A stretch of 64,000 nucleotides of DNA from contig QZKW01000035.1 in NCBI GenBank assembly GCA_003599885.1, positions 62,001 to 126,000 of the forward strand. Direction: 5' to 3'. The number at the start of each line of letters is the position of its first letter. Within the stretch, counting starts at the first letter, position 1. Positions 1 through 64,000 of the stretch are shown here, in pieces. The position numbers were made by a program, and so were the translations under genes. The stretch is from Desulfobacteraceae bacterium. Lineage in GTDB: Bacteria; Desulfobacterota; Desulfobacteria; Desulfobacterales; Desulfosalsimonadaceae. Below the pieces are notes generated by a model. That model saw only the letters and a program-made list of their open reading frames with translations, searched no databases and was not told the origin of the DNA.

Positions 1-256
1 AAGCGCCTTTGCTGATGGCCCAGTCTTTCATGGCATTGGCCACCACACCCGCAACAGAAGCATCTAAGATGGAATAATTTTCAACGGTTTTTTTTAAGGA
101 TTTGTAAATATCATTGGGCAGCCGTTTTTTCATTACGGACATGCTGAAGACATTTTCTCCGAATTTATTGATGGAGTTTTCTTCCTTGTAAGGGATGGTT
201 GTTTTTGCCGGTTTCATTTGGTTGATTGCAGAAATTGCTTTTGCTCTTGTGCTCAT
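1..256 (-). CDS. glnN: Type III glutamine synthetase, N-terminal part
   Basis: The first 85 residues of a GSIII glutamine synthetase; the gene runs off the left edge. GSIII makes glutamine from glutamate, ammonia and ATP in the cytoplasm as a large dodecamer of subunits of about 700 residues. The family signature FGENVFSMSVMKKRLP is visible near residue 32, followed by the helical stretch ending in NAMKDWAISKGA that is typical of this family and absent from GSI and GSII. The ATG has a GGAGA ribosome site about nine bases upstream. A sigma-54 type promoter lies about 65 bases upstream, which fits nitrogen control. The family call is from recognition of the N-terminus only; the catalytic part is not in view. 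Confidence 0.9.
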   Translation of the reverse strand, partial: MSTRAKAISAINQMKPAKTTIPYKEENSINKFGENVFSMSVMKKRLPNDIYKSLKKTVENYSILDASVAGVVANAMKDWAISKGA

Positions 257-332
257 TTTGTTTTTCTCCGCATGGTTAATATTTTCATAAACAAATTTAA
301 GATTAAAACCTTTTCCGTTTCATGGGGGAACT

Positions 333-348
333 TGCAATCAGCATGCCA
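333..348 (-). promoter_or_regulatory. Sigma-54 promoter for glnN
   Basis: Read on the minus strand the site is TGGCATGCTGATTGCA. It has the invariant GG at -24 and GC at -12 with exactly ten bases between them, close to the RpoN consensus TGGCAC-N5-TTGCW. Predicted transcription starts near position 322, giving a leader of about 65 bases before the glnN ATG. Nitrogen-assimilation genes are classic sigma-54 targets, so sequence and context agree. Confidence 0.75.
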
Positions 349-424
349 ATGATGGTTTAAACTTATAAATATTTGATATTAAATAATATTTAAGTTATCG
401 TAAAGCCATTAAAGCTCATTTAAA

Positions 425-470
425 TTACATTTTTGTCGTATTTTCAGGGGATATAGTTACATTTTTGTAA
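425..470. promoter_or_regulatory. Paired upstream activator-like sites
   Basis: The 12-mer TTACATTTTTGT occurs twice (425-436 and 457-468), 32 bases apart or about three helical turns. The second copy extends into an inverted repeat TTACA-TTTT-TGTAA. The pair lies about 75-120 bases upstream of the sigma-54 promoter, the usual place for an enhancer-binding protein such as NtrC. The half-sites do not match the NtrC consensus, so the regulator is not identified. The rest of the 257-590 gap is AT-rich with no gene seen. Confidence 0.45.
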
Positions 471-590
471 TTATATTTTGCGATATGGGAGATAAAAAAA
501 TATTCGGAATTCTCTTACGGACACCCTGCGGGATGAATCGACTTTCCCTTTCTCATTTGCCGGGCGGGCAAAAACCGCCGCCGCTCTCTC

Positions 591-1103
591 TTAATGACTC
601 CGGCCACCCCTTCCCCTGTTTTCCATAACCCCTTGCTGCCGTCCGGGGGGCGCTCCTGTCCCTTTCAAGTGCTGATACCGTTTGATCATCTGTTGCTGCT
701 GCATGGGCGGCATTTGATGAAATTGCCGGTACTGCTGGCGCATGATCCGTTTTTTTTCTGGAGGCAGAAGACGCCAGCGCTGAAATTTTTCCCGGATCTG
801 CTGTTTTTCTTCAGGAGTCATCGACTGATACCGGGCGAAATTGTTTTTGAGTCTCGCCTGGTCTTCTTTTGAAAGCGATTGAAATTTTTTATAATTTTTG
901 AGTATTGCATTTCTTCGGGCTTCCGGCAGGGATTTAAATGCACGGTATTGGTCGCGCAGCCGGTCCTTTTCCTGCGGAGAAAGGTTCTGCCAGATCCCGT
1001 TTTCGGACGAGGCGTCCTCATTGGCGCAAAATGACGGATCGGCATTCATGATCCAAATGCCCGCCAATAGGGTTATTAAAATTAAACTAATTTTCCTTTT
1101 CAT
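591..1103 (-). CDS. DUF3106-type secreted helical protein
   Basis: An exported protein of about 170 residues. MKRKISLILITLLAGIWIMN forms a signal peptide, and the body is a charged, Gln/Arg-rich helical array with recurring LSPQEKDRLR, LPEARRNAIL, LSKEDQARLK and MTPEEKQQIR units. This repeated P-E-x-R/K pattern is that of DUF3106, a periplasmic family of unknown function often encoded with ECF sigma factors. The ATG at 1103 is preferred over one five codons earlier because GGGGAAG lies eight bases upstream. It overlaps the upstream gene by about 17 bases and is the last gene of an ECF sigma/anti-sigma operon. Confidence 0.75.
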   Translation of the reverse strand: MKRKISLILITLLAGIWIMNADPSFCANEDASSENGIWQNLSPQEKDRLRDQYRAFKSLPEARRNAILKNYKKFQSLSKEDQARLKNNFARYQSMTPEEKQQIREKFQRWRLLPPEKKRIMRQQYRQFHQMPPMQQQQMIKRYQHLKGTGAPPGRQQGVMENRGRGGRSH

Positions 1104-1353
1104 TGGTGTCTTCCCCATTGAAAATATCCAGATCTTCCATTAATTCCATGTTTTCCAGTATTTCCATCAGTTGCAGCATTTGGGCCATCTCTGCGATTTC
1201 CTTTTCTTCGCCAGCATTATCTTCCTCTGATATTTCCGGCTGAGGGTCCGGTGCCGACGTATCAGGTGTCGGCGTATCCTGGGCAAATCCCGAGTTTTCC
1301 GCCAACAGCAGAATGATCAAACCGATCATTATTATACGCAAGATGAGCCCCAC
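1087..1353 (-). CDS. Small acidic exported protein
   Basis: About 88 residues, not assignable to a family. The N-terminus VGLILRIIMIGLIILLLAENSGFAQ is a signal peptide or membrane anchor. The mature part is a Pro/Thr linker followed by a very acidic, Met/Leu-rich helix (AEMAQMLQLMEILENMELMEDL). The GTG start is chosen because GGAAGAA, at the very end of the anti-sigma gene, is well spaced before it; an upstream in-frame ATG at 1389 would overlap that gene. It sits between the anti-sigma factor and the DUF3106 gene and is probably co-translated. An acidic partner for the basic DUF3106 protein is possible but is only inference. Confidence 0.6.
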   Translation of the reverse strand: MGLILRIIMIGLIILLLAENSGFAQDTPTPDTSAPDPQPEISEEDNAGEEKEIAEMAQMLQLMEILENMELMEDLDIFNGEDTNEKEN

Positions 1354-1355
1354 AG

Positions 1356-1853
1356 CTAAATTTCTTCCATAGAGGAAATGGTTTCCCATTGCTCCAACAA
1401 CTCAAGATGCTGGACAACTTCAAAATCATCATACAAGTCAATATCTTCTGCTATTAAAAGCCCTGTTGAATCGCCTGCATCATCCAATGCCCTAAACGGG
1501 GTCCGGTGATACAGGAACACACCGGAAGCAATGACAAGGGTTGCCGCAGCAGCAGCCCATACCGGCCGGAATCCCCAGTCTCGCCAATTGAACCATGCCT
1601 TTCTCTCTTTGGCGGCTTCCATTGCATCCACTTTGCGCCAGAAACTATCGGCAAAATTGGCTGAAGGCTCCAGCTCTTCGGATTTGCGAAGCAGGCGATC
1701 GATTGACTGAATCGCTGCGTATTCATCCCGGCACAGATCGCAGGCCTCGAGATGCCGCACCACCAGACTCCTGTCTTTTTCAGACAAGTGCCCGTCCGCA
1801 AAAGCGGATAGCAGTTGATTCATTTTGGGATTTATGTTGCATGTTTTTTTCAT
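1356..1853 (-). CDS. Anti-sigma factor with zinc-finger domain
   Basis: A 165-residue membrane-anchored anti-sigma factor of the ZAS (zf-HC2) class. The N-terminal cytoplasmic domain carries the zinc motif HLEACDLC (H-x3-C-x2-C) near residues 33-40. One membrane segment (PVWAAAAATLVIASGVFLYH) lies near residues 92-112, and the periplasmic tail is short and acidic. Such proteins hold their cognate ECF sigma factor at the membrane until an envelope signal triggers release. The gene starts ten bases after the sigma gene, so the pair is surely co-expressed. The signal is unknown. Confidence 0.85.
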   Translation of the reverse strand: MKKTCNINPKMNQLLSAFADGHLSEKDRSLVVRHLEACDLCRDEYAAIQSIDRLLRKSEELEPSANFADSFWRKVDAMEAAKERKAWFNWRDWGFRPVWAAAAATLVIASGVFLYHRTPFRALDDAGDSTGLLIAEDIDLYDDFEVVQHLELLEQWETISSMEEI

Positions 1854-1863
1854 TAAGGTTCCC

Positions 1864-2460
1864 TTACAAAAAATCTTTCAACATCTCTTTTAACGACTGT
1901 CGGGCCCTGAAAATCAATGTTTTGACTTTGCCCTCCGAACAGGACATCTGGCCTGCGATGTCTTCATAGGAAAACTCCTGGTACGTTCTTAAGGCCAGCG
2001 CGATCCGCTGCTGATCAGGGAGTCCGGCCAGAGAGCGCGCAATCATTTCTCCTCTCTGCTTTGACGCGACCTTCTCGCCAGGATCGGCCTGTTCCTCGTC
2101 GCATATCTGCTTGGGGCTGTCATCCCCGCCTTTTGGCCCCGGCCGGTCAATGGAATCCACCTGCACCCGGTAATGGATTTTTCTGGTTTCATTCAAACAC
2201 ACATTAACCGCTATCCGGTAAAGCCAGGTATTAAAACGGGCTTCCGGCCGGTATCCCGCCGCCCCCCGGTAAACCCTTAAAAAAACCTCCTGGGCCAGGT
2301 CTTCCGCGAGCGCCCGATTCTGACAAAACCGAAAACAGAAATTGATGACCGGCTTCTGGTGGATCTCAAACAATTCCCTGAAAGCTCTCTGGTCGCCATT
2401 CTGATAATTCAGCATGCGCCGGACATCCGGGTCTGAATGTATGTCCTTTTTTATAACCAT
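1864..2460 (-). CDS. ECF RNA polymerase sigma factor
   Basis: A 198-residue group IV sigma factor. Region 2 is clear (FRELFEIHQKPVINFCFRF...LAEDLAQEVFLRVYRG), with an acidic linker containing GPKGGDDSPKQ. Region 4 is clear too (GLPDQQRIALALRTYQEFSYEDIAGQMSCSEGKVKTLIFRARQSLKEML). It directs RNA polymerase to envelope-stress-type promoters. It is the first gene of a four-gene minus-strand operon (sigma, anti-sigma, acidic small protein, DUF3106) and is probably autoregulated. Confidence 0.93.
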   Translation of the reverse strand: MVIKKDIHSDPDVRRMLNYQNGDQRAFRELFEIHQKPVINFCFRFCQNRALAEDLAQEVFLRVYRGAAGYRPEARFNTWLYRIAVNVCLNETRKIHYRVQVDSIDRPGPKGGDDSPKQICDEEQADPGEKVASKQRGEMIARSLAGLPDQQRIALALRTYQEFSYEDIAGQMSCSEGKVKTLIFRARQSLKEMLKDFL

Positions 2461-2564
2461 TTATCCTTGAATCCATCGCAGCAGTATCGTGTCCGGTGTA
2501 TAGTTAAAACACATCATGGCAGAAAAAGTTTCAAACCCGGATGCCGGTTGAATGCGAATTGGGA

Positions 2565-3890
2565 TTAAAAGAACAGATTCAAACCCGCAGCCAGCCGGGT
2601 GGACGGGTCGGGCTGATAACCGAGCTGGTTTTTCCAGTAATTACCGTGAATGAGAATTCCTGCTTCAAAAAACAACCACTGGCTGGGATAAAATTCATAA
2701 GTCACTTTGGCGTCCGTCTCCCAGCCATACCAGGATTGGCTGTTGTACGGATCTTTTTCCGGGAACAACAGCGCAACCGTCATCTTCGTTACGATTTCCG
2801 GAGACACCTGATAGTCGAGCCCGATTCCCGGAGCAACGACTCCGTCCCAGGTCACGCCATTCAGGACCACGGATTCTTCAACGTCATACCGCGCAAACCC
2901 GCCGTTAAAAAAAATCATGGTGCGGTCATTAAAGGGCATGGGAGACATAAAGGCGGTGAGATCGCCATCCGTGGGATCGGAGTCTCCTGTGGCGAAAAAT
3001 ATAAAGGCAGATGCGGATAACCGGTCCACAACCGGATAACTGATTTCAACATCCATCAGATAAGCCGCCAGATCCATTTTTTGGCCGCCGGTCGCGTGAT
3101 CGATTTCCACGGAACCCGACTCCCGGATAACAATACCTGAAACATAGGCATCCCAAAGAAAAAAATCCGCCATGCCGCCGATATAAAAAATATTTCCAGA
3201 GGTTGCTGAAACCGCGCCATCATAAAAGGGTATAAACAGGTCCGACATATTGTCATCCGCCTCATGAAAGCCTGCACCAAAAAGTTCAACAGTTTCCAGA
3301 AATCCCGGATGATATCCCAGAGACAGCATCCCCATCGGGGAGTTGTCAAACACCTGAAACCCATCTCCTTTTATAAAGGCGCGGTCCCACCCTTTATATT
3401 GAAGACTGATGCCGGGTTCATCATTATAAGATATCAATCCCTTCCCCGGACGAAAAGACTGAATGCCCAGATCTGCACCAAACTTTGGGGTCGCATAACT
3501 GATTGCCGCGCCGACCACCTCCGCATCCCAGTCATCCGTGTCTTCCTCATCCCACGAATGCGTCCAGTCAACCCCTGCCTGAAAGTATGCGCTGAAATTT
3601 TTATCAAATTGCACATCCACATTCGGGTAAGCGCCTATAATCGCATAGGTATTGTCATAATCCAGAGTGTCGGGCTCTGTATCCGTGGCAGGATTTAAAT
3701 AATTGTTTTCCTTAAAAAACCCGTCAAAAAACTCCCATCCGAACCGGTATTCAAGGCCCATGCCGGTGCCTGGAAACAGAACAATCACAAAGGCCAGACA
3801 CAAAACCAGAGCCCGCTGAAATCCCATGTGGGAAGACGTCTGAAGAGAAGACTGTTGTATTGGTAAGCGAATGGCCAAATTTTTCTCCAA
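2565..3890 (-). CDS. Outer-membrane beta-barrel protein
   Basis: Up to 441 residues. A signal peptide is seen from MGFQRALVLCLAFVIVLFPGTG. The mature part is alternating aromatic/hydrophobic strands with acidic loops (many Asp-rich turns such as EEDTDDWDAE), ending in AAGLNLFF with the terminal Phe expected for BAM-dependent insertion. This supports a porin-like barrel of perhaps 16-18 strands; the substrate is unknown. Start choice is uncertain: the longest frame begins at a TTG, another TTG four codons later has GGAG before it, and an ATG at 3827 would give the cleanest signal peptide. It may be a target of the neighbouring ECF sigma factor, but this is not shown. Confidence 0.75.
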   Translation of the reverse strand: MEKNLAIRLPIQQSSLQTSSHMGFQRALVLCLAFVIVLFPGTGMGLEYRFGWEFFDGFFKENNYLNPATDTEPDTLDYDNTYAIIGAYPNVDVQFDKNFSAYFQAGVDWTHSWDEEDTDDWDAEVVGAAISYATPKFGADLGIQSFRPGKGLISYNDEPGISLQYKGWDRAFIKGDGFQVFDNSPMGMLSLGYHPGFLETVELFGAGFHEADDNMSDLFIPFYDGAVSATSGNIFYIGGMADFFLWDAYVSGIVIRESGSVEIDHATGGQKMDLAAYLMDVEISYPVVDRLSASAFIFFATGDSDPTDGDLTAFMSPMPFNDRTMIFFNGGFARYDVEESVVLNGVTWDGVVAPGIGLDYQVSPEIVTKMTVALLFPEKDPYNSQSWYGWETDAKVTYEFYPSQWLFFEAGILIHGNYWKNQLGYQPDPSTRLAAGLNLFF

Positions 3891-3978
3891 TAAATATAAA
3901 AATTCAAATATTTCAGGATGATGCTATCCATAAAATCCGGTTTTGGTCAAGATAATTAATTTTCTCCAGCCCCGGCTG

Positions 3979-4001
3979 CCCATCCGCCATGAGCGGATGG
4001 G
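3979..4001. promoter_or_regulatory. Perfect hairpin/operator between divergent genes
   Basis: CCCATCCGC-catga-GCGGATGGG is a perfect 9-bp inverted repeat with a 5-base loop between the divergently transcribed barrel and aminotransferase genes. No T-run follows on either strand, so an operator or structured leader is more likely than a terminator. Confidence 0.4.
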
Positions 4002-4171
4002 AATACTGAACCCGAAAATGGAGAATATTGACAAATGACCTGAAATCCCTGAGGATGGTTGCCAGGCATCATCATGGAACCAGGAACAGGCAATAATCGA
4101 CAAAACGACTTTCACCGGAAAAACCGGACAACTTCATGGGAATTCATATTGAACAAAGGAAACGGGAATTA

Positions 4172-5311
4172 ATGATAGCAAAACGCGTTCGGGAAATGAC
4201 ATCGTTTATCGTGATGGATGTTCTGGAAAAAGCGCAGCAGATGCAGCGTCAGGGCATCGACGTCATTCATCTGGAGGTGGGCGAACCGGATTTCGATACC
4301 CCCCGGTGTATTCAGGAAGCCGCCAAAAAAGCGCTGGCGGACGGGCACACCAAATACACCCACAGCCTCGGCATGGTCGAACTCCGGGAAGCCATCTGCG
4401 ACAATTACGCCGCCACTTACGGGGTTTCCGTCCACCCGGACCAGATCATCATCACATCCGGCACATCGCCCGCCATGTTCATGCTGTTTTCAACGATTCT
4501 TGAAGCCGGTGACGAAGTCATTATTTCAGATCCGCATTATGCCTGCTATCCCAACTTCATCCGGTTTCTGGACGCCGTGCCGGTCACGGTGCCGGTGAGT
4601 GAGGAAGAAGGGTTTCAGTACCGGACTGCGGCTATCCGGGACAAAATCGCGCCCCGCACCAAAGGCATTGTCATCAACTCCCCGTCCAATCCAACGGGCA
4701 ATCTTTTGTCCGCCGAACGGATGCAGCGCATTGCCGATTTAGGACCCTGGATTATTTCCGATGAAATTTATCACGGCCTGGTATACGGGGAAAAAGAACA
4801 TTCCATCCTCGAATTTACGGACAACGCCTTTGTTTTTAACGGATTTTCAAAACGCTACGCCATGACCGGATTCCGGCTGGGCTACATTATCGCCCCCCTG
4901 CCCTTTGTGCGGCCCATGCAGAAACTCCAGCAGAATTTCTTTATCTCCGCCAACGCCATGGTCCAGATGGCCGGGGTTGCGGCATTGAAATACGCGGCCG
5001 GGGATGTCGCTGCCATGAGAGAAACATACAACAACAGGCGCCGGTTCATGATCAGACGCCTCAGGGAGATGGGATTCGGCATCACGGTGGAGCCCACCGG
5101 CGCGTTCTACGTGTTTGCCAATGCCCGGCACATCAGCATGGATTCCTATGCCCTGGCTTTTGATATTCTTGAAAAAGCCCATGTGGGCGTCACCCCCGGC
5201 ATTGATTTCGGCAAAAACGCGGAGGGGTATTTACGATTTTCTTACGCCAGTTCCATGGAAAACATCGAAGAAGGCATGCAGCGGATTGAAGCCTATTTAA
5301 AAGCCAGGTAA
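4172..5311 (+). CDS. PLP-dependent class I/II aminotransferase
   Basis: A cytoplasmic fold-type I aminotransferase of about 379 residues. Landmarks in order: HLEVGEPDFDTP near the N-terminus, the TSGTSPAMF cofactor-phosphate loop, NSPSNPTGN, SDEIYHGLVYG with the Asp that contacts the pyridine nitrogen, and NGFSKRYAMTGFRLGY with the Schiff-base lysine. The C-terminus (PGIDFG...LRFSYAS) holds the substrate carboxylate-binding arginine. Homologues start close to MIAKRVREM, so the ATG at 4172 is chosen over one 12 codons upstream. Substrate is not resolvable from sequence; aspartate or an aromatic/branched amino acid are options. It appears to be monocistronic. Confidence 0.9.
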   Translation: MIAKRVREMTSFIVMDVLEKAQQMQRQGIDVIHLEVGEPDFDTPRCIQEAAKKALADGHTKYTHSLGMVELREAICDNYAATYGVSVHPDQIIITSGTSPAMFMLFSTILEAGDEVIISDPHYACYPNFIRFLDAVPVTVPVSEEEGFQYRTAAIRDKIAPRTKGIVINSPSNPTGNLLSAERMQRIADLGPWIISDEIYHGLVYGEKEHSILEFTDNAFVFNGFSKRYAMTGFRLGYIIAPLPFVRPMQKLQQNFFISANAMVQMAGVAALKYAAGDVAAMRETYNNRRRFMIRRLREMGFGITVEPTGAFYVFANARHISMDSYALAFDILEKAHVGVTPGIDFGKNAEGYLRFSYASSMENIEEGMQRIEAYLKAR

Positions 5312-5725
5312 ACCCGGAATTTTTTGAACTGTAGTGCATACGGAAGAAAAGGAATCATTCGCTCGGTGAGAGTTTTGCCCATTGCGATGCGGCCCTGAAG
5401 CCATGAACCGATGATTTTCGTTGATCAAAGGGCCAAACTGTTTGAGCGAATAAACACCAACGATGCTGTTGGTTGCGATAAACGGGATCGGAATAAGAAT
5501 CCCTCGGCAATCCACTTCATCAAGCGAGTTTTTGCCCACGCCACGGGAATATTCGGTTCAGGGAGTTTTCCGCAATGCAGCGGGTTTCTTTTGTTGCTGA
5601 TTACATCAAACGCATACAGCATGTTGACAAGAAGGATCAGATCCAAAAAATAATCAAGAAGCATCATAACATCCTTGAATAAAGGTGTTTCCTGTTACAA
5701 GAACATTGTAGTGCCAGAATGAATT
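5312..5725. other. Gene-poor gap with relic sequence
   Basis: No convincing gene. The left part (5359-5464) is a diverged copy of sequence at 54194-54290. The right part can be read on the minus strand as a short hydrophobic peptide (LDYFLDLILLVNMLYAFDV...) that stops soon after. This looks like decayed mobile or gene remnant material. No strong terminator was seen after the aminotransferase. Confidence 0.5.
5372..5464 (+). repeat. Dispersed repeat copy A (degenerate)
   Basis: Same orientation and order of conserved blocks as copy B at 54205-54290: TTTTGCCCATTGCGAtGCGGC-CTG, then GATCA, then GGgCcAAACTGTtTGAGCGaATAAA. On the reverse strand both copies encode similar peptides (FIRSNSLAL here, FIRSDSLPRD in copy B). 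Here the frame has a stop straight after, so this copy is decayed. Identity of the parent element is unknown. Confidence 0.6.
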
Positions 5726-5974
5726 ATGATAAAACTGATAAGACTCACGATACAAATACTTGCGGTTGTCTTGCTGGGATTCGCGAGCCCGGCAATGGCC
5801 CGCCTCTCTTCAGTCGATCTGTACCCGAAAAACCTGCAAAAATATGGTTTTACCGTCAACTCATCGAATGCTGATGGTACAGTTCAATTTCAAATTCATT
5901 CCAAAGCTGGGTCAACGTCAGGTGGAAGATTTGGATTTTCGGGGCAAGCTGACACTAAAAACGTACATACTTAA
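5726..5974 (+). CDS. Small secreted protein, possibly frameshifted
   Basis: An 82-residue product with a clear signal peptide (MIKLIRLTIQILAVVLLGFASPAMA) and a short mature part (SSVDLYPKNLQKYGFTVNS). After GGRFGFSG the reading changes to ADTKNVHT and stops, while the +1-shifted frame continues with RGKLTLKTYILNSRDFLNSQ. It may therefore be a truncated remnant of a longer secreted protein. No family is recognised. The decayed flanking sequence supports a relic. Confidence 0.4.
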   Translation: MIKLIRLTIQILAVVLLGFASPAMARLSSVDLYPKNLQKYGFTVNSSNADGTVQFQIHSKAGSTSGGRFGFSGQADTKNVHT

Positions 5975-6114
5975 TAGCAGAGACTTTCTCAATTCGCAGA
6001 TTAATTATTGAAAATAAATGATTTTCTTACTATTGTCTGCTATTCCGAAGCAAAAAAATCAAGAAAACGTCAAATTGAAACAGATAACGGCCACAATGAA
6101 AAAAACGGAATAGA

Positions 6115-7800
6115 ATGGAAAACACCACGGATGTAAAGCTGGGCCTTGCGCTTTCCGGAGGCGGCTTCCGGTCCGCCCTGTTTCATGTGGGGGTGCTGGC
6201 AAGGCTGGCCGAGCTGGACCTGCTTCGCAAAGTCGATGTGATTTCATCCGTGTCCGGCGGTTCTATTATTGCTGCCTATTATTATCTCAAGGTCAAGGCG
6301 CTGCTGGAAAAACCGCCCGCAGAGGGTCAGGAAGCGCCGGGCCGGGATGCCTATATCCGGATGGTTGCGGAAATCGAAACGGATTTTCTGGCTGCTGTTC
6401 AGAAAAACATGCTCATGCGCACCTTTCTGGATCCGATCAAAAATGCCCGGATGCTGGCCCCGGAATATTCCAACACCGAGCGACTGGCCGAGCTTTTGGA
6501 AAGGTATTTTTACCAGCCGATCCTGCAGAAGATAAGCACAGAGACAAAACATGAGCGGATTCAGCTGAAAAATATTCCTATCCGGCCTCTTGCCGCCAAT
6601 CTTTCTGATGGGACCAGCGTCCCGTTTCTGATTATCAATGCCACTTCGCTGAATACCGGCCATTTATGGCAGTTCACCAGTGTTTCCATCGGTGAGCAGC
6701 AAACCTTAAATCGTACAGGCCATACTCCCATCAGATTTTTAAAAAAATTCCGGATCGACGATGACCGCCTGACCATCGAACAGCGAAAAATTCTTTATAA
6801 CATTACTTTGGGCCAGGCGGTGGCGGCGTCCAACTGTGTGCCCGGTTTTTTCGAACCTTTGCAGATCCGGAATCTCTATGAAATGGACGGGAAGCCCATG
6901 ACGGTTCGCCTGACAGACGGTGGCCTCGTAGACAATCAGGGGCTGGCGTCATTGTTTGCCGAAAACTGCACGCACATTATCTGCAGCGACGCGTCGGATA
7001 TATTGAAACCCGAGAGTCATCCGTCCACCCAGTTCCTCAATGTGGCCATGCGGACTAACGACATACTCATGGACCGGATTCGCGGAAAGAGTATAGATGA
7101 ACTTTATAAATACGGTCCCGGGCGGTTTGCAATATTTGATCTGGGGGATCGTGAAACCCGGGATCAAATTTTTCCGGCAGATTCTGAAAAAATTGTCCAG
7201 GCGTTAACCCGGATTCGCACCGCCATGGATTCTTTCTCCGATCGGGAGGCTGATACTCTGATGTACTATGGGTACCACTTAAGCCGAAAAGTTATGGAGA
7301 ACAATGGGTTTGAACTTATCGGAGAGTTCTTGCCGCATAGAAGGAACTGGCGGTTTATGGGAATTTGGGACCGGTTTTTAAATAATGATGAACAGAGGCA
7401 GAGTCTTCTTTTCCACCTGGAGGTGGGTTCCCGTCAGATGTTTAAGGTTTTTCTGCTCAAAAAAGCCATGCCTTACCTGATCCTGATGCCGTTGCCCTTG
7501 GTCTTCACCTTGCTGACCCTGTTCCTGATTAACCGGATTTCGCCCCTGGTTTTCTGGGGGGTTCTGCTCTTTTCAATGCTGGTGCTGATCTATACTCAGA
7601 ACCAGAAAATTCTGGGGCTCATGGATAATATGGCGGTTTTGAGAAGAATCAAAAACCGGATTTTAAAGATCCTTATATCACTTAGGATGCCCGAACCTCT
7701 TTCATATATTATTGCACTGGTGTCATGGATTCATTTGAGCGTATTTGATCGTCTGTTTCTTAAATACGGCGGTACCCGTGAATCTTCCGGAGATCGTTAG
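6115..7800 (+). CDS. Patatin-like phospholipase with C-terminal membrane segments
   Basis: A 561-residue patatin/PNPLA-type lipid acyl hydrolase. The oxyanion loop SGGGFRS lies at residues 14-20, the nucleophile elbow ISSVSGGS puts the likely catalytic Ser at 47 (first Gly of GxSxG replaced by Ser), and the dyad Asp is in TDGGLVDNQG at about residue 268. The C-terminal third contains two hydrophobic segments (LILMPLPLVFTLLTLFLI and LVFWGVLLFSMLVLIY), so the enzyme is probably membrane-bound. Members of this group cleave phospholipids or lysophospholipids. It stands alone, and nothing nearby fixes its role. The ribosome site before the ATG is weak. Confidence 0.88.
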   Translation: MENTTDVKLGLALSGGGFRSALFHVGVLARLAELDLLRKVDVISSVSGGSIIAAYYYLKVKALLEKPPAEGQEAPGRDAYIRMVAEIETDFLAAVQKNMLMRTFLDPIKNARMLAPEYSNTERLAELLERYFYQPILQKISTETKHERIQLKNIPIRPLAANLSDGTSVPFLIINATSLNTGHLWQFTSVSIGEQQTLNRTGHTPIRFLKKFRIDDDRLTIEQRKILYNITLGQAVAASNCVPGFFEPLQIRNLYEMDGKPMTVRLTDGGLVDNQGLASLFAENCTHIICSDASDILKPESHPSTQFLNVAMRTNDILMDRIRGKSIDELYKYGPGRFAIFDLGDRETRDQIFPADSEKIVQALTRIRTAMDSFSDREADTLMYYGYHLSRKVMENNGFELIGEFLPHRRNWRFMGIWDRFLNNDEQRQSLLFHLEVGSRQMFKVFLLKKAMPYLILMPLPLVFTLLTLFLINRISPLVFWGVLLFSMLVLIYTQNQKILGLMDNMAVLRRIKNRILKILISLRMPEPLSYIIALVSWIHLSVFDRLFLKYGGTRESSGDR

Positions 7801-8011
7801 AGGCAGTTTGACAATTCAGTAAGCATTAAGCTGTCTTAAGGATTGATCGTCAGATGGATTCAGGATTTGAATAATCCTTTGCAATCGAAGTCCCTGAAAT
7901 GGTTCCAGCTCATCATTCATCTTGACACCCATCGCCCGTCATAGTACTTTTAGAGCCATAAATGTTTGATAACTTTCCGAAACAAAAGAATTTTTTCTCA
8001 ACGAGCAGCCC

Positions 8012-9526
8012 ATGGCACCTGTTCTCAAAACCCGGCCGGTTTTTTCGGCCCTTCGCATCTTGATGCTGCACTGCCTGGTTCTGGCGGGTTCGGCCGGTTT
8101 TTTGAATGCCTTCGCCCAGAGTGCGCCCGATCCGGAGACCGCTGCGTCCGAAACAACCGTATACATTATTTCTGTTTCCGGTGAAGTGGATCCGGGTATG
8201 GCGGCTTTTGTGGAACGGGCCGTTCAGGCTGTATCCGGTAACCCGGATGCCCTGGTAGTGGTCAAAATCGACACGTTTGGCGGCCGTGTGGATTCGGCTC
8301 TTGAAATTGTGGATAGCCTGTTGAAGATCCCCGGAAACCGGTCCATCGCCTTTGTGGAAAAAAAAGCCATCTCCGCCGGTGCGCTTATCGCCCTGGCCTG
8401 CGGGGACCTTGTGATGCGCCCGGCTGCAACCATTGGTGACTGCGCACCCATCTCCTATTCCCAGGAAGGGGTGGAAATGCTGGGGGAGAAATTCCAGTCG
8501 CCGATTCGGGCGAAATTCCGGGCCTTGGCGAAACGCAACGGTTATCCGGAAAAACTGGCGGAAGCGATGGTATCTTCAGAAAAGGAAGTCTTTTCCGTTG
8601 AAATCGACGGGCAGCGCCGGCTGATGGACAGCAGTGATTATAAAGATCTCACGGATGCGCAAAAAAAGAAAATCACCGCAAAAAAAACCGTTGTGGAAAA
8701 AGGCGAACTCCTGACCATGGAAGCGGAAGAAGCTGTGGAACTGGGATTCTCGAAATTCACCGCCCCGAACGTGGAGGACATGCTCCGGCAGATGGAGGTG
8801 AAGAATTACATGCTGATCCCCATTGATGAGAACTGGTCGGAGACGATGGCCCGGGTGATCGGCAGGATCGCTCCGATTCTAATGATGATCGGTCTGGCCG
8901 GGCTTTACCTGGAAATGAAGGCCCCTGGGTTCGGCCTGCCGGGCATTGTCGGCATCAGTTGTCTCGCCATTGTGTTTTTAGGCCAATATATGGCCGGACT
9001 TGCCGATTATACGGAGTTTTTAATCATCCTTTCCGGGATTGTCCTGATGGGGATCGAGGTATTTGTGCTGCCCGGATTCGGCATCGCCGGGTTTGCGGCG
9101 ATTGCCTGCATCGCGGTGGGCATGGTGCTGACGTTTCAGGATTTTGTGATACCGGATCCGTCCATTCCATGGGAAGCGGAAATACTGGCCCATAACGTTA
9201 CGGTGGTAATCATTTCTTATATCGGGGCGTTCCTGGGCGCCCTGCTCTTTCTCCGGTATGTGCTGCCCCGGTTTTCCGTCGGGCAACAGGGACCTTTTCT
9301 GACGACGGATTTGCATCAGGCCCATGCAAATTCCAGCGAAACGGCGAAAGTCCGTGCCGGAGACCGGGGAATGGCCATGTCCTCCCTGCGGCCGTCGGGC
9401 AAGGCGATTATTCATGATGACTTGTTTGACGTGGTCACGGAAGGCGAGTTTATGGAAAAAGGCGCTCCCATCGTGGTTTATGCGGTAAAAGGCAACCGGA
9501 TTGTCGTATCCAGAGGAAGTCAATAA
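8012..9526 (+). CDS. Long NfeD: membrane ClpP-class serine protease with NfeD domain
   Basis: A 504-residue NfeD1b-type protein. A signal sequence is followed by a ClpP/crotonase-fold protease domain (VVKIDTFGGRVDSALEIVDSL, then KKAISAGALIALACGD with catalytic Ser near residue 121; the Lys partner should lie about 50 residues later). Four or five membrane segments follow (residues about 290-420), then a C-terminal OB-fold NfeD domain (GDRGMAMSSLRPSGKAIIHDD). In studied homologues the protease cleaves stomatin/flotillin-type partners. That fits the operon, as a short NfeD and FloA follow within 600 bases. Confidence 0.93.
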   Translation: MAPVLKTRPVFSALRILMLHCLVLAGSAGFLNAFAQSAPDPETAASETTVYIISVSGEVDPGMAAFVERAVQAVSGNPDALVVVKIDTFGGRVDSALEIVDSLLKIPGNRSIAFVEKKAISAGALIALACGDLVMRPAATIGDCAPISYSQEGVEMLGEKFQSPIRAKFRALAKRNGYPEKLAEAMVSSEKEVFSVEIDGQRRLMDSSDYKDLTDAQKKKITAKKTVVEKGELLTMEAEEAVELGFSKFTAPNVEDMLRQMEVKNYMLIPIDENWSETMARVIGRIAPILMMIGLAGLYLEMKAPGFGLPGIVGISCLAIVFLGQYMAGLADYTEFLIILSGIVLMGIEVFVLPGFGIAGFAAIACIAVGMVLTFQDFVIPDPSIPWEAEILAHNVTVVIISYIGAFLGALLFLRYVLPRFSVGQQGPFLTTDLHQAHANSSETAKVRAGDRGMAMSSLRPSGKAIIHDDLFDVVTEGEFMEKGAPIVVYAVKGNRIVVSRGSQ

Positions 9527-9541
9527 AAGGATAACCCATTT

Positions 9542-10018
9542 ATGTCAGGTGCATTCATCATTCCCATTATTCTCCAACTGGCTGCGGTGGCGGTGCTGAT
9601 CGCGGAAATCATTATTCCCACCGGCGGAATACTGGGTGTCATCACTGCTGGTTTGTTCGGGTATTCTCTGTATCTGGTATTTACCGGCATTTCCACTGCT
9701 GCAGGAATGATTTTTGTTGCTGCGGATGTGGTGCTGATCCCGGTGGTGCTGATTGCCGCCATTAAACTGCTGGTCAAATCCCCGGCCACATTAAAGGCAT
9801 CGCTTTCAAAGGCTGATGGCTATTCATCTCAGTCGGATGATCTTGCCGGGTGGATCGGGCAGAAAGGGGTTGCCGCAACGGACCTGCGTCCTGCCGGAAT
9901 CGGTATCATCAACGGCAAGCGCGTGGATGTGGTCAGCCGCGGGGAATATATTGAAAAAGGATCGGAGTTTCTCGTGCAGGCGGTGGAGGGAAACCGGGTG
10001 GTTGTAAAAAGAATTTAA
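9542..10018 (+). CDS. Short NfeD-domain membrane protein
   Basis: A 158-residue NfeD protein without a protease domain. Three hydrophobic segments occupy residues about 5-80, then the cytoplasmic OB fold (GQKGVAATDLRPAGIGIINGKRVDVVSRGEYIEKGSE), which closely parallels the C-terminus of the long NfeD. In other bacteria the short NfeD directly precedes floA and its OB domain binds the flotillin. The gene begins 15 bases after the long NfeD gene ends. Confidence 0.92.
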   Translation: MSGAFIIPIILQLAAVAVLIAEIIIPTGGILGVITAGLFGYSLYLVFTGISTAAGMIFVAADVVLIPVVLIAAIKLLVKSPATLKASLSKADGYSSQSDDLAGWIGQKGVAATDLRPAGIGIINGKRVDVVSRGEYIEKGSEFLVQAVEGNRVVVKRI

Positions 10019-10043
10019 TCTTTGAATTTAGGGGGTTGATAAC

Positions 10044-11039
10044 ATGGGAGTTTCATCCGTTATTATTATTCTGCTGAGTCTGGCAGGAATTCTGCTTTTG
10101 TTTTTTGTCGGGTCCGCTATTTCTCTGTGGGTTCAGGCGCTTGTTTCCGGAGCCAGGGTGGGATTGTTCAATATTGTGTTTATGCGGTTTCGTAAAGTCC
10201 CGCCCCGGCTGATCGTGAATTCGAAAATCATGGCCGCCAAGGCAGGCCTGGATGTTATCACCACCGATGATCTGGAATCCCATTTTCTGGCCGGCGGGGA
10301 TGTGATGCGGGTGGTGCAGGCATTGATCGCCGCAGACAAAGCCAATATTGATCTTAAATTCAACCGGGCGGCGGCCATTGATCTGGCAGGTCGGAATGTG
10401 CTGGAAGCCGTTCAGATGAGCGTCAACCCCAAAGTGATTGAGACCCCGCTGGTGGCAGCCATGGCCAAGGACGGCATTCAGTTGAAGGCCATCGCCAGGG
10501 TAACGGTTCGGGCCAATCTTGATCGTCTGGTTGGTGGCGCTGGAGAAGAAACCATACTTGCCAGGGTTGGGGAAGGGATTGTCAGCTCTATCGGTTCGGC
10601 TACAAGTCACAAGGATGTGCTTGAAAATCCGGATAGCATTTCCAAACGGGTGCTTGAGAAAGGACTGGATGCCGGTACGGCATTTGAGATTCTGTCCATT
10701 GATATCGCCGATGTGGATGTGGGGAAAAACATCGGCGCGGTGCTGGCAACGGATCGGGCGGAAGCGGACAAGATCATCGCTCAGGCCAAGGCCGAGGAAA
10801 GACGAGCAATGGCCTTTGCAATGGAACAGGAGATGAAAGCCAGGGTGCAGGAAATGCGGGCCAAGGTGGTGGAAGCCGAAGCAGAGATACCCATGGCCAT
10901 GGCCGATGCGTTTCGAAAAGGCAACCTCGGGGTCATGGATTATTTCCGGATGCGCAATATCCAGGCGGACACCCAGATGCGTGACACCATCGGCGGTGGA
11001 AAAGACGCGAAGAATCCTAACGAACCTTTGGGGAAATAG
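10044..11039 (+). CDS. floA: Flotillin-like protein FloA
   Basis: 331 residues, the usual length for FloA (UPF0365/YqfA). An N-terminal membrane hairpin ([27 protein letters not shown]) is followed by the SPFH/band-7 domain with family sequence [18 protein letters not shown] and [27 protein letters not shown] Glu/Ala-rich coiled coil comes next ([44 protein letters not shown]), which drives oligomerisation. FloA scaffolds functional membrane microdomains. An AGGGGG-type ribosome site precedes the ATG. It is the third gene of the NfeD operon. Confidence 0.95.
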
Positions 11040-11072
11040 TTCTGAATTCAGAAGTTTATTGAAAGGCTGGTC

Positions 11073-11678
11073 ATGGACTTTGGTGATATTCTCTTTTTTA
11101 TCATTTTTATCATCGTTATCGTTTCCAATGTGTTCAAACAACTGAAAAAAGCCCGTCAGCAGTCATCTGGCGGGGAAGCGGCGGTTAAAAAGCCTGGATG
11201 GAAGAGCGCGCTGGAACAGATTCTGGAAGAAGCCCGGAAACAGATGGAGGGCCAGGGACAGTCAGAGACTCCCGGAACTCCCGCCAGCAGCCCATCCGGA
11301 TGGGAAGGCATTCTTCCTGAAAAGCAAACTGAAATTCGTTTGCCGGAAGAACGGCCCCGATCAGGGACAGTCAAACCGGCGAACGCTCAACCCATGAGCA
11401 GCCAATTGAAGAGATCCCAGCCAGAAAAATCCAGGCCGGAGAAAGCGCAGGAAATGCGCAGACAATCGGCCATTTCGCTGGAATCGCTTTCAGAAATTTC
11501 ATCAGAACCATTGAAAGAGAAACCAGTGGAATCAAAGCCGGTCATCGTTGAAAAAGATTATTATGCGGTTGCGACAGATAAAACCATACCTCAGAAACTA
11601 TCTCAGGAGGCATTGAGAAATGCGGTGGTCTGGGCGGAAATCCTGGCCCCGCCGGTGGGGTTAAGGGGAATGGAATAA
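11073..11678 (+). CDS. Membrane-anchored Pro/Glu-rich protein in floA operon
   Basis: 201 residues, no family recognised. One N-terminal membrane anchor (FGDILFFIIFIIVIVSNVF) is followed by a long, low-complexity, charged cytoplasmic region rich in Pro, Glu, Ser and Lys. The C-terminus is short and ordered, with LSQEALRNAVVWAEILAPPVGLR. The same layout (anchor, disordered linker, conserved tail) is common for small proteins encoded last in flotillin operons. A microdomain cargo or adaptor is plausible but unproven. A terminator follows about 45 bases downstream. Confidence 0.75.
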   Translation: MDFGDILFFIIFIIVIVSNVFKQLKKARQQSSGGEAAVKKPGWKSALEQILEEARKQMEGQGQSETPGTPASSPSGWEGILPEKQTEIRLPEERPRSGTVKPANAQPMSSQLKRSQPEKSRPEKAQEMRRQSAISLESLSEISSEPLKEKPVESKPVIVEKDYYAVATDKTIPQKLSQEALRNAVVWAEILAPPVGLRGME

Positions 11679-11720
11679 CAAGCGTGATTGAATAGTCAGG
11701 ATGCGTCGGCGAATTTATCA

Positions 11721-11768
11721 AAAAAGCCACGGCAGCGGAATTTTCTTTTTCCCGCTTTTGTGGTTTTT
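11721..11768 (+). terminator. Rho-independent terminator after the flotillin operon
   Basis: AAAAAGCCAC-GGCAGCGG pairs with CCGC-TTTTGTGGTTTTTTT: outer stem CCAC/GTGG plus inner GCGG/CCGC around a T-rich loop, ending in an uninterrupted T-run. The A-run on the left arm makes it usable in both directions. Confidence 0.6.
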
Positions 11769-11849
11769 TTGTTATCCGTCATCCATTCAGGAGAGTGCGT
11801 CAGTAGATCGTGAGTGAATTCGATTAAGGGGAAAATAAGGTTGAAAAAT

Positions 11850-13010
11850 ATGAGCCGGATACCCGCCTGCATTCTTTTTGTCGCCATGTCCATGGGGTTT
11901 GTGTTCGCAGGCCAGGACAGGGCAGTTGCTTCTGAAAAAACAGTCAAGCAGGATGTCGACCATGACGGTGTGATTGATCAGATCGCGTACCTGGATGATC
12001 AGGGGGATATTTTGCGGGTTGAATTATATAATGATGCAACGGGCCGTCCGCTCGCTGTCCAGTATTACACGAAAAAAAAGCTGACCCGTGCGGAAAAGGA
12101 TACAAACAAAGACGGGGCGTTTGATGTAATGATTGACTATGGCCCCAAAGAGGAGACAGTTGAGCGTCAGGACTTAAATTTTGATGCGGTCTATGACATG
12201 GAAACGCGTTATGTCAGCGGGAAAAGGGTTCTGATGAAGCAGGATCTGGACTTTGACGGGAAAATGGAGCGCATCACGGTTTTCGACAAATCGGGAGAAG
12301 TGGAAAAAATTACCGTTGACACCAATGCCGACGGTATAGTCGATGAATGGCAGACGTTCGGGCAGGATTGCCTTGAATTGTTTGAAAAAGACAGAAATCA
12401 TGATAAACAGGTGGATTTGAAAATATTCTATATTGAGGGAGAGAAACAGCGGCTCGTTAAAGACGAGAATTATAACGGATATTTTGAAATGATCCAATGG
12501 TTTGACCGCAAACCCTGGGTTGCGGTGATCGAAATGGATGCGGATGAAGATAAGTCATTTGAATCCACATCCTTTTATAATAGCGAAGGGCTTCGGCAAA
12601 AAGATTTGGGTGTCAATCAGGACGGGCGCGTTGACCGCCGCGAATATTTTGATGCGTCCGGGCGATTGGTTAAAAGCGAGGAATCTTCTGACGGCGCGGC
12701 TGGCTTAAATATGGCCTGGTTTTATGATGATGCCGGAAACCCGGTGCGGGCGGAAAAAGACGGGAATGGCGATGGGCGTCCGGACATCTGGTATTATTAT
12801 AATAATGGAAAATTGTCGACAGTCCGGGAAGACACCCGATATGATGGCCGTCCCGATTTATGGGAAGAGTATGATGCGTCGGAAAAAATTATTAGGCAGT
12901 CCAGGGATCTGAATGGGGACGGCATACCGGATGTAACGAAAGATTTTAAAAATCCGGATGCGGTTTCCGGTTCGGGGGCTGTTGACGCGCAGGATGACTC
13001 TGAACCCTGA
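11850..13010 (+). CDS. Secreted protein of Asp/Asn-rich calcium-type repeats
   Basis: About 386 residues with signal peptide MSRIPACILFVAMSMGFVFAGQ. The body is at least ten consecutive units of about 30-36 residues, each with an EF-hand/dockerin-like loop and a strand: DHDGVIDQIAYLD, DTNKDGAFDVMIDYG, DLDFDGKMERITVFD, DTNADGIVDEWQTFG, NQDGRVDRREYFD, GNGDGRPDIWYYYNNG, DLNGDGIPDVTKDF. The D-x-[ND]-x-D-G pattern suggests calcium binding in the periplasm or on the surface. The ATG is chosen for the signal peptide; in-frame TTG (11841) and GTG (11814) starts are possible. Function is unknown. It is convergent with the kinase gene. Confidence 0.75.
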   Translation: MSRIPACILFVAMSMGFVFAGQDRAVASEKTVKQDVDHDGVIDQIAYLDDQGDILRVELYNDATGRPLAVQYYTKKKLTRAEKDTNKDGAFDVMIDYGPKEETVERQDLNFDAVYDMETRYVSGKRVLMKQDLDFDGKMERITVFDKSGEVEKITVDTNADGIVDEWQTFGQDCLELFEKDRNHDKQVDLKIFYIEGEKQRLVKDENYNGYFEMIQWFDRKPWVAVIEMDADEDKSFESTSFYNSEGLRQKDLGVNQDGRVDRREYFDASGRLVKSEESSDGAAGLNMAWFYDDAGNPVRAEKDGNGDGRPDIWYYYNNGKLSTVREDTRYDGRPDLWEEYDASEKIIRQSRDLNGDGIPDVTKDFKNPDAVSGSGAVDAQDDSEP

Positions 13011-13097
13011 AAAGGCTGACATCGAAAATAAGCTCCACTGAAATACGCGATTCCAATAAACGGTTTCCCGTTAGCATTTGAAAATGATGAAATCCCT

Positions 13098-14429
13098 TTA
13101 AATCACAATTTCCGCTTTGGTTCCCTGAATATCAAATTTTAATTCCGGGTTAATGGGTATGGCGCTTTGGGGATTTAACGATGATGTTTTTCCATCGGGC
13201 TGGGTGATCGTCCATGAGGCATCCGTCAAATTGCGGATTCCCCAGACATTGGGTTTGTTCGGGTTTTGAACAACCTGCCCGGCCAAATTGGCGCTTTCTT
13301 CTTCCGATGGAAAGGGATTTACATGCCGGACCAGAATTTTAGCGTCTTTGTTGAGTAATAAAACATGCTTCCCGCCGGTATGACTGAAAATCATTTTGGG
13401 CGGCAAAAAAATTGATGTTTTGCAATGCCAGCAGTTCAAACTTTGAATCGAGGCATCCCACATATTTTCCGCCTTGCATTTGGGACAGGCAAGGATATTG
13501 TCTTTCAGCTCCAAAAACAGACTCTGCCATTCTCCTTCCGTTACCCGGTGGGACGGCTGTTTCAACCCAACGGTAAATGCGCGGGTAAATAGCTCTTTTA
13601 AGGGGGCCGGACAATATACCCATCTCTTTTTGGCGGTGGCATATTCCGGATCATTGGGCAATTGATTGCTTCGATCCTTTGGATCAAAAATAAAAACCGG
13701 ATTTTCTCCATAAACGCGCTTTTTGGCGGGAAGATCCCAGGAACGGATATTGTATTCTATTTCGCCGTGCATGGGATGATGCCATACCCAAAGATAAAAC
13801 AACAACACGGCCAGAGAGTGCAAATCCTTATCCGTTGACGGATCGGCCGTGCCCATGACGATTTCCGGGGCCATATATTCCGGAGTGCCCAACACCTGGC
13901 ATTGGGACTGCCGGTTGATGCCGACATTATCGTTATCGCAGATGACCACATCCCCGGATTTTGGGTCAAACATCAAATTCCCGGATGAAATATCCCGGTA
14001 GCAATGTCCGCTTAAATGCAAGGCCCGGTAGCTGTTGGCGGCCTGGTATGATATTTCGCAAAGGGCCGGAAAACCGGGAGCCGGTTTCAGATGCGCCCAA
14101 ACCTCGCCCAATTCGGCGAATCTGCCGGTATCAATCAGGGGCATCAAATAGCCAAATTGGTCATCATCCGGAACGGTCGCAAGATCCATGGGCCAGATAA
14201 ACCGTTTGCCGGCATTGCCTTTGGGTGGTCCCTGATGGACCAGATAGCGGATGGATATTTTTTGATCTTCCGTGGATTGTTCCCTATTATACCATTTGAC
14301 CGCATACGAGCCTTGTGCGCCTTCCACCAGATAAACAATGCCTTGCCCGCCTTCTCCGAGTTTCTTTTTGACGGTAAACTCCTGGCCCGTCGATTCTGTT
14401 TGAATTTTCTGTCCCACCCGTAATTGCAT
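13098..14429 (-). CDS. TerY-P-type Ser/Thr protein kinase with zinc ribbon
   Basis: A 443-residue Hanks-type kinase. The glycine loop GEGGQG lies at 25-30 and ATP-anchoring K45 in YAVKWY. The catalytic loop is CYRDISSGNLMF (near residue 144; His of HRD is Tyr, Asp and Asn kept). The metal-binding motif is CDNDNV instead of DFG, and the activation segment GTPEYMAPE is intact. A treble-clef/zinc-ribbon CPKC...CWHC follows at about 312-336, then a beta-rich tail (about 350-443) that could be FHA-like. Kinases of this form with PP2C and TerY-vWA genes make up the TerY-P triad described by Anantharaman, Iyer and Aravind. It is last of the minus-strand cluster. Confidence 0.88.
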   Translation of the reverse strand: MQLRVGQKIQTESTGQEFTVKKKLGEGGQGIVYLVEGAQGSYAVKWYNREQSTEDQKISIRYLVHQGPPKGNAGKRFIWPMDLATVPDDDQFGYLMPLIDTGRFAELGEVWAHLKPAPGFPALCEISYQAANSYRALHLSGHCYRDISSGNLMFDPKSGDVVICDNDNVGINRQSQCQVLGTPEYMAPEIVMGTADPSTDKDLHSLAVLLFYLWVWHHPMHGEIEYNIRSWDLPAKKRVYGENPVFIFDPKDRSNQLPNDPEYATAKKRWVYCPAPLKELFTRAFTVGLKQPSHRVTEGEWQSLFLELKDNILACPKCKAENMWDASIQSLNCWHCKTSIFLPPKMIFSHTGGKHVLLLNKDAKILVRHVNPFPSEEESANLAGQVVQNPNKPNVWGIRNLTDASWTITQPDGKTSSLNPQSAIPINPELKFDIQGTKAEIVI

Positions 14430-14498
14430 GATGTCTCTCCATATTTAGTTATAATCCATGCATTAAAAAAGACAAAGAGATCAGATCTATCATCTAAA

Positions 14499-16232
14499 TC
14501 ATCCCCAGTTTATTTTTGATAAATTCTTGGAAACTTCTGATATATTGTTCTTAATGGAGCTATTAAGCAAATTTTTTTCCTTTTTTAATTCTACAAGATT
14601 TTGTTTTGTAATTTCTATATTTGATAATATACTATTCATTCGTTTTAAATTTATCTTTTCTATGCCTTTATAAAAATATTTTCTAAAAAATAAAAATATA
14701 ATTCCAGCGATTATAATACCAATAGCAATCTTGATTCCTATCCATCCGGCAGGAAAGAAAACCCTATCGTTTTGAAGATGCGGCGCAATCGAGGGTGTCA
14801 TAGTTCCCAAAAAACCCAGTAAAAACCATAATGGCCAGAATAAAAAAGCAACCAGACCTGGCATGCCATTGTATGCTAAATGCGCAACGTGCGCTACAAA
14901 AAATCCAGGAATAACATACAAACAACAAAGCGCGATTGGAATATAGCCTTCCAACTTTATTTCTTTATAACTTTCTATTTCAGGCACGGAGCCCTGAAGT
15001 TTATTTTTCTTTTCTTTTTTATGATCCATATTAGTATTAATTTCTTTTTGATCTGCATATAACTTTGCCATATTTTCCATGATGGGAAGAATCTGATGAA
15101 TATGCGAAAAATTGGTAACGCACTTTACACAATCAGAATAAGAGGGGTTTTGCAAAAGAGCGGCAGCCGGTTTACAAGATGATTGAATCTGATCCAAAAG
15201 AAGTATATATTCATTGTCCGAATTGACTTTTGTTAATTTTTGGCAACGCTCTATTGCTGTGTTAGATAATTCTTTTGCCTTTTCCAACATGTCATTTGAA
15301 ATTTCTGACAACAATAAAAATATATCGGTTTTAATACCAAACAAATCTCGTTGGGTCTCGGCAGCGGCTTTAATAAAAAAATCTGGGTTTAGTTGAATAG
15401 CCTGATGAATATATTTAAGCGCAATTTCTTTTTTCCCGTCCAATGCAGCATAAACTCCTGCCGTAAAAAACCCCTCTGGGTTGGTAAGTTGATCAAGTTT
15501 TAGTGCGGTTCCAGCATAATCTAATGCTGTATCATATATTTTTTGCACATAATATAAGCGTGAAATCGCCCATAGCGTCCGTGATTTTGAAGAATTATCT
15601 AAATTTTCAGGAAGGCTGAGCGCCTTATTAAAATATTTCAAAGCGTCGTTTTCATTATTTTTATGAATCTCAATATAAGCTAAATTCATTAAGATCTGAT
15701 AATCAGTCGTATCATAATCTAAGCCCCGTTTAAACCGTTCCTCTGCTTCGGCATACTCCTCATTCAGATAATGGCGAAGCCCTTGTCGAACAAATTGTTG
15801 CGCTTCATTATTTCTGTTATTCTTTAATACTGTAAGTATGTCCTTCATTATTTTATTCTGTTGCGCAATCTGGTTTTTGATTTGTGCGAGCTGCCATTTG
15901 ATCTCATATAATGCGCTTGAAAGTTGCCTGCCCAAACGCTCAATAGCATATGACACCTGTTCTCCTGCAGCAGATACTTCCTTCCCGACATTCTGGACTG
16001 CGTATTCTAATGCAAGAGTTTGCTGAGCAATTTCTTGAGTAACAATTTTTGCTCCGGTTAGGTTGCTTGTAATAATTTCTTGAGCTACGTCTTTTTGAAC
16101 TTCAATCTGTTGTTCTGCTAAGCTGATTAATATTTCCTGGCGACGCGGTGACTCGCACGTAATTTCATCAAACAATTCCTGCTGAGGTGTTTTAAAAAAA
16201 CTGCGGCCATAATATTCGACTGGTAACGTCAT
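14499..16232 (-). CDS. Coiled-coil/TPR protein with membrane segments
   Basis: 577 residues, low GC. Residues about 30-140 are a Gln-rich coiled coil (EQQIEVQKDVAQEIITSN...LGRQLSSALYEIKWQLAQIKNQIAQQNKIMKDIL). Residues about 145-300 hold four or so TPR units (EEYAEAEERFKRGLDYDTTDYQ, NNENDALKYFNKALSLPEN, KKEIALKYIHQAIQLNPDF). After a helical stretch come three hydrophobic segments near residues 420-520 and a final coiled coil. An N-terminal cytoplasmic TPR scaffold with a membrane-embedded C-terminus could be a substrate or effector of the adjacent kinase/PP2C pair; that is inference. No named family is recognised. Confidence 0.8.
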   Translation of the reverse strand: MTLPVEYYGRSFFKTPQQELFDEITCESPRRQEILISLAEQQIEVQKDVAQEIITSNLTGAKIVTQEIAQQTLALEYAVQNVGKEVSAAGEQVSYAIERLGRQLSSALYEIKWQLAQIKNQIAQQNKIMKDILTVLKNNRNNEAQQFVRQGLRHYLNEEYAEAEERFKRGLDYDTTDYQILMNLAYIEIHKNNENDALKYFNKALSLPENLDNSSKSRTLWAISRLYYVQKIYDTALDYAGTALKLDQLTNPEGFFTAGVYAALDGKKEIALKYIHQAIQLNPDFFIKAAAETQRDLFGIKTDIFLLLSEISNDMLEKAKELSNTAIERCQKLTKVNSDNEYILLLDQIQSSCKPAAALLQNPSYSDCVKCVTNFSHIHQILPIMENMAKLYADQKEINTNMDHKKEKKNKLQGSVPEIESYKEIKLEGYIPIALCCLYVIPGFFVAHVAHLAYNGMPGLVAFLFWPLWFLLGFLGTMTPSIAPHLQNDRVFFPAGWIGIKIAIGIIIAGIIFLFFRKYFYKGIEKINLKRMNSILSNIEITKQNLVELKKEKNLLNSSIKNNISEVSKNLSKINWG

Positions 16233-16277
16233 AATTATTCCCCTATTTAATTAAATTTTAAGGAATTATATAAGATT

Positions 16278-17438
16278 TCAAAAGAACAACTTGAACCACG
16301 ACGAAGACTGTAATTCATCTATCCATTTTCTGACAATTTCGACATTATTGTTTTGATTGCCATTTAATTTTAAATATTGCTTTAAATCGAGAGCTGCCTT
16401 TTTTTTATGTTTTTCTCGCATATAGGCAACGCCTCTATAATAATAATAATCGGCTTTCATGGGATTAATTTTAATCGCCATTGTAAAATCTTCAATAGCT
16501 TCATTATGAAATCCTAGTTTTGTACGGGAAAGCCCTCGGCTGTTATATAACTCTTCATTTCTATTTCCTTTTAAAATTTCCATAGTATAGTTTGTCATTT
16601 CATTTATACATTTTAAGTGATCAGAATCGAAACGCTTCCTATTATCCTCTATAATTTTAAAAGCATCGCCTTCGAACTCGTTGTTTTTTATTGCCATCAT
16701 CCAGGCTTTATGGAAATCATTGTTAGCTAAATCATATCGACTTGCTTTCCAGTAAGCACATGCTCGAACATTGTAAAGATACCCATTTTTAGGAGAAATC
16801 TTAATGGCTGCCGTAAAGTCAGAGATGGCCTGATCAAATTTTCTTAATTGAGCATAAGATGAACCGCGGTCTTTATATATCCATTCATCTTTGGGAGAAA
16901 TCTTTATGGCCGCTGTAAAGTCAGAGATGGCCTGATCAAATTTTCCTAATTGAGCATAAGACAAACCGCGGTTTTTATATATCCATTTATTTTTGGGAGA
17001 AATCTTAATGGCCACTGAGAAACCAGCAATCGCCAAATCATGCCTGCCTGATTTGGCATAGTCAAAAGCTTGATTGCAATAAGTTGCCGTATCCTTTAAA
17101 TTAATCTCCTTTATATCATCTAAAAAATAATTTTGTTTTGTTTGGCCGATGGCCATCATCCAACTTTCCACCGCCCATTTCGCCCTTTCCTCAATAATAC
17201 TGCATTCATCTTCCAAGCGTTTAATGAGCTTGGGCAGCAAGTATTCCTCCGGGGTATTGGAATCCAGCAAATCATCCGGCACACCATTTTTAAGGGCCAG
17301 AATCAGCAGGTTGATTTCTTTTTTGTGATCCCCGCAAAGGTCTTTTAACAGCCCTTCGCAGCGGGAAATGCTTTTTATGACGGAAGCGCCATATTTGATT
17401 ATTATTTCAGATAGCTTTTGCTGCACCAGATCGTTCAT
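16278..17438 (-). CDS. TPR protein with near-identical tandem repeats
   Basis: 386 residues. The N-terminal 110 residues are helical and unassigned (IIKYGASVIKSISRCEGLLKDL...). Then come TPR units of 34 residues, three of them almost identical (KFDQAISDFTAAIKISPK and the like). At the DNA level two 102-base units around 16800-17000 differ at only a few positions, which indicates recent tandem duplication. A second TPR group ends the protein (HNEAIEDFTMAIKINPMKADYYYYRG). It is probably a protein-interaction scaffold in the TerY-P cluster, lying between the membrane TPR gene and PP2C. Confidence 0.8.
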   Translation of the reverse strand: MNDLVQQKLSEIIIKYGASVIKSISRCEGLLKDLCGDHKKEINLLILALKNGVPDDLLDSNTPEEYLLPKLIKRLEDECSIIEERAKWAVESWMMAIGQTKQNYFLDDIKEINLKDTATYCNQAFDYAKSGRHDLAIAGFSVAIKISPKNKWIYKNRGLSYAQLGKFDQAISDFTAAIKISPKDEWIYKDRGSSYAQLRKFDQAISDFTAAIKISPKNGYLYNVRACAYWKASRYDLANNDFHKAWMMAIKNNEFEGDAFKIIEDNRKRFDSDHLKCINEMTNYTMEILKGNRNEELYNSRGLSRTKLGFHNEAIEDFTMAIKINPMKADYYYYRGVAYMREKHKKKAALDLKQYLKLNGNQNNNVEIVRKWIDELQSSSWFKLFF

Positions 17439-17525
17439 TTTTCTGTTTCAAAACTCCACTCAATTTCGAGAAATTCGGAACTGATTATAATTTTGGCCAT
17501 CGTGCCCGGCATCAACACTATTCTG

Positions 17526-17587
17526 CCGTAGGAGCGGGCCATGCCCGCGATCATTTTCTCAATCGCGGGCATGGCCCGCTCCTACGG
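17526..17587. repeat. REP-like palindrome, copy 1
   Basis: Two 26-base arms (17526-17551 and 17562-17587), each a perfect reverse complement of the other, beginning CCGTAGGAGCGGGCCATGCC and separated by a 10-base loop. The arms are identical to those of the copy at 58554-58615; only the loop differs (CATTTTCTCA here, CATTTCCGCA there). The GTAGGAGCGGGC head resembles REP elements moved by RAYT (IS200/IS605-like) transposases in pseudomonads. It lies in the gap between the TPR and PP2C genes and might end or stabilise transcripts. Confidence 0.85.
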
Positions 17588-17598
17588 TTGCATCTATA

Positions 17599-18438
17599 TC
17601 AAGGCTGTTTGATATAATTCAGGGCCAGGGTAATGTCATCACCGCTGCCCTCATGAGAATATTTGTTCAGCCAGGCAGGAACGGAAGAAGACACGGCCTG
17701 CATGCCATATTCTTTTATCCGGTCCAGAAGGCTGTGGGAAAATACATGAAATTGGTTTTGATCCGCAAAGGCGTTGGACAGGCCATCGGTCGCCAGAATC
17801 AAAAGCCCGCCGTCACCCCGGTCTATAATGGCAGTTTGCAATAATTTATGGGCATCGGGCGAAGAAAGGGAATATGTTTCGCTTCCAATCAAACCGGAAT
17901 CTTCATCAAAAATGGATTCTATCCAGCTGTCATTTCTGACAAAAAGAATATCGCCATCCCCGATTTGGGCCATTAAAATAGAATCCGCCATAATAAAAGC
18001 GACCAAAAGGGTTGTGCCGTAGCGGGAAACTATTTTTTGTTCATCGGAATCCATTTCTTCTTTCAGGCGTTCTGCCGCGTCTTCCTTTACCAGGCCCCGC
18101 CATTTTCGGCACAACCTTCTTGGAAAATCCGATTTAAACGCTTTTTTAAAAACCGCCGGATCATCCAGGCCAAATGTGGCGCAAAAGGAAAGCATCTCGT
18201 CAATGGCGGCTTTTACGGCCAAAAAAGAACCGTATTGACTGAGATCATGTTTTTTATCTCCGTGCCCATCGGCGACCGCCAAAATGATATAGGGATTGCC
18301 GGAAGAAGCGCCGGTCCAGATGGAGTAGGCATCCTGGCAGGGAAGTTGATTCAGTTCGTGAGACGATCCCTTGACGCTGCAACCAAAGGCATGGCCGAGA
18401 CTGGCTTCGTATATGGGGAGTTCATTTTGAAAATCCAT
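17599..18438 (-). CDS. PP2C-family protein phosphatase
   Basis: A 279-residue metal-dependent Ser/Thr phosphatase. Motifs in order: GSSHELNQLPCQDAY, AVADGHGDKKH with metal ligands D57/G58, GTTLLVAFIMADSILMAQIGDGDILFV, LLILATDGLSNAF, and GSGDDITLALNY with the last metal Asp pair. All ligands are present, so it should be active and reverse the phosphorylation made by the cluster kinase. It begins ten bases after the vWA gene. Together with that gene and the kinase it forms the TerY-P triad. Confidence 0.92.
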   Translation of the reverse strand: MDFQNELPIYEASLGHAFGCSVKGSSHELNQLPCQDAYSIWTGASSGNPYIILAVADGHGDKKHDLSQYGSFLAVKAAIDEMLSFCATFGLDDPAVFKKAFKSDFPRRLCRKWRGLVKEDAAERLKEEMDSDEQKIVSRYGTTLLVAFIMADSILMAQIGDGDILFVRNDSWIESIFDEDSGLIGSETYSLSSPDAHKLLQTAIIDRGDGGLLILATDGLSNAFADQNQFHVFSHSLLDRIKEYGMQAVSSSVPAWLNKYSHEGSGDDITLALNYIKQP

Positions 18439-18448
18439 GAGCAGCCCC

Positions 18449-19186
18449 TTAAAATACGTCTATGCTGCTGGATATATTGACCACATCGGCGGGCGGTTCG
18501 GGAAGGTTGACATTGACATCGCCATCTAAAATGCCCTGTCCGCCTTTGCTTTTGCTCTGGGATGAGCCAACGGAAGCCGTGACGCTCGCCCATTTAATAT
18601 ATTGCACCAGCTTTTCCGGGGTGTCCGCCTGCAATACGCCTATTTCCCTGTGACTGACGAATTTTAAAAGAGATTCTTCGTCATAATCTTCGCCTGCCTT
18701 ACCAATGCCGATTGCCAGGCGGACAGATTTCTTGCCCCACGGAAGATTGGCAAGCGTTTGTATTGCTTTATCATATTCTTCTTCCGAATCTGTGCAAAAC
18801 CCATCGGAGATCAAGAGGCAAACCGGCGGATAACCTTTTCTCGGGATTTTTTCGATGCTCAACTCGGAGGCAAGCAGGTTGATCGCCTGGGCGGTAGCTG
18901 TCACCCCTTTGGCATCCAGTTCTGTCCATGAAAACTGGTCCAAAGACACGGAATCCGGCCCCACATGCCAGCTCGCCCGGTCTGAAAACTTGATGGCTCT
19001 CATTTTAATTTCCACTTCGGGATGAGAGGCAAGCGCTTTTCGAATGGCCGGAATGGATTCACGAATGGCCTGATTTAATGTGGCAATCCGTTTGCCTGAC
19101 ATTGAACCTGAATAATCGGTAATCCAAAAAAATTGAAGGGGTCGCTTTGCTACTTCGCCTTCGGGAACGGGGATTGGTTCTGACAT
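18449..19186 (-). CDS. TerY-like vWA-domain protein
   Basis: 245 residues from the ATG at 19186, chosen because AGGGAG lies seven bases upstream; a start 22 codons earlier is less likely. A single von Willebrand A domain fills most of the protein. The MIDAS motif DYSGSM lies at 24-29, a conserved Thr in AKGVTATAQA and the third MIDAS Asp in LLISDGFCTDS; the tail is Gly/Ser-rich. TerY proteins are cytoplasmic metal-binding adaptors of the tellurium-resistance/stress network and pair with PP2C and kinase. No terD, terC or terB gene occurs here, so this is a stand-alone TerY-P version. Confidence 0.9.
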   Translation of the reverse strand: MSEPIPVPEGEVAKRPLQFFWITDYSGSMSGKRIATLNQAIRESIPAIRKALASHPEVEIKMRAIKFSDRASWHVGPDSVSLDQFSWTELDAKGVTATAQAINLLASELSIEKIPRKGYPPVCLLISDGFCTDSEEEYDKAIQTLANLPWGKKSVRLAIGIGKAGEDYDEESLLKFVSHREIGVLQADTPEKLVQYIKWASVTASVGSSQSKSKGGQGILDGDVNVNLPEPPADVVNISSSIDVF

Positions 19187-19298
19187 TTTTATCTCCCTTT
19201 TTTTGATTTTGATTGGTCCGTTTTTTTTAAAGATAGCGTTTAATCTTTTCATTACCCAATTGAGACAAAAAAGTCGGTTTGTCCTGCTTGTTTAGTCA

Positions 19299-20225
19299 TC
19301 ATGCGGTTCCTTGCAAAATTGCTTTAATTTCGGTACTCAGCGCCTCAACCCCACAGTCTGATTTCTTGGCTAATCTACCGGAGAATAACGGCGAGTAAGT
19401 CCTCAAATCCGCCTCGTCTATTCCATGCCAAATAGGGAGTATTCTTGCTTCACCGGCAGTCATTCTCTGGAAGAGTGCGTCAAGTTCTTGCTGTGGCCAA
19501 TTCTTCTGGAAAAATGCGTGGCTAAATACAACAATCCCAAATTTACAAGATTTCAGACCGTTTTCTATTGATTGGCGAATGCTATCCCCCCACCCAATGC
19601 AATAATCGTCATACCACACGGCAATGCCTTTCTGTTTCAAAGTGTTAGCAAGCAGGCTAACGAAATCTTTCTTGTCTTCACTTGCGTGACAAATAAATAG
19701 ATCCCATTTCTTTTTAGATGCTGGCTCCAAAGGTGAAAGCGATCCGCCGATAGATTTCGATTGTTTCTTTGCCACGTAAAGATCAATCTTTGTTTTTAAG
19801 GCATTAAGAGAAGAGTTTCGCAAAATCTCCAACTGGCTGCGTAACTGCTCATTGGCTTCCTCCGAAAGGGGACGTTTCAATCCAAATTTATGCGGCTCAG
19901 AGAAGGTCAACGGAAAGAAGCTTTCAGCCAGAGAATGAAGCTGTGTTGAAAGCTCAGGATAAAACGACGGATCAAATGCCTCCAATGCTTGTTCAAGTGC
20001 GCTCCAAACGATATCAAGTCTGCGCCTAATTGAGTCCACTTGCAAACTATCAATCTCTGCCTGCGCATACCCAGGCAAGATATTAAATCCTTTGCTCGCC
20101 GAGTCTCGCAGTATCTTATCCCTGCGCTGTAACTGTTCCTGTAAGAGTTCCCCTTGCATCTGAGAGACAAGTTGATAGACGAGACCTTGAAACTCTTTGC
20201 TAACTTCCATTTTTAAATCCTTCAC
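19299..20225 (-). CDS. TIR-domain protein
   Basis: 308 residues. The N-terminal 165 are helical and unassigned. Residues about 170-300 are a TIR domain: KKWDLFICHASEDKKDFV, GIAVWYDDYCIGWGDSIRQSI, FGIVVFSHAFFQKNWPQQELDAL with the putative catalytic Glu at about 249, and ARILPIWHGID. In bacteria such domains commonly cleave NAD or make cyclic ADP-ribose signals in antiphage defence (for example Thoeris), but others are scaffolds. It is the first gene of the minus-strand cluster leading into TerY. The gap of about 110 bases to TerY leaves co-transcription likely but unproven. Confidence 0.88.
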   Translation of the reverse strand: MKDLKMEVSKEFQGLVYQLVSQMQGELLQEQLQRRDKILRDSASKGFNILPGYAQAEIDSLQVDSIRRRLDIVWSALEQALEAFDPSFYPELSTQLHSLAESFFPLTFSEPHKFGLKRPLSEEANEQLRSQLEILRNSSLNALKTKIDLYVAKKQSKSIGGSLSPLEPASKKKWDLFICHASEDKKDFVSLLANTLKQKGIAVWYDDYCIGWGDSIRQSIENGLKSCKFGIVVFSHAFFQKNWPQQELDALFQRMTAGEARILPIWHGIDEADLRTYSPLFSGRLAKKSDCGVEALSTEIKAILQGTA

Positions 20226-20617
20226 TGCCGTTAAATACTGTATATTTTTAATAGCCGGAAAGACCTTTGAGCACGTAAGCAGGTCGCCCTAAAAATTTGT
20301 AATCGGCAACAGGTTTTGATTCTTCCTTTGTATCTAATTGTTTAAACGATATATCCATACTTAACAAGGGTTTTATTCTCCCCTAACCTATTTTTATCTT
20401 TGCATATCATGATATTTTGGAATCAATATTCAGTTTTTTGTTTTAAACCGGATACAGATAATGAATGGCGGATAAACAAACAATATTGTCTGGAATTGCT
20501 TGAAAAAGGCTGTATCCATGATAAAAGAGATAAATTTGAAAAGCGTTTGTGTTTAGGGGGAAAAGGCATTGTCAAGGATACGGCAGATTCCCAATGATGT
20601 ATTTTGGAGGATATAAC
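20226..20617. other. AT-rich divergent intergenic region
   Basis: About 390 bases between the TIR gene (minus) and exbB (plus), presumably carrying promoters for both. A 65-codon open frame on the plus strand (from 20400) overlaps the exbB leader, has no ribosome site and no recognisable sequence, and is not called. The ends are AT-rich. No hairpin stands out. Confidence 0.5.
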
Positions 20618-21235
20618 ATGTTAGAATTTATGGCAAAAGGCGGGGTGGTGATGTGGCCCATCCTGATTTGTTCGGTACTGGCCCTGGCGATTTTTCTGGA
20701 ACGGCTGGTCCGGTTTTCCCGAATGCGCAACCGTGGAGCGGGACTGTCGGAAAAAGTGATCCGTTTGCTCAAGACCGGCGATATCAAAGCCGCTGAGGAA
20801 AAAGCGATCAGCAGTGATTCCTCCATGGGCAGGGTACTGGCCCAGGCCATCCGGTTCAAGGACCGGGACAGGGAAACCCTCGAAACCGTAGTGATGCATG
20901 TCGCGGAAGAGGAAGTGCGCAACATGTCTTCCTATCTTCAGGCTCTGGCCACCATCGGCAATATTACCCCCCTTCTGGGACTTCTGGGAACCGTGATGGG
21001 CATGATCAAGGCGTTTATGGTGATTCAGCAGATGGGCGGCAAGGTCAACGCTGCGGTATTGGCCGGCGGTATATGGGAGGCCATGCTCACCACGGCGTTC
21101 GGTCTGGCAGTGGCGTTGCCCACCGTGGTGGCCCACAGTTATCTGCTGGCCAGGGTGGATAAATACGAAACACGGTTGAATGATGGGGCCGTAAAATTTA
21201 TCACTGAGCTGCATCACACAGACGGGGGGCATTAA
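20618..21235 (+). CDS. exbB: ExbB/TolQ proton-channel protein
   Basis: 205 residues from the ATG at 20618, which has a strong TTGGAGG site. Three membrane segments: MWPILICSVLALAIFLERLVRF at the N-terminus, then the conserved MotA/TolQ/ExbB pair (YLQALATIGNITPLLGLLGTVMGMIKAF and GGIWEAMLTTAFGLAVALPTVVAHSYL). With ExbD it uses proton-motive force to energise TonB, which in turn opens outer-membrane transporters. The exbD gene follows after one base and tonB about 60 bases later. Confidence 0.93.
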   Translation: MLEFMAKGGVVMWPILICSVLALAIFLERLVRFSRMRNRGAGLSEKVIRLLKTGDIKAAEEKAISSDSSMGRVLAQAIRFKDRDRETLETVVMHVAEEEVRNMSSYLQALATIGNITPLLGLLGTVMGMIKAFMVIQQMGGKVNAAVLAGGIWEAMLTTAFGLAVALPTVVAHSYLLARVDKYETRLNDGAVKFITELHHTDGGH

Positions 21236-21236
21236 A

Positions 21237-21644
21237 TTGCGGATGCGTCCACGCAAGCAGGAACGGTATCAAATCCAGATGCCATTGGCTTCGCTTATCG
21301 ATATTGTTTTTCTCCTGCTCATTTATTTTCTGCTGACCACCAATTTTATTGTGGAGCAGGGCATTGATGTCAATCTTCCGGATGCCGAAGCATCTGTGCC
21401 CCAGACCCGGGAGGAAATCACGGTATATGTTGATAAAGACGGCATGGTGTATATCGGCGACCAGCCGGTTGACTTTAATAATTTATTCGACCGTCTGAAA
21501 GACCGGATTCAGGCCAACCCCAAACAGCTCATGGTGGTGAAGGCTGATGGGACCATCGACCTTGACCGGGCCGTTCAGGTCATGGATATCGCTCAGGCGG
21601 CTGGGGCCCAGTCGCTGTTTCTTGCCACGGAGAAACGGAATTAA
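21237..21644 (+). CDS. exbD: ExbD/TolR biopolymer transport protein
   Basis: 135 residues. A short basic cytoplasmic N-terminus (MRMRPRKQERYQIQMP) precedes one membrane helix with the essential Asp in LIDIVFLLLIYFLL, followed by a periplasmic domain (VNLPDAEASVPQTREEITVYVDKDG) of the ExbD/TolR fold. The TTG start has GGGGGG seven bases upstream; an ATG two codons later is an alternative. It is the partner of ExbB in the proton channel. Confidence 0.92.
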   Translation: MRMRPRKQERYQIQMPLASLIDIVFLLLIYFLLTTNFIVEQGIDVNLPDAEASVPQTREEITVYVDKDGMVYIGDQPVDFNNLFDRLKDRIQANPKQLMVVKADGTIDLDRAVQVMDIAQAAGAQSLFLATEKRN

Positions 21645-21708
21645 TAATTCCAATTCGCATTCAAGCGTCATCTGAAACAGGACTGTATAATTTTTTTGAA
21701 GGCTGTGC

Positions 21709-22446
21709 GTGATCGACGGGAATAAAAAAAACAATATCAACTGGCTGTTTGTCGCTTTAGTGGGGGCCTCGGTCGTCATTCATGCGGGCATTTTTCTCCA
21801 GATGTCAGGACTGGTTGATTTTAAAAAAACGTCCTATATTCCGGTCAGCATCCGGAAAGACATGAAGGCGCCTGCTCGGGCGGTCCCCAGACTACCCGCG
21901 CGGCAACCGGTTCCCGCTTCCCGGAAACCTCAGCCAGGGGTTGTTCCGGATCATACCGTTCCTTCTATTGCGCCGGTGCCGGAGTCATCCGATCTGATCA
22001 AACCTTTTGAAATAGCGCCTCCCGAAACGCTGACGCCGGAAAGCGTTCAAGACGCAAAGGTGGCGGAAGACGCTCCAACGGAGGTCCCATCCGATGTGAA
22101 TTCGAAGGATTCGGCCTCTTCCCGGCCTGAAACAGCCGAGGACGGGGGCGTTAACTCCCGGATGGAATATTTTGATGCCGTGCGCCTCAAAATTGAAAAC
22201 CATAAACAGTATCCGGCCATTTCCCGGCAGCAGCATATGGAAGGTCAGGTGATTGTTGAATTTGTAATCAATCCCGATGGCGGCGTATCGGGTTTAACCG
22301 TGGTCAGCGGTTCCGGGTTTTCAGTATTGGATACGGCAGCTATGGCGGCGGTCACCCGGGCGGCCCCGTTTTCGCCATTGCCTGAAAAATATTTTAGCGG
22401 GCCGGTGCAGGTGAAGGTGCCGATTGCGTTTGAACTTGTTCGATAA
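21709..22446 (+). CDS. tonB: TonB-family protein
   Basis: 245 residues from a GTG. An N-terminal membrane anchor (INWLFVALVGASVVIHAGIFLQ) has the His expected in TonB helices. A Pro/Lys-rich periplasmic spacer spans residues about 45-130. The C-terminal TonB domain begins YPAISRQQHMEGQVIVEFVINPDG and ends SGPVQVKVPIAFEL. It transmits energy from ExbBD to outer-membrane receptors. No TonB-dependent receptor is in the window, so its client is unknown. Confidence 0.92.
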   Translation: MIDGNKKNNINWLFVALVGASVVIHAGIFLQMSGLVDFKKTSYIPVSIRKDMKAPARAVPRLPARQPVPASRKPQPGVVPDHTVPSIAPVPESSDLIKPFEIAPPETLTPESVQDAKVAEDAPTEVPSDVNSKDSASSRPETAEDGGVNSRMEYFDAVRLKIENHKQYPAISRQQHMEGQVIVEFVINPDGGVSGLTVVSGSGFSVLDTAAMAAVTRAAPFSPLPEKYFSGPVQVKVPIAFELVR

Positions 22447-22457
22447 GGAATATTGTT

Positions 22458-23219
22458 ATGAAAATAGAGGTTTCCGGAAAAGGCGGTAGCGGAAAAAGCA
22501 CGGTATCCGTGCTGCTGGCCCGAAGTATGAAAAAACTGGGATTTCGGGTGCTGCTGGTAGATGGGGATGAATCCAATATCGGGCTGGAAAATCTGACAGG
22601 TGTTGCGGGACCGGTCCATCTCCTGGATTATCTGGGCGGGAAAAAGGGCTTTAAATCCCGTTTAAACCAGACCCTGATGACCGATAACCCGGCAGGACTT
22701 TTTTCCGGAACCCAGAAAATCGATGATCTGCCGCGCGAATGCATCGCCGTAACCCAGGACGGTGTGGAGGTGCTGGTGATTGGAAAAATTCATCACATGG
22801 GCGAGGGCTGCGCCTGTCCCATGGGCATGTTGTCCAAAAAATTTTTAGCCAGTCTGGAAATTGGCGGCAATGAGGTCATTCTGGTGGATGCAGAGGCGGG
22901 GGTGGAACATTTCGGCCGGGGCATTGTGGGCGAATGCGATCTCATCCTCGGCGTGGTGGATCCCACTGCCGAATCCTTTCTTCTTGCGCGAAAAATGGCG
23001 CAAATGGCCGAAGCCGGCGGCAAGGCCATTCGTTTTGTCCTGAACAAAGTTGAACCGGAAATTGAAGCGTTCATGAAACAGCAACTGGATTCAACAAAAT
23101 GTATCGGCGCCATTCCCAAAGACCATGCCATTTTCATGAACAGCCTGGAAGGAAAACAATTGAGCCGCACATTGCCGGAGATCGATGAGATCTGTCTGAA
23201 AATCCTGAAAAAAGCTTGA
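22458..23219 (+). CDS. CooC-like nickel-insertion ATPase
   Basis: A 253-residue MinD/SIMIBI-class P-loop ATPase. The deviant Walker A GKGGSGKST lies at 7-15 and switch DGDESNIGL follows. A CxC pair at C118/C120 in GEGCACPMG corresponds to the dimer-interface metal site of CooC, and VDAEAGVEHFGRG is typical of this group. CooC loads nickel into carbon monoxide dehydrogenase (or acetyl-CoA synthase, as AcsF). No CODH gene is nearby; the gene follows tonB by 11 bases, perhaps linking nickel uptake to enzyme maturation, which is inference. Confidence 0.85.
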   Translation: MKIEVSGKGGSGKSTVSVLLARSMKKLGFRVLLVDGDESNIGLENLTGVAGPVHLLDYLGGKKGFKSRLNQTLMTDNPAGLFSGTQKIDDLPRECIAVTQDGVEVLVIGKIHHMGEGCACPMGMLSKKFLASLEIGGNEVILVDAEAGVEHFGRGIVGECDLILGVVDPTAESFLLARKMAQMAEAGGKAIRFVLNKVEPEIEAFMKQQLDSTKCIGAIPKDHAIFMNSLEGKQLSRTLPEIDEICLKILKKA

Positions 23220-23262
23220 ACAGGGGAATTTGGGAAAATCCGGAATTGACGTTTCATTAAGT

Positions 23263-25413
23263 TTAAAAAAACTTAAAGTCCGTCACCAGGTCAAGCGTCA
23301 GCAGAAATTGGGAATCTCTGTATTGTTGAGAAGAATCCACTGAATTCACATAAAACCACTTGTGTTTGGCGGAAACTGCCATGAAAGAATTCAATCCGCA
23401 CGAAAGGGCATTGGTGACTTCGGCACGTATCTGAGGATCAATGATGTCGACCTGCTGGAAGGCGATAAACGTATCGATGTCCATTGTATAGCGGAGATTT
23501 TTCAGCAAATCATATTTTACGCCCACGATGGTTTCAAGACCGGTCAGCAAATCTTCATTGGGGTCCTGGGTCTGTTTTTCAAAACCCAGACCCATCTTTC
23601 CCGTGACATGTTCCATTTCAGCCTGAACGCCGAAGGTTTCCCGGAACAGCAGGGGCCGGAGGTCATCCACCACTTTGACCACCGTATCCACCCGTGATTT
23701 CAGATAGGGTTTTAGAGTCGGCGACAGGTTATAGGTATACAGCAGCGTGCCCCTGAGCAGGTTTTGATAGTACGTGTCATCCTGCCGGATATAAAACACA
23801 TAGGGGGTGAATACATATTTATGAATCCGGTTATACACGGTAACATCGATTTTGTCTTCCAGGCCCCATTTTTCGTAGGATTTGCCGGGCTTTCCCGGCG
23901 GCGTGTCCATGTCGTCATCCCGTGAAACATTGGACTTGTCATAAAAGTTGCTCAGGAAAATGTCGGTCAATATCCGGTACCGGTTATCCAGATATCCATA
24001 ATCGTTAAGCGCGATCACTTGTTCGCCGTTCAGGTCCGCCCGGATTTCATCAGGAATGGTTTTCCATGAATTGGTGTATTTGATCTCAATGTCCAGACGT
24101 TTGACGATGCTGTCATATACCGATTGCGGGGAGCATATCTGATAGGACCTTTTGTCCTCTATGAGGTATCCCTGAACGGTTTGCCCGTCAGTACCGGCAA
24201 TGACCAGATTTTCCTTATCAAGAGCGACTTTTTTGAGCTCACTTCCCGACAGTTTGTAGGTAAAGAGGGGAAATTCGTTGTTCACCATTTTCAGGATACC
24301 GGCATAGGTGATGTTCCCGGAGACTTTGACCGGATTAATGGTATTTTTTTCCAAAATAACCACTTCCGCACCAAACCGGTCACGCAGGAGTTCCGCTACC
24401 CGCATGTCATCGACGAATACATTGACGGTATTTTTAACGACCTCGGCTTCACCATCCCTCGAAAATCGTTCTTTCCATATGGTTAGGCGGTTCGCGAAAT
24501 CCACATAGTTGCTGTCGCGTGTGCGTGAATACCCTGGCTCGCTGAAGACGAGGGAATTCACAGACAGCTTCTGGCCTGCGGAAAGGGACAGCACATAGTA
24601 TCCGGCAGGGTTTGTCAGCGTGACAATGGAACGCCCTGCACCGATATCCACGCGTTCGGCTTTTGCAGCATAGAGCTCGCCGGTTGCGTCTCCGCCGCTG
24701 ATGCACAGCGAAATATCCGTGAATTTTTCCATCAGGGCGAGATTTTCCGAATACGACCGGCCGGAAAGCGCGACCATGTAATCCACATGCTGCAATTGAA
24801 GCTGGGCGATGGTATCCGCAAGTGTCTTTTCATGGTCGTTTACAGTGACATCCAGTATCTTTTTTTCCGCAATGTCTAAAAACCCTTTATCTGATGTCAA
24901 TCCGATAAACGCGATTTTTTTTCCTTTGATCGTGTGGATGAAATAAGGCGCAAATACGGGTTTACCGTCTTTTTTGACATTGGCGGAGAGCAGGCGGGTC
25001 TTTTTGCCCTTGCTTAGAAATTCGAGATTTCCGACCCCGATATTTAAGTCCTGGGATGAAACCAGCGTTGCGGCACAGTCAAAATAATCAAGAAAGTCCA
25101 TCATGACCGACCCATACGAAAATCGGGACAGCAGTCCCGGATAAAAGGCATTGCCCAGGTCCACATACAGGTCTGTCGGCTTGGTTTTCCGCTCACGGAT
25201 CAGGGATTGGGCCATGATCAGCATGGGATCTTCCGTATCCTGATTGTCAGCCGAGATGCCGAAACGGCCATTGAGATTGGCGGTCAGCAGGAGATGGATC
25301 TCGTTGTCCGCTGCCTGGGCGAGAGCCGGTGTCATGACCAGGGTCCATGCCCCGCACAAGAGCAGGATGGCTTTTATATATTGATGAAAAATGCAGTTCA
25401 AAGAAATGCTCAA
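23263..25413 (-). CDS. Degenerate 5'-nucleotidase fused to an outer-membrane barrel
   Basis: 716 residues: signal peptide, a UshA-like metallophosphoesterase domain (about 35-290), a 5'-nucleotidase C-terminal-like domain (about 310-460), then a beta-strand-rich region (about 500-716) ending in DLVTDFKFF as a barrel should. Metal ligands are lost: the usual N-D-x-H-G is A-N-L-N-G, G-D is G-N in DLGNAF, N-H-E is S-Q-D, and the late histidine motifs are SGR and GGDA. The enzyme domain is therefore probably inactive and used for binding or structure. The start overlaps the end of the coiled-coil lipoprotein gene by four bases, so the two are co-translated. Confidence 0.75.
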   Translation of the reverse strand: MSISLNCIFHQYIKAILLLCGAWTLVMTPALAQAADNEIHLLLTANLNGRFGISADNQDTEDPMLIMAQSLIRERKTKPTDLYVDLGNAFYPGLLSRFSYGSVMMDFLDYFDCAATLVSSQDLNIGVGNLEFLSKGKKTRLLSANVKKDGKPVFAPYFIHTIKGKKIAFIGLTSDKGFLDIAEKKILDVTVNDHEKTLADTIAQLQLQHVDYMVALSGRSYSENLALMEKFTDISLCISGGDATGELYAAKAERVDIGAGRSIVTLTNPAGYYVLSLSAGQKLSVNSLVFSEPGYSRTRDSNYVDFANRLTIWKERFSRDGEAEVVKNTVNVFVDDMRVAELLRDRFGAEVVILEKNTINPVKVSGNITYAGILKMVNNEFPLFTYKLSGSELKKVALDKENLVIAGTDGQTVQGYLIEDKRSYQICSPQSVYDSIVKRLDIEIKYTNSWKTIPDEIRADLNGEQVIALNDYGYLDNRYRILTDIFLSNFYDKSNVSRDDDMDTPPGKPGKSYEKWGLEDKIDVTVYNRIHKYVFTPYVFYIRQDDTYYQNLLRGTLLYTYNLSPTLKPYLKSRVDTVVKVVDDLRPLLFRETFGVQAEMEHVTGKMGLGFEKQTQDPNEDLLTGLETIVGVKYDLLKNLRYTMDIDTFIAFQQVDIIDPQIRAEVTNALSCGLNSFMAVSAKHKWFYVNSVDSSQQYRDSQFLLTLDLVTDFKFF

Positions 25414-26225
25414 TTCGGTTGCCTGACGGGTTGCGTATTGGGTTGGGGTGCAGGAACCGTCGCGTTGAGCTTTTGGTTCAGTTCGTCAATAACCGCTTGT
25501 TTCTCTTCAATGGTTTTTTGCAAAGCTTTTCGGGATTCCATAAGTTCCTGGCCCGCTTCTTCCATCTTCCGGATCTTTTCAGCCTGGTCCTGAATGTCTT
25601 TTTTTAAACCGGCTGCGTTTTTAAGGGCCTCCTGGTTGCGCGTTTCCAGTAAGTCAATGGTGGCGTCTTTTTCGGTGGCGTCTTGTTTTGATTCAGACAG
25701 TTGGTTTTGAAGCGCCAGTTCCCTGGCGGCAAATTCCTCCTGAGCGGATTTGAGATTTGCTTCAAAGGATTCCTTCTGGTCAATCAGTAAGCTGTTGAGT
25801 CTTGCTGTTTCATCAGCCAGTTGTTTTTTAATGTCTGCGTTTTGCTCTGCCAATTCATCTATTTTTTGTCCGCTTTCCTGTTCAAGCAGGGTGAAATCAT
25901 CCAGCAGTGTTTCATAACTTCTGTTTAATTCTGAGAGGTCTTCGTTCAGGCGCGCTGTGTCTTCATTGTATTTGGCGGTTAAAGATTCCATGTCCGCATT
26001 TAATGTTGAAATTTCACAATCGAGTTGCTGGACGTGAGATTTGTATTGCGTGTTTTCAGTTTTCAGCACCTCGTTTTCGCGCAAGGCAAGATCGAGATTT
26101 TTTTTCATCATGCGGTTTTGCGCATGGATCTGGTCTTTGTCAATGGCCTGGCCGGGACCTGCCGGCATGTGTACGCAGGCCAGCAGAAGACAGATCACGG
26201 GTAATAAAAATATATGTTTTTTCAT
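25410..26225 (-). CDS. Coiled-coil lipoprotein
   Basis: 271 residues. A lipoprotein signal peptide has the lipobox LLAC at Cys 17 or so (MKKHIFLLPVICLLLAC). Nearly all the rest (about 35-245) is a continuous heptad coiled coil rich in Glu, Leu and Lys, and the Pro-rich tail is VPAPQPNTQPVRQPN. It may span the periplasm as a rod anchored in a membrane. Its stop overlaps the start of the barrel fusion gene (ATGA), implying a joint function at the outer membrane. Confidence 0.78.
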   Translation of the reverse strand: MKKHIFLLPVICLLLACVHMPAGPGQAIDKDQIHAQNRMMKKNLDLALRENEVLKTENTQYKSHVQQLDCEISTLNADMESLTAKYNEDTARLNEDLSELNRSYETLLDDFTLLEQESGQKIDELAEQNADIKKQLADETARLNSLLIDQKESFEANLKSAQEEFAARELALQNQLSESKQDATEKDATIDLLETRNQEALKNAAGLKKDIQDQAEKIRKMEEAGQELMESRKALQKTIEEKQAVIDELNQKLNATVPAPQPNTQPVRQPN

Positions 26226-26282
26226 TCGGGGTATCTTTAAATAGAGGATTATAGGTTCAGGAAAATTTGATATCTACACGTA

Positions 26283-26298
26283 TATCAGTGAACTGATA
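26283..26298. promoter_or_regulatory. Short palindrome upstream of lipoprotein gene
   Basis: TATCAGT-GA-ACTGATA, a perfect 7-bp inverted repeat about 60 bases upstream of the coiled-coil lipoprotein start. It could be a repressor operator; no regulator gene is adjacent. Confidence 0.3.
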
Positions 26299-26389
26299 GA
26301 TTCAAATGAATTCTTCATTAATTTTAATAAGCCAATTATACCAATATTTTATATGGCATGAAGGAGAAATCACCGTTCAGGAGAACCGG

Positions 26390-27601
26390 TTATTCATGGC
26401 GCAGGGCCTCGATGGGGTTTAAACGGGCGGCCTTGCGGGCCGGGAAATAGCCGAAAATAACCCCCACCGCCGCAGAAAATACAAAGGCAAGGGACACGAT
26501 TTTCAGGTTGAACAAAAAGGGGATGTTCAGGGCATGGGCCCCGGCCAGGGCGGCGGACAGGCCCAGGATAATGCCGATGATGCCGCCAAAACAGGAAAGC
26601 ACCACCGCCTCCACCAGAAACTGCATCAATACTTCTTTTTCCAATGCTCCGATGGCCAGCCGGGTGCCGATCTCACGGGTGCGCTCCGTGACTGACACGA
26701 GCATGATGTTCATAATGCCGATGCCCCCCACCAGGAGGCTCACGGCTGCCACTGCCGCCAGCAGGGCGGTGAGGACCCGCGTGGAACTTGTGAGCGCCTG
26801 GATAATTTCTTTCAAGTCCCGCACATTGAAATCATCGTCCTGATCGTTGCCGATCCGCCGGCGCTCCCGCATCAGGGTTTCAACGTCTTTTTTAACCTTT
26901 TCCGTGGAAACACCGTCTTTTGCGGAGAGGTAGATGGACGCGACGTCCTGGTTGCCAGCAATCCGGCGCTGAAACGCGATGATGGGAATGAGGACCACGT
27001 CGTCCTGATCGCTGCCGAAGCTGGACTGGCCCTTGGATTCCAGCACGCCAATGACCTGAAAGGACAGTTTTTGAAGCCGGATGGATACACCCAGCGGGTC
27101 CAGGCCGCCGAAAAGCTCTTTGCGCACGGTGGAGCCAATGATGCAGACGGCTTTTCCGGCCCGGGTGTCGGCACTGGTAAAGGCGCGGCCGGACGTGAGG
27201 GCCCAGTTCCTCACCTCAAGAAAGGCGTTGGTGGTGCCGGTCACTGTTGTCGACCAGTTTTCATTGCCGTAGATCGCCTGGATGATCCGGTTTGACGACG
27301 GCGCGACCGCCGCAAGGCCGGATATTTCTCTTGAAAGGGCTTCCACGTCTTCCATCTTAAACATGGGAGATGTCGAACTGGCCCCACCCGGTCCGCGAAA
27401 CCCCTGACCGGGACGCATCAGCAGCATGTTGCTGCCAAGGCTTGAAATGTCTTTGGTGACCTGGGCGGTGGCCCCCCCGCCCAGGGTCACCATGGTGATG
27501 ACCGCTGCGACGCCGATGACAATGCCCAGAATCGTAAGGGACGACCGAAGCACATTGCGGCGGATTTCCCGCTGTGCCAGAAGAAAGGTTTCCCAGATCA
27601 C
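26390..27601 (-). CDS. MacB-type ABC transporter permease
   Basis: A 403-residue permease. One N-terminal membrane helix (SSLTILGIVIGVAAVITMVTLGGGA) precedes a large periplasmic MacB domain, then three C-terminal helices of the FtsX domain (LLVGGIGIMNIMLVSVTERTREIGTRLAIGA...). It is the membrane half of a MacB mechanotransmission pump; the ATPase is a separate gene, overlapping by four bases upstream. With the adaptor and outer-membrane factor it should move a macrolide, siderophore, peptide or lipid from the periplasm to the outside. Substrate unknown. Confidence 0.93.
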   Translation of the reverse strand: MIWETFLLAQREIRRNVLRSSLTILGIVIGVAAVITMVTLGGGATAQVTKDISSLGSNMLLMRPGQGFRGPGGASSTSPMFKMEDVEALSREISGLAAVAPSSNRIIQAIYGNENWSTTVTGTTNAFLEVRNWALTSGRAFTSADTRAGKAVCIIGSTVRKELFGGLDPLGVSIRLQKLSFQVIGVLESKGQSSFGSDQDDVVLIPIIAFQRRIAGNQDVASIYLSAKDGVSTEKVKKDVETLMRERRRIGNDQDDDFNVRDLKEIIQALTSSTRVLTALLAAVAAVSLLVGGIGIMNIMLVSVTERTREIGTRLAIGALEKEVLMQFLVEAVVLSCFGGIIGIILGLSAALAGAHALNIPFLFNLKIVSLAFVFSAAVGVIFGYFPARKAARLNPIEALRHE

Positions 27602-28356
27602 GGCTGCCGCCTTTCCGGTTCATCGCCGTTTGCGATCACACCGTCCAGAAAATGAATCTGCCGGCCTGCATAGGCGGCCATGTCCGATTCATGGGTCACC
27701 ATGATGATGGTGATGCCCATTTCCCGGTTGAACACGGTGAGCAGTTCCATAATTTCCCGGCTTCTGGCCGAATCCAGGTTGCCCGTAGGCTCGTCAGCCA
27801 GCAACACCCTGGGATGGGTGACAATGGCGCGGGCAATGGCCACACGCTGCTGCTGGCCCCCGGAAAGTTCGCCGGGAGTGTGGGATTCCCAGCCGGAAAG
27901 GCCCACGGACCTCAGGGCTTCTTTGGCCTGTTCCTTTCTTTCGGCAATGGGGGTTCCCCGGTATATCAGGGGCAACTCCACGTTTTCCAAAGCCGAGGTG
28001 CGATTCAGGAGATTAAATCCCTGGAACACAAATCCCAGGAAATTCCGGCGCAGCAAGGCCCGCTGGTCCCGGCTCAACCTTCCGACATCAGCGCCCTGAA
28101 AGAGGTATTGGCCTGAAGAGGGAATGTCCAGGCATCCCAGGATGTTCATACAGGTGGACTTGCCGGACCCGCTGGGGCCCATGACCGCGACAAATTCCCC
28201 CTGGCGGATGAAAAAATCCACGCCCCGGAGCGCAGCCATGGCCGCGCTTCCGGTTCCATAAACTTTGGTCACGCCCTTAACGTTGATGATCGGGTTGTTA
28301 TCCGGCAGATCCCGGCCGGTTGATTGTTGAGGCGTTGTTTGGATGGATGGTTTCAT
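27598..28356 (-). CDS. MacB/LolD-type ABC transporter ATPase
   Basis: A 252-residue cytoplasmic ATPase. Walker A is GPSGSGKST, the Q-loop is FVFQGFNLL, the signature is LSGGQQQRVAIARAI, Walker B is VLLADEPTGNLD, and the switch His is in MVTHESD. It belongs to the LolD/MacB-N cluster and drives the permease encoded immediately downstream (ATGA overlap). Confidence 0.94.
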   Translation of the reverse strand: MKPSIQTTPQQSTGRDLPDNNPIINVKGVTKVYGTGSAAMAALRGVDFFIRQGEFVAVMGPSGSGKSTCMNILGCLDIPSSGQYLFQGADVGRLSRDQRALLRRNFLGFVFQGFNLLNRTSALENVELPLIYRGTPIAERKEQAKEALRSVGLSGWESHTPGELSGGQQQRVAIARAIVTHPRVLLADEPTGNLDSARSREIMELLTVFNREMGITIIMVTHESDMAAYAGRQIHFLDGVIANGDEPERRQP

Positions 28357-28382
28357 GGGGTGCGTTCCAGTTATTTATCCGG

Positions 28383-29678
28383 TTATTCGGCGGGGGAAAC
28401 TGTATCCACCACCAGAAGCGTGCCCGGGGCCACGTCACCGGATTTAATCTCGGTCATCTGGCCGTCAGAAGGGCCGGTGATAACCGAAACCGCAACCGGC
28501 TGGCCATTTTTAAGAATCCAGATATTCTGCCGGTTTTTTTCTTTGGGCGCCTCATCCTTTTGCTTGGGGGGCGTCTGAGGGGGGCGGGGGAATATCCAGG
28601 CCATGACCCCGGCCCTGGGTTTGTCAGCCGCCGGTGCTTCCGGGGGCGAAAACCTCAACGCCGCATTGGGAACCAGGACGGCGTTTGCAATATGATTGAC
28701 GTTGATGTCGGCGGTCGCCGTCATGCCCGGCCGCAGGAGCAGGTCTGAGTTGTCCACAAGGAGAACGGTTTCATACGTGACGACCCCGTCCACAGTCTTG
28801 GCGCCGTAACGGACCTGCGTGATTTTTGCCGGAAATTTCCGGTCCGGATAGGCGTCCACGGTAAATTCCGCGCTCTGCCCGGCTTTGACCTCAGCCACAT
28901 CCGCTTCATCCACATCCACGATGAGTTCCATGCGGGCCAGATCTTCAGCAAGGGTAAACAGCACCGGGGCCTGAAGCGATGCCGCCACCGTCTGGCCGGG
29001 TTCCACCGAACGCGTCAATACAATGCCGTTGACAGGCGAGCGGATGACGGCTTTGGACAAATCGGTTTGAATGGTTGAAAGCGCGGCTTTGGCCTGCTGA
29101 ACCAGAGCGCTGGCGCTGGCTTCGTCCGCCAGAGCCCGATCAAGCGCTGCCTGGGCCGCGTCCTGATCCTGCCGGGAGACAGCCTTGTCATTGCTTAATT
29201 TGCGGACTTCCCGAATCCGTTCCAGCTGGTTGTGCGTTTCCGCGATGGTCGCCTTCGCCTGAAGCACCCTCGCCTGGGACGACGCCAGGGCGGCTTCCGC
29301 CTGGAGAACCTCGGCATCCAGTCTCAGGGTGTCCAGTTTCGCCAGTTGCTGGCCCACTGTAACCTGATCGTTGTAATCCGCATCCACCGTGTCGATAATC
29401 CCGGACAGTTCGCTGCCTACCTGCACTTCATTGGTGGGCGCAAGGTTGCCGGTGGCCGTGACGGTGATGGTCAGATCTCCGCGCCGGGCCTCCTCGGTTT
29501 TATATTGCGTTTTGGTTTCGTTCTTATTGCCATTCCACTTTATAAACCCAAAAACAGCGGCGATCACCAGCGCAATGATAACGGTCCAGCGCAGGCGATG
29601 CTTTTTTTGGGTTGATGATGCATCCAGTCCCAGGGTGGCGGTTATGTCGGAATCCTGACGAAAAGAAGTTGGGCTCAT
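28383..29678 (-). CDS. Periplasmic adaptor (MacA/HlyD family)
   Basis: A 431-residue membrane-fusion protein. One N-terminal membrane helix (RWTVIIALVIAAVFGFIKW), a lipoyl-like half-motif (GNLAPTNEVQVGSELSGIIDTVDADYNDQVTVGQQLAKLDT), a helical hairpin of about 100 residues that docks on the outer-membrane channel, then second lipoyl (SPVNGIVLTRSVEPGQTV) and beta-barrel domains. A Pro/Lys-rich insert (PPQTPPKQKDEAPKEKN) near residue 370 is unusual. It links the MacB pair to the outer-membrane factor, whose gene overlaps upstream by four bases. Confidence 0.92.
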   Translation of the reverse strand: MSPTSFRQDSDITATLGLDASSTQKKHRLRWTVIIALVIAAVFGFIKWNGNKNETKTQYKTEEARRGDLTITVTATGNLAPTNEVQVGSELSGIIDTVDADYNDQVTVGQQLAKLDTLRLDAEVLQAEAALASSQARVLQAKATIAETHNQLERIREVRKLSNDKAVSRQDQDAAQAALDRALADEASASALVQQAKAALSTIQTDLSKAVIRSPVNGIVLTRSVEPGQTVAASLQAPVLFTLAEDLARMELIVDVDEADVAEVKAGQSAEFTVDAYPDRKFPAKITQVRYGAKTVDGVVTYETVLLVDNSDLLLRPGMTATADINVNHIANAVLVPNAALRFSPPEAPAADKPRAGVMAWIFPRPPQTPPKQKDEAPKEKNRQNIWILKNGQPVAVSVITGPSDGQMTEIKSGDVAPGTLLVVDTVSPAE

Positions 29679-31192
29679 CTCATTTGTTCCTGATTTTTGA
29701 TTTTTAATTCATCACTCAAGTAAGTCCATCCGCCGCCCATGGCCTTATAAATCCGGATCAAGTGCGCGGTGACCGCGCCTTCGCTCTGTCCGAGCTGGTC
29801 CCGGAGGGAGATCAGGGAGCGCTGGGCTTCCAGCACGGTGGAAAAATCCTCAAGGCCTGCGCTGAATTTGTCTTCGGACAGTTGGGCCGCCTGGGTCGCG
29901 GCCGCGACCGCCTCTGTCAGGGCGTCGCGCCGGTGTTGTTCTTCGACAAAAGCGTTTAAAGCGTTTTCCGTTTCCTCAAGGGCCGTCAGGACGGTGGTTT
30001 CATATTGGATAAAGGCCTGTTCCTGAAGGGCGGTTTGAACGTTGATGTTTTGCCGGATAGCGCCCCCGTCAAACACCGGCCAGGAGATGCCGGGGCCGTA
30101 TCGCCAGACCCGGCTTCCGCTTGAAAACAGGTCGCCGGAGGAAAGGGCCTCCAGCCCGATGACCCCGGTGAGCCGGAATTTCGGATAGAGGTCGGCGACT
30201 GCCGCGCCAATCCGGGCGGTCTGGGCCGCAAGTGCGCGTTCGCTTTTCCGGACATCCGGCCGTTGGCGAAGCGTTTCTGCGGGAACGCCCACAGCAACGG
30301 TCATGGGTGTCACGGGAATGGGCCGGGATTCGGCCATTATTTTGTTAATGGCCCCCGGCGGCTGGCCGGTCAGCACCGATAAACGGTTCATGGCCTCTGC
30401 CAGACCGGCACGCAGGATGGGAATCTGGGCGCGGGTGGTTTCCAGATTATAGCGGGCCTGGGAAACGGCCAGTTCATCACTGAGTCCGGCCTGGCGCCGG
30501 TACCGGGTGAGTTCATAGGTCTGCTGCTGGAGGTCAAGACTGTCTGCCGCTGCCGTCAATCGGGTCTGAAAGGTGCGCACATCCACATAGTTGACGGCTG
30601 TTTCAGCCAGCAGGCTGATCAGCGTATCGTGAAGGCCTTCACCGGCGGCCTCAAGATCGGCATCCGCAGCTTCCACGGTTCTCCGGACGCCGCCGAACAC
30701 ATCCAGTTCCCATGCCGCGTCAAATCCCGCCGCATATAAGTCCTGCTCTGTGGCAAACCCGCTGCTGTTGCCGCTCATGCGGTTTTTGGTATATGTGCCG
30801 GTCGCATCAATAGACGGAAACCAGGCTGCGGTGGCAATGCCGCGCCGGGCGCGTGCTTCCTGAACTCGGGCCCGGGCGTTCTTGAGGTCCAGGTTGCCGG
30901 AGATGGCCTGATCAATGACATTGGAAAGTACGGGATCATGTAAAGTAGACCACCACCGGGCCAGTTCATGGGAATCAGTTGTATGGTTGTTCAGACCGGC
31001 GGAAAGGGCTGTGTTCCAGGATGCCGGTGCATTGGGTTCCGGCCGGACATAATCCGGCCCAACAGATGCACAGCCGCTGACTACCAGGGCCAGAAAAAGG
31101 GCTTCCAGCATCCGGAACACCGGATGGATCATGCAGGTCGTAAGCCTCTTTGACGGGGCTGGATTTTTGGACGTTTGGATGGATATGTTCAT
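29675..31192 (-). CDS. Outer-membrane efflux channel lipoprotein (OprM/NodT family)
   Basis: 505 residues. A lipoprotein signal ends in LVVSGCASVGPDYVRPEP, the classical start of OprM/NodT channels. Two repeated OEP domains follow with helical segments (LKNARARVQEARARRGIATAAWFPSIDATGTY) and an internal LRQRPDVRKSERALAAQTARIGAAVADLYPKFRLTG motif. The trimer spans the outer membrane and periplasm and is the exit duct for the MacAB-like pump encoded after it. Confidence 0.93.
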   Translation of the reverse strand: MNISIQTSKNPAPSKRLTTCMIHPVFRMLEALFLALVVSGCASVGPDYVRPEPNAPASWNTALSAGLNNHTTDSHELARWWSTLHDPVLSNVIDQAISGNLDLKNARARVQEARARRGIATAAWFPSIDATGTYTKNRMSGNSSGFATEQDLYAAGFDAAWELDVFGGVRRTVEAADADLEAAGEGLHDTLISLLAETAVNYVDVRTFQTRLTAAADSLDLQQQTYELTRYRRQAGLSDELAVSQARYNLETTRAQIPILRAGLAEAMNRLSVLTGQPPGAINKIMAESRPIPVTPMTVAVGVPAETLRQRPDVRKSERALAAQTARIGAAVADLYPKFRLTGVIGLEALSSGDLFSSGSRVWRYGPGISWPVFDGGAIRQNINVQTALQEQAFIQYETTVLTALEETENALNAFVEEQHRRDALTEAVAAATQAAQLSEDKFSAGLEDFSTVLEAQRSLISLRDQLGQSEGAVTAHLIRIYKAMGGGWTYLSDELKIKNQEQMR

Positions 31193-31309
31193 TTTGTTTC
31201 GCAGGTGATCATTATTTTGAAAGGTCTGTTTCCATACAGCCTAAGAGTATGTTTAGAAAAACCGTCAATTGCAAGTTGTACTTTTTCTGTTTTACGGATG
31301 CATCAAGGC

Positions 31310-31771
31310 TTAATCCGGCTGCCGGTCCGACAACTCCTGGCACATGGGCGGCGTTCCTTCCGGATGGTCCCTGTGTTTGCTGTGAAGGAATCCTTTATCC
31401 TTACGGCAATGCTTGGGAAATTGTTTGCGGAAAATTTCCAGTTGCTGTTTCTGCGGGTCGGTCAGATGCGTTGCGATCCGGTTAAACGCGTCGTCAAATG
31501 CCGCTTTTATTTTCGGGTCAAAGACCTGCCGGATCTCTTTTAACTGATCTTCCAGAAGATCCAGGATCTGTTTTACTTCTGTCCGCTGGTCTGATGTCAA
31601 ATCGAGCCGGTCGCCGATTCGTTCCATAAACATGGGACTGATGCGCGCCGGACCTCTTTCGTGAAACATGGCGACCCGATGTTTTACCACCAGGCCCGTG
31701 CCCAGAGCGCCGGTCATTATTCCCAGCGTAAATATGGCAAGAATTCCCGCAATGGCTTTTATCCGTTTCAT
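31310..31771 (-). CDS. CnrX/ZraP-like periplasmic sensor
   Basis: 153 residues. An N-terminal membrane anchor (IKAIAGILAIFTLGIMTGALGTGLVV) is followed by a helical-hairpin domain of the Spy/CnrX/ZraP superfamily (LDLTSDQRTEVKQILDLLEDQLKEIRQVF...). The tail has many possible metal ligands (KHCRKDKGFLHSKHRDHPEG). In CnrYXH, CnrX senses nickel/cobalt in the periplasm and controls release of the sigma factor. The same order, sigma, small membrane protein, sensor, is seen here, ahead of an efflux pump. Confidence 0.75.
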   Translation of the reverse strand: MKRIKAIAGILAIFTLGIMTGALGTGLVVKHRVAMFHERGPARISPMFMERIGDRLDLTSDQRTEVKQILDLLEDQLKEIRQVFDPKIKAAFDDAFNRIATHLTDPQKQQLEIFRKQFPKHCRKDKGFLHSKHRDHPEGTPPMCQELSDRQPD

Positions 31772-31786
31772 GGCTGATCGTCCCCG

Positions 31787-32116
31787 TTAAAATGGATCAT
31801 ATTCATAGGGTTGCATGGGCTCGCTGACAACGATGCTGGCTATCTGAAATTCCAGGGCGCTGTCAATCCGGGCGACCCATAAAGTCATGAGAACCATTAA
31901 AACGACCGCCACCGGCGCCAGACGCCAGGATATGCAGGCAAGCCCTTCAGGGCTGTTTGTTTCGATGACGCCGATTTGACGGACCGACCGCATGACATTC
32001 TGCCGCCACCTGCTGTCCGCTGGCTCAGTATCAGCGGCTTTAGACTGATAGACCGCCGCCAGCCGGCCGAACAGGCGATCCATCGCATGGTTGAATGGTT
32101 TGCTGAACGGTTTCAT
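31787..32116 (-). CDS. Small membrane protein, probable anti-sigma factor
   Basis: 109 residues with one central membrane helix (LAPVAVVLMVLMTLWVA), a cytoplasmic N-terminus and a short periplasmic tail. There is no zinc finger. Its start overlaps the end of the ECF sigma gene (ATGA) and it precedes the CnrX-like sensor, so an anti-sigma role like that of CnrY is the best guess. Sequence similarity alone does not prove it. Confidence 0.6.
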   Translation of the reverse strand: MKPFSKPFNHAMDRLFGRLAAVYQSKAADTEPADSRWRQNVMRSVRQIGVIETNSPEGLACISWRLAPVAVVLMVLMTLWVARIDSALEFQIASIVVSEPMQPYEYDPF

Positions 32117-32715
32117 CCTGCCCCCCGATTTTTCCTTTTTTCTTCAAAGAGGATTTTGTGCAATTTTTTTTTAGCGCGCCAGGAGCGGATTTTGACGTTG
32201 GGGATGCTCCACCCCATCAGCGCGCCCGCCTCTTTATGGCTAAGTCCTTCAAAGTATATCAGATCAACGACCATCCGATCCCCTGCCGACAATTGGCCCA
32301 GCGCCCAGTCCAAAATCTCCAGGGTCGCGGATTGCCGGCCGTTTTCATCAAATGCTGCGGCCGATTCATTTGAAGCCATGTTCTCCAGCCATTCCTGGTG
32401 TGCGTCTGTCAACTGGCTGATCGGGACTTCCCGCACCCGGTATTTTTTTCGCCAGAAATCATAACAGGCGCGAACCGATATTCCCGACAGCCACCCCTTG
32501 AAACCGCTTTTTTCCGCAAATCCGGCAAGTCCCTGATAGGCGCGGACAAATACATCATGGGCCACCTCATCCACCATCGCGTTCGGGACATGCCGGCGCA
32601 CGATGGAAAATACATGGGACTGATACCGTTCAATCAATATCTCAAACGCGTTCACCTCACCCGAAAGAACATGGCGGATGATTTCTATGTCGCTGGCGTC
32701 TGTCTGGATCTGCAT
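32113..32715 (-). CDS. ECF RNA polymerase sigma factor
   Basis: 200 residues with region 2 (FEILIERYQSHVFSIVRRHVP...DEVAHDVFVRAYQGLAGF) and region 4 (QLSAGDRMVVDLIYFEGLSHKEAGALMGWSIPNVKIRSWRAKKKL). It is the first of a probable operon of sigma, small membrane protein, CnrX-like sensor, outer-membrane channel, adaptor, ATPase and permease. It likely switches on this pump in response to a periplasmic metal or envelope signal. Confidence 0.93.
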   Translation of the reverse strand: MQIQTDASDIEIIRHVLSGEVNAFEILIERYQSHVFSIVRRHVPNAMVDEVAHDVFVRAYQGLAGFAEKSGFKGWLSGISVRACYDFWRKKYRVREVPISQLTDAHQEWLENMASNESAAAFDENGRQSATLEILDWALGQLSAGDRMVVDLIYFEGLSHKEAGALMGWSIPNVKIRSWRAKKKLHKILFEEKRKNRGAG

Positions 32716-32816
32716 GATACCGGTTTCACATTAAAGCATTTTGGCGGATGCCGGGTTTTACGGCATGAATCACTGAAGGTTAACAGACTCGCGTCCGGTT
32801 TTCAATTTTTGCCTGT

Positions 32817-33317
32817 TTATTCTTCCATCATGGCCGGACATTTTTGCCGGTCTTTCATTTTTTCCCCTTTCCGGTTTTTCGTCTCCTTTAATTGCGTCAA
32901 CTGTTCCGGGGTCAGAACGGGCCGTATTTCCGAGAAAATTTTTCCCCGGAGCACCGCCATGTTTTCCATTTCCGTTGCAAGGGGTTTCTGCGCATCCCGG
33001 ATTGCCTGCTCATTGAAAGTGTCCGCACGCACGGCTTCATGAACGGACTTGCGGGCGGCATCAATTTTTTCATCAAGTTCCTGCATTTCTTTCTGATGCC
33101 GGTTCATAACCGCTTTTATCTGGTCCTGCTGCTGCTCAGTAAGATCCAGATGCTTGAACATCATCATCCCATCGCCCATGCCCATTTTATGGCATTCTTT
33201 CGCCATTGGACATTTGCCGTCTTTCGCCATCGGACATTTTCCCTGCTGGGCCCAGGACACGCTCCCGATTGCCAGCATCAGGGTCAGAACCATACTCATG
33301 ATCAATCTTTTTTTCAT
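32817..33317 (-). CDS. Spy/CpxP-like periplasmic protein with Cys/Met-rich head
   Basis: 166 residues from the ATG at 33317, which has a strong AAGGAGGAG site. A signal peptide (MKKRLIMSMVLTLMLAIGSVSWA) is followed by a metal-ligand-rich segment with repeated KCPMAK (GKCPMAKDGKCPMAKECHKMG and a Met cluster). A Spy/CpxP-type helical domain (LDLTEQQQDQIKAVMNRHQKEM...LTPEQLTQLKE) completes it. It is likely a periplasmic chaperone or metal buffer, the Cys/Met/His head suggesting copper or a similar soft metal. It lies just upstream of the ECF sigma gene and may be its target. Confidence 0.8.
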   Translation of the reverse strand: MKKRLIMSMVLTLMLAIGSVSWAQQGKCPMAKDGKCPMAKECHKMGMGDGMMMFKHLDLTEQQQDQIKAVMNRHQKEMQELDEKIDAARKSVHEAVRADTFNEQAIRDAQKPLATEMENMAVLRGKIFSEIRPVLTPEQLTQLKETKNRKGEKMKDRQKCPAMMEE

Positions 33318-33523
33318 CTTGCTCCTCCTTAACAATTTAAAAATGAAATGCCTTTGTTCGGCCTTTGCCGTTTTCTTTTATGTCGCATTTTATCCGCTAA
33401 AGGTTACATATGGAAAAATATTTTTTGCGGAAAAATTTGGCGGGCGCAAGTTAAATCGCGGCTTTTTTAAGGTTTGATCGCAACTCATCGTTTGACAACA
33501 GCCGGTAAAATCGGTAGTTTACT

Positions 33524-35521
33524 TTGACAAATTTTCAGAAGAAACCCGTTTATGAAATGGGTTCTCCGCACAGTCGCATATGCGAAATCCTTCTTTTTCG
33601 ACTTTTGAATATGGATGGGTGTGTCATGGGTGTTACCTTAAATAAGAAACCCGCATGGTTTATGTTAACGGACCGGTGCAGTTATTCCGGTTTGCCGATA
33701 ACCCATCCGGAGTCCGTTGTCTGCAGCGATCCGGGAAGCGATTTCCGCGCAGACATGGTAAAGCTCGGTGATCGTATTCTTTTAGTCAAATCATTTGGTT
33801 ACGCAAGCACTTTGGCGGAGTCGGAATTCCTGGCGTTTATAGATGATTTTATTTCAAGGCATTATAAATCAGAAAGCGGAATTGCCTTTATCGAAGATTA
33901 TGCTGCTATTACTGGCGGGGATGCGGAATCCAGAAAAAAATATATTACTTATTTTTCAAATAATCATTTTATTATTGCTGGCATACTTTACAATCTCCCG
34001 CCGATCTATCGGCTCAGTGTAAGCCTGGCGAAAAAATTGCATCTTTATGCTTCACGGGCACATGCTGTTCATACTTATGATCAGGCGGTTGCCCTTGCCC
34101 TGAAACTGATTGATCAGAAAAACGCTTCAAACAACACGGATTATGATAAAACCGTTTCAGCATCAGAAACAGGAATCCTTCCAGCAGATACTGGAATTGG
34201 ATCAAGGTTGTTCGGCCTTTTTCACCGAATTTTAATAAAACTTGAAAGAGGGGTTGCCTTTTTCACCAAAAAAGCAAAACGGCGACTGTTAAACCAATAC
34301 TCGGAAAAACTGATCAGTTATATCGCATCTATTGACTGGCAAAAACCGGGGATCCAACCGCCGGAAAATATTTTATACGATGATTTCTCCTCAAAAAAGG
34401 TATTTGACGCGATCAGTTTTGTAAAATCTGAAATCGACACGCTAATGGAAGAGCGGGCAGCGGCGGAAGCGGTTTTGCGGGAAAGTGAGGCAAAATACCG
34501 TCTGCTGGTGGAACATGCAAAAGCGGGGTTTCTTGAATTCGATTATAATTCCCATCGAATTCTGAGCGTAAATGATGAATTGGTCAAATGTTCCGGGTAT
34601 TCGGCAGAAGAACTGCTGGCAATGGATCCGATGGATCTGTTCACCGAAGAAAGCCAAAAAGTATTTTCAGAGCGGCTGAGGCAGCTTTTGGCGGGTGAGA
34701 ACATTTCACAGGAGGCCATTTATGAGTGCATCACCAAAAACAAAGAGGTCCGGTGGTGGATGTTACACTCAGACGTGAAATACCGGGACGGCCGTCCGGA
34801 CAGAGCAAATGTTGTGACCACTGACGTCACCCATTTAAAAGAAACTGAAAGCAGGCTTCTGGAATATCAGGAGAAATTAAAGCGCCTATCCATTCGTCTG
34901 TCGATGGTTGAAGAAGAGCAGCGTCGCAACATGGCGTCACATTTGCATGAAACCATCGGTCAGGAATTATTTGTACTGTTGATGCAGCTCAGTGCATTTG
35001 AAAAATCCGCTGCCAATTCCGCGTTTTTACCTTCCCTTCAAAAGATGAAGGCGCAGCTTTTAACGATAATCAAAGAAACAAAAGCCCTCACGTTTGATTT
35101 GAGCCCTCCCGTGCTTTATGATCTTGGATTTCAGGAAGCTTTAGAAAAACTGGCCAAAACCGTTGAGGAAAAACACAACATCCGCGTACATACGTATTTT
35201 GAAGGTGGATCAGATGCGATTAAAAATGAAATAAAGGTTATTCTTTACCGGAATTTAAAAGAGCTGATTCATAACACCGTCAAACATGCCATGGCAAAAA
35301 ACATCACCATTTGTTTTAAAAATTCACCAACCGGGTTTTGTGTCGAGCTGCGCGATGATGGCATCGGTTTTGACGCCGCAAATTATAAAACCAGGAAATC
35401 TCCTGATGACGGATTCGGATTGTTTGACATCAAGGAAAAACTGAATTATCTGAGCGGACAGTTAACCATCGACTCAACAGCCAGTCAGGGAACAACAGTG
35501 ACAATGGAAGTGCCATTATAA
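33524..35521 (+). CDS. PAS-domain sensor histidine kinase (HisKA_3 type)
   Basis: 665 residues, no membrane helix. Residues 1-300 are an unassigned sensor region (CVMGVTLNKKPAWFMLTDRCSY; then FIEDYAAITGGDAESRKKYITYF). A PAS domain spans about 320-440 (YRLLVEHAKAGFLEFDYNSH...). The HisKA_3 dimerisation helix has the phospho-acceptor in ASHLHETIGQEL (His 475), and the ATPase has NTVKHA, DDGIGFD and GFGLFDIKEKL boxes. Kinases of this type usually pair with NarL-like regulators, but none is adjacent. The start is a TTG; an ATG at 33557 is an alternative. Confidence 0.87.
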   Translation: MTNFQKKPVYEMGSPHSRICEILLFRLLNMDGCVMGVTLNKKPAWFMLTDRCSYSGLPITHPESVVCSDPGSDFRADMVKLGDRILLVKSFGYASTLAESEFLAFIDDFISRHYKSESGIAFIEDYAAITGGDAESRKKYITYFSNNHFIIAGILYNLPPIYRLSVSLAKKLHLYASRAHAVHTYDQAVALALKLIDQKNASNNTDYDKTVSASETGILPADTGIGSRLFGLFHRILIKLERGVAFFTKKAKRRLLNQYSEKLISYIASIDWQKPGIQPPENILYDDFSSKKVFDAISFVKSEIDTLMEERAAAEAVLRESEAKYRLLVEHAKAGFLEFDYNSHRILSVNDELVKCSGYSAEELLAMDPMDLFTEESQKVFSERLRQLLAGENISQEAIYECITKNKEVRWWMLHSDVKYRDGRPDRANVVTTDVTHLKETESRLLEYQEKLKRLSIRLSMVEEEQRRNMASHLHETIGQELFVLLMQLSAFEKSAANSAFLPSLQKMKAQLLTIIKETKALTFDLSPPVLYDLGFQEALEKLAKTVEEKHNIRVHTYFEGGSDAIKNEIKVILYRNLKELIHNTVKHAMAKNITICFKNSPTGFCVELRDDGIGFDAANYKTRKSPDDGFGLFDIKEKLNYLSGQLTIDSTASQGTTVTMEVPL

Positions 35522-35542
35522 AAAATAAAAAAGGTGTAGTGA

Positions 35543-36457
35543 ATGGACCCGGTTACCCAAAAAATAAAACAATGGATTGACGAAGGCAAAGATCCCCGGA
35601 TCGCCCACTGGCAAGGCGGGCTTGAGGCCATACTGAATGTTTTTTTGCCGTATCTGGAACCCGGCAAATTGATGCCGGTTCAACCTCTGGAAGAAGAAGA
35701 TTTGCCTGTTTTTGCGAGTGCCCTGGAGCTGATCGATCTCAGCCCCGGCATTTACGCTGCCTTTTTGCCCCCATCCATCGCCGGAAAGGTTATGCCCCCC
35801 GGATCAGCGGATAAACTTGAGCGGATTGACGGGGGGAAACCCTCCTATAAAATTCTGATCATGAGGCCCGGCAAAGAAACACGCATCATGTGTATTGAAA
35901 TTTCAGGGTACGCGAAAAACCCCGGCGTGGACATTTTTCAGTCCGGCGTATTGCTGGGAACCTATGATTTTGAAACTTTGCAGGATTGTCTCGCTTCATT
36001 AAATAGAATTATCCGGACCCACATCTGGGAAAAGGGCAAATGGGGACAGGAGGACATCAAACGATACACGGTCAACTGGCTTGAAAAAGTCCTTGATCTT
36101 CAGAACAGCGCGGTTTGCGTGGAAAAAGACGTTTCTTTTTTGCACAGCCCGACCCTGATCCGGAGCAACCGCATTGACGCTGTTTTTACCCTTATTTTTG
36201 AAGTCTTTATGAAGCGCGCCAATGATCCGGGCGACCCGTTGAAGGATTCCGTCTCGGCGATCCTGGCGAACCCGGATGCCGAAGACAGAAAAGCGCAATT
36301 GAGTCATTTGACTGAAAAGAGCGTGTCGGAATTTCTGACCGCGATTAAGGACTGTGACGGGGCCGAATTCGACACATTTACGGATAAGGAAAAAGATCAG
36401 CTTGAGAGAGAACGCGCCGGGACGGTCCGCAAGATCGTCAGAAAGTTGATGTCATAG
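35543..36457 (+). CDS. Conserved-looking cytoplasmic protein of unknown function
   Basis: 304 residues, no signal or membrane segment, no family recognised. It begins 21 bases after the histidine kinase gene on the same strand, so co-transcription is likely. The N-terminal half contains PGIYAAFLPPSIAGKVMPPGSADKLERIDGGKPSYKILIMRPGKETRIMCIEISGY, an alpha/beta pattern. The C-terminal half is helical and ends in a basic helix (RERAGTVRKIVRKLMS). It might be an output or regulator of the kinase, which is inference only. Confidence 0.65.
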   Translation: MDPVTQKIKQWIDEGKDPRIAHWQGGLEAILNVFLPYLEPGKLMPVQPLEEEDLPVFASALELIDLSPGIYAAFLPPSIAGKVMPPGSADKLERIDGGKPSYKILIMRPGKETRIMCIEISGYAKNPGVDIFQSGVLLGTYDFETLQDCLASLNRIIRTHIWEKGKWGQEDIKRYTVNWLEKVLDLQNSAVCVEKDVSFLHSPTLIRSNRIDAVFTLIFEVFMKRANDPGDPLKDSVSAILANPDAEDRKAQLSHLTEKSVSEFLTAIKDCDGAEFDTFTDKEKDQLERERAGTVRKIVRKLMS

Positions 36458-36499
36458 GAATAATCCATCGATAGAATATGACATTCACCCACAGCGGCC

Positions 36500-37168
36500 C
36501 TAAATTTTGAAAGAAAGGTTGAAGAAAACCTGCGGGCCTTCAACCTTAATCTCCCCCGCGGAATTGTCGGAGCTGAAATCCAGGCCGGTTGTAATGGCCC
36601 GAATGCCGCCGCCGATGGACATTTGTTCGATGATCGCCACTTCAATGCCGGCCCTGCCGTAAAGACCAGCCGATAAACGGGATTCGGTTTCGTCATAAAT
36701 CTCTCCGTCGTTTTCGTCAGGCTCATGTTCCCACCTTCCATAAATCAGGAGAGGGCCAGCACCGGCATATAAACGCAATCTCTTGGCAAAATTGACGGCA
36801 ACATATCCCCCTCCAAAATAATCAAACAGAAACAGTTGGTTATCAATCTCGACCCTTATCGTTCCGCCGGAAGAACCGGCAGATGAACTCAATACATTGG
36901 TATCATTTTCCATGCAGACGTTTGCGCCGGTTTCGATTCCATATTCAAACACATCTTTTTGAAATGGTTTCTGAGCGGCAGCGCCATAAAACGTCACATC
37001 GTAGGTTTCCTTATCCAGGTCCGGCGAGTCTTCATCCAGTTCCATCAGAGAAACCATCACCTGACAGTTCATAGGAAGTTCTTCGTCCTCACAAAATGCA
37101 GGATAACCTGTTCCGGCGATGATTGCGATAAGCGCCAACAGTTGAATGAAAAAACGCATGGTGTCCAT
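36500..37168 (-). CDS. Outer-membrane beta-barrel protein
   Basis: About 222 residues from MDTMRFFIQLLALIAIIAGTGYPAFC; the frame can be extended upstream to 37282 but that part looks non-signal and basic. The mature protein alternates hydrophobic strands with Gly (DYFGGGYVAVNFAKRLRLYAGAGPLLIYGRWEHEP; LSAGLYGRAGIEVAIIEQMSIGGGIRAITTG) and ends in FFNLSFKI. This is the pattern of a small 8-10 stranded OmpA/OmpX-like barrel. No function is assigned. Confidence 0.65.
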   Translation of the reverse strand: MDTMRFFIQLLALIAIIAGTGYPAFCEDEELPMNCQVMVSLMELDEDSPDLDKETYDVTFYGAAAQKPFQKDVFEYGIETGANVCMENDTNVLSSSAGSSGGTIRVEIDNQLFLFDYFGGGYVAVNFAKRLRLYAGAGPLLIYGRWEHEPDENDGEIYDETESRLSAGLYGRAGIEVAIIEQMSIGGGIRAITTGLDFSSDNSAGEIKVEGPQVFFNLSFKI

Positions 37169-37295
37169 TTTTCGGGAATTTGTTGCTGCCTGGATATTTT
37201 TCAAGATGTGTGCATCCTTTACAGTAACCCGCGATCTGCGCGGCTGGTTTTTGGGGATCATGTTCCGGTAGGAATCGGACATGAATGGTGACGTA

Positions 37296-38030
37296 TTAAT
37301 TTCTTTTATTAAAATAATGCGTTACATATGCTTCAGCTTCAGGCGCGAAGGTTTGATCAATCAAATGTGCCGCCACTTCCACAAGGTAATGACTTTCCTG
37401 ACGTTCGATAATCCGGATGTGCGGCTTGCGGGTGATGGACGTCCACGGCGCGCATAATGCGATGGCCTGAAGCTGCTGCTGAATTTCCGTAAAAGGCTCC
37501 TGCGCCGGAACGGAGAGCCTGAACATGGCGCATGCGGTTTCTCTGGGGATTTTTTCAATGGTGCTTTCCCGCACGAGTGAACTATAGGGGATTTCGACAG
37601 TACGGCCATCTGAGGTTTCAACCATCAGAGAACGATACCCCAGATTCGTCAGCCGTCCACGGGTGTTCTGGAAACTCACAATATCGTCAATCCGGTAGCG
37701 GTCTTCCGCTTTAAAAACGACACCGGCAATCCAGTCCCGAACCACAAAACTGCCGGCCCAGGTCAGGACGCCCATCATCATCACCACCAAAATGATTGAA
37801 CCGGCGGTTCCGGTTTGAAAGATCTGCTTTGCCCCCCATATTAAAAAAACGGTCCATACGGTAAACTCAAAAAGGGGGAAAAACCGGTTGAAGATCGGGT
37901 TTGCCTTTTTATTTCTCATATTCACCTTCAACCCCTGATGAACAATCCGCAAAATCACAAACAACAAAACCGCGACCAGCAGGAAGTCCAGAACCGTCTG
38001 TTCCGAAATTTTAAGAAATAATTCTTTCAT
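37296..38030 (-). CDS. MscS-family mechanosensitive channel
   Basis: 244 residues. Three hydrophobic segments in the first 110 residues, then the MscS pore-lining/beta domain: FVVRDWIAGVVFKAEDRYRIDDIVSFQNTRGRLTNLGYRSLMVETSDGRTVEIPYSSLV. It opens when membrane tension rises and lets out ions and solutes on osmotic downshift. Its start overlaps the end of the giant cotransporter-like gene (ATGA), so the two are co-translated, suggesting linked control of ion content and turgor. Confidence 0.88.
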   Translation of the reverse strand: MKELFLKISEQTVLDFLLVAVLLFVILRIVHQGLKVNMRNKKANPIFNRFFPLFEFTVWTVFLIWGAKQIFQTGTAGSIILVVMMMGVLTWAGSFVVRDWIAGVVFKAEDRYRIDDIVSFQNTRGRLTNLGYRSLMVETSDGRTVEIPYSSLVRESTIEKIPRETACAMFRLSVPAQEPFTEIQQQLQAIALCAPWTSITRKPHIRIIERQESHYLVEVAAHLIDQTFAPEAEAYVTHYFNKRN

Positions 38031-41000
38031 ATCATTTTCCTTGCGCGGAGTTGATCGGTTAAAAATGATTCCAGATAAGGGTTGATGGACCAGAGGTTGC
38101 CGCTCCGTTTCTGAAGGATGCCCGACCGGTGCAAAACGTCGATGAATCGCTGGAACTCAGGCTCATTCCACCCCATCAGGCGCATCAGTTTGGACGGGGT
38201 TAAATTTTTATGCAGGACGAATTGGAGGATTACCACCATCCATTCCATTGGCAACAGGGAAAGAGGGGCAAGGTCCGGCAAAGACGGGGCGGATATTTGC
38301 AGGGTATCTCCTTTTATGCTTTCGATATGACTGATCCACGTGTGCAGGGCAACCCCGACATTCCCCCGGCTGTAATCAAAAAACCGGCGAAACAGTCTTG
38401 CCATCTGCAGTTCTGAAAGCGCGTCTTCGGATTGGTCCTCAAACTTGAATTTCATGCCTGTTGCTTTGTGGCGCATTAGAATAATCGTTTTGAGCTCTTC
38501 CGCAGTCATGGGCGGGCATTCAATCACGTCTAAAAAATATTCTTCAATTTTTTGAAGATTCCGGATGAGCTTTAATGCATGGGTATTGATATTGAGTATA
38601 AAAAAACATTGATGGCCGAATTGCCGGATCATCCATTCGATGTGATGCATGATCGCATTTCCCTGGGGGTGACGTTCCCACCAGAGTTCCAGGTTATGGA
38701 AAATAATGACGCTCTGGGAGGGTATCTGCAGAAACAGGTGTTCGGTGGTGCCCCTGAGTTGAAACGCGGCTTCAATGGCCTGATGGAACACTTCCAGGCT
38801 GCATGAACCGTCCCCTGGCGGAGAAATCTGAAACACGGACTGCCGGTCAAAAAACTGGAAGGCGATGACATGCGACAGCGCGTTTTTCCCGGAAAACCGT
38901 TCGCCGGTAATGGTCAGCGCACCGCTCGTGCCGGAACGGAAACGGTCTATGGCGATTTTTGCCCGGTCCAGTTCGCTTTGTCTTCCCACCCAAAACTCTT
39001 TGCTGGGCGGCTGGTCGCTCAAAAAGAGCTGTTTGTAATGAAACGGGAGATCATTAAGTACGGCGGCCTTGGGGGAAACCGTGTCCAGCCATGCCAGAGT
39101 TTCCTTTACGCGGGGGGCTCCGTGAGATTCCATTTTCCACCCCTGGTTGCCCAAGAGCCCTTGATTTTGTTTGTATATGAGTTTCACCAAAAGCTGCTGG
39201 GCCCATGTTTCAATCTTGCGGCCTTTTTTTTCGAAAATGGAAATAACTTTTTTGCTTTCCTGATACCGGATATAACGGCGGAGTTCATTTGAGGATCGAA
39301 CGATGAGATAGGGATTGATTTTTTCAGACAATTGTTTCAATCCCTGATCCATCGTATCCATGAGTTCCTGTTGAAGGCGGGCCGCCGATTCTTTTTCCTT
39401 TTCAATCCGACCGACGGTTTGGGTGATAATTGACTGGCGATCGGTTTCCGTAAACGTTTCACCCGAGAGTTCAGGTGAAGACAGGTTGAAAGAGAGAAAC
39501 CTTACCGCGTCCTTGACATGGGCGGTGATAGTTTCGATTTTTGAAGGGATTCCCACAAGATACTGGCGAAGCGGGTCCAGCATTTCCGCGTAAACGATAT
39601 ACTCGAGCAATTCACGCAAGTCCACTGAAAGTCCGTCCATTTCAGTAAAATGCCCTTCCTGCATCTGCTGAACAGACATCTCTGTAATCGCCTGGGCGCT
39701 TTCAGGAATTTTTTCAAATGCGGGCTGAATTTCTTCTGCGATAAATTCTACGGCATCCGCCGGTATAAGGTTTGCCCTGACCTCGAACTGAAATTTTGTT
39801 TCTTTTTCCGCCCCCTCTTCGGGCAGGTTGATCTCTTCCTTTACATCACTGATGAGGAGTTCAATCTTGTCATGCAATCCGTTTTCCAGGCTCAGAAACC
39901 AGTCCTGCTTGATTCTTTGCAGAATGATCGATAACCGGCGCTGGAAGGCCATCAGCGAGAGGTCCATCAGCATCATCTCAACAAGCAGGGTCTGATTGTT
40001 CAGCCACGCCTGGGAAAATTCTTCGATTTTCAATTTTGCCTGTTTGCCGGCCTGCAGGTGCTTGATATGGCGTTTAAGGTGAAATGCCGCATCAATTGCG
40101 CCGGATTCCATTGACACCTGATTGGCCATCGTCCGGTAATCCCGCAATAGATTCCGGATGAATTCAAAGAAGATTTTATCATTTAACTGCTGAATCCCTG
40201 CGAAGGCCCGGGCAGTCTCATCCTGCGCTTCCCTGGTATTTTCATCCGAAAGATTTCCGTCCAGAAAAAAAGTTTCAGACCAGTCCAGACGGTCCTTGAC
40301 CAACTTAACGATTCGCCGAATCTCCTGGGCCCAGAAATATTGATGGATTGCCATTTGTTGAAAATGATTCAACCATTTTTCCCAGATAAAATGATCCCAT
40401 GCCACCCGGAGCATTTCCCGGAATTTAACAGAAACTGAAGGCTGCGGGCAGTTGTGCAATCGGCAGTCAAGGCGTTTGACCCATTTAAACCATCTCAGCG
40501 TCATTGGATCATTGGGAAGGGGTAAAACAGCTTCCGGGGGATGGAGGGTAATGATCGTTTCCGGCGCTTCCGGCCAATACGCCTCCATGCGGGAGCTGAC
40601 ACTGCGGATGGCTTCCTCCAGCATATCCTTCTGGTTGGTCAGGGAGGTCTTTTTGAATTCAGAGATCAACCGATTGAATTGAAAAAACAGATCCCCCTGA
40701 ATTTTGATGATACTTCGTTTGGTTTTGGGTGACACGCCTTCTTTAACCAAATCTTCAATCCGCTCGAATGTATTTGCTGCCAGATCCCCAAGGGCTTTCA
40801 TCAGATTCCGGTTCCGGTCATGAACGGCCAATAAATGGTGGTCCACTGTCTGGAAAATCATATTGATGACAAACTGGTCCAGGTTTGACAGGTGCAGTTT
40901 CAGCAGCTGATCAGCCGGCAAAGCCAGTTGCGGCAGTTCAAGGGAGTCTGTGCCAAGGTTTGACAACGCATCATCCGGGAAAAGGGGCGCCTCTTTTTTA

Positions 41001-43177
41001 GATTCGTATTCAATGCCGGTGACCACGTCGTTGAAAAAGGAAGACGCGTGTATCAGCAGCGTTGTCCCGATATTGGAAATAACGCGATTGGTCCTTTCAA
41101 GCGCAGATTGTACGTCTTGATGGATCGTGTCGGGCAACCCGATGACCGTCAGGTCTGAAGCCGCTGATTCCACGGAAATGATTTCTTCAAAAGAGCGATG
41201 CTCCGCCGCATTATTGATGACTTTGACGTCCCCATCCAGCCGTGCCTCCTGAAGGGTGCGCGTCATATTTTTATATATGGTCTCGATCAGGGCGCTTTCA
41301 TCGGTAACGATCAAAAACCGCAGCCTTGCGTCCCGCCACGGAACGCTGGCAAGAATGAATTTTACCAGCGCCAGAGTGAAATTCCCGTTGTTCCCGGCGC
41401 CCCGCCACCAGATATCAATGGTTTTGTACGCGCCAAAACCTCTCTGGTCATGAAAATTCATGAACATCAGGTTGAAATCCAGTTCCCTGAGGTTTGCCAT
41501 AAGCCCAATGAATTCTTCGGGGTTTTTTGTCTTTTTGCGCCATCCCATCAAAATGGCGTTGGGCTCGATGCCGGAAAATCCATATGTCCGTGCGATGGTG
41601 TTGATCCCTTCGTATACGTCCCGGCATTCCTGCCGGCGGATGAATATCCCCTCAGACGCTTCGGCATCCGGAACCACTGTTTGGCTGGTTTTGGGGAACA
41701 GCACTTTTGCGGAAGGGTTTTCGATAAGATCAAAATTGGAAACCATCCCCAACTGTCCTGCGGCCCATTTGCCGAATTCGATCAGGTGGGGCCGGGCGGT
41801 GGTCCCGCCGCTGAACAGCAGGATGTTGGGTTTCCAGTTGCGCTGGTGCCTTCCGCTCTGGGAAAGTTTGAAGAGTCCCATGCGGACTACGGATAGCCAG
41901 ACGCTTTCCCATGCATCTCCGGATTTTAAGGTCAGCTCCCTGCTTTTCAGAAAGAACAGTAGGCCGCCCAGAATAAAAATTCCGCCGATCATTGCCAGAA
42001 GATCAAGCTCGATCATGACGATGAAACAGGTCAGAAAGCCTATGATGCTGACCCATTTGGGGACTTTGAAGGACGGCCTGAAATCGGAACTTGCCCAGCG
42101 CTCCACGGCGCAGCTCAGGTTGAGGAAACCATACGTGGTGATAAAAAAAGTCGATACCACCCGGGCGATAATATCGAGTTCTCCGATTAGAATTCCGGCT
42201 TCCGCAATCAGAAAGGTGAGCAGGAGGGCGTTGCGGGGTTCGTTTTCCTTGCCGTGCCCTTTTGCGAAAAACTTGGGCGTAATGTTGTCCACTGCCGTGG
42301 CCTGCAGAATTCTTGGCGCGCCCAGAATGCTGCCAATGGCAGAGGAAATGGTGGCCGCCCAGATCCCTGCGATCACCAGGGGCGGGTATAGAGAAATTTC
42401 CAGGAGAATATTCGGATTATTGATCAACGTGCCTGCGTCCACCCTGGACAAAAGAAAGAAGGGCAAGCTCACATACACCGCCAAGCCCACAATAATCGCG
42501 GAGATGGTTCCGACCGGGATGGTTTTCTGGGGGTCTTTCAAATCGCCGGACATGGACACACCGGCCTCAAACCCGGTGACCGCCGGGAAAAAAATGCCGA
42601 ACAGCACCATCATCGCCGGTGCGGTTGCCTGGGGCAAAAGGGGGATTTTTTCCGGAATGTAGGCGGAGTGGCCAAACAGAACCGATATCAGGGACAGGAC
42701 GATGGCGCCCAGGATGAAAAACTGGCATTTCATGGCAAGGGAGGTGCTGATGAAGGTGAGAACCGTCACCAGCAGAAGAATAACTGATCCGGTCATGCGG
42801 ATGGCATTAACGGAACTTTCAATCCCCCAGTAGTTGTTGAAACTTTCCGAAAAACCGATGATATACAAACTGACGCTGAACGACAGTCCGAAAAAAAGGG
42901 CGATTCCCAGTGTGCCGCCGATGGACAGTCCCAGGCTCCGGGAGATGATGTAATAACTGCCGCCGCCTTCCACTTTTTTATCCGTTGCAATGGAAGAAAC
43001 GCTTAACCCCGTGCAGATGGAAACGACATGGGCCACCAGAACGATTCCAACCACCATATAAAGTCCGGCCTGGCCTGTGATCCACGGCAGCCGCATGTAC
43101 ATGATCACGCCGAGAATCGTGAGAATGGATGGGGTGAACACCCCTGCGAATGCGCCGTATTTTTTTGCCTGTGCCAT
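38027..43177 (-). CDS. Cation-chloride-cotransporter-like protein with C-terminal P-loop domain
   Basis: 1716 residues. Residues about 5-420 are an APC-superfamily transporter of 12 helices very like SLC12/CCC proteins: KKYGAFAGVFTPSILTILGV, MRLPWITGQAGL and VEGGGSYYIISRSLGLSIG. Residues about 440-740 resemble the SLC12 C-terminal domain (RHQRNWKPNILLFSGG...). About 650 helical residues follow. The last 300 residues carry WVGRQSELDRAKIAIDRFRSG and Walker A GERFSGKN near 1425, with a Walker B-like VIIFHNLE, as in AAA/STAND NTPases, then a winged-helix-like end. A transporter with its own NTPase module is unusual. It probably moves K+/Na+/Cl- and senses ATP or volume. Confidence 0.85.
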   Translation of the reverse strand: MAQAKKYGAFAGVFTPSILTILGVIMYMRLPWITGQAGLYMVVGIVLVAHVVSICTGLSVSSIATDKKVEGGGSYYIISRSLGLSIGGTLGIALFFGLSFSVSLYIIGFSESFNNYWGIESSVNAIRMTGSVILLLVTVLTFISTSLAMKCQFFILGAIVLSLISVLFGHSAYIPEKIPLLPQATAPAMMVLFGIFFPAVTGFEAGVSMSGDLKDPQKTIPVGTISAIIVGLAVYVSLPFFLLSRVDAGTLINNPNILLEISLYPPLVIAGIWAATISSAIGSILGAPRILQATAVDNITPKFFAKGHGKENEPRNALLLTFLIAEAGILIGELDIIARVVSTFFITTYGFLNLSCAVERWASSDFRPSFKVPKWVSIIGFLTCFIVMIELDLLAMIGGIFILGGLLFFLKSRELTLKSGDAWESVWLSVVRMGLFKLSQSGRHQRNWKPNILLFSGGTTARPHLIEFGKWAAGQLGMVSNFDLIENPSAKVLFPKTSQTVVPDAEASEGIFIRRQECRDVYEGINTIARTYGFSGIEPNAILMGWRKKTKNPEEFIGLMANLRELDFNLMFMNFHDQRGFGAYKTIDIWWRGAGNNGNFTLALVKFILASVPWRDARLRFLIVTDESALIETIYKNMTRTLQEARLDGDVKVINNAAEHRSFEEIISVESAASDLTVIGLPDTIHQDVQSALERTNRVISNIGTTLLIHASSFFNDVVTGIEYESKKEAPLFPDDALSNLGTDSLELPQLALPADQLLKLHLSNLDQFVINMIFQTVDHHLLAVHDRNRNLMKALGDLAANTFERIEDLVKEGVSPKTKRSIIKIQGDLFFQFNRLISEFKKTSLTNQKDMLEEAIRSVSSRMEAYWPEAPETIITLHPPEAVLPLPNDPMTLRWFKWVKRLDCRLHNCPQPSVSVKFREMLRVAWDHFIWEKWLNHFQQMAIHQYFWAQEIRRIVKLVKDRLDWSETFFLDGNLSDENTREAQDETARAFAGIQQLNDKIFFEFIRNLLRDYRTMANQVSMESGAIDAAFHLKRHIKHLQAGKQAKLKIEEFSQAWLNNQTLLVEMMLMDLSLMAFQRRLSIILQRIKQDWFLSLENGLHDKIELLISDVKEEINLPEEGAEKETKFQFEVRANLIPADAVEFIAEEIQPAFEKIPESAQAITEMSVQQMQEGHFTEMDGLSVDLRELLEYIVYAEMLDPLRQYLVGIPSKIETITAHVKDAVRFLSFNLSSPELSGETFTETDRQSIITQTVGRIEKEKESAARLQQELMDTMDQGLKQLSEKINPYLIVRSSNELRRYIRYQESKKVISIFEKKGRKIETWAQQLLVKLIYKQNQGLLGNQGWKMESHGAPRVKETLAWLDTVSPKAAVLNDLPFHYKQLFLSDQPPSKEFWVGRQSELDRAKIAIDRFRSGTSGALTITGERFSGKNALSHVIAFQFFDRQSVFQISPPGDGSCSLEVFHQAIEAAFQLRGTTEHLFLQIPSQSVIIFHNLELWWERHPQGNAIMHHIEWMIRQFGHQCFFILNINTHALKLIRNLQKIEEYFLDVIECPPMTAEELKTIILMRHKATGMKFKFEDQSEDALSELQMARLFRRFFDYSRGNVGVALHTWISHIESIKGDTLQISAPSLPDLAPLSLLPMEWMVVILQFVLHKNLTPSKLMRLMGWNEPEFQRFIDVLHRSGILQKRSGNLWSINPYLESFLTDQLRARKMI

Positions 43178-43580
43178 ATGTCGCTGCTCCTGAGTTGTAA
43201 CTCAATCAATCGCTTCCAGCCGTAGATCCGGAGAGATTCTGCTGATCAGGGAAGATTGCCGGAATAATTGACAAAGTTTATCGCATGCAACGGGCGATTG
43301 CAAATACCATATTGTGATTACACAAAATTATGGGTATTTAAGTCTATGGTATGTGTGTTTTAATTAACAGCTGTGTGTTTTTTGAAAACAATGGTATACA
43401 TAATTACACATTGCTGACGGGAAGCAATGGTGTTTGATTTTGTTAAATTAAAGCTTTACAGGGATTCACACGGATTTGCGTGTCATCCTGATTTTTTTGG
43501 CTCTGGTTTTGCACGTAATCATTATTGCAGATCGTTTGATTTAATTTTTCATTGTTAAAGCAGGGACAGGTAGAAACCAT
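43178..43580. other. AT-rich divergent promoter region
   Basis: About 400 bases with no gene, between the cotransporter (minus) and the diguanylate cyclase (plus). TGTGTGTTT occurs twice 20 bases apart (43352-43360 and 43372-43380), and near 43313 there is an inverted motif TTGTG-ATTA-CACAA that resembles a CRP/FNR-family half-site pair. These are possible operators; no firm promoter is called. Confidence 0.4.
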
Positions 43581-44738
43581 ATGCACATCAGGCCGAAAAA
43601 TAACACCCGGATTCTTCGTGTGGCAGGGTTGCGGCGGCAGGTCGAGAAGAATGAAAGCCGCCTGAAGGGACCGGAATGTTTGAAAGAAAGCAAAATGGAT
43701 CAAATTGAATTCATTCTGGACCGGTTAAATGAAAACGAAAAAATCCAGCGCAAATTTCATGAATTGGAATCAAAAATTCTGACGATTTTAAATTTTAAGG
43801 ATTTTTTTGAAATTCTGCTGACTGAAATGGGAAATATCTTCAATATTCCCTATGTATGGCTGTCGGTTATTAAAAAAAGCAGTCTGGCGAATTTAATCAA
43901 TCCGTTAATCCATTCAAAAATCATCATTGAAAAAACCAAATTCATCAATCGGTCAGACTTTGACGAAATTCTCGGAAACGTTTCAACCCCTCTTCTTTTA
44001 AGTAAAAATCTTGAACCATATGCTGTTTTTCTGCCCAAGGACAGCAAATTTCACACGGGCTCCATGGCCATCGCACCGGTCCAGATTGACGGTGAAATCG
44101 TCGGCAGCCTGAATCAGATGGACCATGCGGCCACCCGGTTTGAACCGGATATGGATACGTCTTTTCTTGAACAGTTGATGACGAAAATTTCGCAATGCCT
44201 CTCAAATGTGGCGGCCCACGAAAAATTGAAATATTTCGCCTACCATGACCCGTTGACCGGACTTTTGAACCGAAGGGCCTTTGAAGCCGCTCTCAGCCGC
44301 GAGTTTTCCCGCTCAAAACGGCATTCGCATGACCTCAGTCTGGTTTTTCTGGATTTGGATAAATTCAAGCAGATCAACGATAAGTACGGCCATGACACCG
44401 GCGATGAAGCGCTCATATATGTCGCGGAAACACTTCAATCCATTGCTCGGGAAGAAGATATAGTCGCTCGGTTTGCCGGTGATGAATTTGTGATTATTCT
44501 TCCGGAAACAGCGGCCGACAAAGCTGAAATGCTGATGAAACGGACACAGGCGTATCTGGACAGCCACCCGCTGAATCACAATGGCGCCGGGATCGCCATT
44601 TCCCTCACCTATGGCATTACTTCCACCCAGGACATGGAGATTGACAGCGCAGCGCTGCTCCTGAAAAAAGCAGATGAAAAGCTGTATATTGAAAAGGGGA
44701 AAAAACGGGTGGATTCCAGGGGTGCCATACCGGATTAA
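43581..44738 (+). CDS. Diguanylate cyclase with GAF-like (DUF484) sensor
   Basis: 385 residues. Residues about 40-215 look like a DUF484/GAF sensor (ILTILNFKDFFEILLTEMGNIFNIPYVWLSVI...IDGEIVGSLNQMD). The GGDEF domain starts at YHDPLTGLLNRRAFEAAL and carries RFAGDEFVIILPE near residue 298, an AGDEF variant that is active in several proteins; LDLDKFKQINDKYGHDTGDEAL and LLLKKADEKLY are intact. It makes cyclic di-GMP in response to an unknown cytoplasmic ligand. A start at 43695 (MDQIEFIL) is also plausible. Confidence 0.88.
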   Translation: MHIRPKNNTRILRVAGLRRQVEKNESRLKGPECLKESKMDQIEFILDRLNENEKIQRKFHELESKILTILNFKDFFEILLTEMGNIFNIPYVWLSVIKKSSLANLINPLIHSKIIIEKTKFINRSDFDEILGNVSTPLLLSKNLEPYAVFLPKDSKFHTGSMAIAPVQIDGEIVGSLNQMDHAATRFEPDMDTSFLEQLMTKISQCLSNVAAHEKLKYFAYHDPLTGLLNRRAFEAALSREFSRSKRHSHDLSLVFLDLDKFKQINDKYGHDTGDEALIYVAETLQSIAREEDIVARFAGDEFVIILPETAADKAEMLMKRTQAYLDSHPLNHNGAGIAISLTYGITSTQDMEIDSAALLLKKADEKLYIEKGKKRVDSRGAIPD

Positions 44739-44844
44739 CCGGCTTTTCTTCTACAGAGGCAGGCTGACTGATTTTACGATCACTGTAAATTATAATTAAA
44801 CGACGAAAATAATTAAAAAAACGATCAGCGGCTATCGGTTTTAT

Positions 44845-45234
44845 TCAAAAAGCTTCTGGATAAGGAAGCAGGCGCAATGCTTCAATAAACCGATAGTCCC
44901 GCTGGTTTTTTGAAATAAGCTGAATATCTGTGACAATAGCTGTTGCGGCAATCAGTGCGTCGGCTATCTGCAAGCCGTGGCTGAGACGATATTGTTTTAA
45001 TAAATCAATGGCTGTTTCAGAAATTTGCTCACTGACATTGATAATCTGAAACCTTTCTAAAAAATGATCCAGAGACCGCAGCTCATTTTTGTCCCGGCAC
45101 CCGATGATCAGTTCCATTTGCGTAACGCTGCTGACAACGGCGGAAAACTGCTGGTCGACCTGCTGGAGACAGTTTACGGCTTCATTCACATTGCGAGCGA
45201 CGTCAATAAGAATATCGGTGTCAATGAGTATCAT
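44845..45234 (-). CDS. PIN-domain ribonuclease toxin (VapC-like)
   Basis: About 129 residues from MILIDTDILIDVA. PIN acidic residues are visible: D5 or so in IDTDILIDV, the Glu in TQMELIIGCR, and the Asp in LQIADALIAATAI. VapC toxins cut tRNA or rRNA and are blocked by their antitoxin. The upstream 78-residue DUF2281 gene ends three bases before this ATG, a typical antitoxin-first operon. An earlier in-frame start at 45270 overlaps the antitoxin gene. Confidence 0.88.
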   Translation of the reverse strand: MILIDTDILIDVARNVNEAVNCLQQVDQQFSAVVSSVTQMELIIGCRDKNELRSLDHFLERFQIINVSEQISETAIDLLKQYRLSHGLQIADALIAATAIVTDIQLISKNQRDYRFIEALRLLPYPEAF

Positions 45235-45235
45235 A

Positions 45236-45472
45236 TCAAGTTGTCCCGCCCCATTCAGACTCCCGGACATTGCGCACCCATTTACTGCTGTCTTTCATGT
45301 CGTCACGGTCCTTCCATATCCCGATGAACGGATCATTGATAATATTATTCCGGCTGGCTGTCTTTTGCGGTTTTTTATATCGTGTTTTCAAGAAAGAAAT
45401 AAAATCAGCAACCTGTTGTTGTGCTTCCGGGGGAAGGTTTGATATGTCATTATAAATTTTTTTCGGTTCCAT
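45236..45472 (-). CDS. DUF2281/VapB-type antitoxin
   Basis: 78 residues. The N-terminal DUF2281 signature IYNDISNLPPEAQQQVADFISFLKTRY is followed by a flexible tail with FIGIWKDRDDMKDSSKWVRNVRESEW that would wrap round the PIN toxin. The AGGAAAAAA-like leader is weak. It forms a toxin-antitoxin pair with the PIN gene. Confidence 0.85.
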   Translation of the reverse strand: MEPKKIYNDISNLPPEAQQQVADFISFLKTRYKKPQKTASRNNIINDPFIGIWKDRDDMKDSSKWVRNVRESEWGGTT

Positions 45473-45483
45473 TTTTTTCCTCT

Positions 45484-45723
45484 TTATTTCATTGCCAGTT
45501 CTTCAAAACGATGCTTTTTTATAAAAGCTTCAAGAATCTCCTTGAGCATATGGCGATCTTCTTCCGGCAGTGCGTCTATCTGAATATACTGATCAACCAG
45601 TTCAGCGTCTTTGACCTTGCCTTTAACCCGATTCTTACCGTTTTTAAGCAGATAATCAAGAAGAAGGATATGGGGGGCCAGGATTTTTACTTGATTCATA
45701 TTGTCTTTCATCCAAAAATTCAT
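45484..45723 (-). pseudogene. C-terminal fragment of an XRE-type regulator
   Basis: 79 residues. The sequence LLLDYLLKNGKNRVKGKVKDAELVDQYIQIDALPEEDRHMLKEILEAFIKKHRFEEL matches the linker and C-terminal helices usually found after the helix-turn-helix of XRE-family repressors. The DNA-binding part itself is missing. It is either a remnant or a small free-standing partner of the neighbouring toxin-antitoxin genes. It starts eleven bases upstream of the antitoxin gene on the same strand. Confidence 0.5.
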
Positions 45724-45792
45724 TATGTTATTTCCACTTTACCCAAAAGACTATTCGGGGCTAATTCTGCTTAACTGACTAAAGGAATTCAT

Positions 45793-46887
45793 ATGCAGCC
45801 CATAAAAATTGGCATTATCGGCACCGGGAATTGTGCAAGCTCGCTGCTTCAGGGAATCGAATATTATCGGCACAAGTCAAAAGAAGACTCCATCGGTCTG
45901 CTATACTGGGAGATCAACGGATATCAACCTTCAGATATTGTTGTATCGGCGGCATTTGATATTGATCAGAGAAAAGTCGGCAAGGACGTTCATGACGCCA
46001 TTTTTCAGCCGCCGAACTGCACCCTGAAATTCGCCGAAAACATGCCGTCCGCAAACGTCACCGTATCAATGGGCGCAATTTTAGACGGGTGTGCGGATCA
46101 TATGAAAAATTATGATGAACAATACACCTTTATGCCGAGCGATCAGCCAGAGCCGGACAAAAATAAAGTCATTGAAATCCTGAAAAGTTCCGGCACGGAA
46201 ATATTGTTGAATTATCTGCCGGTAGGGTCGGAAAAAGCCACCCGGTTTTATGCGGACTGTGCGGTTGAGGCCGGGGTTGCCTTGATTAACAACATCCCGG
46301 TATTTATTGCAGGCGACCCGGAATGGGCGAAAAAGTTCAAAAAAGCCAAAATCCCGATCATCGGCGATGATATCAAATCCCAGATGGGGGCCACCATCAT
46401 TCACCGTTCCCTGGTGAATCTGTTTGCCAGACGGGGCGTGAAAATCGACCGCACCTATCAGCTGAATACCGGCGGCAATACGGATTTTTTAAATATGAAG
46501 GATACAACGCGGCTGCTTTCAAAAAAACAGTCCAAAACCGAAGCTGTCAAAGCGGTCATGAGAGAAACAACGGATGACCGGAATATCCATATCGGCCCCA
46601 GCGATTATGTTCCCTGGCTTAATGACAACAAAGTGGCGTTTATACGAATGGAAGGCCGGATCTTCGGCAATGTTCCCATGAATCTGGAACTGAGGTTGTC
46701 GGTTGAAGATTCTCCGAATTCCGCCGGGGCAGCCATTGACTGCATCCGGTTATGCAAACTGGCCCTGGATCGGGATCTCGGCGGGGTGCTTGAGGCGCCG
46801 TCGGCTTTATACTGCAAACGGCCGCCGGTTCAATACACGGATGACGTCGCGTTTTCCATGATCGCAGAGTTTATCTCAGGTGATTGA
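45793..46887 (+). CDS. ino1: Inositol-3-phosphate synthase
   Basis: A 364-residue enzyme of the short actinobacterial/archaeal type. The NAD-binding start is IKIGIIGTGNCASSLLQGIEYY, followed by INGYQPSDIVVSAAFDIDQRKVGKDV and the core IPIIGDDIKSQMGATIIHRSL...LNTGGNTDFLNM with the catalytic lysines. It converts glucose 6-phosphate to 1L-myo-inositol 1-phosphate (D-3-phosphate). The histidine phosphatase gene overlaps its end by eight bases. In actinobacteria this product feeds mycothiol and phosphatidylinositol synthesis. Confidence 0.95.
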   Translation: MQPIKIGIIGTGNCASSLLQGIEYYRHKSKEDSIGLLYWEINGYQPSDIVVSAAFDIDQRKVGKDVHDAIFQPPNCTLKFAENMPSANVTVSMGAILDGCADHMKNYDEQYTFMPSDQPEPDKNKVIEILKSSGTEILLNYLPVGSEKATRFYADCAVEAGVALINNIPVFIAGDPEWAKKFKKAKIPIIGDDIKSQMGATIIHRSLVNLFARRGVKIDRTYQLNTGGNTDFLNMKDTTRLLSKKQSKTEAVKAVMRETTDDRNIHIGPSDYVPWLNDNKVAFIRMEGRIFGNVPMNLELRLSVEDSPNSAGAAIDCIRLCKLALDRDLGGVLEAPSALYCKRPPVQYTDDVAFSMIAEFISGD

Positions 46888-47521
46888 TATTGCTGAAAAA
46901 AACATCACCCACATCTCCCTTGTCCGTCACGGTCATGTAAAAAATCCCGATGATATTTTCTATGGGCGTCTTCCGGGGTTTCAACTGGATAGTAACGGGC
47001 GCGCGGAAGCGGCCCGGGCGGCTGAGGCGCTTAAAACCAGCCGGCTTGACGGTGTCTACAGCAGTCCGCTGCTCCGCACCCGCCAGACGGCAGTTGAAAT
47101 TCTTAAATTTCATCCCCATCTGAAACTAAAAACATCGTCCCTGATCACGGAAGTTTTCACGGTGTTTCAGGGTCAGCCGAGCAACATGCTGGCGCCTTAT
47201 GCCTGGGACGTTTACGCCGGGAAAGATCCGGAATACGAACAGCCTGAAGATGTGATGAAGCGTGCGAACAAATTTATCCGGCGCATTCGAAAACGGCATT
47301 TTGGGCGGCATGTGGTTGTGGTCACTCATGGGGATGTAATCCTGTTTGCCATTTTTCAGGCAAACAAGATTCCCGTCACTGCGGCAAATAAAATAAATTT
47401 AAATGAATTGGGCGTCCTTAAAAATTATCCGGCAACCGGGTCCATCACCACGCTGACTTATCAGACCGCTGACATGGAAGAATTCCCAACCGTGTCTTAT
47501 TCGGCTCCTTCAATAAAATAG
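46880..47521 (+). CDS. Histidine phosphatase (phosphoglycerate-mutase superfamily)
   Basis: 213 residues from a GTG inside the end of ino1. The catalytic motif is LVRHGHV (His 17), with YGRLPGFQLDSNGRAEAARAAEAL, SSPLLRTRQTA, and the second His in VVVTHGDVI. These are phosphatases or mutases of small phosphate esters. Translational coupling to ino1 makes an inositol phosphate or glycosyl-inositol phosphate a likely substrate, the step for which the mycothiol pathway enzyme (MshA2) has not been settled; this is inference. Confidence 0.88.
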   Translation: MIDIAEKNITHISLVRHGHVKNPDDIFYGRLPGFQLDSNGRAEAARAAEALKTSRLDGVYSSPLLRTRQTAVEILKFHPHLKLKTSSLITEVFTVFQGQPSNMLAPYAWDVYAGKDPEYEQPEDVMKRANKFIRRIRKRHFGRHVVVVTHGDVILFAIFQANKIPVTAANKINLNELGVLKNYPATGSITTLTYQTADMEEFPTVSYSAPSIK

Positions 47522-47528
47522 CCGCCCC

Positions 47529-48224
47529 TCAATACGGGATTTTCACCTGATGAAATCCCTCCGCATAAGTAAACCCGGTAGCCTCGGCCATCTCCCGGCA
47601 TTTATGTTTGATCCAGGCTTCAACATTTTCAGCCCCCATGGAAGCCATCTGACTTGTATGGCAGAACAACGCCGCCAGTTTGGTGTCCATGAATCCCGTG
47701 ATATCAAGCCGCAGATTGATATCTTCCGATCCCCAGAACCAGATTTCCTTTACCTTGTGCGGCAGAATGCCTTCTTCCATCAAATCCGGGTATGCCATGT
47801 GGTCCCTGGCATAGGGGAAGACGGCATCGAGGGTCACCTGACCGGTGATACGGTGGTCCCGGTGCCAGATGTATTTCCGGTAAGGGTCTGAAGTAACGAT
47901 GATATCGGGCCGGTAGAGCCGAATCATGCGGACAATATGCTTCCGGAAATCCGGCGTGTCCTCCAGGCCCTGGTCCGGGTACCTTAAAAACTCGACTTCA
48001 TGGACTCCCAGGCGAGCGGCAGCCTGGCGCTGTTCTTCCTCGCGAATCTGCGCAAGCTGCTGCGGTTTCATGTCCGGATCACTGCTGCCTTTGTCGCCGT
48101 TGGTGCAAATAACATAAACCACCTGCTTTCCGTCCGCCGTCCATTGGGCGACCGATCCGGCAACGCCGAATTCCGCATCATCCGGATGGGCGGATATAAT
48201 CATATAGTCAGCCTTGGTTTTCAA
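47529..48224 (-). CDS. PIG-L/LmbE-family deacetylase (MshB/BshB-like)
   Basis: About 231 residues from a TTG with GGGAA six bases upstream. Zinc motif SAHPDDAEFG near the N-terminus, NGDKGSSDPDM, SDPYRKYIWHRDHRITGQ with the HxDH zinc histidine, and HTSQM near the end. The family removes acetate from GlcNAc attached to inositol (MshB, PIG-L) or malate (BshB). It follows the MshA-like gene on the same strand, so GlcNAc-inositol is a natural substrate. The assignment to a thiol pathway is inference from neighbours. Confidence 0.88.
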   Translation of the reverse strand: MKTKADYMIISAHPDDAEFGVAGSVAQWTADGKQVVYVICTNGDKGSSDPDMKPQQLAQIREEEQRQAAARLGVHEVEFLRYPDQGLEDTPDFRKHIVRMIRLYRPDIIVTSDPYRKYIWHRDHRITGQVTLDAVFPYARDHMAYPDLMEEGILPHKVKEIWFWGSEDINLRLDITGFMDTKLAALFCHTSQMASMGAENVEAWIKHKCREMAEATGFTYAEGFHQVKIPY

Positions 48225-49470
48225 ATCTGTTTCCCTTCGTAACCTTTTGATATTCTGCAAGCATTAATTTTGCCGTATTTTTCCATGAGTAATCCAGAAC
48301 AGACGCCCGGATCTGGTTGGGATTGAATCGTCCCTGCCGCTGGCTGTCTGCAACTTTGATAATCGCTGCCGCCATTGCCTTGTCGGCGGGTTCTTCCAGA
48401 ACATATCCGTTGGTAGGGTTAATGATCTCCGGCAATCCGCCCACTGGAGCCGTCACAACCGGCGTGCCGCATGCCAGAGACTCCAGACCCGCCAGACAAA
48501 AACTTTCATGATAGGACGGCACCACCAGCATATCTGCGGCGCTGTAATACGCAGGCAAAAGCGCCTGGTCCTTCCGGCCCAAAAGCGCCACTGCCTTTTC
48601 AATATTTAAACCTCTGATAACGGATGGTAATTGTTCATTTTCATCATCCCCTCCGATGACCAGAAGTTTGAATCGGTGTTGATCCTGTTTAGCGTTATTA
48701 ATATGCGGCATGATTTTCAGCAACCGGTCCAGCCCTTTCACCGGCACATAGCGGCCCACGTAAAGCAGGAGCTGTTCTTTGCCATGCAACCCCAGTTTCC
48801 GGCGGGCGGCACTCTGATTCATCGGCTGAAACAATTCCAGGTTGACTCCGGCCGGAACAACGCCGATTTTTTCATTTTTCGCGTGATACAACGATATTAA
48901 TTCATGCGCCTCATTCCGTGTTGAGGCAATGATCCGGTCACAGGCCGCAGCCAGTTCTTTTTCCTGTTTAATGCGAAAATCTGGTTCCGACTCCTGCAAA
49001 CAGGCACGGTTTTTGACAGCGCCCATGGTATGAAATGTCGTTACATGCGGAATCCCTTGTATTTGCTTTATCTGATTCCCCAGGATTCCGGAAAGCCAGT
49101 AGTGGCTGTGGATCAGATCATAACGTAAGCTTTCTTTTTTCACTGTCTGATTAAAGGCTTGAAGGACTGCCGGTAAATAATCAAACAGATTCTCCTTGAA
49201 GATGAGTTGATCGGATTTGACGTTCAGGTTGATCAACCGGACATTGTTAAACAAAGAAATTATGGAAGGCGATGACTGAGTTTGACTTAAAGTGAACACA
49301 TCAACAAGGATTCCGAGATAGCCGAATTCTTTGGCCAGTTCCCGGATATACACACTCATGCCGCCGGTATCACGGGTTCCCAATTCGCCGGCGGGGCTGG
49401 AGTGAATACTAAGCATGGCAATTTTGTCAATATTCTTTGCGTCTGAAAATTTCTCATTCAATGGGGGCAT
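48208..49470 (-). CDS. GT4 glycosyltransferase, MshA-like
   Basis: A 420-residue GT-B glycosyltransferase. The N-terminus MLSIHSSPAGELGTRDTGGMSVYIREL is strikingly like MshA, which reads SVHTSP...GTGDAGGMNVYV and uses this loop to bind inositol phosphate. Donor-site motifs are LLYVGRYVPVKGLDRLL and PSYHESFCLAGLESLACGTPVVTAPVGGLPEI. MshA joins GlcNAc from UDP-GlcNAc to inositol phosphate. Sucrose-phosphate synthase-like GT4 enzymes also share part of this pattern. With ino1 and the deacetylase close by, an MshA-type role is favoured. Confidence 0.87.
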   Translation of the reverse strand: MPPLNEKFSDAKNIDKIAMLSIHSSPAGELGTRDTGGMSVYIRELAKEFGYLGILVDVFTLSQTQSSPSIISLFNNVRLINLNVKSDQLIFKENLFDYLPAVLQAFNQTVKKESLRYDLIHSHYWLSGILGNQIKQIQGIPHVTTFHTMGAVKNRACLQESEPDFRIKQEKELAAACDRIIASTRNEAHELISLYHAKNEKIGVVPAGVNLELFQPMNQSAARRKLGLHGKEQLLLYVGRYVPVKGLDRLLKIMPHINNAKQDQHRFKLLVIGGDDENEQLPSVIRGLNIEKAVALLGRKDQALLPAYYSAADMLVVPSYHESFCLAGLESLACGTPVVTAPVGGLPEIINPTNGYVLEEPADKAMAAAIIKVADSQRQGRFNPNQIRASVLDYSWKNTAKLMLAEYQKVTKGNRFENQG

Positions 49471-49488
49471 GATTTTTTGAGACCGGTT

Positions 49489-50493
49489 TTATTCTTTTAA
49501 GGCCAAGGTCAGCCGGTATAAGGTCACGGGCCGACCGCCCAATCGTTTTTTGTATGCTTCATCACCTTTTAAAAAATCATAGCAGGCCATTTTTTTTTCA
49601 ATAGCGTGTTTAATGCTGAAAATCTTTCCAAGGGATCCGGCGCTCAGATGTTTAAACTCCGGGTGATAGCCGTTATTGTATAAAAAGAGGGTATTTGCAT
49701 ATTCAAAACAAAGAGTGGATGCCGCAGCCTTTCCATCAATTCTCAGAAAACCGAGCTGCAGCATGTGCCTTTCGGCCATTGTTTTTGCCAGAGACTGGAA
49801 AAAAGACGTCATCTGAGCCGTTAAAAACTCCGACTTATCTTTCCGGCTTGCCTGAAATAAGGATAAAAATTCATTAAATGTATCGTCAACCGGCCCTTTG
49901 TTATTGAATACATGATAGTCAATTTGCCCCGCCTCATGAAGCCTTTTGATTTTTCTGCGCACCTCGTGACGCTGCCTGCAGCTTAAAAGGCCGAGATATT
50001 CTTCCCAGGTTTCCGGCAATTCCAGTTGATAATACCGGTCCACCGGCTCACAGATTAAATGATATCCCAATTTTTCAGCCGCTTTTGATAACCCGGCCAG
50101 GGCCGTTGAATCCGGGCGCAAGGCCCCGAGTTCGATGCGGCGGATATTCATTTTTTTCAAATAATCCAGAATCAAAGTAAAAAAGAGATCCGGACAGGTG
50201 TCTGTTAAAATCATGTCCTGATAATCGCAGACCGATTCACTGCCAAGGAATTTTGCCGTATGCCCGTCCAGCATGAACGGCGCAATGCCCAGCAATGTTG
50301 CGTCTGACCGGACAGCTAAAATCGCCGGTGTGTTACCCGCGCCGAACGCCTGCCACCAGGTTTTCAGCCAGAACGGCAGCACAAACAGGCAATTCCAGTT
50401 CAATCCATTGGATTGTTCGAGATAGGCCTGTTCGAGTTCTTCAAAGGACATGGAAGTGACACTGACAGAATTTTTATCGGGTCGCTCAGTCAC
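49489..50493 (-). CDS. FemAB/CelD-type GNAT-fold transferase
   Basis: 334 residues of the Acetyltransf_6/BioF2-like family. Landmarks: FVLPFWLKTWWQAFG, the central LSCRQRHEVRRKIKRLHEAG, and the late LGFLRIDGKAAASTLCFEYANTLFLYNNGYHPEFKHLSAGSLGKIFSIKHAIEKK. Related enzymes transfer acyl or aminoacyl groups, FemAB proteins taking amino acids from charged tRNA. It overlaps the S51-CysRS fusion gene by eight bases and follows it in the same operon. It could perform an acetyl or cysteinyl transfer in a thiol pathway; donor unknown. Confidence 0.8.
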   Translation of the reverse strand: MTERPDKNSVSVTSMSFEELEQAYLEQSNGLNWNCLFVLPFWLKTWWQAFGAGNTPAILAVRSDATLLGIAPFMLDGHTAKFLGSESVCDYQDMILTDTCPDLFFTLILDYLKKMNIRRIELGALRPDSTALAGLSKAAEKLGYHLICEPVDRYYQLELPETWEEYLGLLSCRQRHEVRRKIKRLHEAGQIDYHVFNNKGPVDDTFNEFLSLFQASRKDKSEFLTAQMTSFFQSLAKTMAERHMLQLGFLRIDGKAAASTLCFEYANTLFLYNNGYHPEFKHLSAGSLGKIFSIKHAIEKKMACYDFLKGDEAYKKRLGGRPVTLYRLTLALKE

Positions 50494-51748
50494 TGTTTTG
50501 TCTCATTTGCCATGTTTGCCCGTCTTTTGTGTCTTCCACAATGACATTCGCCTGATCCAGTATCTTTCTTATTTTATCCGCGTCCGGCCATCTTTTTTCC
50601 GTCCTGTAATCCGCCCGCAATTCAAGGAGCCGGGAAACCAAGGGTTCTATTACTGACTGGGCGCTGTCCGGCCGGGCTGCCATTTCAACCCCTAAAAGTA
50701 CGATCAGGTCGCGAAGAACTTCCCTTGCCTGGGTAATATTTTCTTCACTTTCCAGATTCCCCTGGGCCTTCCAGAGAGTGCTGTCCAAATCAAGTAACGA
50801 TTTGATCATTTTTTTGGCATCACGCGCATCCAGTCCTTCCCGAAAGGCGGTTTCAAGAAGATGAATGCCTTTCCAGAAATCGTTATCCTCGATATCAACT
50901 GCTTCGGTCGTTTCAATGGTGTTTCGGGAATTCATTCCTCCGGGAGCCTTCGAGAGCCCTTCCTGGAATAATTGCAGAGGAACGGTTTCCCCTTTGCCAA
51001 AAGACAGTTCCCGGCCTGACTGCCGGATGACGATATTGCCCAACCCCCTGATTTCGGCGGTTTGCGTTTCGAAATCCATAATGCAGGCAGTATGTTCATC
51101 CAACCCAACAATGAAGGTGTCATGGGGCAGCAGGGCTTCCAGTTTCTCAAAACGGGAGGCCCCCATATAGCAGAACCGCGTATCATGCGTCCCGCCTTCG
51201 GCATTGTTCCAGTGGGGAATCACCACCAGGTTCAGGCCAAAATGCGACAGGAGATCCAGGCCGTCAATCCAGTGAAGCGGCTGGCCCACTTTATAAATTT
51301 CATACACCGGCAGCGTGTGGCTCCCGACTGTCAAAGCGGCGGCGCTGGCGGCGGTCAGGCAGGCCCCTGATTCAAGCCGTTTGACAATAATGTCAGGGAT
51401 GTTTGATTGTTGCAAGTGTGATACCGTATACGTGGGGCTGCCGGGCCCGATTAAAAAGAAGTCCGCGTTTTTTAACTTGCGATAGGCGGTTTCGATCTCA
51501 AATTCGGTTGCAGTGTCTGCGGATTTAAATGATGCGATGGAAAGGGGGTGTTGGACATGATGGTGGAAATATTGCACGGCTTTTCTTGAAATTTCATCCG
51601 CATTGAGCTGAAAACCGGCCGGGGTATCCAGAAACACCGCTTCCGGTGAACCGCCCTGCCGGGAGAGCATCTGTTTATGAACATCCACCATGGTGGATGT
51701 CAGCTCTCCTGAGCCCATCAAAACAATCTGGCCCCTGGGTGAGGTCAT
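50486..51748 (-). CDS. S51-peptidase-like domain fused to CysRS-type C-terminal domain
   Basis: 420 residues. Residues 1-240 follow the S51 (cyanophycinase/dipeptidase E) fold: VLMGSGELTSTMVDVHK, FLIGPGSPTYTVSHL, GACLTAASAAALTVGSHTLPVYEIYKVG and IVGLDEHTACI. The nucleophile region keeps Ser but its flanking glycines are Ala. Residues about 290-415 match the C-terminal helical domain of cysteinyl-tRNA synthetase, with the ending ELRADYRTEKRWPDADKIRKILDQANVIVEDTKDGQTWQM typical of that enzyme. No HIGH or KMSKS catalytic motif is present, so it cannot itself activate cysteine. It is first in a minus-strand operon of transferase, glycosyltransferase and deacetylase. Confidence 0.85.
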   Translation of the reverse strand: MTSPRGQIVLMGSGELTSTMVDVHKQMLSRQGGSPEAVFLDTPAGFQLNADEISRKAVQYFHHHVQHPLSIASFKSADTATEFEIETAYRKLKNADFFLIGPGSPTYTVSHLQQSNIPDIIVKRLESGACLTAASAAALTVGSHTLPVYEIYKVGQPLHWIDGLDLLSHFGLNLVVIPHWNNAEGGTHDTRFCYMGASRFEKLEALLPHDTFIVGLDEHTACIMDFETQTAEIRGLGNIVIRQSGRELSFGKGETVPLQLFQEGLSKAPGGMNSRNTIETTEAVDIEDNDFWKGIHLLETAFREGLDARDAKKMIKSLLDLDSTLWKAQGNLESEENITQAREVLRDLIVLLGVEMAARPDSAQSVIEPLVSRLLELRADYRTEKRWPDADKIRKILDQANVIVEDTKDGQTWQMRQNSD

Positions 51749-51806
51749 GAAAATTTTTCCTTATTCATTAAAAAATTTGTGTGGAAAATAGGGGTCGTTT
51801 TACCGG

Positions 51807-52496
51807 TTACATTCTAAAGCCGTCAAGTCCGGGAGCATACGTGTCTTTCCTGTTTTTCCGGTACACCGTTGCCGAGCCCTTTCCATGGACATTCCATTGA
51901 TCGCTTCCCTGTTTCCGGATGATGCCGGTCTCCTCATCAATACCCACAATTGCCGCATCCGGCAACTGATTTTGAATTGTTTCAGTCCATTGTTTGCCGG
52001 TTTTCTCATGATGGGGAATCACAATCATATGGGGAAGAAGGTTCAGGCCGGGCTGAAGTTGTCTGTTTTCAGGATTCAAAAACCATTCACATAAAACCAT
52101 GGCGCCGGCGCTGCTGCCGGCCAAAATGGCCCCCCGGTGATATGCATCCAGAATGGCGGCCCAGCAGGCGCTTTCCCGCATGGTTTTTTCCAGATAACCG
52201 GGAAATCCGCCGAGAAGATAAATCAAATCGGCATTTGCCAGACTTTCGGCCAGTTGCCTGTCATTGGCGGAAGCGGCATCGATGATCGGCAGGCTTTGGA
52301 CATTTTTCACACCCAGGGACTGAAACCAGCGGACCCCGTTGTTCCCGGCATGTTCATGATTGTTGTCCGGAGCGGCGGCCGTGGGGATAATACAGACCGT
52401 CACTTCTTTTTTCCCGGTCAGGGCAATGGCCTGCCGGTCGGGTTCTGTCATGCGGCCCTGAAACTCAGCGCCTCCTGCCAGTAGAAGGCCTCCCAT
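51807..52496 (-). CDS. Cyanophycinase-like S51 peptidase
   Basis: 229 residues. LLLAGGAEFQGRM, CIIPTAAAPDNN, YLLGGFPGYLEKTM, and the nucleophile elbow GAILAGSSAGAMVLCEWF with both glycines intact; the likely catalytic His is in HMIVIPHHE and the acidic residue in IVGIDEETGI. S51 enzymes cleave beta-aspartyl or acidic dipeptides or cyanophycin. It lies directly upstream of the S51-CysRS fusion on the same strand. It may process a cysteine or aspartyl conjugate; substrate unknown. Confidence 0.87.
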   Translation of the reverse strand: MGGLLLAGGAEFQGRMTEPDRQAIALTGKKEVTVCIIPTAAAPDNNHEHAGNNGVRWFQSLGVKNVQSLPIIDAASANDRQLAESLANADLIYLLGGFPGYLEKTMRESACWAAILDAYHRGAILAGSSAGAMVLCEWFLNPENRQLQPGLNLLPHMIVIPHHEKTGKQWTETIQNQLPDAAIVGIDEETGIIRKQGSDQWNVHGKGSATVYRKNRKDTYAPGLDGFRM

Positions 52497-52678
52497 TTTA
52501 GCTGTCCTTTCGAAATTCAGGTCAAAATTTAAGGAGATAAAAAAACAGGGAATTGTTATTTTTCGTAAAACAGATACTATTATATCCGGTATGGTATGAA
52601 AATTTTAGTTGTTTGCGAAAACAGCAGGCATTGAAATTTTGCCGGAACAAATTTTTTAATGAGACATGCGAGGTGACC

Positions 52679-53920
52679 ATGAAGCAGAATGATATTATTG
52701 TTTATGGTGCGTATTGGTGCCCGGACTGCCGGCAGAGCAAACTGTTTCTGGGAGAACATCAGATTCCCTATCAGTGGGTGGACATTGAAGAAGATCCAAA
52801 GGCCGAACAGTTTGTTATCGAAAAAAACAACGGCAAGCGAATCATTCCCACCATTATTTTCCCGGACGGAACCGTATTGGTTGAGCCAACCAACGCCGAA
52901 CTGGCGGAAAAGCTCAATTTGAAAACCACTGCCAGGCACTCGCATTATGACCTGATTATAATCGGCGGCGGTCCGGCAGGACTGACCGCGGCCATATACA
53001 CGGCAAGGGAGGCCATTGACACCCTTGTCATTGAACAAGCGGCATTCGGCGGACAGGCCGCCGGCACGGAAAAACTGGATAATATGCCGGGCTTTCCGGA
53101 AGGGATATCCGGTATCGAATTTTCCGAACGGCTTCGTCAGCAGGCTGAGCGGTTCGGCGTGGAACTTCTGCAGACGCAATCGGTTGTAAAACTTTTTTCA
53201 AAAAACAACTACCGGTGCGTTGCCACAGGTGACGGCACTGTTTACAGCGCCAAAGCAATTATTATTGCCACCGGCAGCCGGTATAAAAAATTAAATGTCC
53301 CCGGAGAGAAGGACTTTCTCGGCGCAGGGGTGCATTATTGCGCCACCTGCGACGGACCGTTTTACAAAGGAAAACATGTGGCGGTGGTGGGCGGGGGCAA
53401 CAGCGCGACGGAAGAAAGCCTGCTGCTGACCAAATTTGCTGAAAGCGTTACCATACTGGTCCGGGAAAAAGAGTTTAACGCCACCCGGTTGATCCAGGAA
53501 AGTGTGCTGAGCCACCCGAAAATCAATGTACGATTTAACACAGAAGTGACTGAGTTCAAGGGTAAAAAATCAAAATTATCCAGATTGAAAATAATAAATA
53601 ATCAGACCCAAAAACAAGAAGAGCTCCCTGTAGACGGCGCATTTATTTTTATTGGACTGACTCCGAATACGAATTTTCTGAAAAAAGGCGAAATCCTTTT
53701 GAATGACTGGGGATTTATTGTTACCGGCCATGAATTGTCCCATGTCAGCCCCCGGCTTAAAGGGTATGCCAGCCGGGATCCTTCTCTTTTGGAAACCAGC
53801 CTCCCCGGTGTATTCGCCGCCGGAGATGTCAGGGACAGCAGCACCAAACAGGTGGTCAGCGCGGCAGGTGAAGGGGGAACCGCTGCCCTGCTGGTCCGGG
53901 AATACCTGAAACGGGTATGA
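52679..53920 (+). CDS. Mycoredoxin-like glutaredoxin fused to thioredoxin reductase
   Basis: 413 residues from the ATG at 52679, with GAGGTG five bases upstream. Residues 1-80 are a glutaredoxin fold with active site C14-P-D-C17 and the stretch NNGKRIIPTIIFPDGTVLVEPTNAEL, close to mycoredoxin-1 in layout. Residues about 95-413 are a TrxB-like FAD/NADPH enzyme: LIIIGGGPAGLTAAIYTARE, redox C221-A-T-C224, and VVGGGNSATEESLLL. It should pass electrons from NADPH to a disulfide through its own glutaredoxin domain. It is divergent from the S51 genes. Confidence 0.9.
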   Translation: MKQNDIIVYGAYWCPDCRQSKLFLGEHQIPYQWVDIEEDPKAEQFVIEKNNGKRIIPTIIFPDGTVLVEPTNAELAEKLNLKTTARHSHYDLIIIGGGPAGLTAAIYTAREAIDTLVIEQAAFGGQAAGTEKLDNMPGFPEGISGIEFSERLRQQAERFGVELLQTQSVVKLFSKNNYRCVATGDGTVYSAKAIIIATGSRYKKLNVPGEKDFLGAGVHYCATCDGPFYKGKHVAVVGGGNSATEESLLLTKFAESVTILVREKEFNATRLIQESVLSHPKINVRFNTEVTEFKGKKSKLSRLKIINNQTQKQEELPVDGAFIFIGLTPNTNFLKKGEILLNDWGFIVTGHELSHVSPRLKGYASRDPSLLETSLPGVFAAGDVRDSSTKQVVSAAGEGGTAALLVREYLKRV

Positions 53921-54611
53921 TGGCGGGGGGTGAAAACCTCGCTTGCTGATCGGAATGCCGCTTTATTTTCCACCGCAAAAGAACGCAAAAAGCGCGAAAG
54001 AAAAATCACTTTTTTAAAAAAATAGTGACGCGAGGGGCGGAAATGATGCATGGCGCTTGGAGCGCAGGGGTAAAGTTATAAGTTTGAAGCGTCTGAAGTG
54101 CGCTAAGGTTGATGATGCGCTTTGCGCTGATTTTTTATTAAAATTGTACTTATCACTTCCAATTTTTTTTCTTTGTAATTAAAACATGACCTGTCGCCGA
54201 TGGGGTTTTTCGCCCATTGCGACGCGGCTCTGCCCTTTCTGGTTTCCGTGGATCACGGGGCAAACTGTCTGAGCGGATAAATGCCGATAAACAAGACAGG
54301 CGAAGCTTATGGACACTGGCAGGAAAGAAAGTTGACACAAGAAGAGGCTTTGCGTTTGCTGAGTGTTTGCGAGTATAATATGCCCCCTCGCCCGATTGTG
54401 AAACCCTTTGAAACGCGACCACCCATGGGTTACATTCTCTGCATTTACTTTTTTTGTGTTTTAAAATCCCACAGTGCTTTAAATCCCATTGACGTCCGGC
54501 GGATGTGTGTTACATTATTAAACAGATAACGGCGTTCAGGAAGCAAAACTGCATTTCTTAAATTGCCGCAAAATAATCGGTCCCAGATATCAACATTCGG
54601 AGATAAAACCG
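53921..54611. other. Gene-poor gap with repeat copy and hairpins
   Basis: About 690 bases without a supported gene. It holds an AT-rich hairpin (TCACTTTTTT/AAAAAAATAGTGA near 54005-54030), a GCGC-TTT-GCGC stem followed by T-rich sequence near 54115-54138 that may end the reductase transcript, and dispersed repeat copy B. A plus-strand 82-codon frame from 54281 (with KLTQEEALRLLSVCEYNMPPRP) has no ribosome site and no recognised family; it may be relic. Confidence 0.5.
54205..54290 (+). repeat. Dispersed repeat copy B
   Basis: Related to 5372-5464 in the same orientation: TTTTTCGCCCATTGCGACGCGGCTCTG, then GGATCACGGGGCAAACTGTCTGAGCGGATAAA. On the minus strand this copy encodes FIRSDSLPRDPRKPERAEPRRNGRKTPS in an open frame, so it is less decayed than copy A. 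It may be the end of a former mobile element or a shared peptide-coding relic. Confidence 0.6.
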
Positions 54612-56483
54612 ATGCCCACCCCTTACTGGCCGGATGCCTATGTCAGCAAACGGCGGGAAGCCCCCGAAGCGATTAAAATGATTCGCTCTGGTCAACGGAT
54701 TTTTATCGGCTCATCCTGCGGGGAACCCCAGCATCTGGCCAATACCCTTATCCATATGGCCGATCATTTTTCGGATCTTGAAATCGTTCGCCTCATGAGC
54801 ATTTCGGACTCACCGGTCACCCGCCTGGCAAATGAAAACATTTACGAAAATTTCAGCATCCGGAATATTTATCATGGGTCCGCCGCTGCCAAACACCTGG
54901 CATCCAGCAAACCCTATATCACGCCCATTAATCTTTCCGCAGTGCCCGGCTTGTTTCTGAAACGTCAGCTTCCCCTGAATGCCGCACTAGTCCAGACCTC
55001 TCCGCCGGATGATTTCGGATGGATGAGCCTGGGCATTTCCGTTGATATCTGCATGGCGGCGGTTCAGTCCGCCGATCTGGTCATTGCCCAGGTCAACCCG
55101 AAAGTACCCCGGGTTCTGGGCCGCAGTTTCATTCATGTGAATGATGTGGATGTGGTGGTGGAAAAAGAGGAACCGCTTCTGACCCTCGACAATCTGCCGG
55201 AATTTGAGACCGCCCACAAAATCGCCCGTCTGGTGGCCAACCTGATTGAAGACGGCTCCACATTTCAACTCGGCCTGGGCGCGACCCCCAAGGCCATCTT
55301 GATGGCGCTTGCAGGTAAAAACGACCTGGGGGTTCATACCCAGTTTATTATCGATGGCATCATGGATCTGGTGTCCATCGGGGTCATCACCAACCGCAAC
55401 AAAGGCATCAATAACGGCAAGCTGGTGGCCAGCACGGCAGTGGGGTCAAACAATCTGTACGACTTTATTCATGACAATCCGTCCATTGAGTTTTATCCGT
55501 CGGATTACGTCAACCATCCCGGCATTATCTCCCAGCACAATAAAATGATGTCGGTCAATATGGTCATGGAAATGGACCTGACCGGTCAGGCATCCGTGGA
55601 CGCCCTGCCCAATAATTATTTCGCAGGGGTCACCAGCATGATTGATTTTGTGCGTGGCGCGGCCATGTCCCTCAACGGAAAATCCATCCTGCTGATCCCT
55701 TCGACTTCCATCGACGGGGAGAGCAGCCGCATTGTCGGGGCAATGGAAAGCGGCGGCGTAGTGATCCCCAGAGGAGACGTTTCCTATGTGGTCAGCGAAT
55801 TCGGGGCGGTGAATCTTTTCGGAAAAAATCTTCAGGAACGCGCCACAGCCATGATCAGCCTGGCCCACCCGAAATTCCGGGATGAACTATTTATCAAAGC
55901 CAAAGAGCTGGGGCTGATGACCCATTCCCGCCAGCTGGGCGACTCCCTTCGCAGCGTGTATCCGGCGGGCCTGGAAGAAACCCGCAGATACGGAGAACAG
56001 ACCGTTACCTTCCGCCCGGCCAAACCCGTTGATGACCGCCGCATTCAGGAGCATTTCTACACCCTGGACAAAAAAGACGTGGTGGCCCGGTTCTTCCATG
56101 AAAAAACATCGTTTCTCAGGGACGACCTGGAAGCCATGTTTGAGACCGACTACATTAAAAACCTGACCCTTCTGGCCCTGACCGGCGAATTCGGTTTCGG
56201 CAATGTGGTGGGCATCGGGGCTTACATGATCGAACCCAAAAAAAATATCGCTGAAGTGGCGTTCTCCGTTACCAAAAAATGGCAGGGACGCGGAATCGCG
56301 TCGGTTCTCCTGCTGAAGCTCGCCCATGCGGCAAAGGACAACGGTATATCGGGCCTTGCCGCCTACACAGCTCCGGACAACAGCAGCATGATCAAATTGT
56401 TCAAAAAACTGCCCTGGAAAGTGAGGCAATCGCTGGATGACGGCATGATGATTTTAACCTGCAATTTTGAAGAAAACGCATAA
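54612..56483 (+). CDS. Acetyl-CoA hydrolase/CoA-transferase fused to GNAT acetyltransferase
   Basis: 623 residues. Residues 1-440 are the acetyl-CoA hydrolase/4-hydroxybutyrate CoA-transferase fold (AIKMIRSGQRIFIGSSCGEPQHLANTL; FQLGLGATPKAI; STSIDGESSRIVGAM; TVVSEFGAVNLFGKN-like VSEFGAVNLFGKNLQERA). Residues about 475-623 are a GNAT domain with the acetyl-CoA loop KKWQGRGIASVLLLKLAHAAK. The transferase part handles acetate/acetyl-CoA exchange. The GNAT part may acetylate proteins, the adjacent AcsA being the obvious candidate, as AcuA does in Bacillus. The acsA gene follows after 20 bases. Confidence 0.9.
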   Translation: MPTPYWPDAYVSKRREAPEAIKMIRSGQRIFIGSSCGEPQHLANTLIHMADHFSDLEIVRLMSISDSPVTRLANENIYENFSIRNIYHGSAAAKHLASSKPYITPINLSAVPGLFLKRQLPLNAALVQTSPPDDFGWMSLGISVDICMAAVQSADLVIAQVNPKVPRVLGRSFIHVNDVDVVVEKEEPLLTLDNLPEFETAHKIARLVANLIEDGSTFQLGLGATPKAILMALAGKNDLGVHTQFIIDGIMDLVSIGVITNRNKGINNGKLVASTAVGSNNLYDFIHDNPSIEFYPSDYVNHPGIISQHNKMMSVNMVMEMDLTGQASVDALPNNYFAGVTSMIDFVRGAAMSLNGKSILLIPSTSIDGESSRIVGAMESGGVVIPRGDVSYVVSEFGAVNLFGKNLQERATAMISLAHPKFRDELFIKAKELGLMTHSRQLGDSLRSVYPAGLEETRRYGEQTVTFRPAKPVDDRRIQEHFYTLDKKDVVARFFHEKTSFLRDDLEAMFETDYIKNLTLLALTGEFGFGNVVGIGAYMIEPKKNIAEVAFSVTKKWQGRGIASVLLLKLAHAAKDNGISGLAAYTAPDNSSMIKLFKKLPWKVRQSLDDGMMILTCNFEENA

Positions 56484-56503
56484 ACAAATAATAAGGAGGT
56501 CCT

Positions 56504-58468
56504 ATGACTGAGCACCCCAAATTTTATGACGCACACCTCGAAGAATACCAAAAAGTTGCATACATCAACAGCACTGAACAATACCAGACCATGTACCGCC
56601 GGTCCATAGACAACCCGGAGGCATTCTGGGGAGAACAGGCGAAAAAATACCTGACCTGGGACAAAGAATGGGATTTTGTGCTGAAATATGATTTCAGTGA
56701 AGCCAACATCCAGTGGTTCGGCGGCGGCAAACTGAACGCCTCCTACAACTGCCTTGACCGGCACCTGCCCGCCCTCAAGGACAAAATCGCCTATTTCTGG
56801 GAAGGGGACCGGCCCGAAGATACCCGCACCTATACCTATGGCGACCTCTATGAGCGCGTCAACCGGTTTGCCGCAATCCTGAAATCACGGGGCGTCCAAA
56901 AAGGCGACCGGGTGATCATTTACCTGCCCATGATCATCGAACTGCCGGTTTCCCTGCTGGCCTGCGCCCGAATCGGCGCGATCCACAGCGTGGTGTTCGG
57001 AGGATTCTCTGCTGAAGCCATCGCCAACCGCGTCAAGGACTGTGACGCCAAACTCGTGATCACGGCAGACGGCGGGTATCGGGGCGGCAAGCCCGTTTCC
57101 CTGAAAAACAATGTGGACGCGGCCCTGAAATCCTGCCCCAACGTCACGTCCGTGGTCGTAGTTAAACACACCGGCACGGACATTCAACTGGATTCCCCAA
57201 AGGAAATCTGGTGGCATGAGGCAGCGGCGGACCCAAGCCTTCCCGCCTATGTTGCACCTGAGCCCATGGACGCCGAAGACCCCCTGTTTATTCTGTATAC
57301 CAGCGGCAGCACCGGAAAGCCCAAAGGCGTGGTCCATACCCATGGCGGCTACCTGCTGTATGCGGCCATCACCACGGAGCTGGTGTTTGACCTCAAAAAA
57401 GACGAGATCTTCTGGTGCACGGCAGACATTGGATGGATCACCGGGCACAATTATATTGTCTACGGTCCCCTCATCAACGGGCTTTCCAGCGTGATGTTCG
57501 AAGGGGTGCCGAGCTATCCGGATTTCGACCGGTTCTGGGCCATTGTCAGCAAATACAAGGTGCAGAAATTCTACACCGCCCCCACCGCCATCCGGGCCCT
57601 GGCCAAGGAAGGCGCAACTCATGTGCAGAAACATGACATCTCCTGCCTCAAGCTCCTGGGCACCGTGGGCGAGCCCATCAACCCGGAAGCCTGGCGCTGG
57701 TATTACCATCATGTGGGCCGTGACTGGTGCCCGATTGTCGACACCTGGTGGCAGACCGAAACCGGCGGCCACATGCTCACCCCCCTGCCCGGCGTGGCCC
57801 CCATCAAACCGGGTTCCTGCTCGTTCCCGTTTTTCGGGGTGGATCCCGTGATTCTGGACGACACCGGCGTTGAAGTAAAATTCCCCAATGAAGAAGGCCT
57901 TCTCTGCATCCGCAAGCCCTGGCCGGGTATCGCCCGAACGGTTTACGGCGATCATGAACGCTTCCGGGACACCTATTTCAGCCAGGTGAAAGGCATGTAT
58001 TTTACGGGTGACGGGGCGCGAAAAGATGAAGACGGATATTTCTGGATTATCGGCCGCATTGACGACGTGATCAATGTTTCCGGGCATCGGCTGGGAACTG
58101 CGGAGGTGGAATCCGCCCTGGTGCTGCACCGGATGGTGGCGGAAGCGGCTGTGGTCGGGTTCCCGCACTCCATCAAGGGCCAGGGCATTTACGCCTTCAT
58201 CATCTTGAAAAGCGGCGTGACCGCATCCGATGACCTGAAGAAAGAACTGGTCCAGCAGGTGCGCAAGGAAATCGGCCCCATCGCCACCATTGACGTGATC
58301 CAGTTTACCGAAGGCTTGCCCAAAACCCGGAGCGGTAAAATCATGCGCCGCATCTTGAAAAAAATCGCCGCCGGAAAACTGGACGAACTGGGCGACACCT
58401 CCACCATTGCCGACGAATCCGTCATCACCACCCTGATTGACAAACGGGAGGATGTGTCGGCGTTGTAG
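56504..58468 (+). CDS. acsA: Acetyl-CoA synthetase
   Basis: 654 residues, the standard length. A perfect AAGGAGGT site precedes the ATG. Adenylation motifs ILYTSGSTGKPKGVVHTHGGYLL, TADIGWITGHNYIVYGPL, WWQTETGGHML, GDGARKDEDGYFWIIGRIDDVINVSGHRLGTAEVESAL and PKTRSGKIMRRILKKIA are all intact; K612 in SGK is the lysine whose acetylation inactivates AcsA in Salmonella and Bacillus. It makes acetyl-CoA from acetate, ATP and CoA. It forms an operon with the upstream CoA-transferase/GNAT fusion. Confidence 0.96.
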   Translation: MTEHPKFYDAHLEEYQKVAYINSTEQYQTMYRRSIDNPEAFWGEQAKKYLTWDKEWDFVLKYDFSEANIQWFGGGKLNASYNCLDRHLPALKDKIAYFWEGDRPEDTRTYTYGDLYERVNRFAAILKSRGVQKGDRVIIYLPMIIELPVSLLACARIGAIHSVVFGGFSAEAIANRVKDCDAKLVITADGGYRGGKPVSLKNNVDAALKSCPNVTSVVVVKHTGTDIQLDSPKEIWWHEAAADPSLPAYVAPEPMDAEDPLFILYTSGSTGKPKGVVHTHGGYLLYAAITTELVFDLKKDEIFWCTADIGWITGHNYIVYGPLINGLSSVMFEGVPSYPDFDRFWAIVSKYKVQKFYTAPTAIRALAKEGATHVQKHDISCLKLLGTVGEPINPEAWRWYYHHVGRDWCPIVDTWWQTETGGHMLTPLPGVAPIKPGSCSFPFFGVDPVILDDTGVEVKFPNEEGLLCIRKPWPGIARTVYGDHERFRDTYFSQVKGMYFTGDGARKDEDGYFWIIGRIDDVINVSGHRLGTAEVESALVLHRMVAEAAVVGFPHSIKGQGIYAFIILKSGVTASDDLKKELVQQVRKEIGPIATIDVIQFTEGLPKTRSGKIMRRILKKIAAGKLDELGDTSTIADESVITTLIDKREDVSAL

Positions 58469-58553
58469 CGGCTTGTTTGGAAACCCTGGAACAAACCTGA
58501 CAACAAAAGGCGGAACTCGTTGAAAACACGGGGTTTGATCATCCTTATTATAC

Positions 58554-58615
58554 CCGTAGGAGCGGGCCATGCCCGCGATCATTTCCGCAATCGCGGGCAT
58601 GGCCCGCTCCTACGG
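58554..58615. repeat. REP-like palindrome, copy 2
   Basis: Second copy of the element at 17526-17587, with identical 26-base arms (58554-58579, 58590-58615) and loop CATTTCCGCA. It lies 85 bases after acsA and could cap its transcript. It marks the left side of the reverse-transcriptase insert. Confidence 0.85.
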
Positions 58616-58645
58616 CCGAAACGATGATCAAATCCAAAATACGCA

Positions 58646-58686
58646 GTGCGACAGGTGTAGTGATGATAGCGCAGAACCTGTCGCAC
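58646..58686 (+). ncRNA. Possible structured RNA upstream of the reverse transcriptase
   Basis: GTGCGACAGGT (58646-58656) pairs perfectly with ACCTGTCGCAC (58676-58686) around a 19-base loop, giving an 11-bp stem about 90 bases before the reverse-transcriptase ATG. Several defence-associated reverse transcriptases use a structured RNA encoded just upstream. The stem could equally be an inverted repeat of a mobile element, so this is a candidate only. The rest of 58469-58778 holds the REP element and no gene. Confidence 0.35.
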
Positions 58687-58778
58687 CTGTTCCATCAGCT
58701 TCAATTTGGGGTCGGGCTTGAGTTTGGGCTTATTTCCCATGTATCAAAAATGTTATACCTCAATTGATGAGTTGAAAC

Positions 58779-60278
58779 ATGAAAAAATTGGTTGAACTTT
58801 CAAACGAAGAAGCAAGAAAGCACTTCCTTAAAGGGAGCAGCTACTTCAACGGAGATATGCCCAGCTACATCAGTTTTGAGCCGATTTTGGCTGAAGTTGA
58901 GGCGGTGTTGAATGGGGGATACTACTCTGCATTTAAGTCGGCAAATCCAAACGACTATTCAGGCGTAAATTACAATTTCGTTGCAAATAAGGACGGAAAG
59001 CTCGCGTGGCGGCCATATGAGCTAATACACCCAGCGATTTATGTCTCCTTGGTGAATGTGCTATGCGATCCAGAGAACTGGTTACTTGTTACTAAGCGTT
59101 TGTCGGAGTTTGACGGTTGCGCAATTGACTGTTGCAGCGCTCCTGTGCTGTCACTGGATAATCAAACAGATGTGGCAAAGCAAATTAGAAGTTGGTGGCA
59201 AAGTGTTGAGCAGCAGTCATTAATCTATTCGATGGAGTTCAGTCACGTTCTTCATACCGATGTAATAGACTGTTATGGTTCTCTATACACACACAGTATT
59301 TCTTGGGCACTCCACGGAAAAGAAAACGCGAAAAATAATAAACGAAATAAATCTCTTCTAGGAAACAAAATTGATTGGCACTTCCAAGCGAGCCGGTATG
59401 GCCAGACCAACGGTATCTCACAGGGTTCTGTCTTGATGGATTTCGTCGCGGAGATCGTGCTTGGTTATGTCGACGAACTGATCAATCACACGCTGCATGA
59501 TCAGACTGATTTTCGCATTCTCAGATATCGTGATGACTACAGGATATTTGCCAATAGTAGTGATGATCGGGCTGAAGAAATACTGAAAATAGTCAGCGAT
59601 AGTTTGCGGTCGGTCGGGATGAAGCTAGGAGTATCGAAGACTTTCTTAAGCAGGAATGTCGTTGAGGGTTCAATTAAGCCTGACAAGATGGCAGGCATTG
59701 ACCTACAAGACCTCGGTGAAGCAAATGCAAAGACCATTCAAAAACAACTTCTGAGGCTACATTCATTTGGACAGCGGTTCCCAAATTGCGGAACTCTCCG
59801 GCGTTTGGTTAGCGAGTTTCACTCCAAGATTTCTAAGCAAGCCGAAAAACCCGATGACCTTGAGGTGCAAGTTGCAATTGCAGCAGACATTGGCTTCGTT
59901 TCCCCATCTACTTTTCCCGCCGTTGCCGGTATCCTGAGTCATCTCATTTCACTCGCCTCAACAGAAGAAAAATCTCGACTGTGGACGAAGGTTTGTAAAA
60001 AGATGAGGCGTGTGCCTTATAACGGTTACCTCGAAATATGGTTGCAGCGGGTGACTCAGCCGAAAGCTGTTGGCATACCGTTCAATAGCGATGAGCGAAT
60101 ATGTCAAATCGTGAATGGTGAAACTCCAAATCTATGGGAAAATGGATGGATCAGATGTGATGGTTTAAAGGACGCTTTGAAAGTATCAAAAATTGTTGTG
60201 GGTTCAGCGGTTGATACTCCAGAATTGGTACAACCTGAAGAAGTCGAGCTGTTTAAAAAAAACGCATGGGCGTACTGA
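58779..60278 (+). CDS. Reverse transcriptase of the unknown-group/defence type
   Basis: 499 residues. Palm motifs: A-like HVLHTDVIDCYGSLYTHSISWAL, B GQTNGISQGSVLMDFVAEIVL, and C LRYRDDYRIF with YRDD at 250-253 holding the catalytic Asp pair. There is no maturase, endonuclease or integrase domain and no group II intron structure nearby; the 200-residue helical C-terminus is unassigned. This fits the unknown-group/Abi-like class, many of which protect against phage (DRT systems). The exact group cannot be named. Codon use and GC are lower than in the flanking acetate genes, a sign of transfer. Confidence 0.87.
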   Translation: MKKLVELSNEEARKHFLKGSSYFNGDMPSYISFEPILAEVEAVLNGGYYSAFKSANPNDYSGVNYNFVANKDGKLAWRPYELIHPAIYVSLVNVLCDPENWLLVTKRLSEFDGCAIDCCSAPVLSLDNQTDVAKQIRSWWQSVEQQSLIYSMEFSHVLHTDVIDCYGSLYTHSISWALHGKENAKNNKRNKSLLGNKIDWHFQASRYGQTNGISQGSVLMDFVAEIVLGYVDELINHTLHDQTDFRILRYRDDYRIFANSSDDRAEEILKIVSDSLRSVGMKLGVSKTFLSRNVVEGSIKPDKMAGIDLQDLGEANAKTIQKQLLRLHSFGQRFPNCGTLRRLVSEFHSKISKQAEKPDDLEVQVAIAADIGFVSPSTFPAVAGILSHLISLASTEEKSRLWTKVCKKMRRVPYNGYLEIWLQRVTQPKAVGIPFNSDERICQIVNGETPNLWENGWIRCDGLKDALKVSKIVVGSAVDTPELVQPEEVELFKKNAWAY

Positions 60279-60309
60279 CGCAAATTTTCACCTCGCGAAA
60301 AAGATTGCG

Positions 60310-60365
60310 GCCTAGCATAAGAATCCACCGAACGGCTACAGCCGCCGGTGACCCTTACGTTAGAC
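60310..60365 (+). other. attC-like integron recombination site
   Basis: Ends GCCTAGC (60310-60316) and GTTAGAC (60359-60365) resemble R'' and R' boxes (RYYYAAC/GTTRRRY, one mismatch in R''). Between them CACCG-aa-CGGC-taca-GCCG-c-CGGTG folds into an imperfect stem with extrahelical bases, as in attC sites. Length 56 bases is at the low end for attC. It sits 31 bases after the reverse-transcriptase stop and 16 bases before the exonuclease ATG, as expected at a cassette junction. No integrase gene is in view. Confidence 0.55.
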
Positions 60366-60381
60366 CACACGGGAGCGACAC

Positions 60382-60954
60382 ATGTATTTATTCTTCGACA
60401 CAGAAACGACCGGGATACCAAAGGACTACAATGCACCAGTTTCAGATATTAAAAACTGGCCGCGACTTGTGCAAATTGCATGGTTGGTCACTGATAAGAA
60501 TGGAAATGAAATCAAGAGCGCAGAGTACATTATCAAGCCAAACGGTTTTTCGATTCCCGAAGAAGTAGCCAAGATTCACGGAATCACTAACGAGCTTGCC
60601 AGCCGATCTGGTGTTGACTTGAAGCCTGTTCTAGAAGAAATCACAATAGATATTTCTACAGCCATGGTCTTAGTTGCGCACAATATGAAGTTTGATGAAA
60701 AGATACTCGGCGCAGAGTTTTTACGAATGGGCTACCTCAACCATATTGACGAAAAACCAAGAAAATGTACGATGCAATCATCAACAAACTTCTGTCAGAT
60801 TCCTGGCCCATATGGAAACAAATGGCCAAAATTACAGGAACTTTACAAGAAACTTTTTCGAGAAGACTTTGATAATGCCCATAACGCCCTTGCTGATGTC
60901 AGAGCTTGTTCAAAATGCTACTTCGAACTTAGGCGAATTGGCGTTATGGAATAG
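60382..60954 (+). CDS. DEDDh-family 3'-5' exonuclease
   Basis: A 190-residue DnaQ-like exonuclease. Exo I FFDTETTGIP (D6, E8), KIHGITNELA, Exo II VAHNMKFDEKI, and Exo III NAHNALADVRACS with the His and Asp of the DEDDh set. It degrades single-stranded DNA or RNA ends. It is the stand-alone form without polymerase. Its location after a reverse transcriptase suggests either an adjunct nuclease or an unrelated cassette gene joined by the attC-like site. GC is lower than in neighbours. Confidence 0.9.
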   Translation: MYLFFDTETTGIPKDYNAPVSDIKNWPRLVQIAWLVTDKNGNEIKSAEYIIKPNGFSIPEEVAKIHGITNELASRSGVDLKPVLEEITIDISTAMVLVAHNMKFDEKILGAEFLRMGYLNHIDEKPRKCTMQSSTNFCQIPGPYGNKWPKLQELYKKLFREDFDNAHNALADVRACSKCYFELRRIGVME

Positions 60955-61053
60955 CAAAATGAAATCCAGCCAATCGCCATGCTCCGGCTGATTTTTGTAC
61001 GAAATAATAAGAGATGGATAGCCAAATCAACCATTAACAATTGATTATTAACC

Positions 61054-62094
61054 ATGACTTTACGGGTTGGCATTGCGCGGGATGAACGGTTTCTGGAACA
61101 TAAAACCGGTCATTTCCATCCGGAGCATCCCAAACGCCTGGAAACGGTTTACCGGATGATCGACCGGCATTTCAAGGACCGGCTGATCGCCGTTCCCCCG
61201 GAACCGGCAACCCTGGAACAGATGGAAAGAATCCATACCCAGGCTTATATCAAACGCATATTAAAAACCGCTGATCAGCGGATCACGAGCCTTGCCCCGG
61301 ACACACCCATCAGTGCGGATAGTTATTTAGCTGCCTGGCTGGCGGCTGGGGCATGCATCAAAGGCGTCGACAGCCTGATGGATCTGGACTGCGATGCTTT
61401 CTTTGCCCTGATACGCCCCCCCGGACACCACGCGCTGCCGGACCGGGCATCAGGCTTCTGCCTGTTCAACAACATCGCCATTGCGGCCCAATACGCCCTG
61501 GACCGGCACCATCTCCGCCGGATTCTGGTGATTGACTGGGACATTCATCACGGCAACGGCATCCATGATATTTTCTATAACAGCCGGGAAGTGCTCTATT
61601 TTTCCACCCATGATCTCCTGCTCTTCCCCTATTCCGGAGAATTGACGCAGACCGGTGGAGAAAGCGCCCCCGGCTACACGGTCAATGTGCCCATTACCAG
61701 GGAACTGACCGATGCCGACATGATTTACCTTTACCGGGAAATTCTCCGGCCGGTCATTAAAGGGTATCAGCCCCAACTCATCATGGTAGCCGCAGGGTTT
61801 GACGCCCATACCGACGACCCCATCGGTCGGTCCCGCCTGACTGAGGCGACCTACCGGGGCATTACCCGGCTGCTGATGGATTTACGGTCCGTGGCGGACA
61901 AGCCTCCCCTGTTTTTCGCTCTCGAAGGCGGCTACCATCAGCGGGCGCTTGCCGACTCCATCCAGGCGATCTTAACAGAACTGTTATCCGACCAGGCATC
62001 CGAACCGCCCGATACTCCCCAGAGTCCTGAAATTGTTGATCTGGTGGCGAATGTCCGGTCCATTCATTCTTCTTATGGGGTCTTCCATGATTAA
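61054..62094 (+). CDS. Histone-deacetylase-family protein (AcuC-like)
   Basis: A 346-residue class II-type HDAC. GHFHPEHPKRLETVYRMI at the N-terminus, ALIRPPGHHALPDRASGFCLFNNIAIAA with the His pair, VIDWDIHHGNGIHDIF and AAGFDAHTDDPIG zinc ligands, and FALEGGYH near the end. It removes acetyl groups from lysine or from acetylated polyamines. In Bacillus AcuC reactivates acetylated AcsA; here it is close to acsA and overlaps the next acyl-CoA synthetase gene by eight bases, supporting such a role. Confidence 0.92.
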   Translation: MTLRVGIARDERFLEHKTGHFHPEHPKRLETVYRMIDRHFKDRLIAVPPEPATLEQMERIHTQAYIKRILKTADQRITSLAPDTPISADSYLAAWLAAGACIKGVDSLMDLDCDAFFALIRPPGHHALPDRASGFCLFNNIAIAAQYALDRHHLRRILVIDWDIHHGNGIHDIFYNSREVLYFSTHDLLLFPYSGELTQTGGESAPGYTVNVPITRELTDADMIYLYREILRPVIKGYQPQLIMVAAGFDAHTDDPIGRSRLTEATYRGITRLLMDLRSVADKPPLFFALEGGYHQRALADSIQAILTELLSDQASEPPDTPQSPEIVDLVANVRSIHSSYGVFHD

Positions 62095-63835
62095 AGCCCG
62101 AATCCCGGCCCGCAACAACTCCGCCAACCTTTGCGCCTACGAAAAGTTTCGCACCCGATTTCAATGGTCGGACATGGACAAAGAATTTTCATGGGCCGGC
62201 AGCGACGGGATGAATATTATTGCCGAATCCATTGACCGGTGGGCGGCAGATGGTAAGCTGCGCGACCACCCGGCCCTGATTTTTTCAAAAGCCGGGGAAA
62301 AAGAAATCTTTACTTACGGACAGATGAAAACCAAATCCTGTCAGTGGGCCAACCTGCTTAAATCTTATGGATTTACCGCCGGAGACCGGCTGATTCTGCT
62401 TCTGCCGCCCTGCCCGGAAGTCTTTTTCGCCATGGCCGCCTGTGCCCGCATGGGCGTTATTTTCTGCCCGGTATTTTCCAGCTCCAGTTTTTATGAGCTC
62501 GAAGCCCGGCTGGAGAACACGGCCCCCAGAGGCGTTCTCACCCTTCCGGATCTGGCGGAAAAAATATCCTACGAATATGCCGGCCAGATTGAGCATATCC
62601 TTCTGACCCAAGGCCCGGCGCCGGGGCTGTTTCCCAATGAAAAAGTAATCATTGACCTGCCCAAAGGCATTAATCTGCCCGGACGGATGGAGGCGGACTT
62701 TCCGCCGGTATTGCTGCCCTCTGATGCGCCCCTGTATATGATATACACCTCCGGTTCCACCCGCCCGCCCAAAGGGGTCATTCACACCCACCGTGAGATG
62801 TCCGGCATCAAGGCATCCGCCCGATGGGTTCTTGATCTCAGCCCCGACACCATCTTATGGACGGACGCCGACCCGGCATGGATCACCGGCACGGTCTACG
62901 GCGCGTTCGGCCCATGGCTCTGCGGGGTGACCTCCTTTGTGCAGGGGGACCCCTTCACGGCTTCCAACTGGTACCTGGCCCTTGAAAAATTCAAAATCAC
63001 CGTGTGGTACACCACCCCGAAAGTCATCCGAGACCTCATGGAAGCCGGGGACGACCTCTCCAGCCGGTACGATCTTTCGGCGCTAAAGCACATCGCCACC
63101 GTGGGCGCGCCCCTGGTGCCGGAATTATTTTACTGGGTGGAAAAGCATATTCGCTGCTATCCCCACGACACCTGGTGGATGTCTGAAACCGGTATCATTT
63201 GCATCGCCAATCTGCCCTGCAATGACATCAAGCCCGGTTCCATCGGCAAACCCATGCCGGGCATCGAGGCCGCCATCCTGGATGAACAGGGGCTGCCCCT
63301 CCCCGCTCTTTCTCTGGGGGAACTGGCCCTGAAAGCCCCATGGCCGGGACTCACCAGCGGCCTGTGGCAGGACAATGAGCGGTTCCAGCGTTATTTTACC
63401 GGACAGGGATGGTTTATCACCGGTGATATTGCCGTGCAGGACGAAGAAGGGTATTTTTATCACCAGGGCCGAAACGATGACCTCTTAAAAGCCGGCGGCG
63501 ACAAGGTCATCGGTCCGTTTGAAATCGAGCAGGTGCTGTGCGCCCATCCGTCTGTTGCGGAAGCGGCCGTGATTTCAAAAGGCAGTGAACCCGGCAAAGG
63601 CCTTTCCTACCTCAAAGCCTTCGTCACCCTTAAAAAAGGGTATATTCAATCTTCCCGCCTCAATTACGAAATCAAAAGCTTTATGAAAGGCAACCTGGCC
63701 CAGGATATTATTGTGAACGAAATTGTTTTCCTGGACAAACTGCCCAAAACCCGGAGCGGAAAACTCCTGCGCCGGGTGCTGCGGGCGAGGGAACTGGGAA
63801 TTCCAGGGGGAGATGCGCTGAACATGCAGGACTGA
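62087..63835 (+). CDS. AMP-forming acyl/acetyl-CoA synthetase
   Basis: 582 residues from the ATG overlapping the deacetylase stop, with GGGG six bases upstream. Adenylation motifs MIYTSGSTRPPKGVIHTHREM (Arg-Pro in place of the usual Gly-Lys), TDADPAWITGTVYGAFGPW, TWWMSETG, GDIAVQDEEGYFYHQGRNDDLLKAGGDKVIGPFEIE and PKTRSGKLLRRVLR with the acetylatable lysine. It lacks the long N-terminal region of AcsA and may use acetate, propionate or an aromatic/branched acid. Coupling with AcuC-like deacetylase suggests control by lysine acetylation. Confidence 0.9.
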   Translation: MIKARIPARNNSANLCAYEKFRTRFQWSDMDKEFSWAGSDGMNIIAESIDRWAADGKLRDHPALIFSKAGEKEIFTYGQMKTKSCQWANLLKSYGFTAGDRLILLLPPCPEVFFAMAACARMGVIFCPVFSSSSFYELEARLENTAPRGVLTLPDLAEKISYEYAGQIEHILLTQGPAPGLFPNEKVIIDLPKGINLPGRMEADFPPVLLPSDAPLYMIYTSGSTRPPKGVIHTHREMSGIKASARWVLDLSPDTILWTDADPAWITGTVYGAFGPWLCGVTSFVQGDPFTASNWYLALEKFKITVWYTTPKVIRDLMEAGDDLSSRYDLSALKHIATVGAPLVPELFYWVEKHIRCYPHDTWWMSETGIICIANLPCNDIKPGSIGKPMPGIEAAILDEQGLPLPALSLGELALKAPWPGLTSGLWQDNERFQRYFTGQGWFITGDIAVQDEEGYFYHQGRNDDLLKAGGDKVIGPFEIEQVLCAHPSVAEAAVISKGSEPGKGLSYLKAFVTLKKGYIQSSRLNYEIKSFMKGNLAQDIIVNEIVFLDKLPKTRSGKLLRRVLRARELGIPGGDALNMQD

Positions 63836-63837
63836 AT

Positions 63838-64000
63838 CTACAAAAGAGAGGCCGCCACAACCTGCCCTAGTGCAATCCCGCCGTCATTTGTCGGAATGCG
63901 CTGGTGCCAGAACACTTCAAATCCGGCCTCCGACAGGCGCTTAACCATTTGTTCCGTGAGATACCCGTTTTGAAAACACCCGCCGCTTAACACCACCCGC
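63838..64000 (-). CDS. hypF: Carbamoyltransferase HypF, C-terminal end
   Basis: The last 53 residues of HypF; the gene enters from the right edge. VVLSGGCFQNGYLTEQMVKRL and the terminal QRIPTNDGGIALGQVVAAS are the hallmark end of the HypF/TobZ (YrdC-like/Kae1-like) protein. HypF makes the cyanide ligands of [NiFe]-hydrogenase from carbamoyl phosphate. It is convergent with the synthetase gene, stops only two bases apart. Confidence 0.93.
   Translation of the reverse strand, partial: RVVLSGGCFQNGYLTEQMVKRLSEAGFEVFWHQRIPTNDGGIALGQVVAASLL

Follow-up and report, generated by a model that had tools for sequence, protein, structure and literature searches.

Within a 64,000-nucleotide stretch of DNA from a Desulfobacteraceae bacterium (contig QZKW01000035.1; hereafter the window), one gene joins a domain of the S51 peptidase/cyanophycinase type to the C-terminal part of cysteinyl-tRNA synthetase (CysRS), which raises the question of what such a protein, here called S51-CysC, might do. 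We propose that it is dedicated, as an enzyme, to the synthesis of a low-molecular-weight thiol by a mycothiol-type pathway in which cysteine is drawn from Cys-tRNA, a reading to which we give a probability of roughly 55%; that S51-CysC belongs to a mycothiol-type pathway is well supported.

Architecture and distribution of S51-CysC

The reading frame located by the initial annotation holds and lies on the minus strand (51748 to 50486; Table 1), a plus-strand reading of the same interval being ruled out by several stops. Pfam places Peptidase_S51 (PF03575) on residues 8-200 at 20.3 bits, under the cut-off of 23.9, and a profile of 70 homologues matched residues 5-258 to a cyanophycinase-like peptidase (E = 1.4e-9) and residues 292-414 to a solved CysRS chain (E = 9.3e-12). 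In a fold search with the predicted model of the fusion (mean pLDDT 85.1), the S51 domain matched the S51 peptidase 6nqc (Z 26.9, rmsd 2.5, 234 residues aligned) and the cyanophycinase 3en0 (Z 23.9), S51 peptidase matches as a whole spanning Z 27-16, and residues 292-416 matched the CysRS:tRNA-Cys complex 1u0b at Z 8.3, but with an rmsd of 16.2 over 117 residues. The cyanophycinase-like N-terminus and CysRS-type C-terminus first read from the sequence are thus borne out, the latter also by a CysS_C score over its cut-off; structure prediction, named beforehand as a possible refutation, returned a CysRS-like C-terminus. The catalytic part of the synthetase is missing, as had been claimed: Pfam reports no synthetase-core family in the 420 residues, no HIGH or KMSKS motif was seen, and the match to TIGR00435 is limited to model positions 342-464 of 466. 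A complete, ordinary CysRS is encoded elsewhere in the window genome (590 bits).

Table 1. Positions of S51-CysC, its domains and the neighbouring genes in the window
Feature	Position	Strand	Remarks
S51-CysC fusion (P0001)	50486..51748	-	420 aa; ATG start at 51748; 80 homologous loci
S51/cyanophycinase-fold domain, residues 1-262	50963..51748	-	fold search; Ser135, His179, Glu218
CysRS-like helical and anticodon-binding region, residues 286-415	50504..50893	-	Pfam, profile and structure matches
CysS_C (PF23493), residues 371-413	50510-50638	-	28.4 bits, cut-off 23
GNAT6 (P0003), double-GNAT, Fem-like	49489..50493	-	334 aa; overlaps fusion gene by 8 bases
MshA-like GT4 glycosyltransferase (P0004)	48208..49470	-	420 aa; TIGR03449 MshA and solved-chain matches
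PIG-L deacetylase, BshB/MshB-like (P0005)	47529..48260	-	243 aa from TTG, start uncertain; PF02585 121.3 bits
Histidine phosphatase (P0006)	46880..47521	+	PF00300 101.2 bits
Ino1 myo-inositol-1-phosphate synthase (P0008)	45793..46887	+	PF01658 126.1 bits; overlaps phosphatase gene by 8 bases
Separate S51 peptidase-like protein (P0002)	51807..52496	-	229 aa; classic GSSAGA; PF03575 75.9 bits
Mycoredoxin-like glutaredoxin fused to thioredoxin reductase (P0007)	52553..53920	+	divergent; likely ATG 52679
Acetyl-CoA hydrolase/transferase fused to GNAT domain	54612..56483	+	recurrent neighbour; putative pathway link

Eighty loci were kept from 136 relatives, and all 80 records are metagenome-assembled genomes. 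At 74 of them the fusion spans nearly the whole length in a single match, both parts included, and the remaining six end at contig ends; the fusion is therefore real, and separate complete genes in homologues, which had been named as the sign of an artefact, are not what the relatives carry. Chance fusion is likewise ruled out by these loci together with the presence of the fusion in 22 of the 147 class genomes (in G012 a contig end truncates it). The loci are titled as groups of Desulfobacterota, Nitrospirae or Bacillota, and the carriers are anaerobic sediment bacteria.

Conserved residues of the two domains

Conservation was assessed in an alignment of 69 loci and the window protein (70 proteins); of the 11 loci outside it, six are cut at contig ends and five were missed by the start-finding pattern. 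Ser135, His179 and Glu218, which line up with the S51 peptidase 6nqc in the profile alignment, are each invariant (70/70), Glu being the third catalytic member in cyanophycinase. The glycines around the nucleophile are altered, as first noted: the elbow reads AASAAA in the fusion and GSSAGA in the adjoining S51 paralogue, and A134-S135-A136-A137 occurs in 70/70, with no GxSxG-type elbow in any of the 70. The loops around PVYEIYKVG and IPHWNNAEGG are also strongly conserved.

In the CysRS-like part, R378, R382, W387 and D391 correspond to R423, R427, W432 and D436 of E. coli CysRS, which contact G34 of tRNA-Cys according to PMC12684709. R378 and D391 are present in 70/70, R382 is Arg in 68 and Lys in two, and W387 is Trp in 59, Phe in six and Tyr in five. 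A conserved CysRS-type domain is evidence of descent and not of tRNA binding.

A mycothiol-type gene neighbourhood

One operon holds the fusion, GNAT6 and the genes of an MshA-like glycosyltransferase and of a deacetylase resembling BshB and MshB; Ino1, a phosphatase and a glutaredoxin-thioredoxin reductase adjoin it. It is this mycothiol-type neighbourhood that suggests a function for the fusion. The initial annotation had the architecture right, and its guess of tRNA-Cys and a transferase is supported; the mycothiol-type nature of the whole neighbourhood had escaped it.

The glycosyltransferase scores 290.9 bits with TIGR03449 (MshA), under the cut-off of 462.5, and 117.7 bits as BshA, and matches the solved chains 3c48 and 3c4q, which we take to be C. 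glutamicum MshA, at E = 1.6e-59 and 2.1e-59. The inositol-phosphate contacts of MshA are presumably K78, Y110, T134 and R154. Among 31 of the 36 sequences listed plus the window protein (long or doubtful starts excluded), the first three positions are occupied by K92 (K in 26, R in four, A and P in one each), Y124 (32/32) and T148 (32/32), and the fourth by R166 (32/32), provided that a two-residue alignment gap is shifted. The deacetylase, for which 23 of the 30 sequences listed plus the window protein were retained on the same grounds, scores 101.5 bits as BshB1, 84.4 as BshB2, 65.8 as Mca and 52.2 as MshB, all under the equivalog cut-offs, and the glutaredoxin-thioredoxin reductase scores 71.4 bits with TIGR02200 (mycoredoxin; cut-off 89.5) and 328.2 with TIGR01292 (cut-off 343.45). 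The histidine phosphatase, a candidate for GlcNAc-Ins-P dephosphorylation, lies within the fetched stretch at seven of the 80 loci (at one of the seven by a weak match of 41 bits), the separate S51 protein is present at 13, and the acetyl-CoA hydrolase/transferase-GNAT fusion occurs at one of the 80 fusion loci and at nine of 20 GNAT6 loci. A dedicated tRNA-Cys gene was found neither in the window nor in 48 scanned loci (of more than 100).

Many of the 80 fetched stretches are short contigs; GNAT6 is found in 41 of them, the glycosyltransferase in 37 and PIG-L in 30. Across the 147 class genomes, GNAT6 scored at least 300 bits in all 22 fusion genomes and in G030, a line set after inspecting the list, with weaker matches of 76-122 bits in six further genomes at E 1e-20. 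The glycosyltransferase (E 1e-80) is in 21 of the 22 and in G030, and PIG-L (E 1e-50) in 21 of the 22, G030 and G130; Fisher p values for co-occurrence with the fusion are 2.8e-25, 3.4e-23 and 3.8e-22 for GNAT6, glycosyltransferase and PIG-L, respectively. The probability of the fusion-GNAT6 concordance arising by chance within families is 1.7e-7, and becomes 1.4e-5 when the genera of two families are collapsed. Fusion and GNAT6 share a contig in 21 of 22 class genomes, so this co-occurrence is partly a single event. Ino1 accompanies the fusion in 20 of the 22 genomes, G112 and G119 being the two where it was not found, and occurs in 39 of the 125 genomes that lack the fusion (p = 1.4e-7). In G030 (98% complete) GNAT6, glycosyltransferase and PIG-L are all present and the fusion is absent.

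Farther afield, 22 of 28 Bacillota-type and distant delta genomes (G149-G176) carry GNAT6, one as a fragment; here the fusion and GNAT6 genes lie apart, yet mostly co-occur. The glycosyltransferase lies within 1 kb of GNAT6 at all 20 fetched GNAT6 loci (19 from this set), and GNAT6 was not seen in eight of a total of 39 genomes to which these 28 belong.

A Fem-like neighbouring protein

GNAT6 scores 94.5 bits with PF13480 and 32.8 with PF04339 (FemAB_like), the latter over its cut-off. The best PDB matches of its predicted model (pLDDT 94.5) are FemX, FemA, Sba18 and Sbb17, with FemX 6snr at Z 20.8 (rmsd 4.0, 293 residues aligned). The best 23 VIA-align matches (Z 20.8-16.4) are Fem proteins, streptothricin aminoacyl-tRNA synthases, MprF-type proteins and one uncharacterised protein; acetyl-CoA-type tandem GNATs come directly after them, from Z 15.4 downward (rmsd 4-7), a gap of only 1, and MshD follows at Z 14.3 and 13.5 (rmsd 5.0 and 5.5). 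Its sequence matched no solved chain up to E 10, so the likeness to Fem rests on the fold and the FemAB_like score, and PF13480 proteins may have a Fem-like fold yet use no tRNA.

In 32 of the 38 GNAT6 sequences listed plus the window protein (long or doubtful starts excluded), a basic helix (172-188) is conserved and Tyr314-Lys315 is invariant. The GNAT6 pair may be the counterpart of FemX Phe304-Lys305. Lys305 of FemX is reported in PMC12945691.

Search for a cysteine-adding enzyme

BshC was detected in none of the 147 class genomes (three of 14 controls were positive), and MshC reached its cut-off in none of 30 genomes, namely the 22 fusion genomes, G030 and seven reached through loci (one of 14 controls did so). 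Neither was found when looked for elsewhere in the window genome. A CysK-CysRS-like protein is present in all 22 fusion class genomes (one copy split by contig ends) and, judged by open-frame length, in G148 and G180; in the window genome (G000:C58) the regions of its HIGH and KMSKS motifs seem degenerate. At least 126 of the 147 class genomes carry such a protein (matches of at least 757 bits), 105 of them without the fusion, so that it does not track the pathway; on this ground it was rejected as the missing ligase. At E 1e-20 a single CysRS-type protein was found in five of the seven loci-reached genomes (G154, G155, G158, G169 and G172) and also in G030, despite its other thiol genes. A CysRS without anticodon domain has been reported for a subgroup of Desulfobacterales (PMC9437257). 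Among open-licence papers we found none that deals with an S51-CysC-like fusion or with a low-molecular-weight thiol whose synthesis depends on tRNA.

Proposed pathway and its alternatives

The presence of a tRNA-Cys-reading part, and the failure to find a known cysteine-adding enzyme, suggest that the cysteine of the thiol may come from charged tRNA. Ino1 would make inositol phosphate, to which the MshA-like enzyme would attach GlcNAc; the phosphatase and PIG-L deacetylase would then yield GlcN-inositol, whose free amine would be joined to cysteine, with Cys-tRNA-Cys as donor, replacing the use of BshC or of the ATP-dependent MshC ligase. The CysRS-derived C-terminus would grip tRNA-Cys at the anticodon, and the S51 domain would meet the charged 3' end, since it holds the same chain position as the synthetase core in CysRS. 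The direct basis is the fusion itself, its conserved residues, gene neighbourhood, co-occurrence and predicted folds; from these we infer tRNA binding, the Cys-tRNA donor, the GlcN-inositol acceptor and the amide-forming protein. As to the last, the reading we judge likeliest, and hold tentatively, is that the cysteinyl group forms an ester with Ser135, from which it passes to the amine of GlcN-inositol. S51-CysC might on that reading represent a new type of amide synthase that depends on aminoacyl-tRNA and works through a cysteinyl-serine enzyme with GlcN-inositol as acceptor, and could be pictured, equally tentatively, as a CysRS in which a serine-hydrolase core has taken the place of the ATP-using one. 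A possible and only slightly less likely arrangement is that the fusion presents Cys-tRNA to the Fem-like partner, which forms the bond.

We favour the Cys-tRNA proposal because the locus is conserved, its genes co-occur and are associated with Ino1, no MshC or BshC was found, the G34-reading residues are kept, the Ser-His-Glu positions are invariant and GNAT6 has a Fem-like fold. That the fusion might bind tRNA-Cys in aid of the neighbouring transferase, already raised on first reading, gains support from the same anticodon-reading residues, neighbour fold and co-occurrence. Weighing against the proposal are G030 without a fusion, the eight genomes without GNAT6 and the two without Ino1, the sub-cut-off scores of glycosyltransferase and deacetylase, CysK-CysRS in all fusion genomes, the narrow fold gap for GNAT6 and a co-occurrence that is partly one event.

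Other functions can be drawn from the same data. S51-CysC might be an Mca-like amidase acting on the finished thiol or its S-conjugates, the CysRS tail only recognising cysteine-containing or other ligands; the initial annotation, too, had considered cleavage of a cysteine conjugate. S51 enzymes are peptidases, the catalytic positions are intact, and a second, classic S51 protein adjoins the gene, yet the elbow glycines are replaced throughout, the anticodon-reading residues would be needless for an amidase, and within the class the fusion is present almost exactly where the core biosynthetic genes are; we consider this function unlikely. The near-perfect co-occurrence in the class, with no MshC or BshC found for the ligation, makes it improbable that the fusion deacylates Cys-tRNA, or senses tRNA charging, so as to couple thiol synthesis to cysteine supply and forms no amide, even if ester hydrolysis would suit a hydrolase fold that bears a domain of the tRNA-Cys type.

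Cysteine could also be activated by another CysRS-family protein, either CysK-CysRS or a CysRS acting as MshC, leaving S51-CysC an accessory. MshC is itself a CysRS paralogue (PMC2922099), and CysK-CysRS accompanies every class fusion; its many occurrences without the fusion, its seemingly degraded motifs and the genomes with one CysRS-type protein make this distinctly unlikely. Finally, GNAT6 might be an acetyl-CoA enzyme like MshD in a tRNA-free pathway, with the CysRS-type tail reused for protein or sugar binding. MshD, which performs the last step of mycothiol synthesis, is a tandem GNAT too, and acetyl-CoA tandem GNATs stand close behind the Fem group; Fem and aminoacyl-tRNA enzymes nevertheless match GNAT6 better, the fusion conserves the G34-reading residues, and the searches revealed no other enzyme that adds cysteine; we hold this very improbable.

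Comparison with known systems and implications

The locus resembles that of mycothiol in its MshA-like glycosyltransferase, PIG-L, Ino1, phosphatase, tandem GNAT and mycoredoxin-like fusion, and differs in lacking MshC over cut-off in the genomes searched, in its carriers, which belong to groups other than Actinobacteria, and in a cysteine step apparently taken by S51-CysC and/or the Fem-like protein. Its deacetylase scores best as bacillithiol BshB1, whereas BshC was not found in the 147 class genomes and the glycosyltransferase is nearer MshA than BshA. S51-CysC matches CysRS at its C-terminus (residues 292-415), but an S51 domain stands where the class-I synthetase core would be; with cyanophycinase and S51 peptidases it shares the fold and Ser-His-Glu positions, but not the GxSxG-type elbow (AASAA instead), the conserved loops or the tRNA-type tail. 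GNAT6 has the fold and double-GNAT layout of Fem, MprF and streptothricin transferases; unlike in these, the anticodon-reading domain would come from a separate protein, with cysteine as the predicted substrate and GlcN-inositol as acceptor. Cys-tRNA use outside translation, as proposed here, is described for TglB (PEARL) in PMC12945691. TglB differs in being LanB-like, ATP-dependent and active on a peptide scaffold.

In a non-exhaustive literature search we found no low-molecular-weight thiol assigned to Desulfobacterota; the locus leads us to expect one, either Cys-GlcN-inositol itself or a compound derived from it. The predicted route departs from both known ones in that charged tRNA, not MshC or BshC, supplies the cysteine, and we know of no earlier thiol cofactor built from tRNA, so that the S51-CysC pathway would be the first. 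The pathway gives a rationale for a protein that otherwise resembles a stray fusion. It would also connect redox buffering with tRNA charging. If S51-CysC is indeed such an amide synthase, bacteria of three phyla would make a main thiol from charged tRNA, and their redox buffering would be tied directly to translation.

Architecture and conservation of the fusion protein

The initial annotation had described the S51-CysC protein as an S51-like domain joined to a C-terminus of the cysteinyl-tRNA synthetase (CysRS) type, and this architecture is confirmed at the same position, with the strand corrected to minus. A fold search of the predicted model placed residues 1-262 among S51 peptidases such as cyanophycinase and peptidase E. 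The CysRS-like section, at residues 286-415, corresponds to the helical region and the anticodon-binding domain of that enzyme; the synthetase core is absent from the 420-residue chain, as had been noted, and a separate complete, normal CysRS (590 bits) is encoded elsewhere in the genome. The structure comparison that had been proposed also matched the C-terminus to CysRS (Z 8.3), with a large rmsd of 16.2 over 117 residues that we read as a differing angle between subdomains; the sequence-profile match, rather than this comparison, is the firmer evidence for the CysRS-type tail.

A scan of genome contigs returned 136 relatives, and of the 80 loci kept, 74 carry a near-full-length match to the query and the remaining 6 end at contig edges. 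By record title, all of them MAGs, the hosts are Desulfobacterota/delta groups, Nitrospirae/Nitrospiraceae, Syntrophomonadaceae and other Bacillota. The fusion is a real family.

Among 70 aligned members most invariant residues fall in the S51 part, in stretches that include GSGE, TPAG, GPGSP, ASAA, PVYE.YKVG, IPHWNNAEG and DEH, and Ser135, His179 and Glu218 are each conserved in all 70. On either side of the nucleophile, where typical S51 enzymes have glycines, all 70 carry alanines, which bears out the altered glycines first noticed in the single sequence. In the E. coli CysRS complex G34 of tRNA-Cys receives hydrogen bonds from Arg427 and Asp436, Trp432 stacks on it, and Arg423, with Asp436, reaches it via water (PMC12684709). 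With an ungapped alignment offset of 45 these residues correspond to R382 (R 68, K 2 of 70), D391 (70/70), W387 (W 59, F 6, Y 5) and R378 (70/70) of the fusion, and their retention predicts tRNA-Cys binding by its tail.

Features at and related to the fusion locus (all GT and PIG-L scores lie under the Msh/Bsh equivalog cut-offs)
Feature	Position	Strand	Remarks
S51-CysC fusion	50486-51748	minus	ORF, 420 aa
GNAT6	49489-50493; downstream of fusion, frames overlap 8 bases	minus	double-GNAT, Fem-like partner
MshA-like glycosyltransferase (GT)	downstream of fusion	minus	MshA model 290.9 bits, BshA 117.7 bits
PIG-L deacetylase	downstream of fusion	minus	BshB1 101.5 bits, MshB 52.2 bits
Inositol-1-phosphate synthase (Ino1)	converging on fusion-GNAT6-GT-PIG-L genes	opposite	PF01658, 126.1 bits
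Histidine phosphatase	overlaps Ino1 gene		converging on thiol-gene run
Mycoredoxin-like glutaredoxin-thioredoxin reductase fusion	other side of fusion	divergent	
Separate S51 protein	51807-52496		classic GSSAGA elbow
Acetyl-CoA hydrolase/transferase-GNAT fusion	54612-56483		623 aa
CysK-CysRS	G000:C58:19668-22034 (L084:1492-3861, minus)		cysteine synthase (PLP) fused to full CysRS-like protein

A mycothiol-type neighbourhood

The neighbourhood is a mycothiol-type locus, and the fusion very probably belongs to a thiol pathway. Among the 100 stretches compared, 80 around the fusion and 20 around GNAT6, Ino1 was present in 10, an inositol-monophosphatase-family gene in 8 and the histidine phosphatase in 7; seven of the 22 fusion genomes (G000, G073, G095, G104, G117, G133, G134) have Ino1 no more than about 1 kb from PIG-L or GNAT6.

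Several further genes recur. One of them encodes a metallo-beta-lactamase-fold protein of roughly 210-240 aa at 22/100 loci (L006, L044, L094-L098, L100, L101, L103, L105, L110 and others); it is possibly a thiol-dependent hydrolase and resembles glyoxalase II in length only. The operon at many loci includes a Gfo/Idh/MocA oxidoreductase pair, the first member at 27 and the second at 24 loci out of 80 (first at 27/100 combined). At L003, L006, L009, L018 and others the pair separates the fusion gene from GNAT6, which it does not do in the window; its first protein has an N-terminal extension of ~200 aa, and the pair may modify the sugar or inositol. The acetyl-CoA hydrolase/transferase-GNAT fusion, adjoining GNAT6 at 9/20 fetched GNAT6 loci and also beside the L009 cluster, could acylate the thiol, and the separate S51 protein, upstream of the fusion at 13/80 loci, could be a conjugate amidase of the system.

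Co-occurrence across genomes

Within the class (147 genomes) the fusion occurs in 22, the G012 copy being cut by a contig end; other matches to the query cover the CysRS tail only. GNAT6 at 300 bits or more is found in 23 genomes, the 22 plus G030, with weaker matches (76-122 bits) in 6 more; GT (E 1e-80) is found in 22 (21 fusion genomes, not G012, plus G030) and PIG-L (E 1e-50) in 23 (21 fusion genomes, not G049, plus G030 and G130). The set is patchy: the window's genus includes four further genomes with none of the four at these thresholds. The probability that fusion and GNAT6 agree by chance inside families is 1.7e-7, rising to 1.4e-5 when the genera of two families are collapsed. Because the two share a contig in 21/22, this partly reflects one linked locus, and genomes in which they lie apart are the stronger test.

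Of 39 genomes reached through loci, 36 had been picked because the fetched stretch had no GNAT6, and 31 of the 39 have it. Among 28 Bacillota-type or distant delta genomes (G149-G176) it was found in 22, once as a fragment, and not in G151, G160, G163, G165, G171 or G174. At all 20 fetched GNAT6 loci (19 from these 28 genomes, one from G185) GT lies within 1 kb, about 0.9 kb away in three, and only the G185 stretch includes the fusion. At L101, L104 and L106 an ORF of about 0.8-0.9 kb, transposase-like by appearance, separates GNAT6 from GT.

The cysteine-adding step

Two published routes add cysteine in such pathways, the ligase MshC, a CysRS paralogue acting via Cys-AMP (PMC2922099, PMC9736012), and BshC (PMC6282198). 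BshC was found in 0/147 class genomes, and no protein reached the MshC cut-off in 30 genomes having the fusion or other thiol genes; the cysteine-on-amino-sugar step is therefore without a known enzyme here. CysK-CysRS-like fusions occur in at least 126/147 class genomes; the window genome's copy has altered HIGH (NIEH) and KMSKS regions, by inspection. CysK-CysRS does not track the thiol locus.

The GNAT6 model (pLDDT 94.5) has a Fem-like predicted fold: its best 23 VIA-align matches (Z 20.8 to 16.4) are FemX, FemA, Sba18, Sbb17, MprF-type domains and one uncharacterised protein, followed by acetyl-CoA-type tandem GNATs from Z 15.4, with mycothiol synthase MshD at 14.3 and 13.5. A common fold does not establish a common donor, and no solved chain matched GNAT6 by sequence. 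By their titles, the Sba18 and Sbb17 structures are aminoacyl-tRNA-dependent peptide synthases in complex with streptothrisamine, an amino-sugar compound. In FemX a positively charged helix holds the tRNA acceptor stem and Lys305 is used (PMC12945691); in GNAT6 a basic helix (R175, H176, R180, K181) and Tyr314-Lys315 are conserved in all 33 aligned sequences.

Several points count against a tRNA-derived cysteine. G030, 98% complete, has GNAT6, GT and PIG-L without the fusion, through either an assembly gap or a variant pathway; 8 of the 39 locus-reached genomes gave no GNAT6 match, and Ino1 was not found in fusion genomes G112 and G119. The pathway enzymes score below equivalog level, every record is a MAG by title, and each of the 22 fusion genomes of the class encodes a CysK-CysRS-like protein, though so do 105 class genomes without the fusion. 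The fusion may instead be a conjugate amidase, in line with the conjugate cleavage initially considered, or a deacylase.

The early idea of a link to tRNA-Cys became the best-supported reading once the locus was seen as a thiol pathway. Because the acceptor would be GlcN-inositol, no known cysteine ligase was found, and a putative tRNA-Cys-reading module and serine-hydrolase domain accompany a Fem-like partner, Cys-tRNA-Cys as donor is the simplest account of the combined features. That the S51 active site is invariant hints at a catalytic role for the domain, and the domain's standing where CysRS has its synthetase core suggests contact with the charged 3' end. For these two reasons transfer via a cysteinyl-Ser135 enzyme is favoured, by a slight margin, over delivery of Cys-tRNA by the fusion to GNAT6; we infer every part of this step. 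Ping-pong use of aminoacyl-tRNA has precedent in cyclodipeptide synthases (PMC12945691). On balance we put at about 0.55 the probability that the cysteine of the thiol comes from tRNA.
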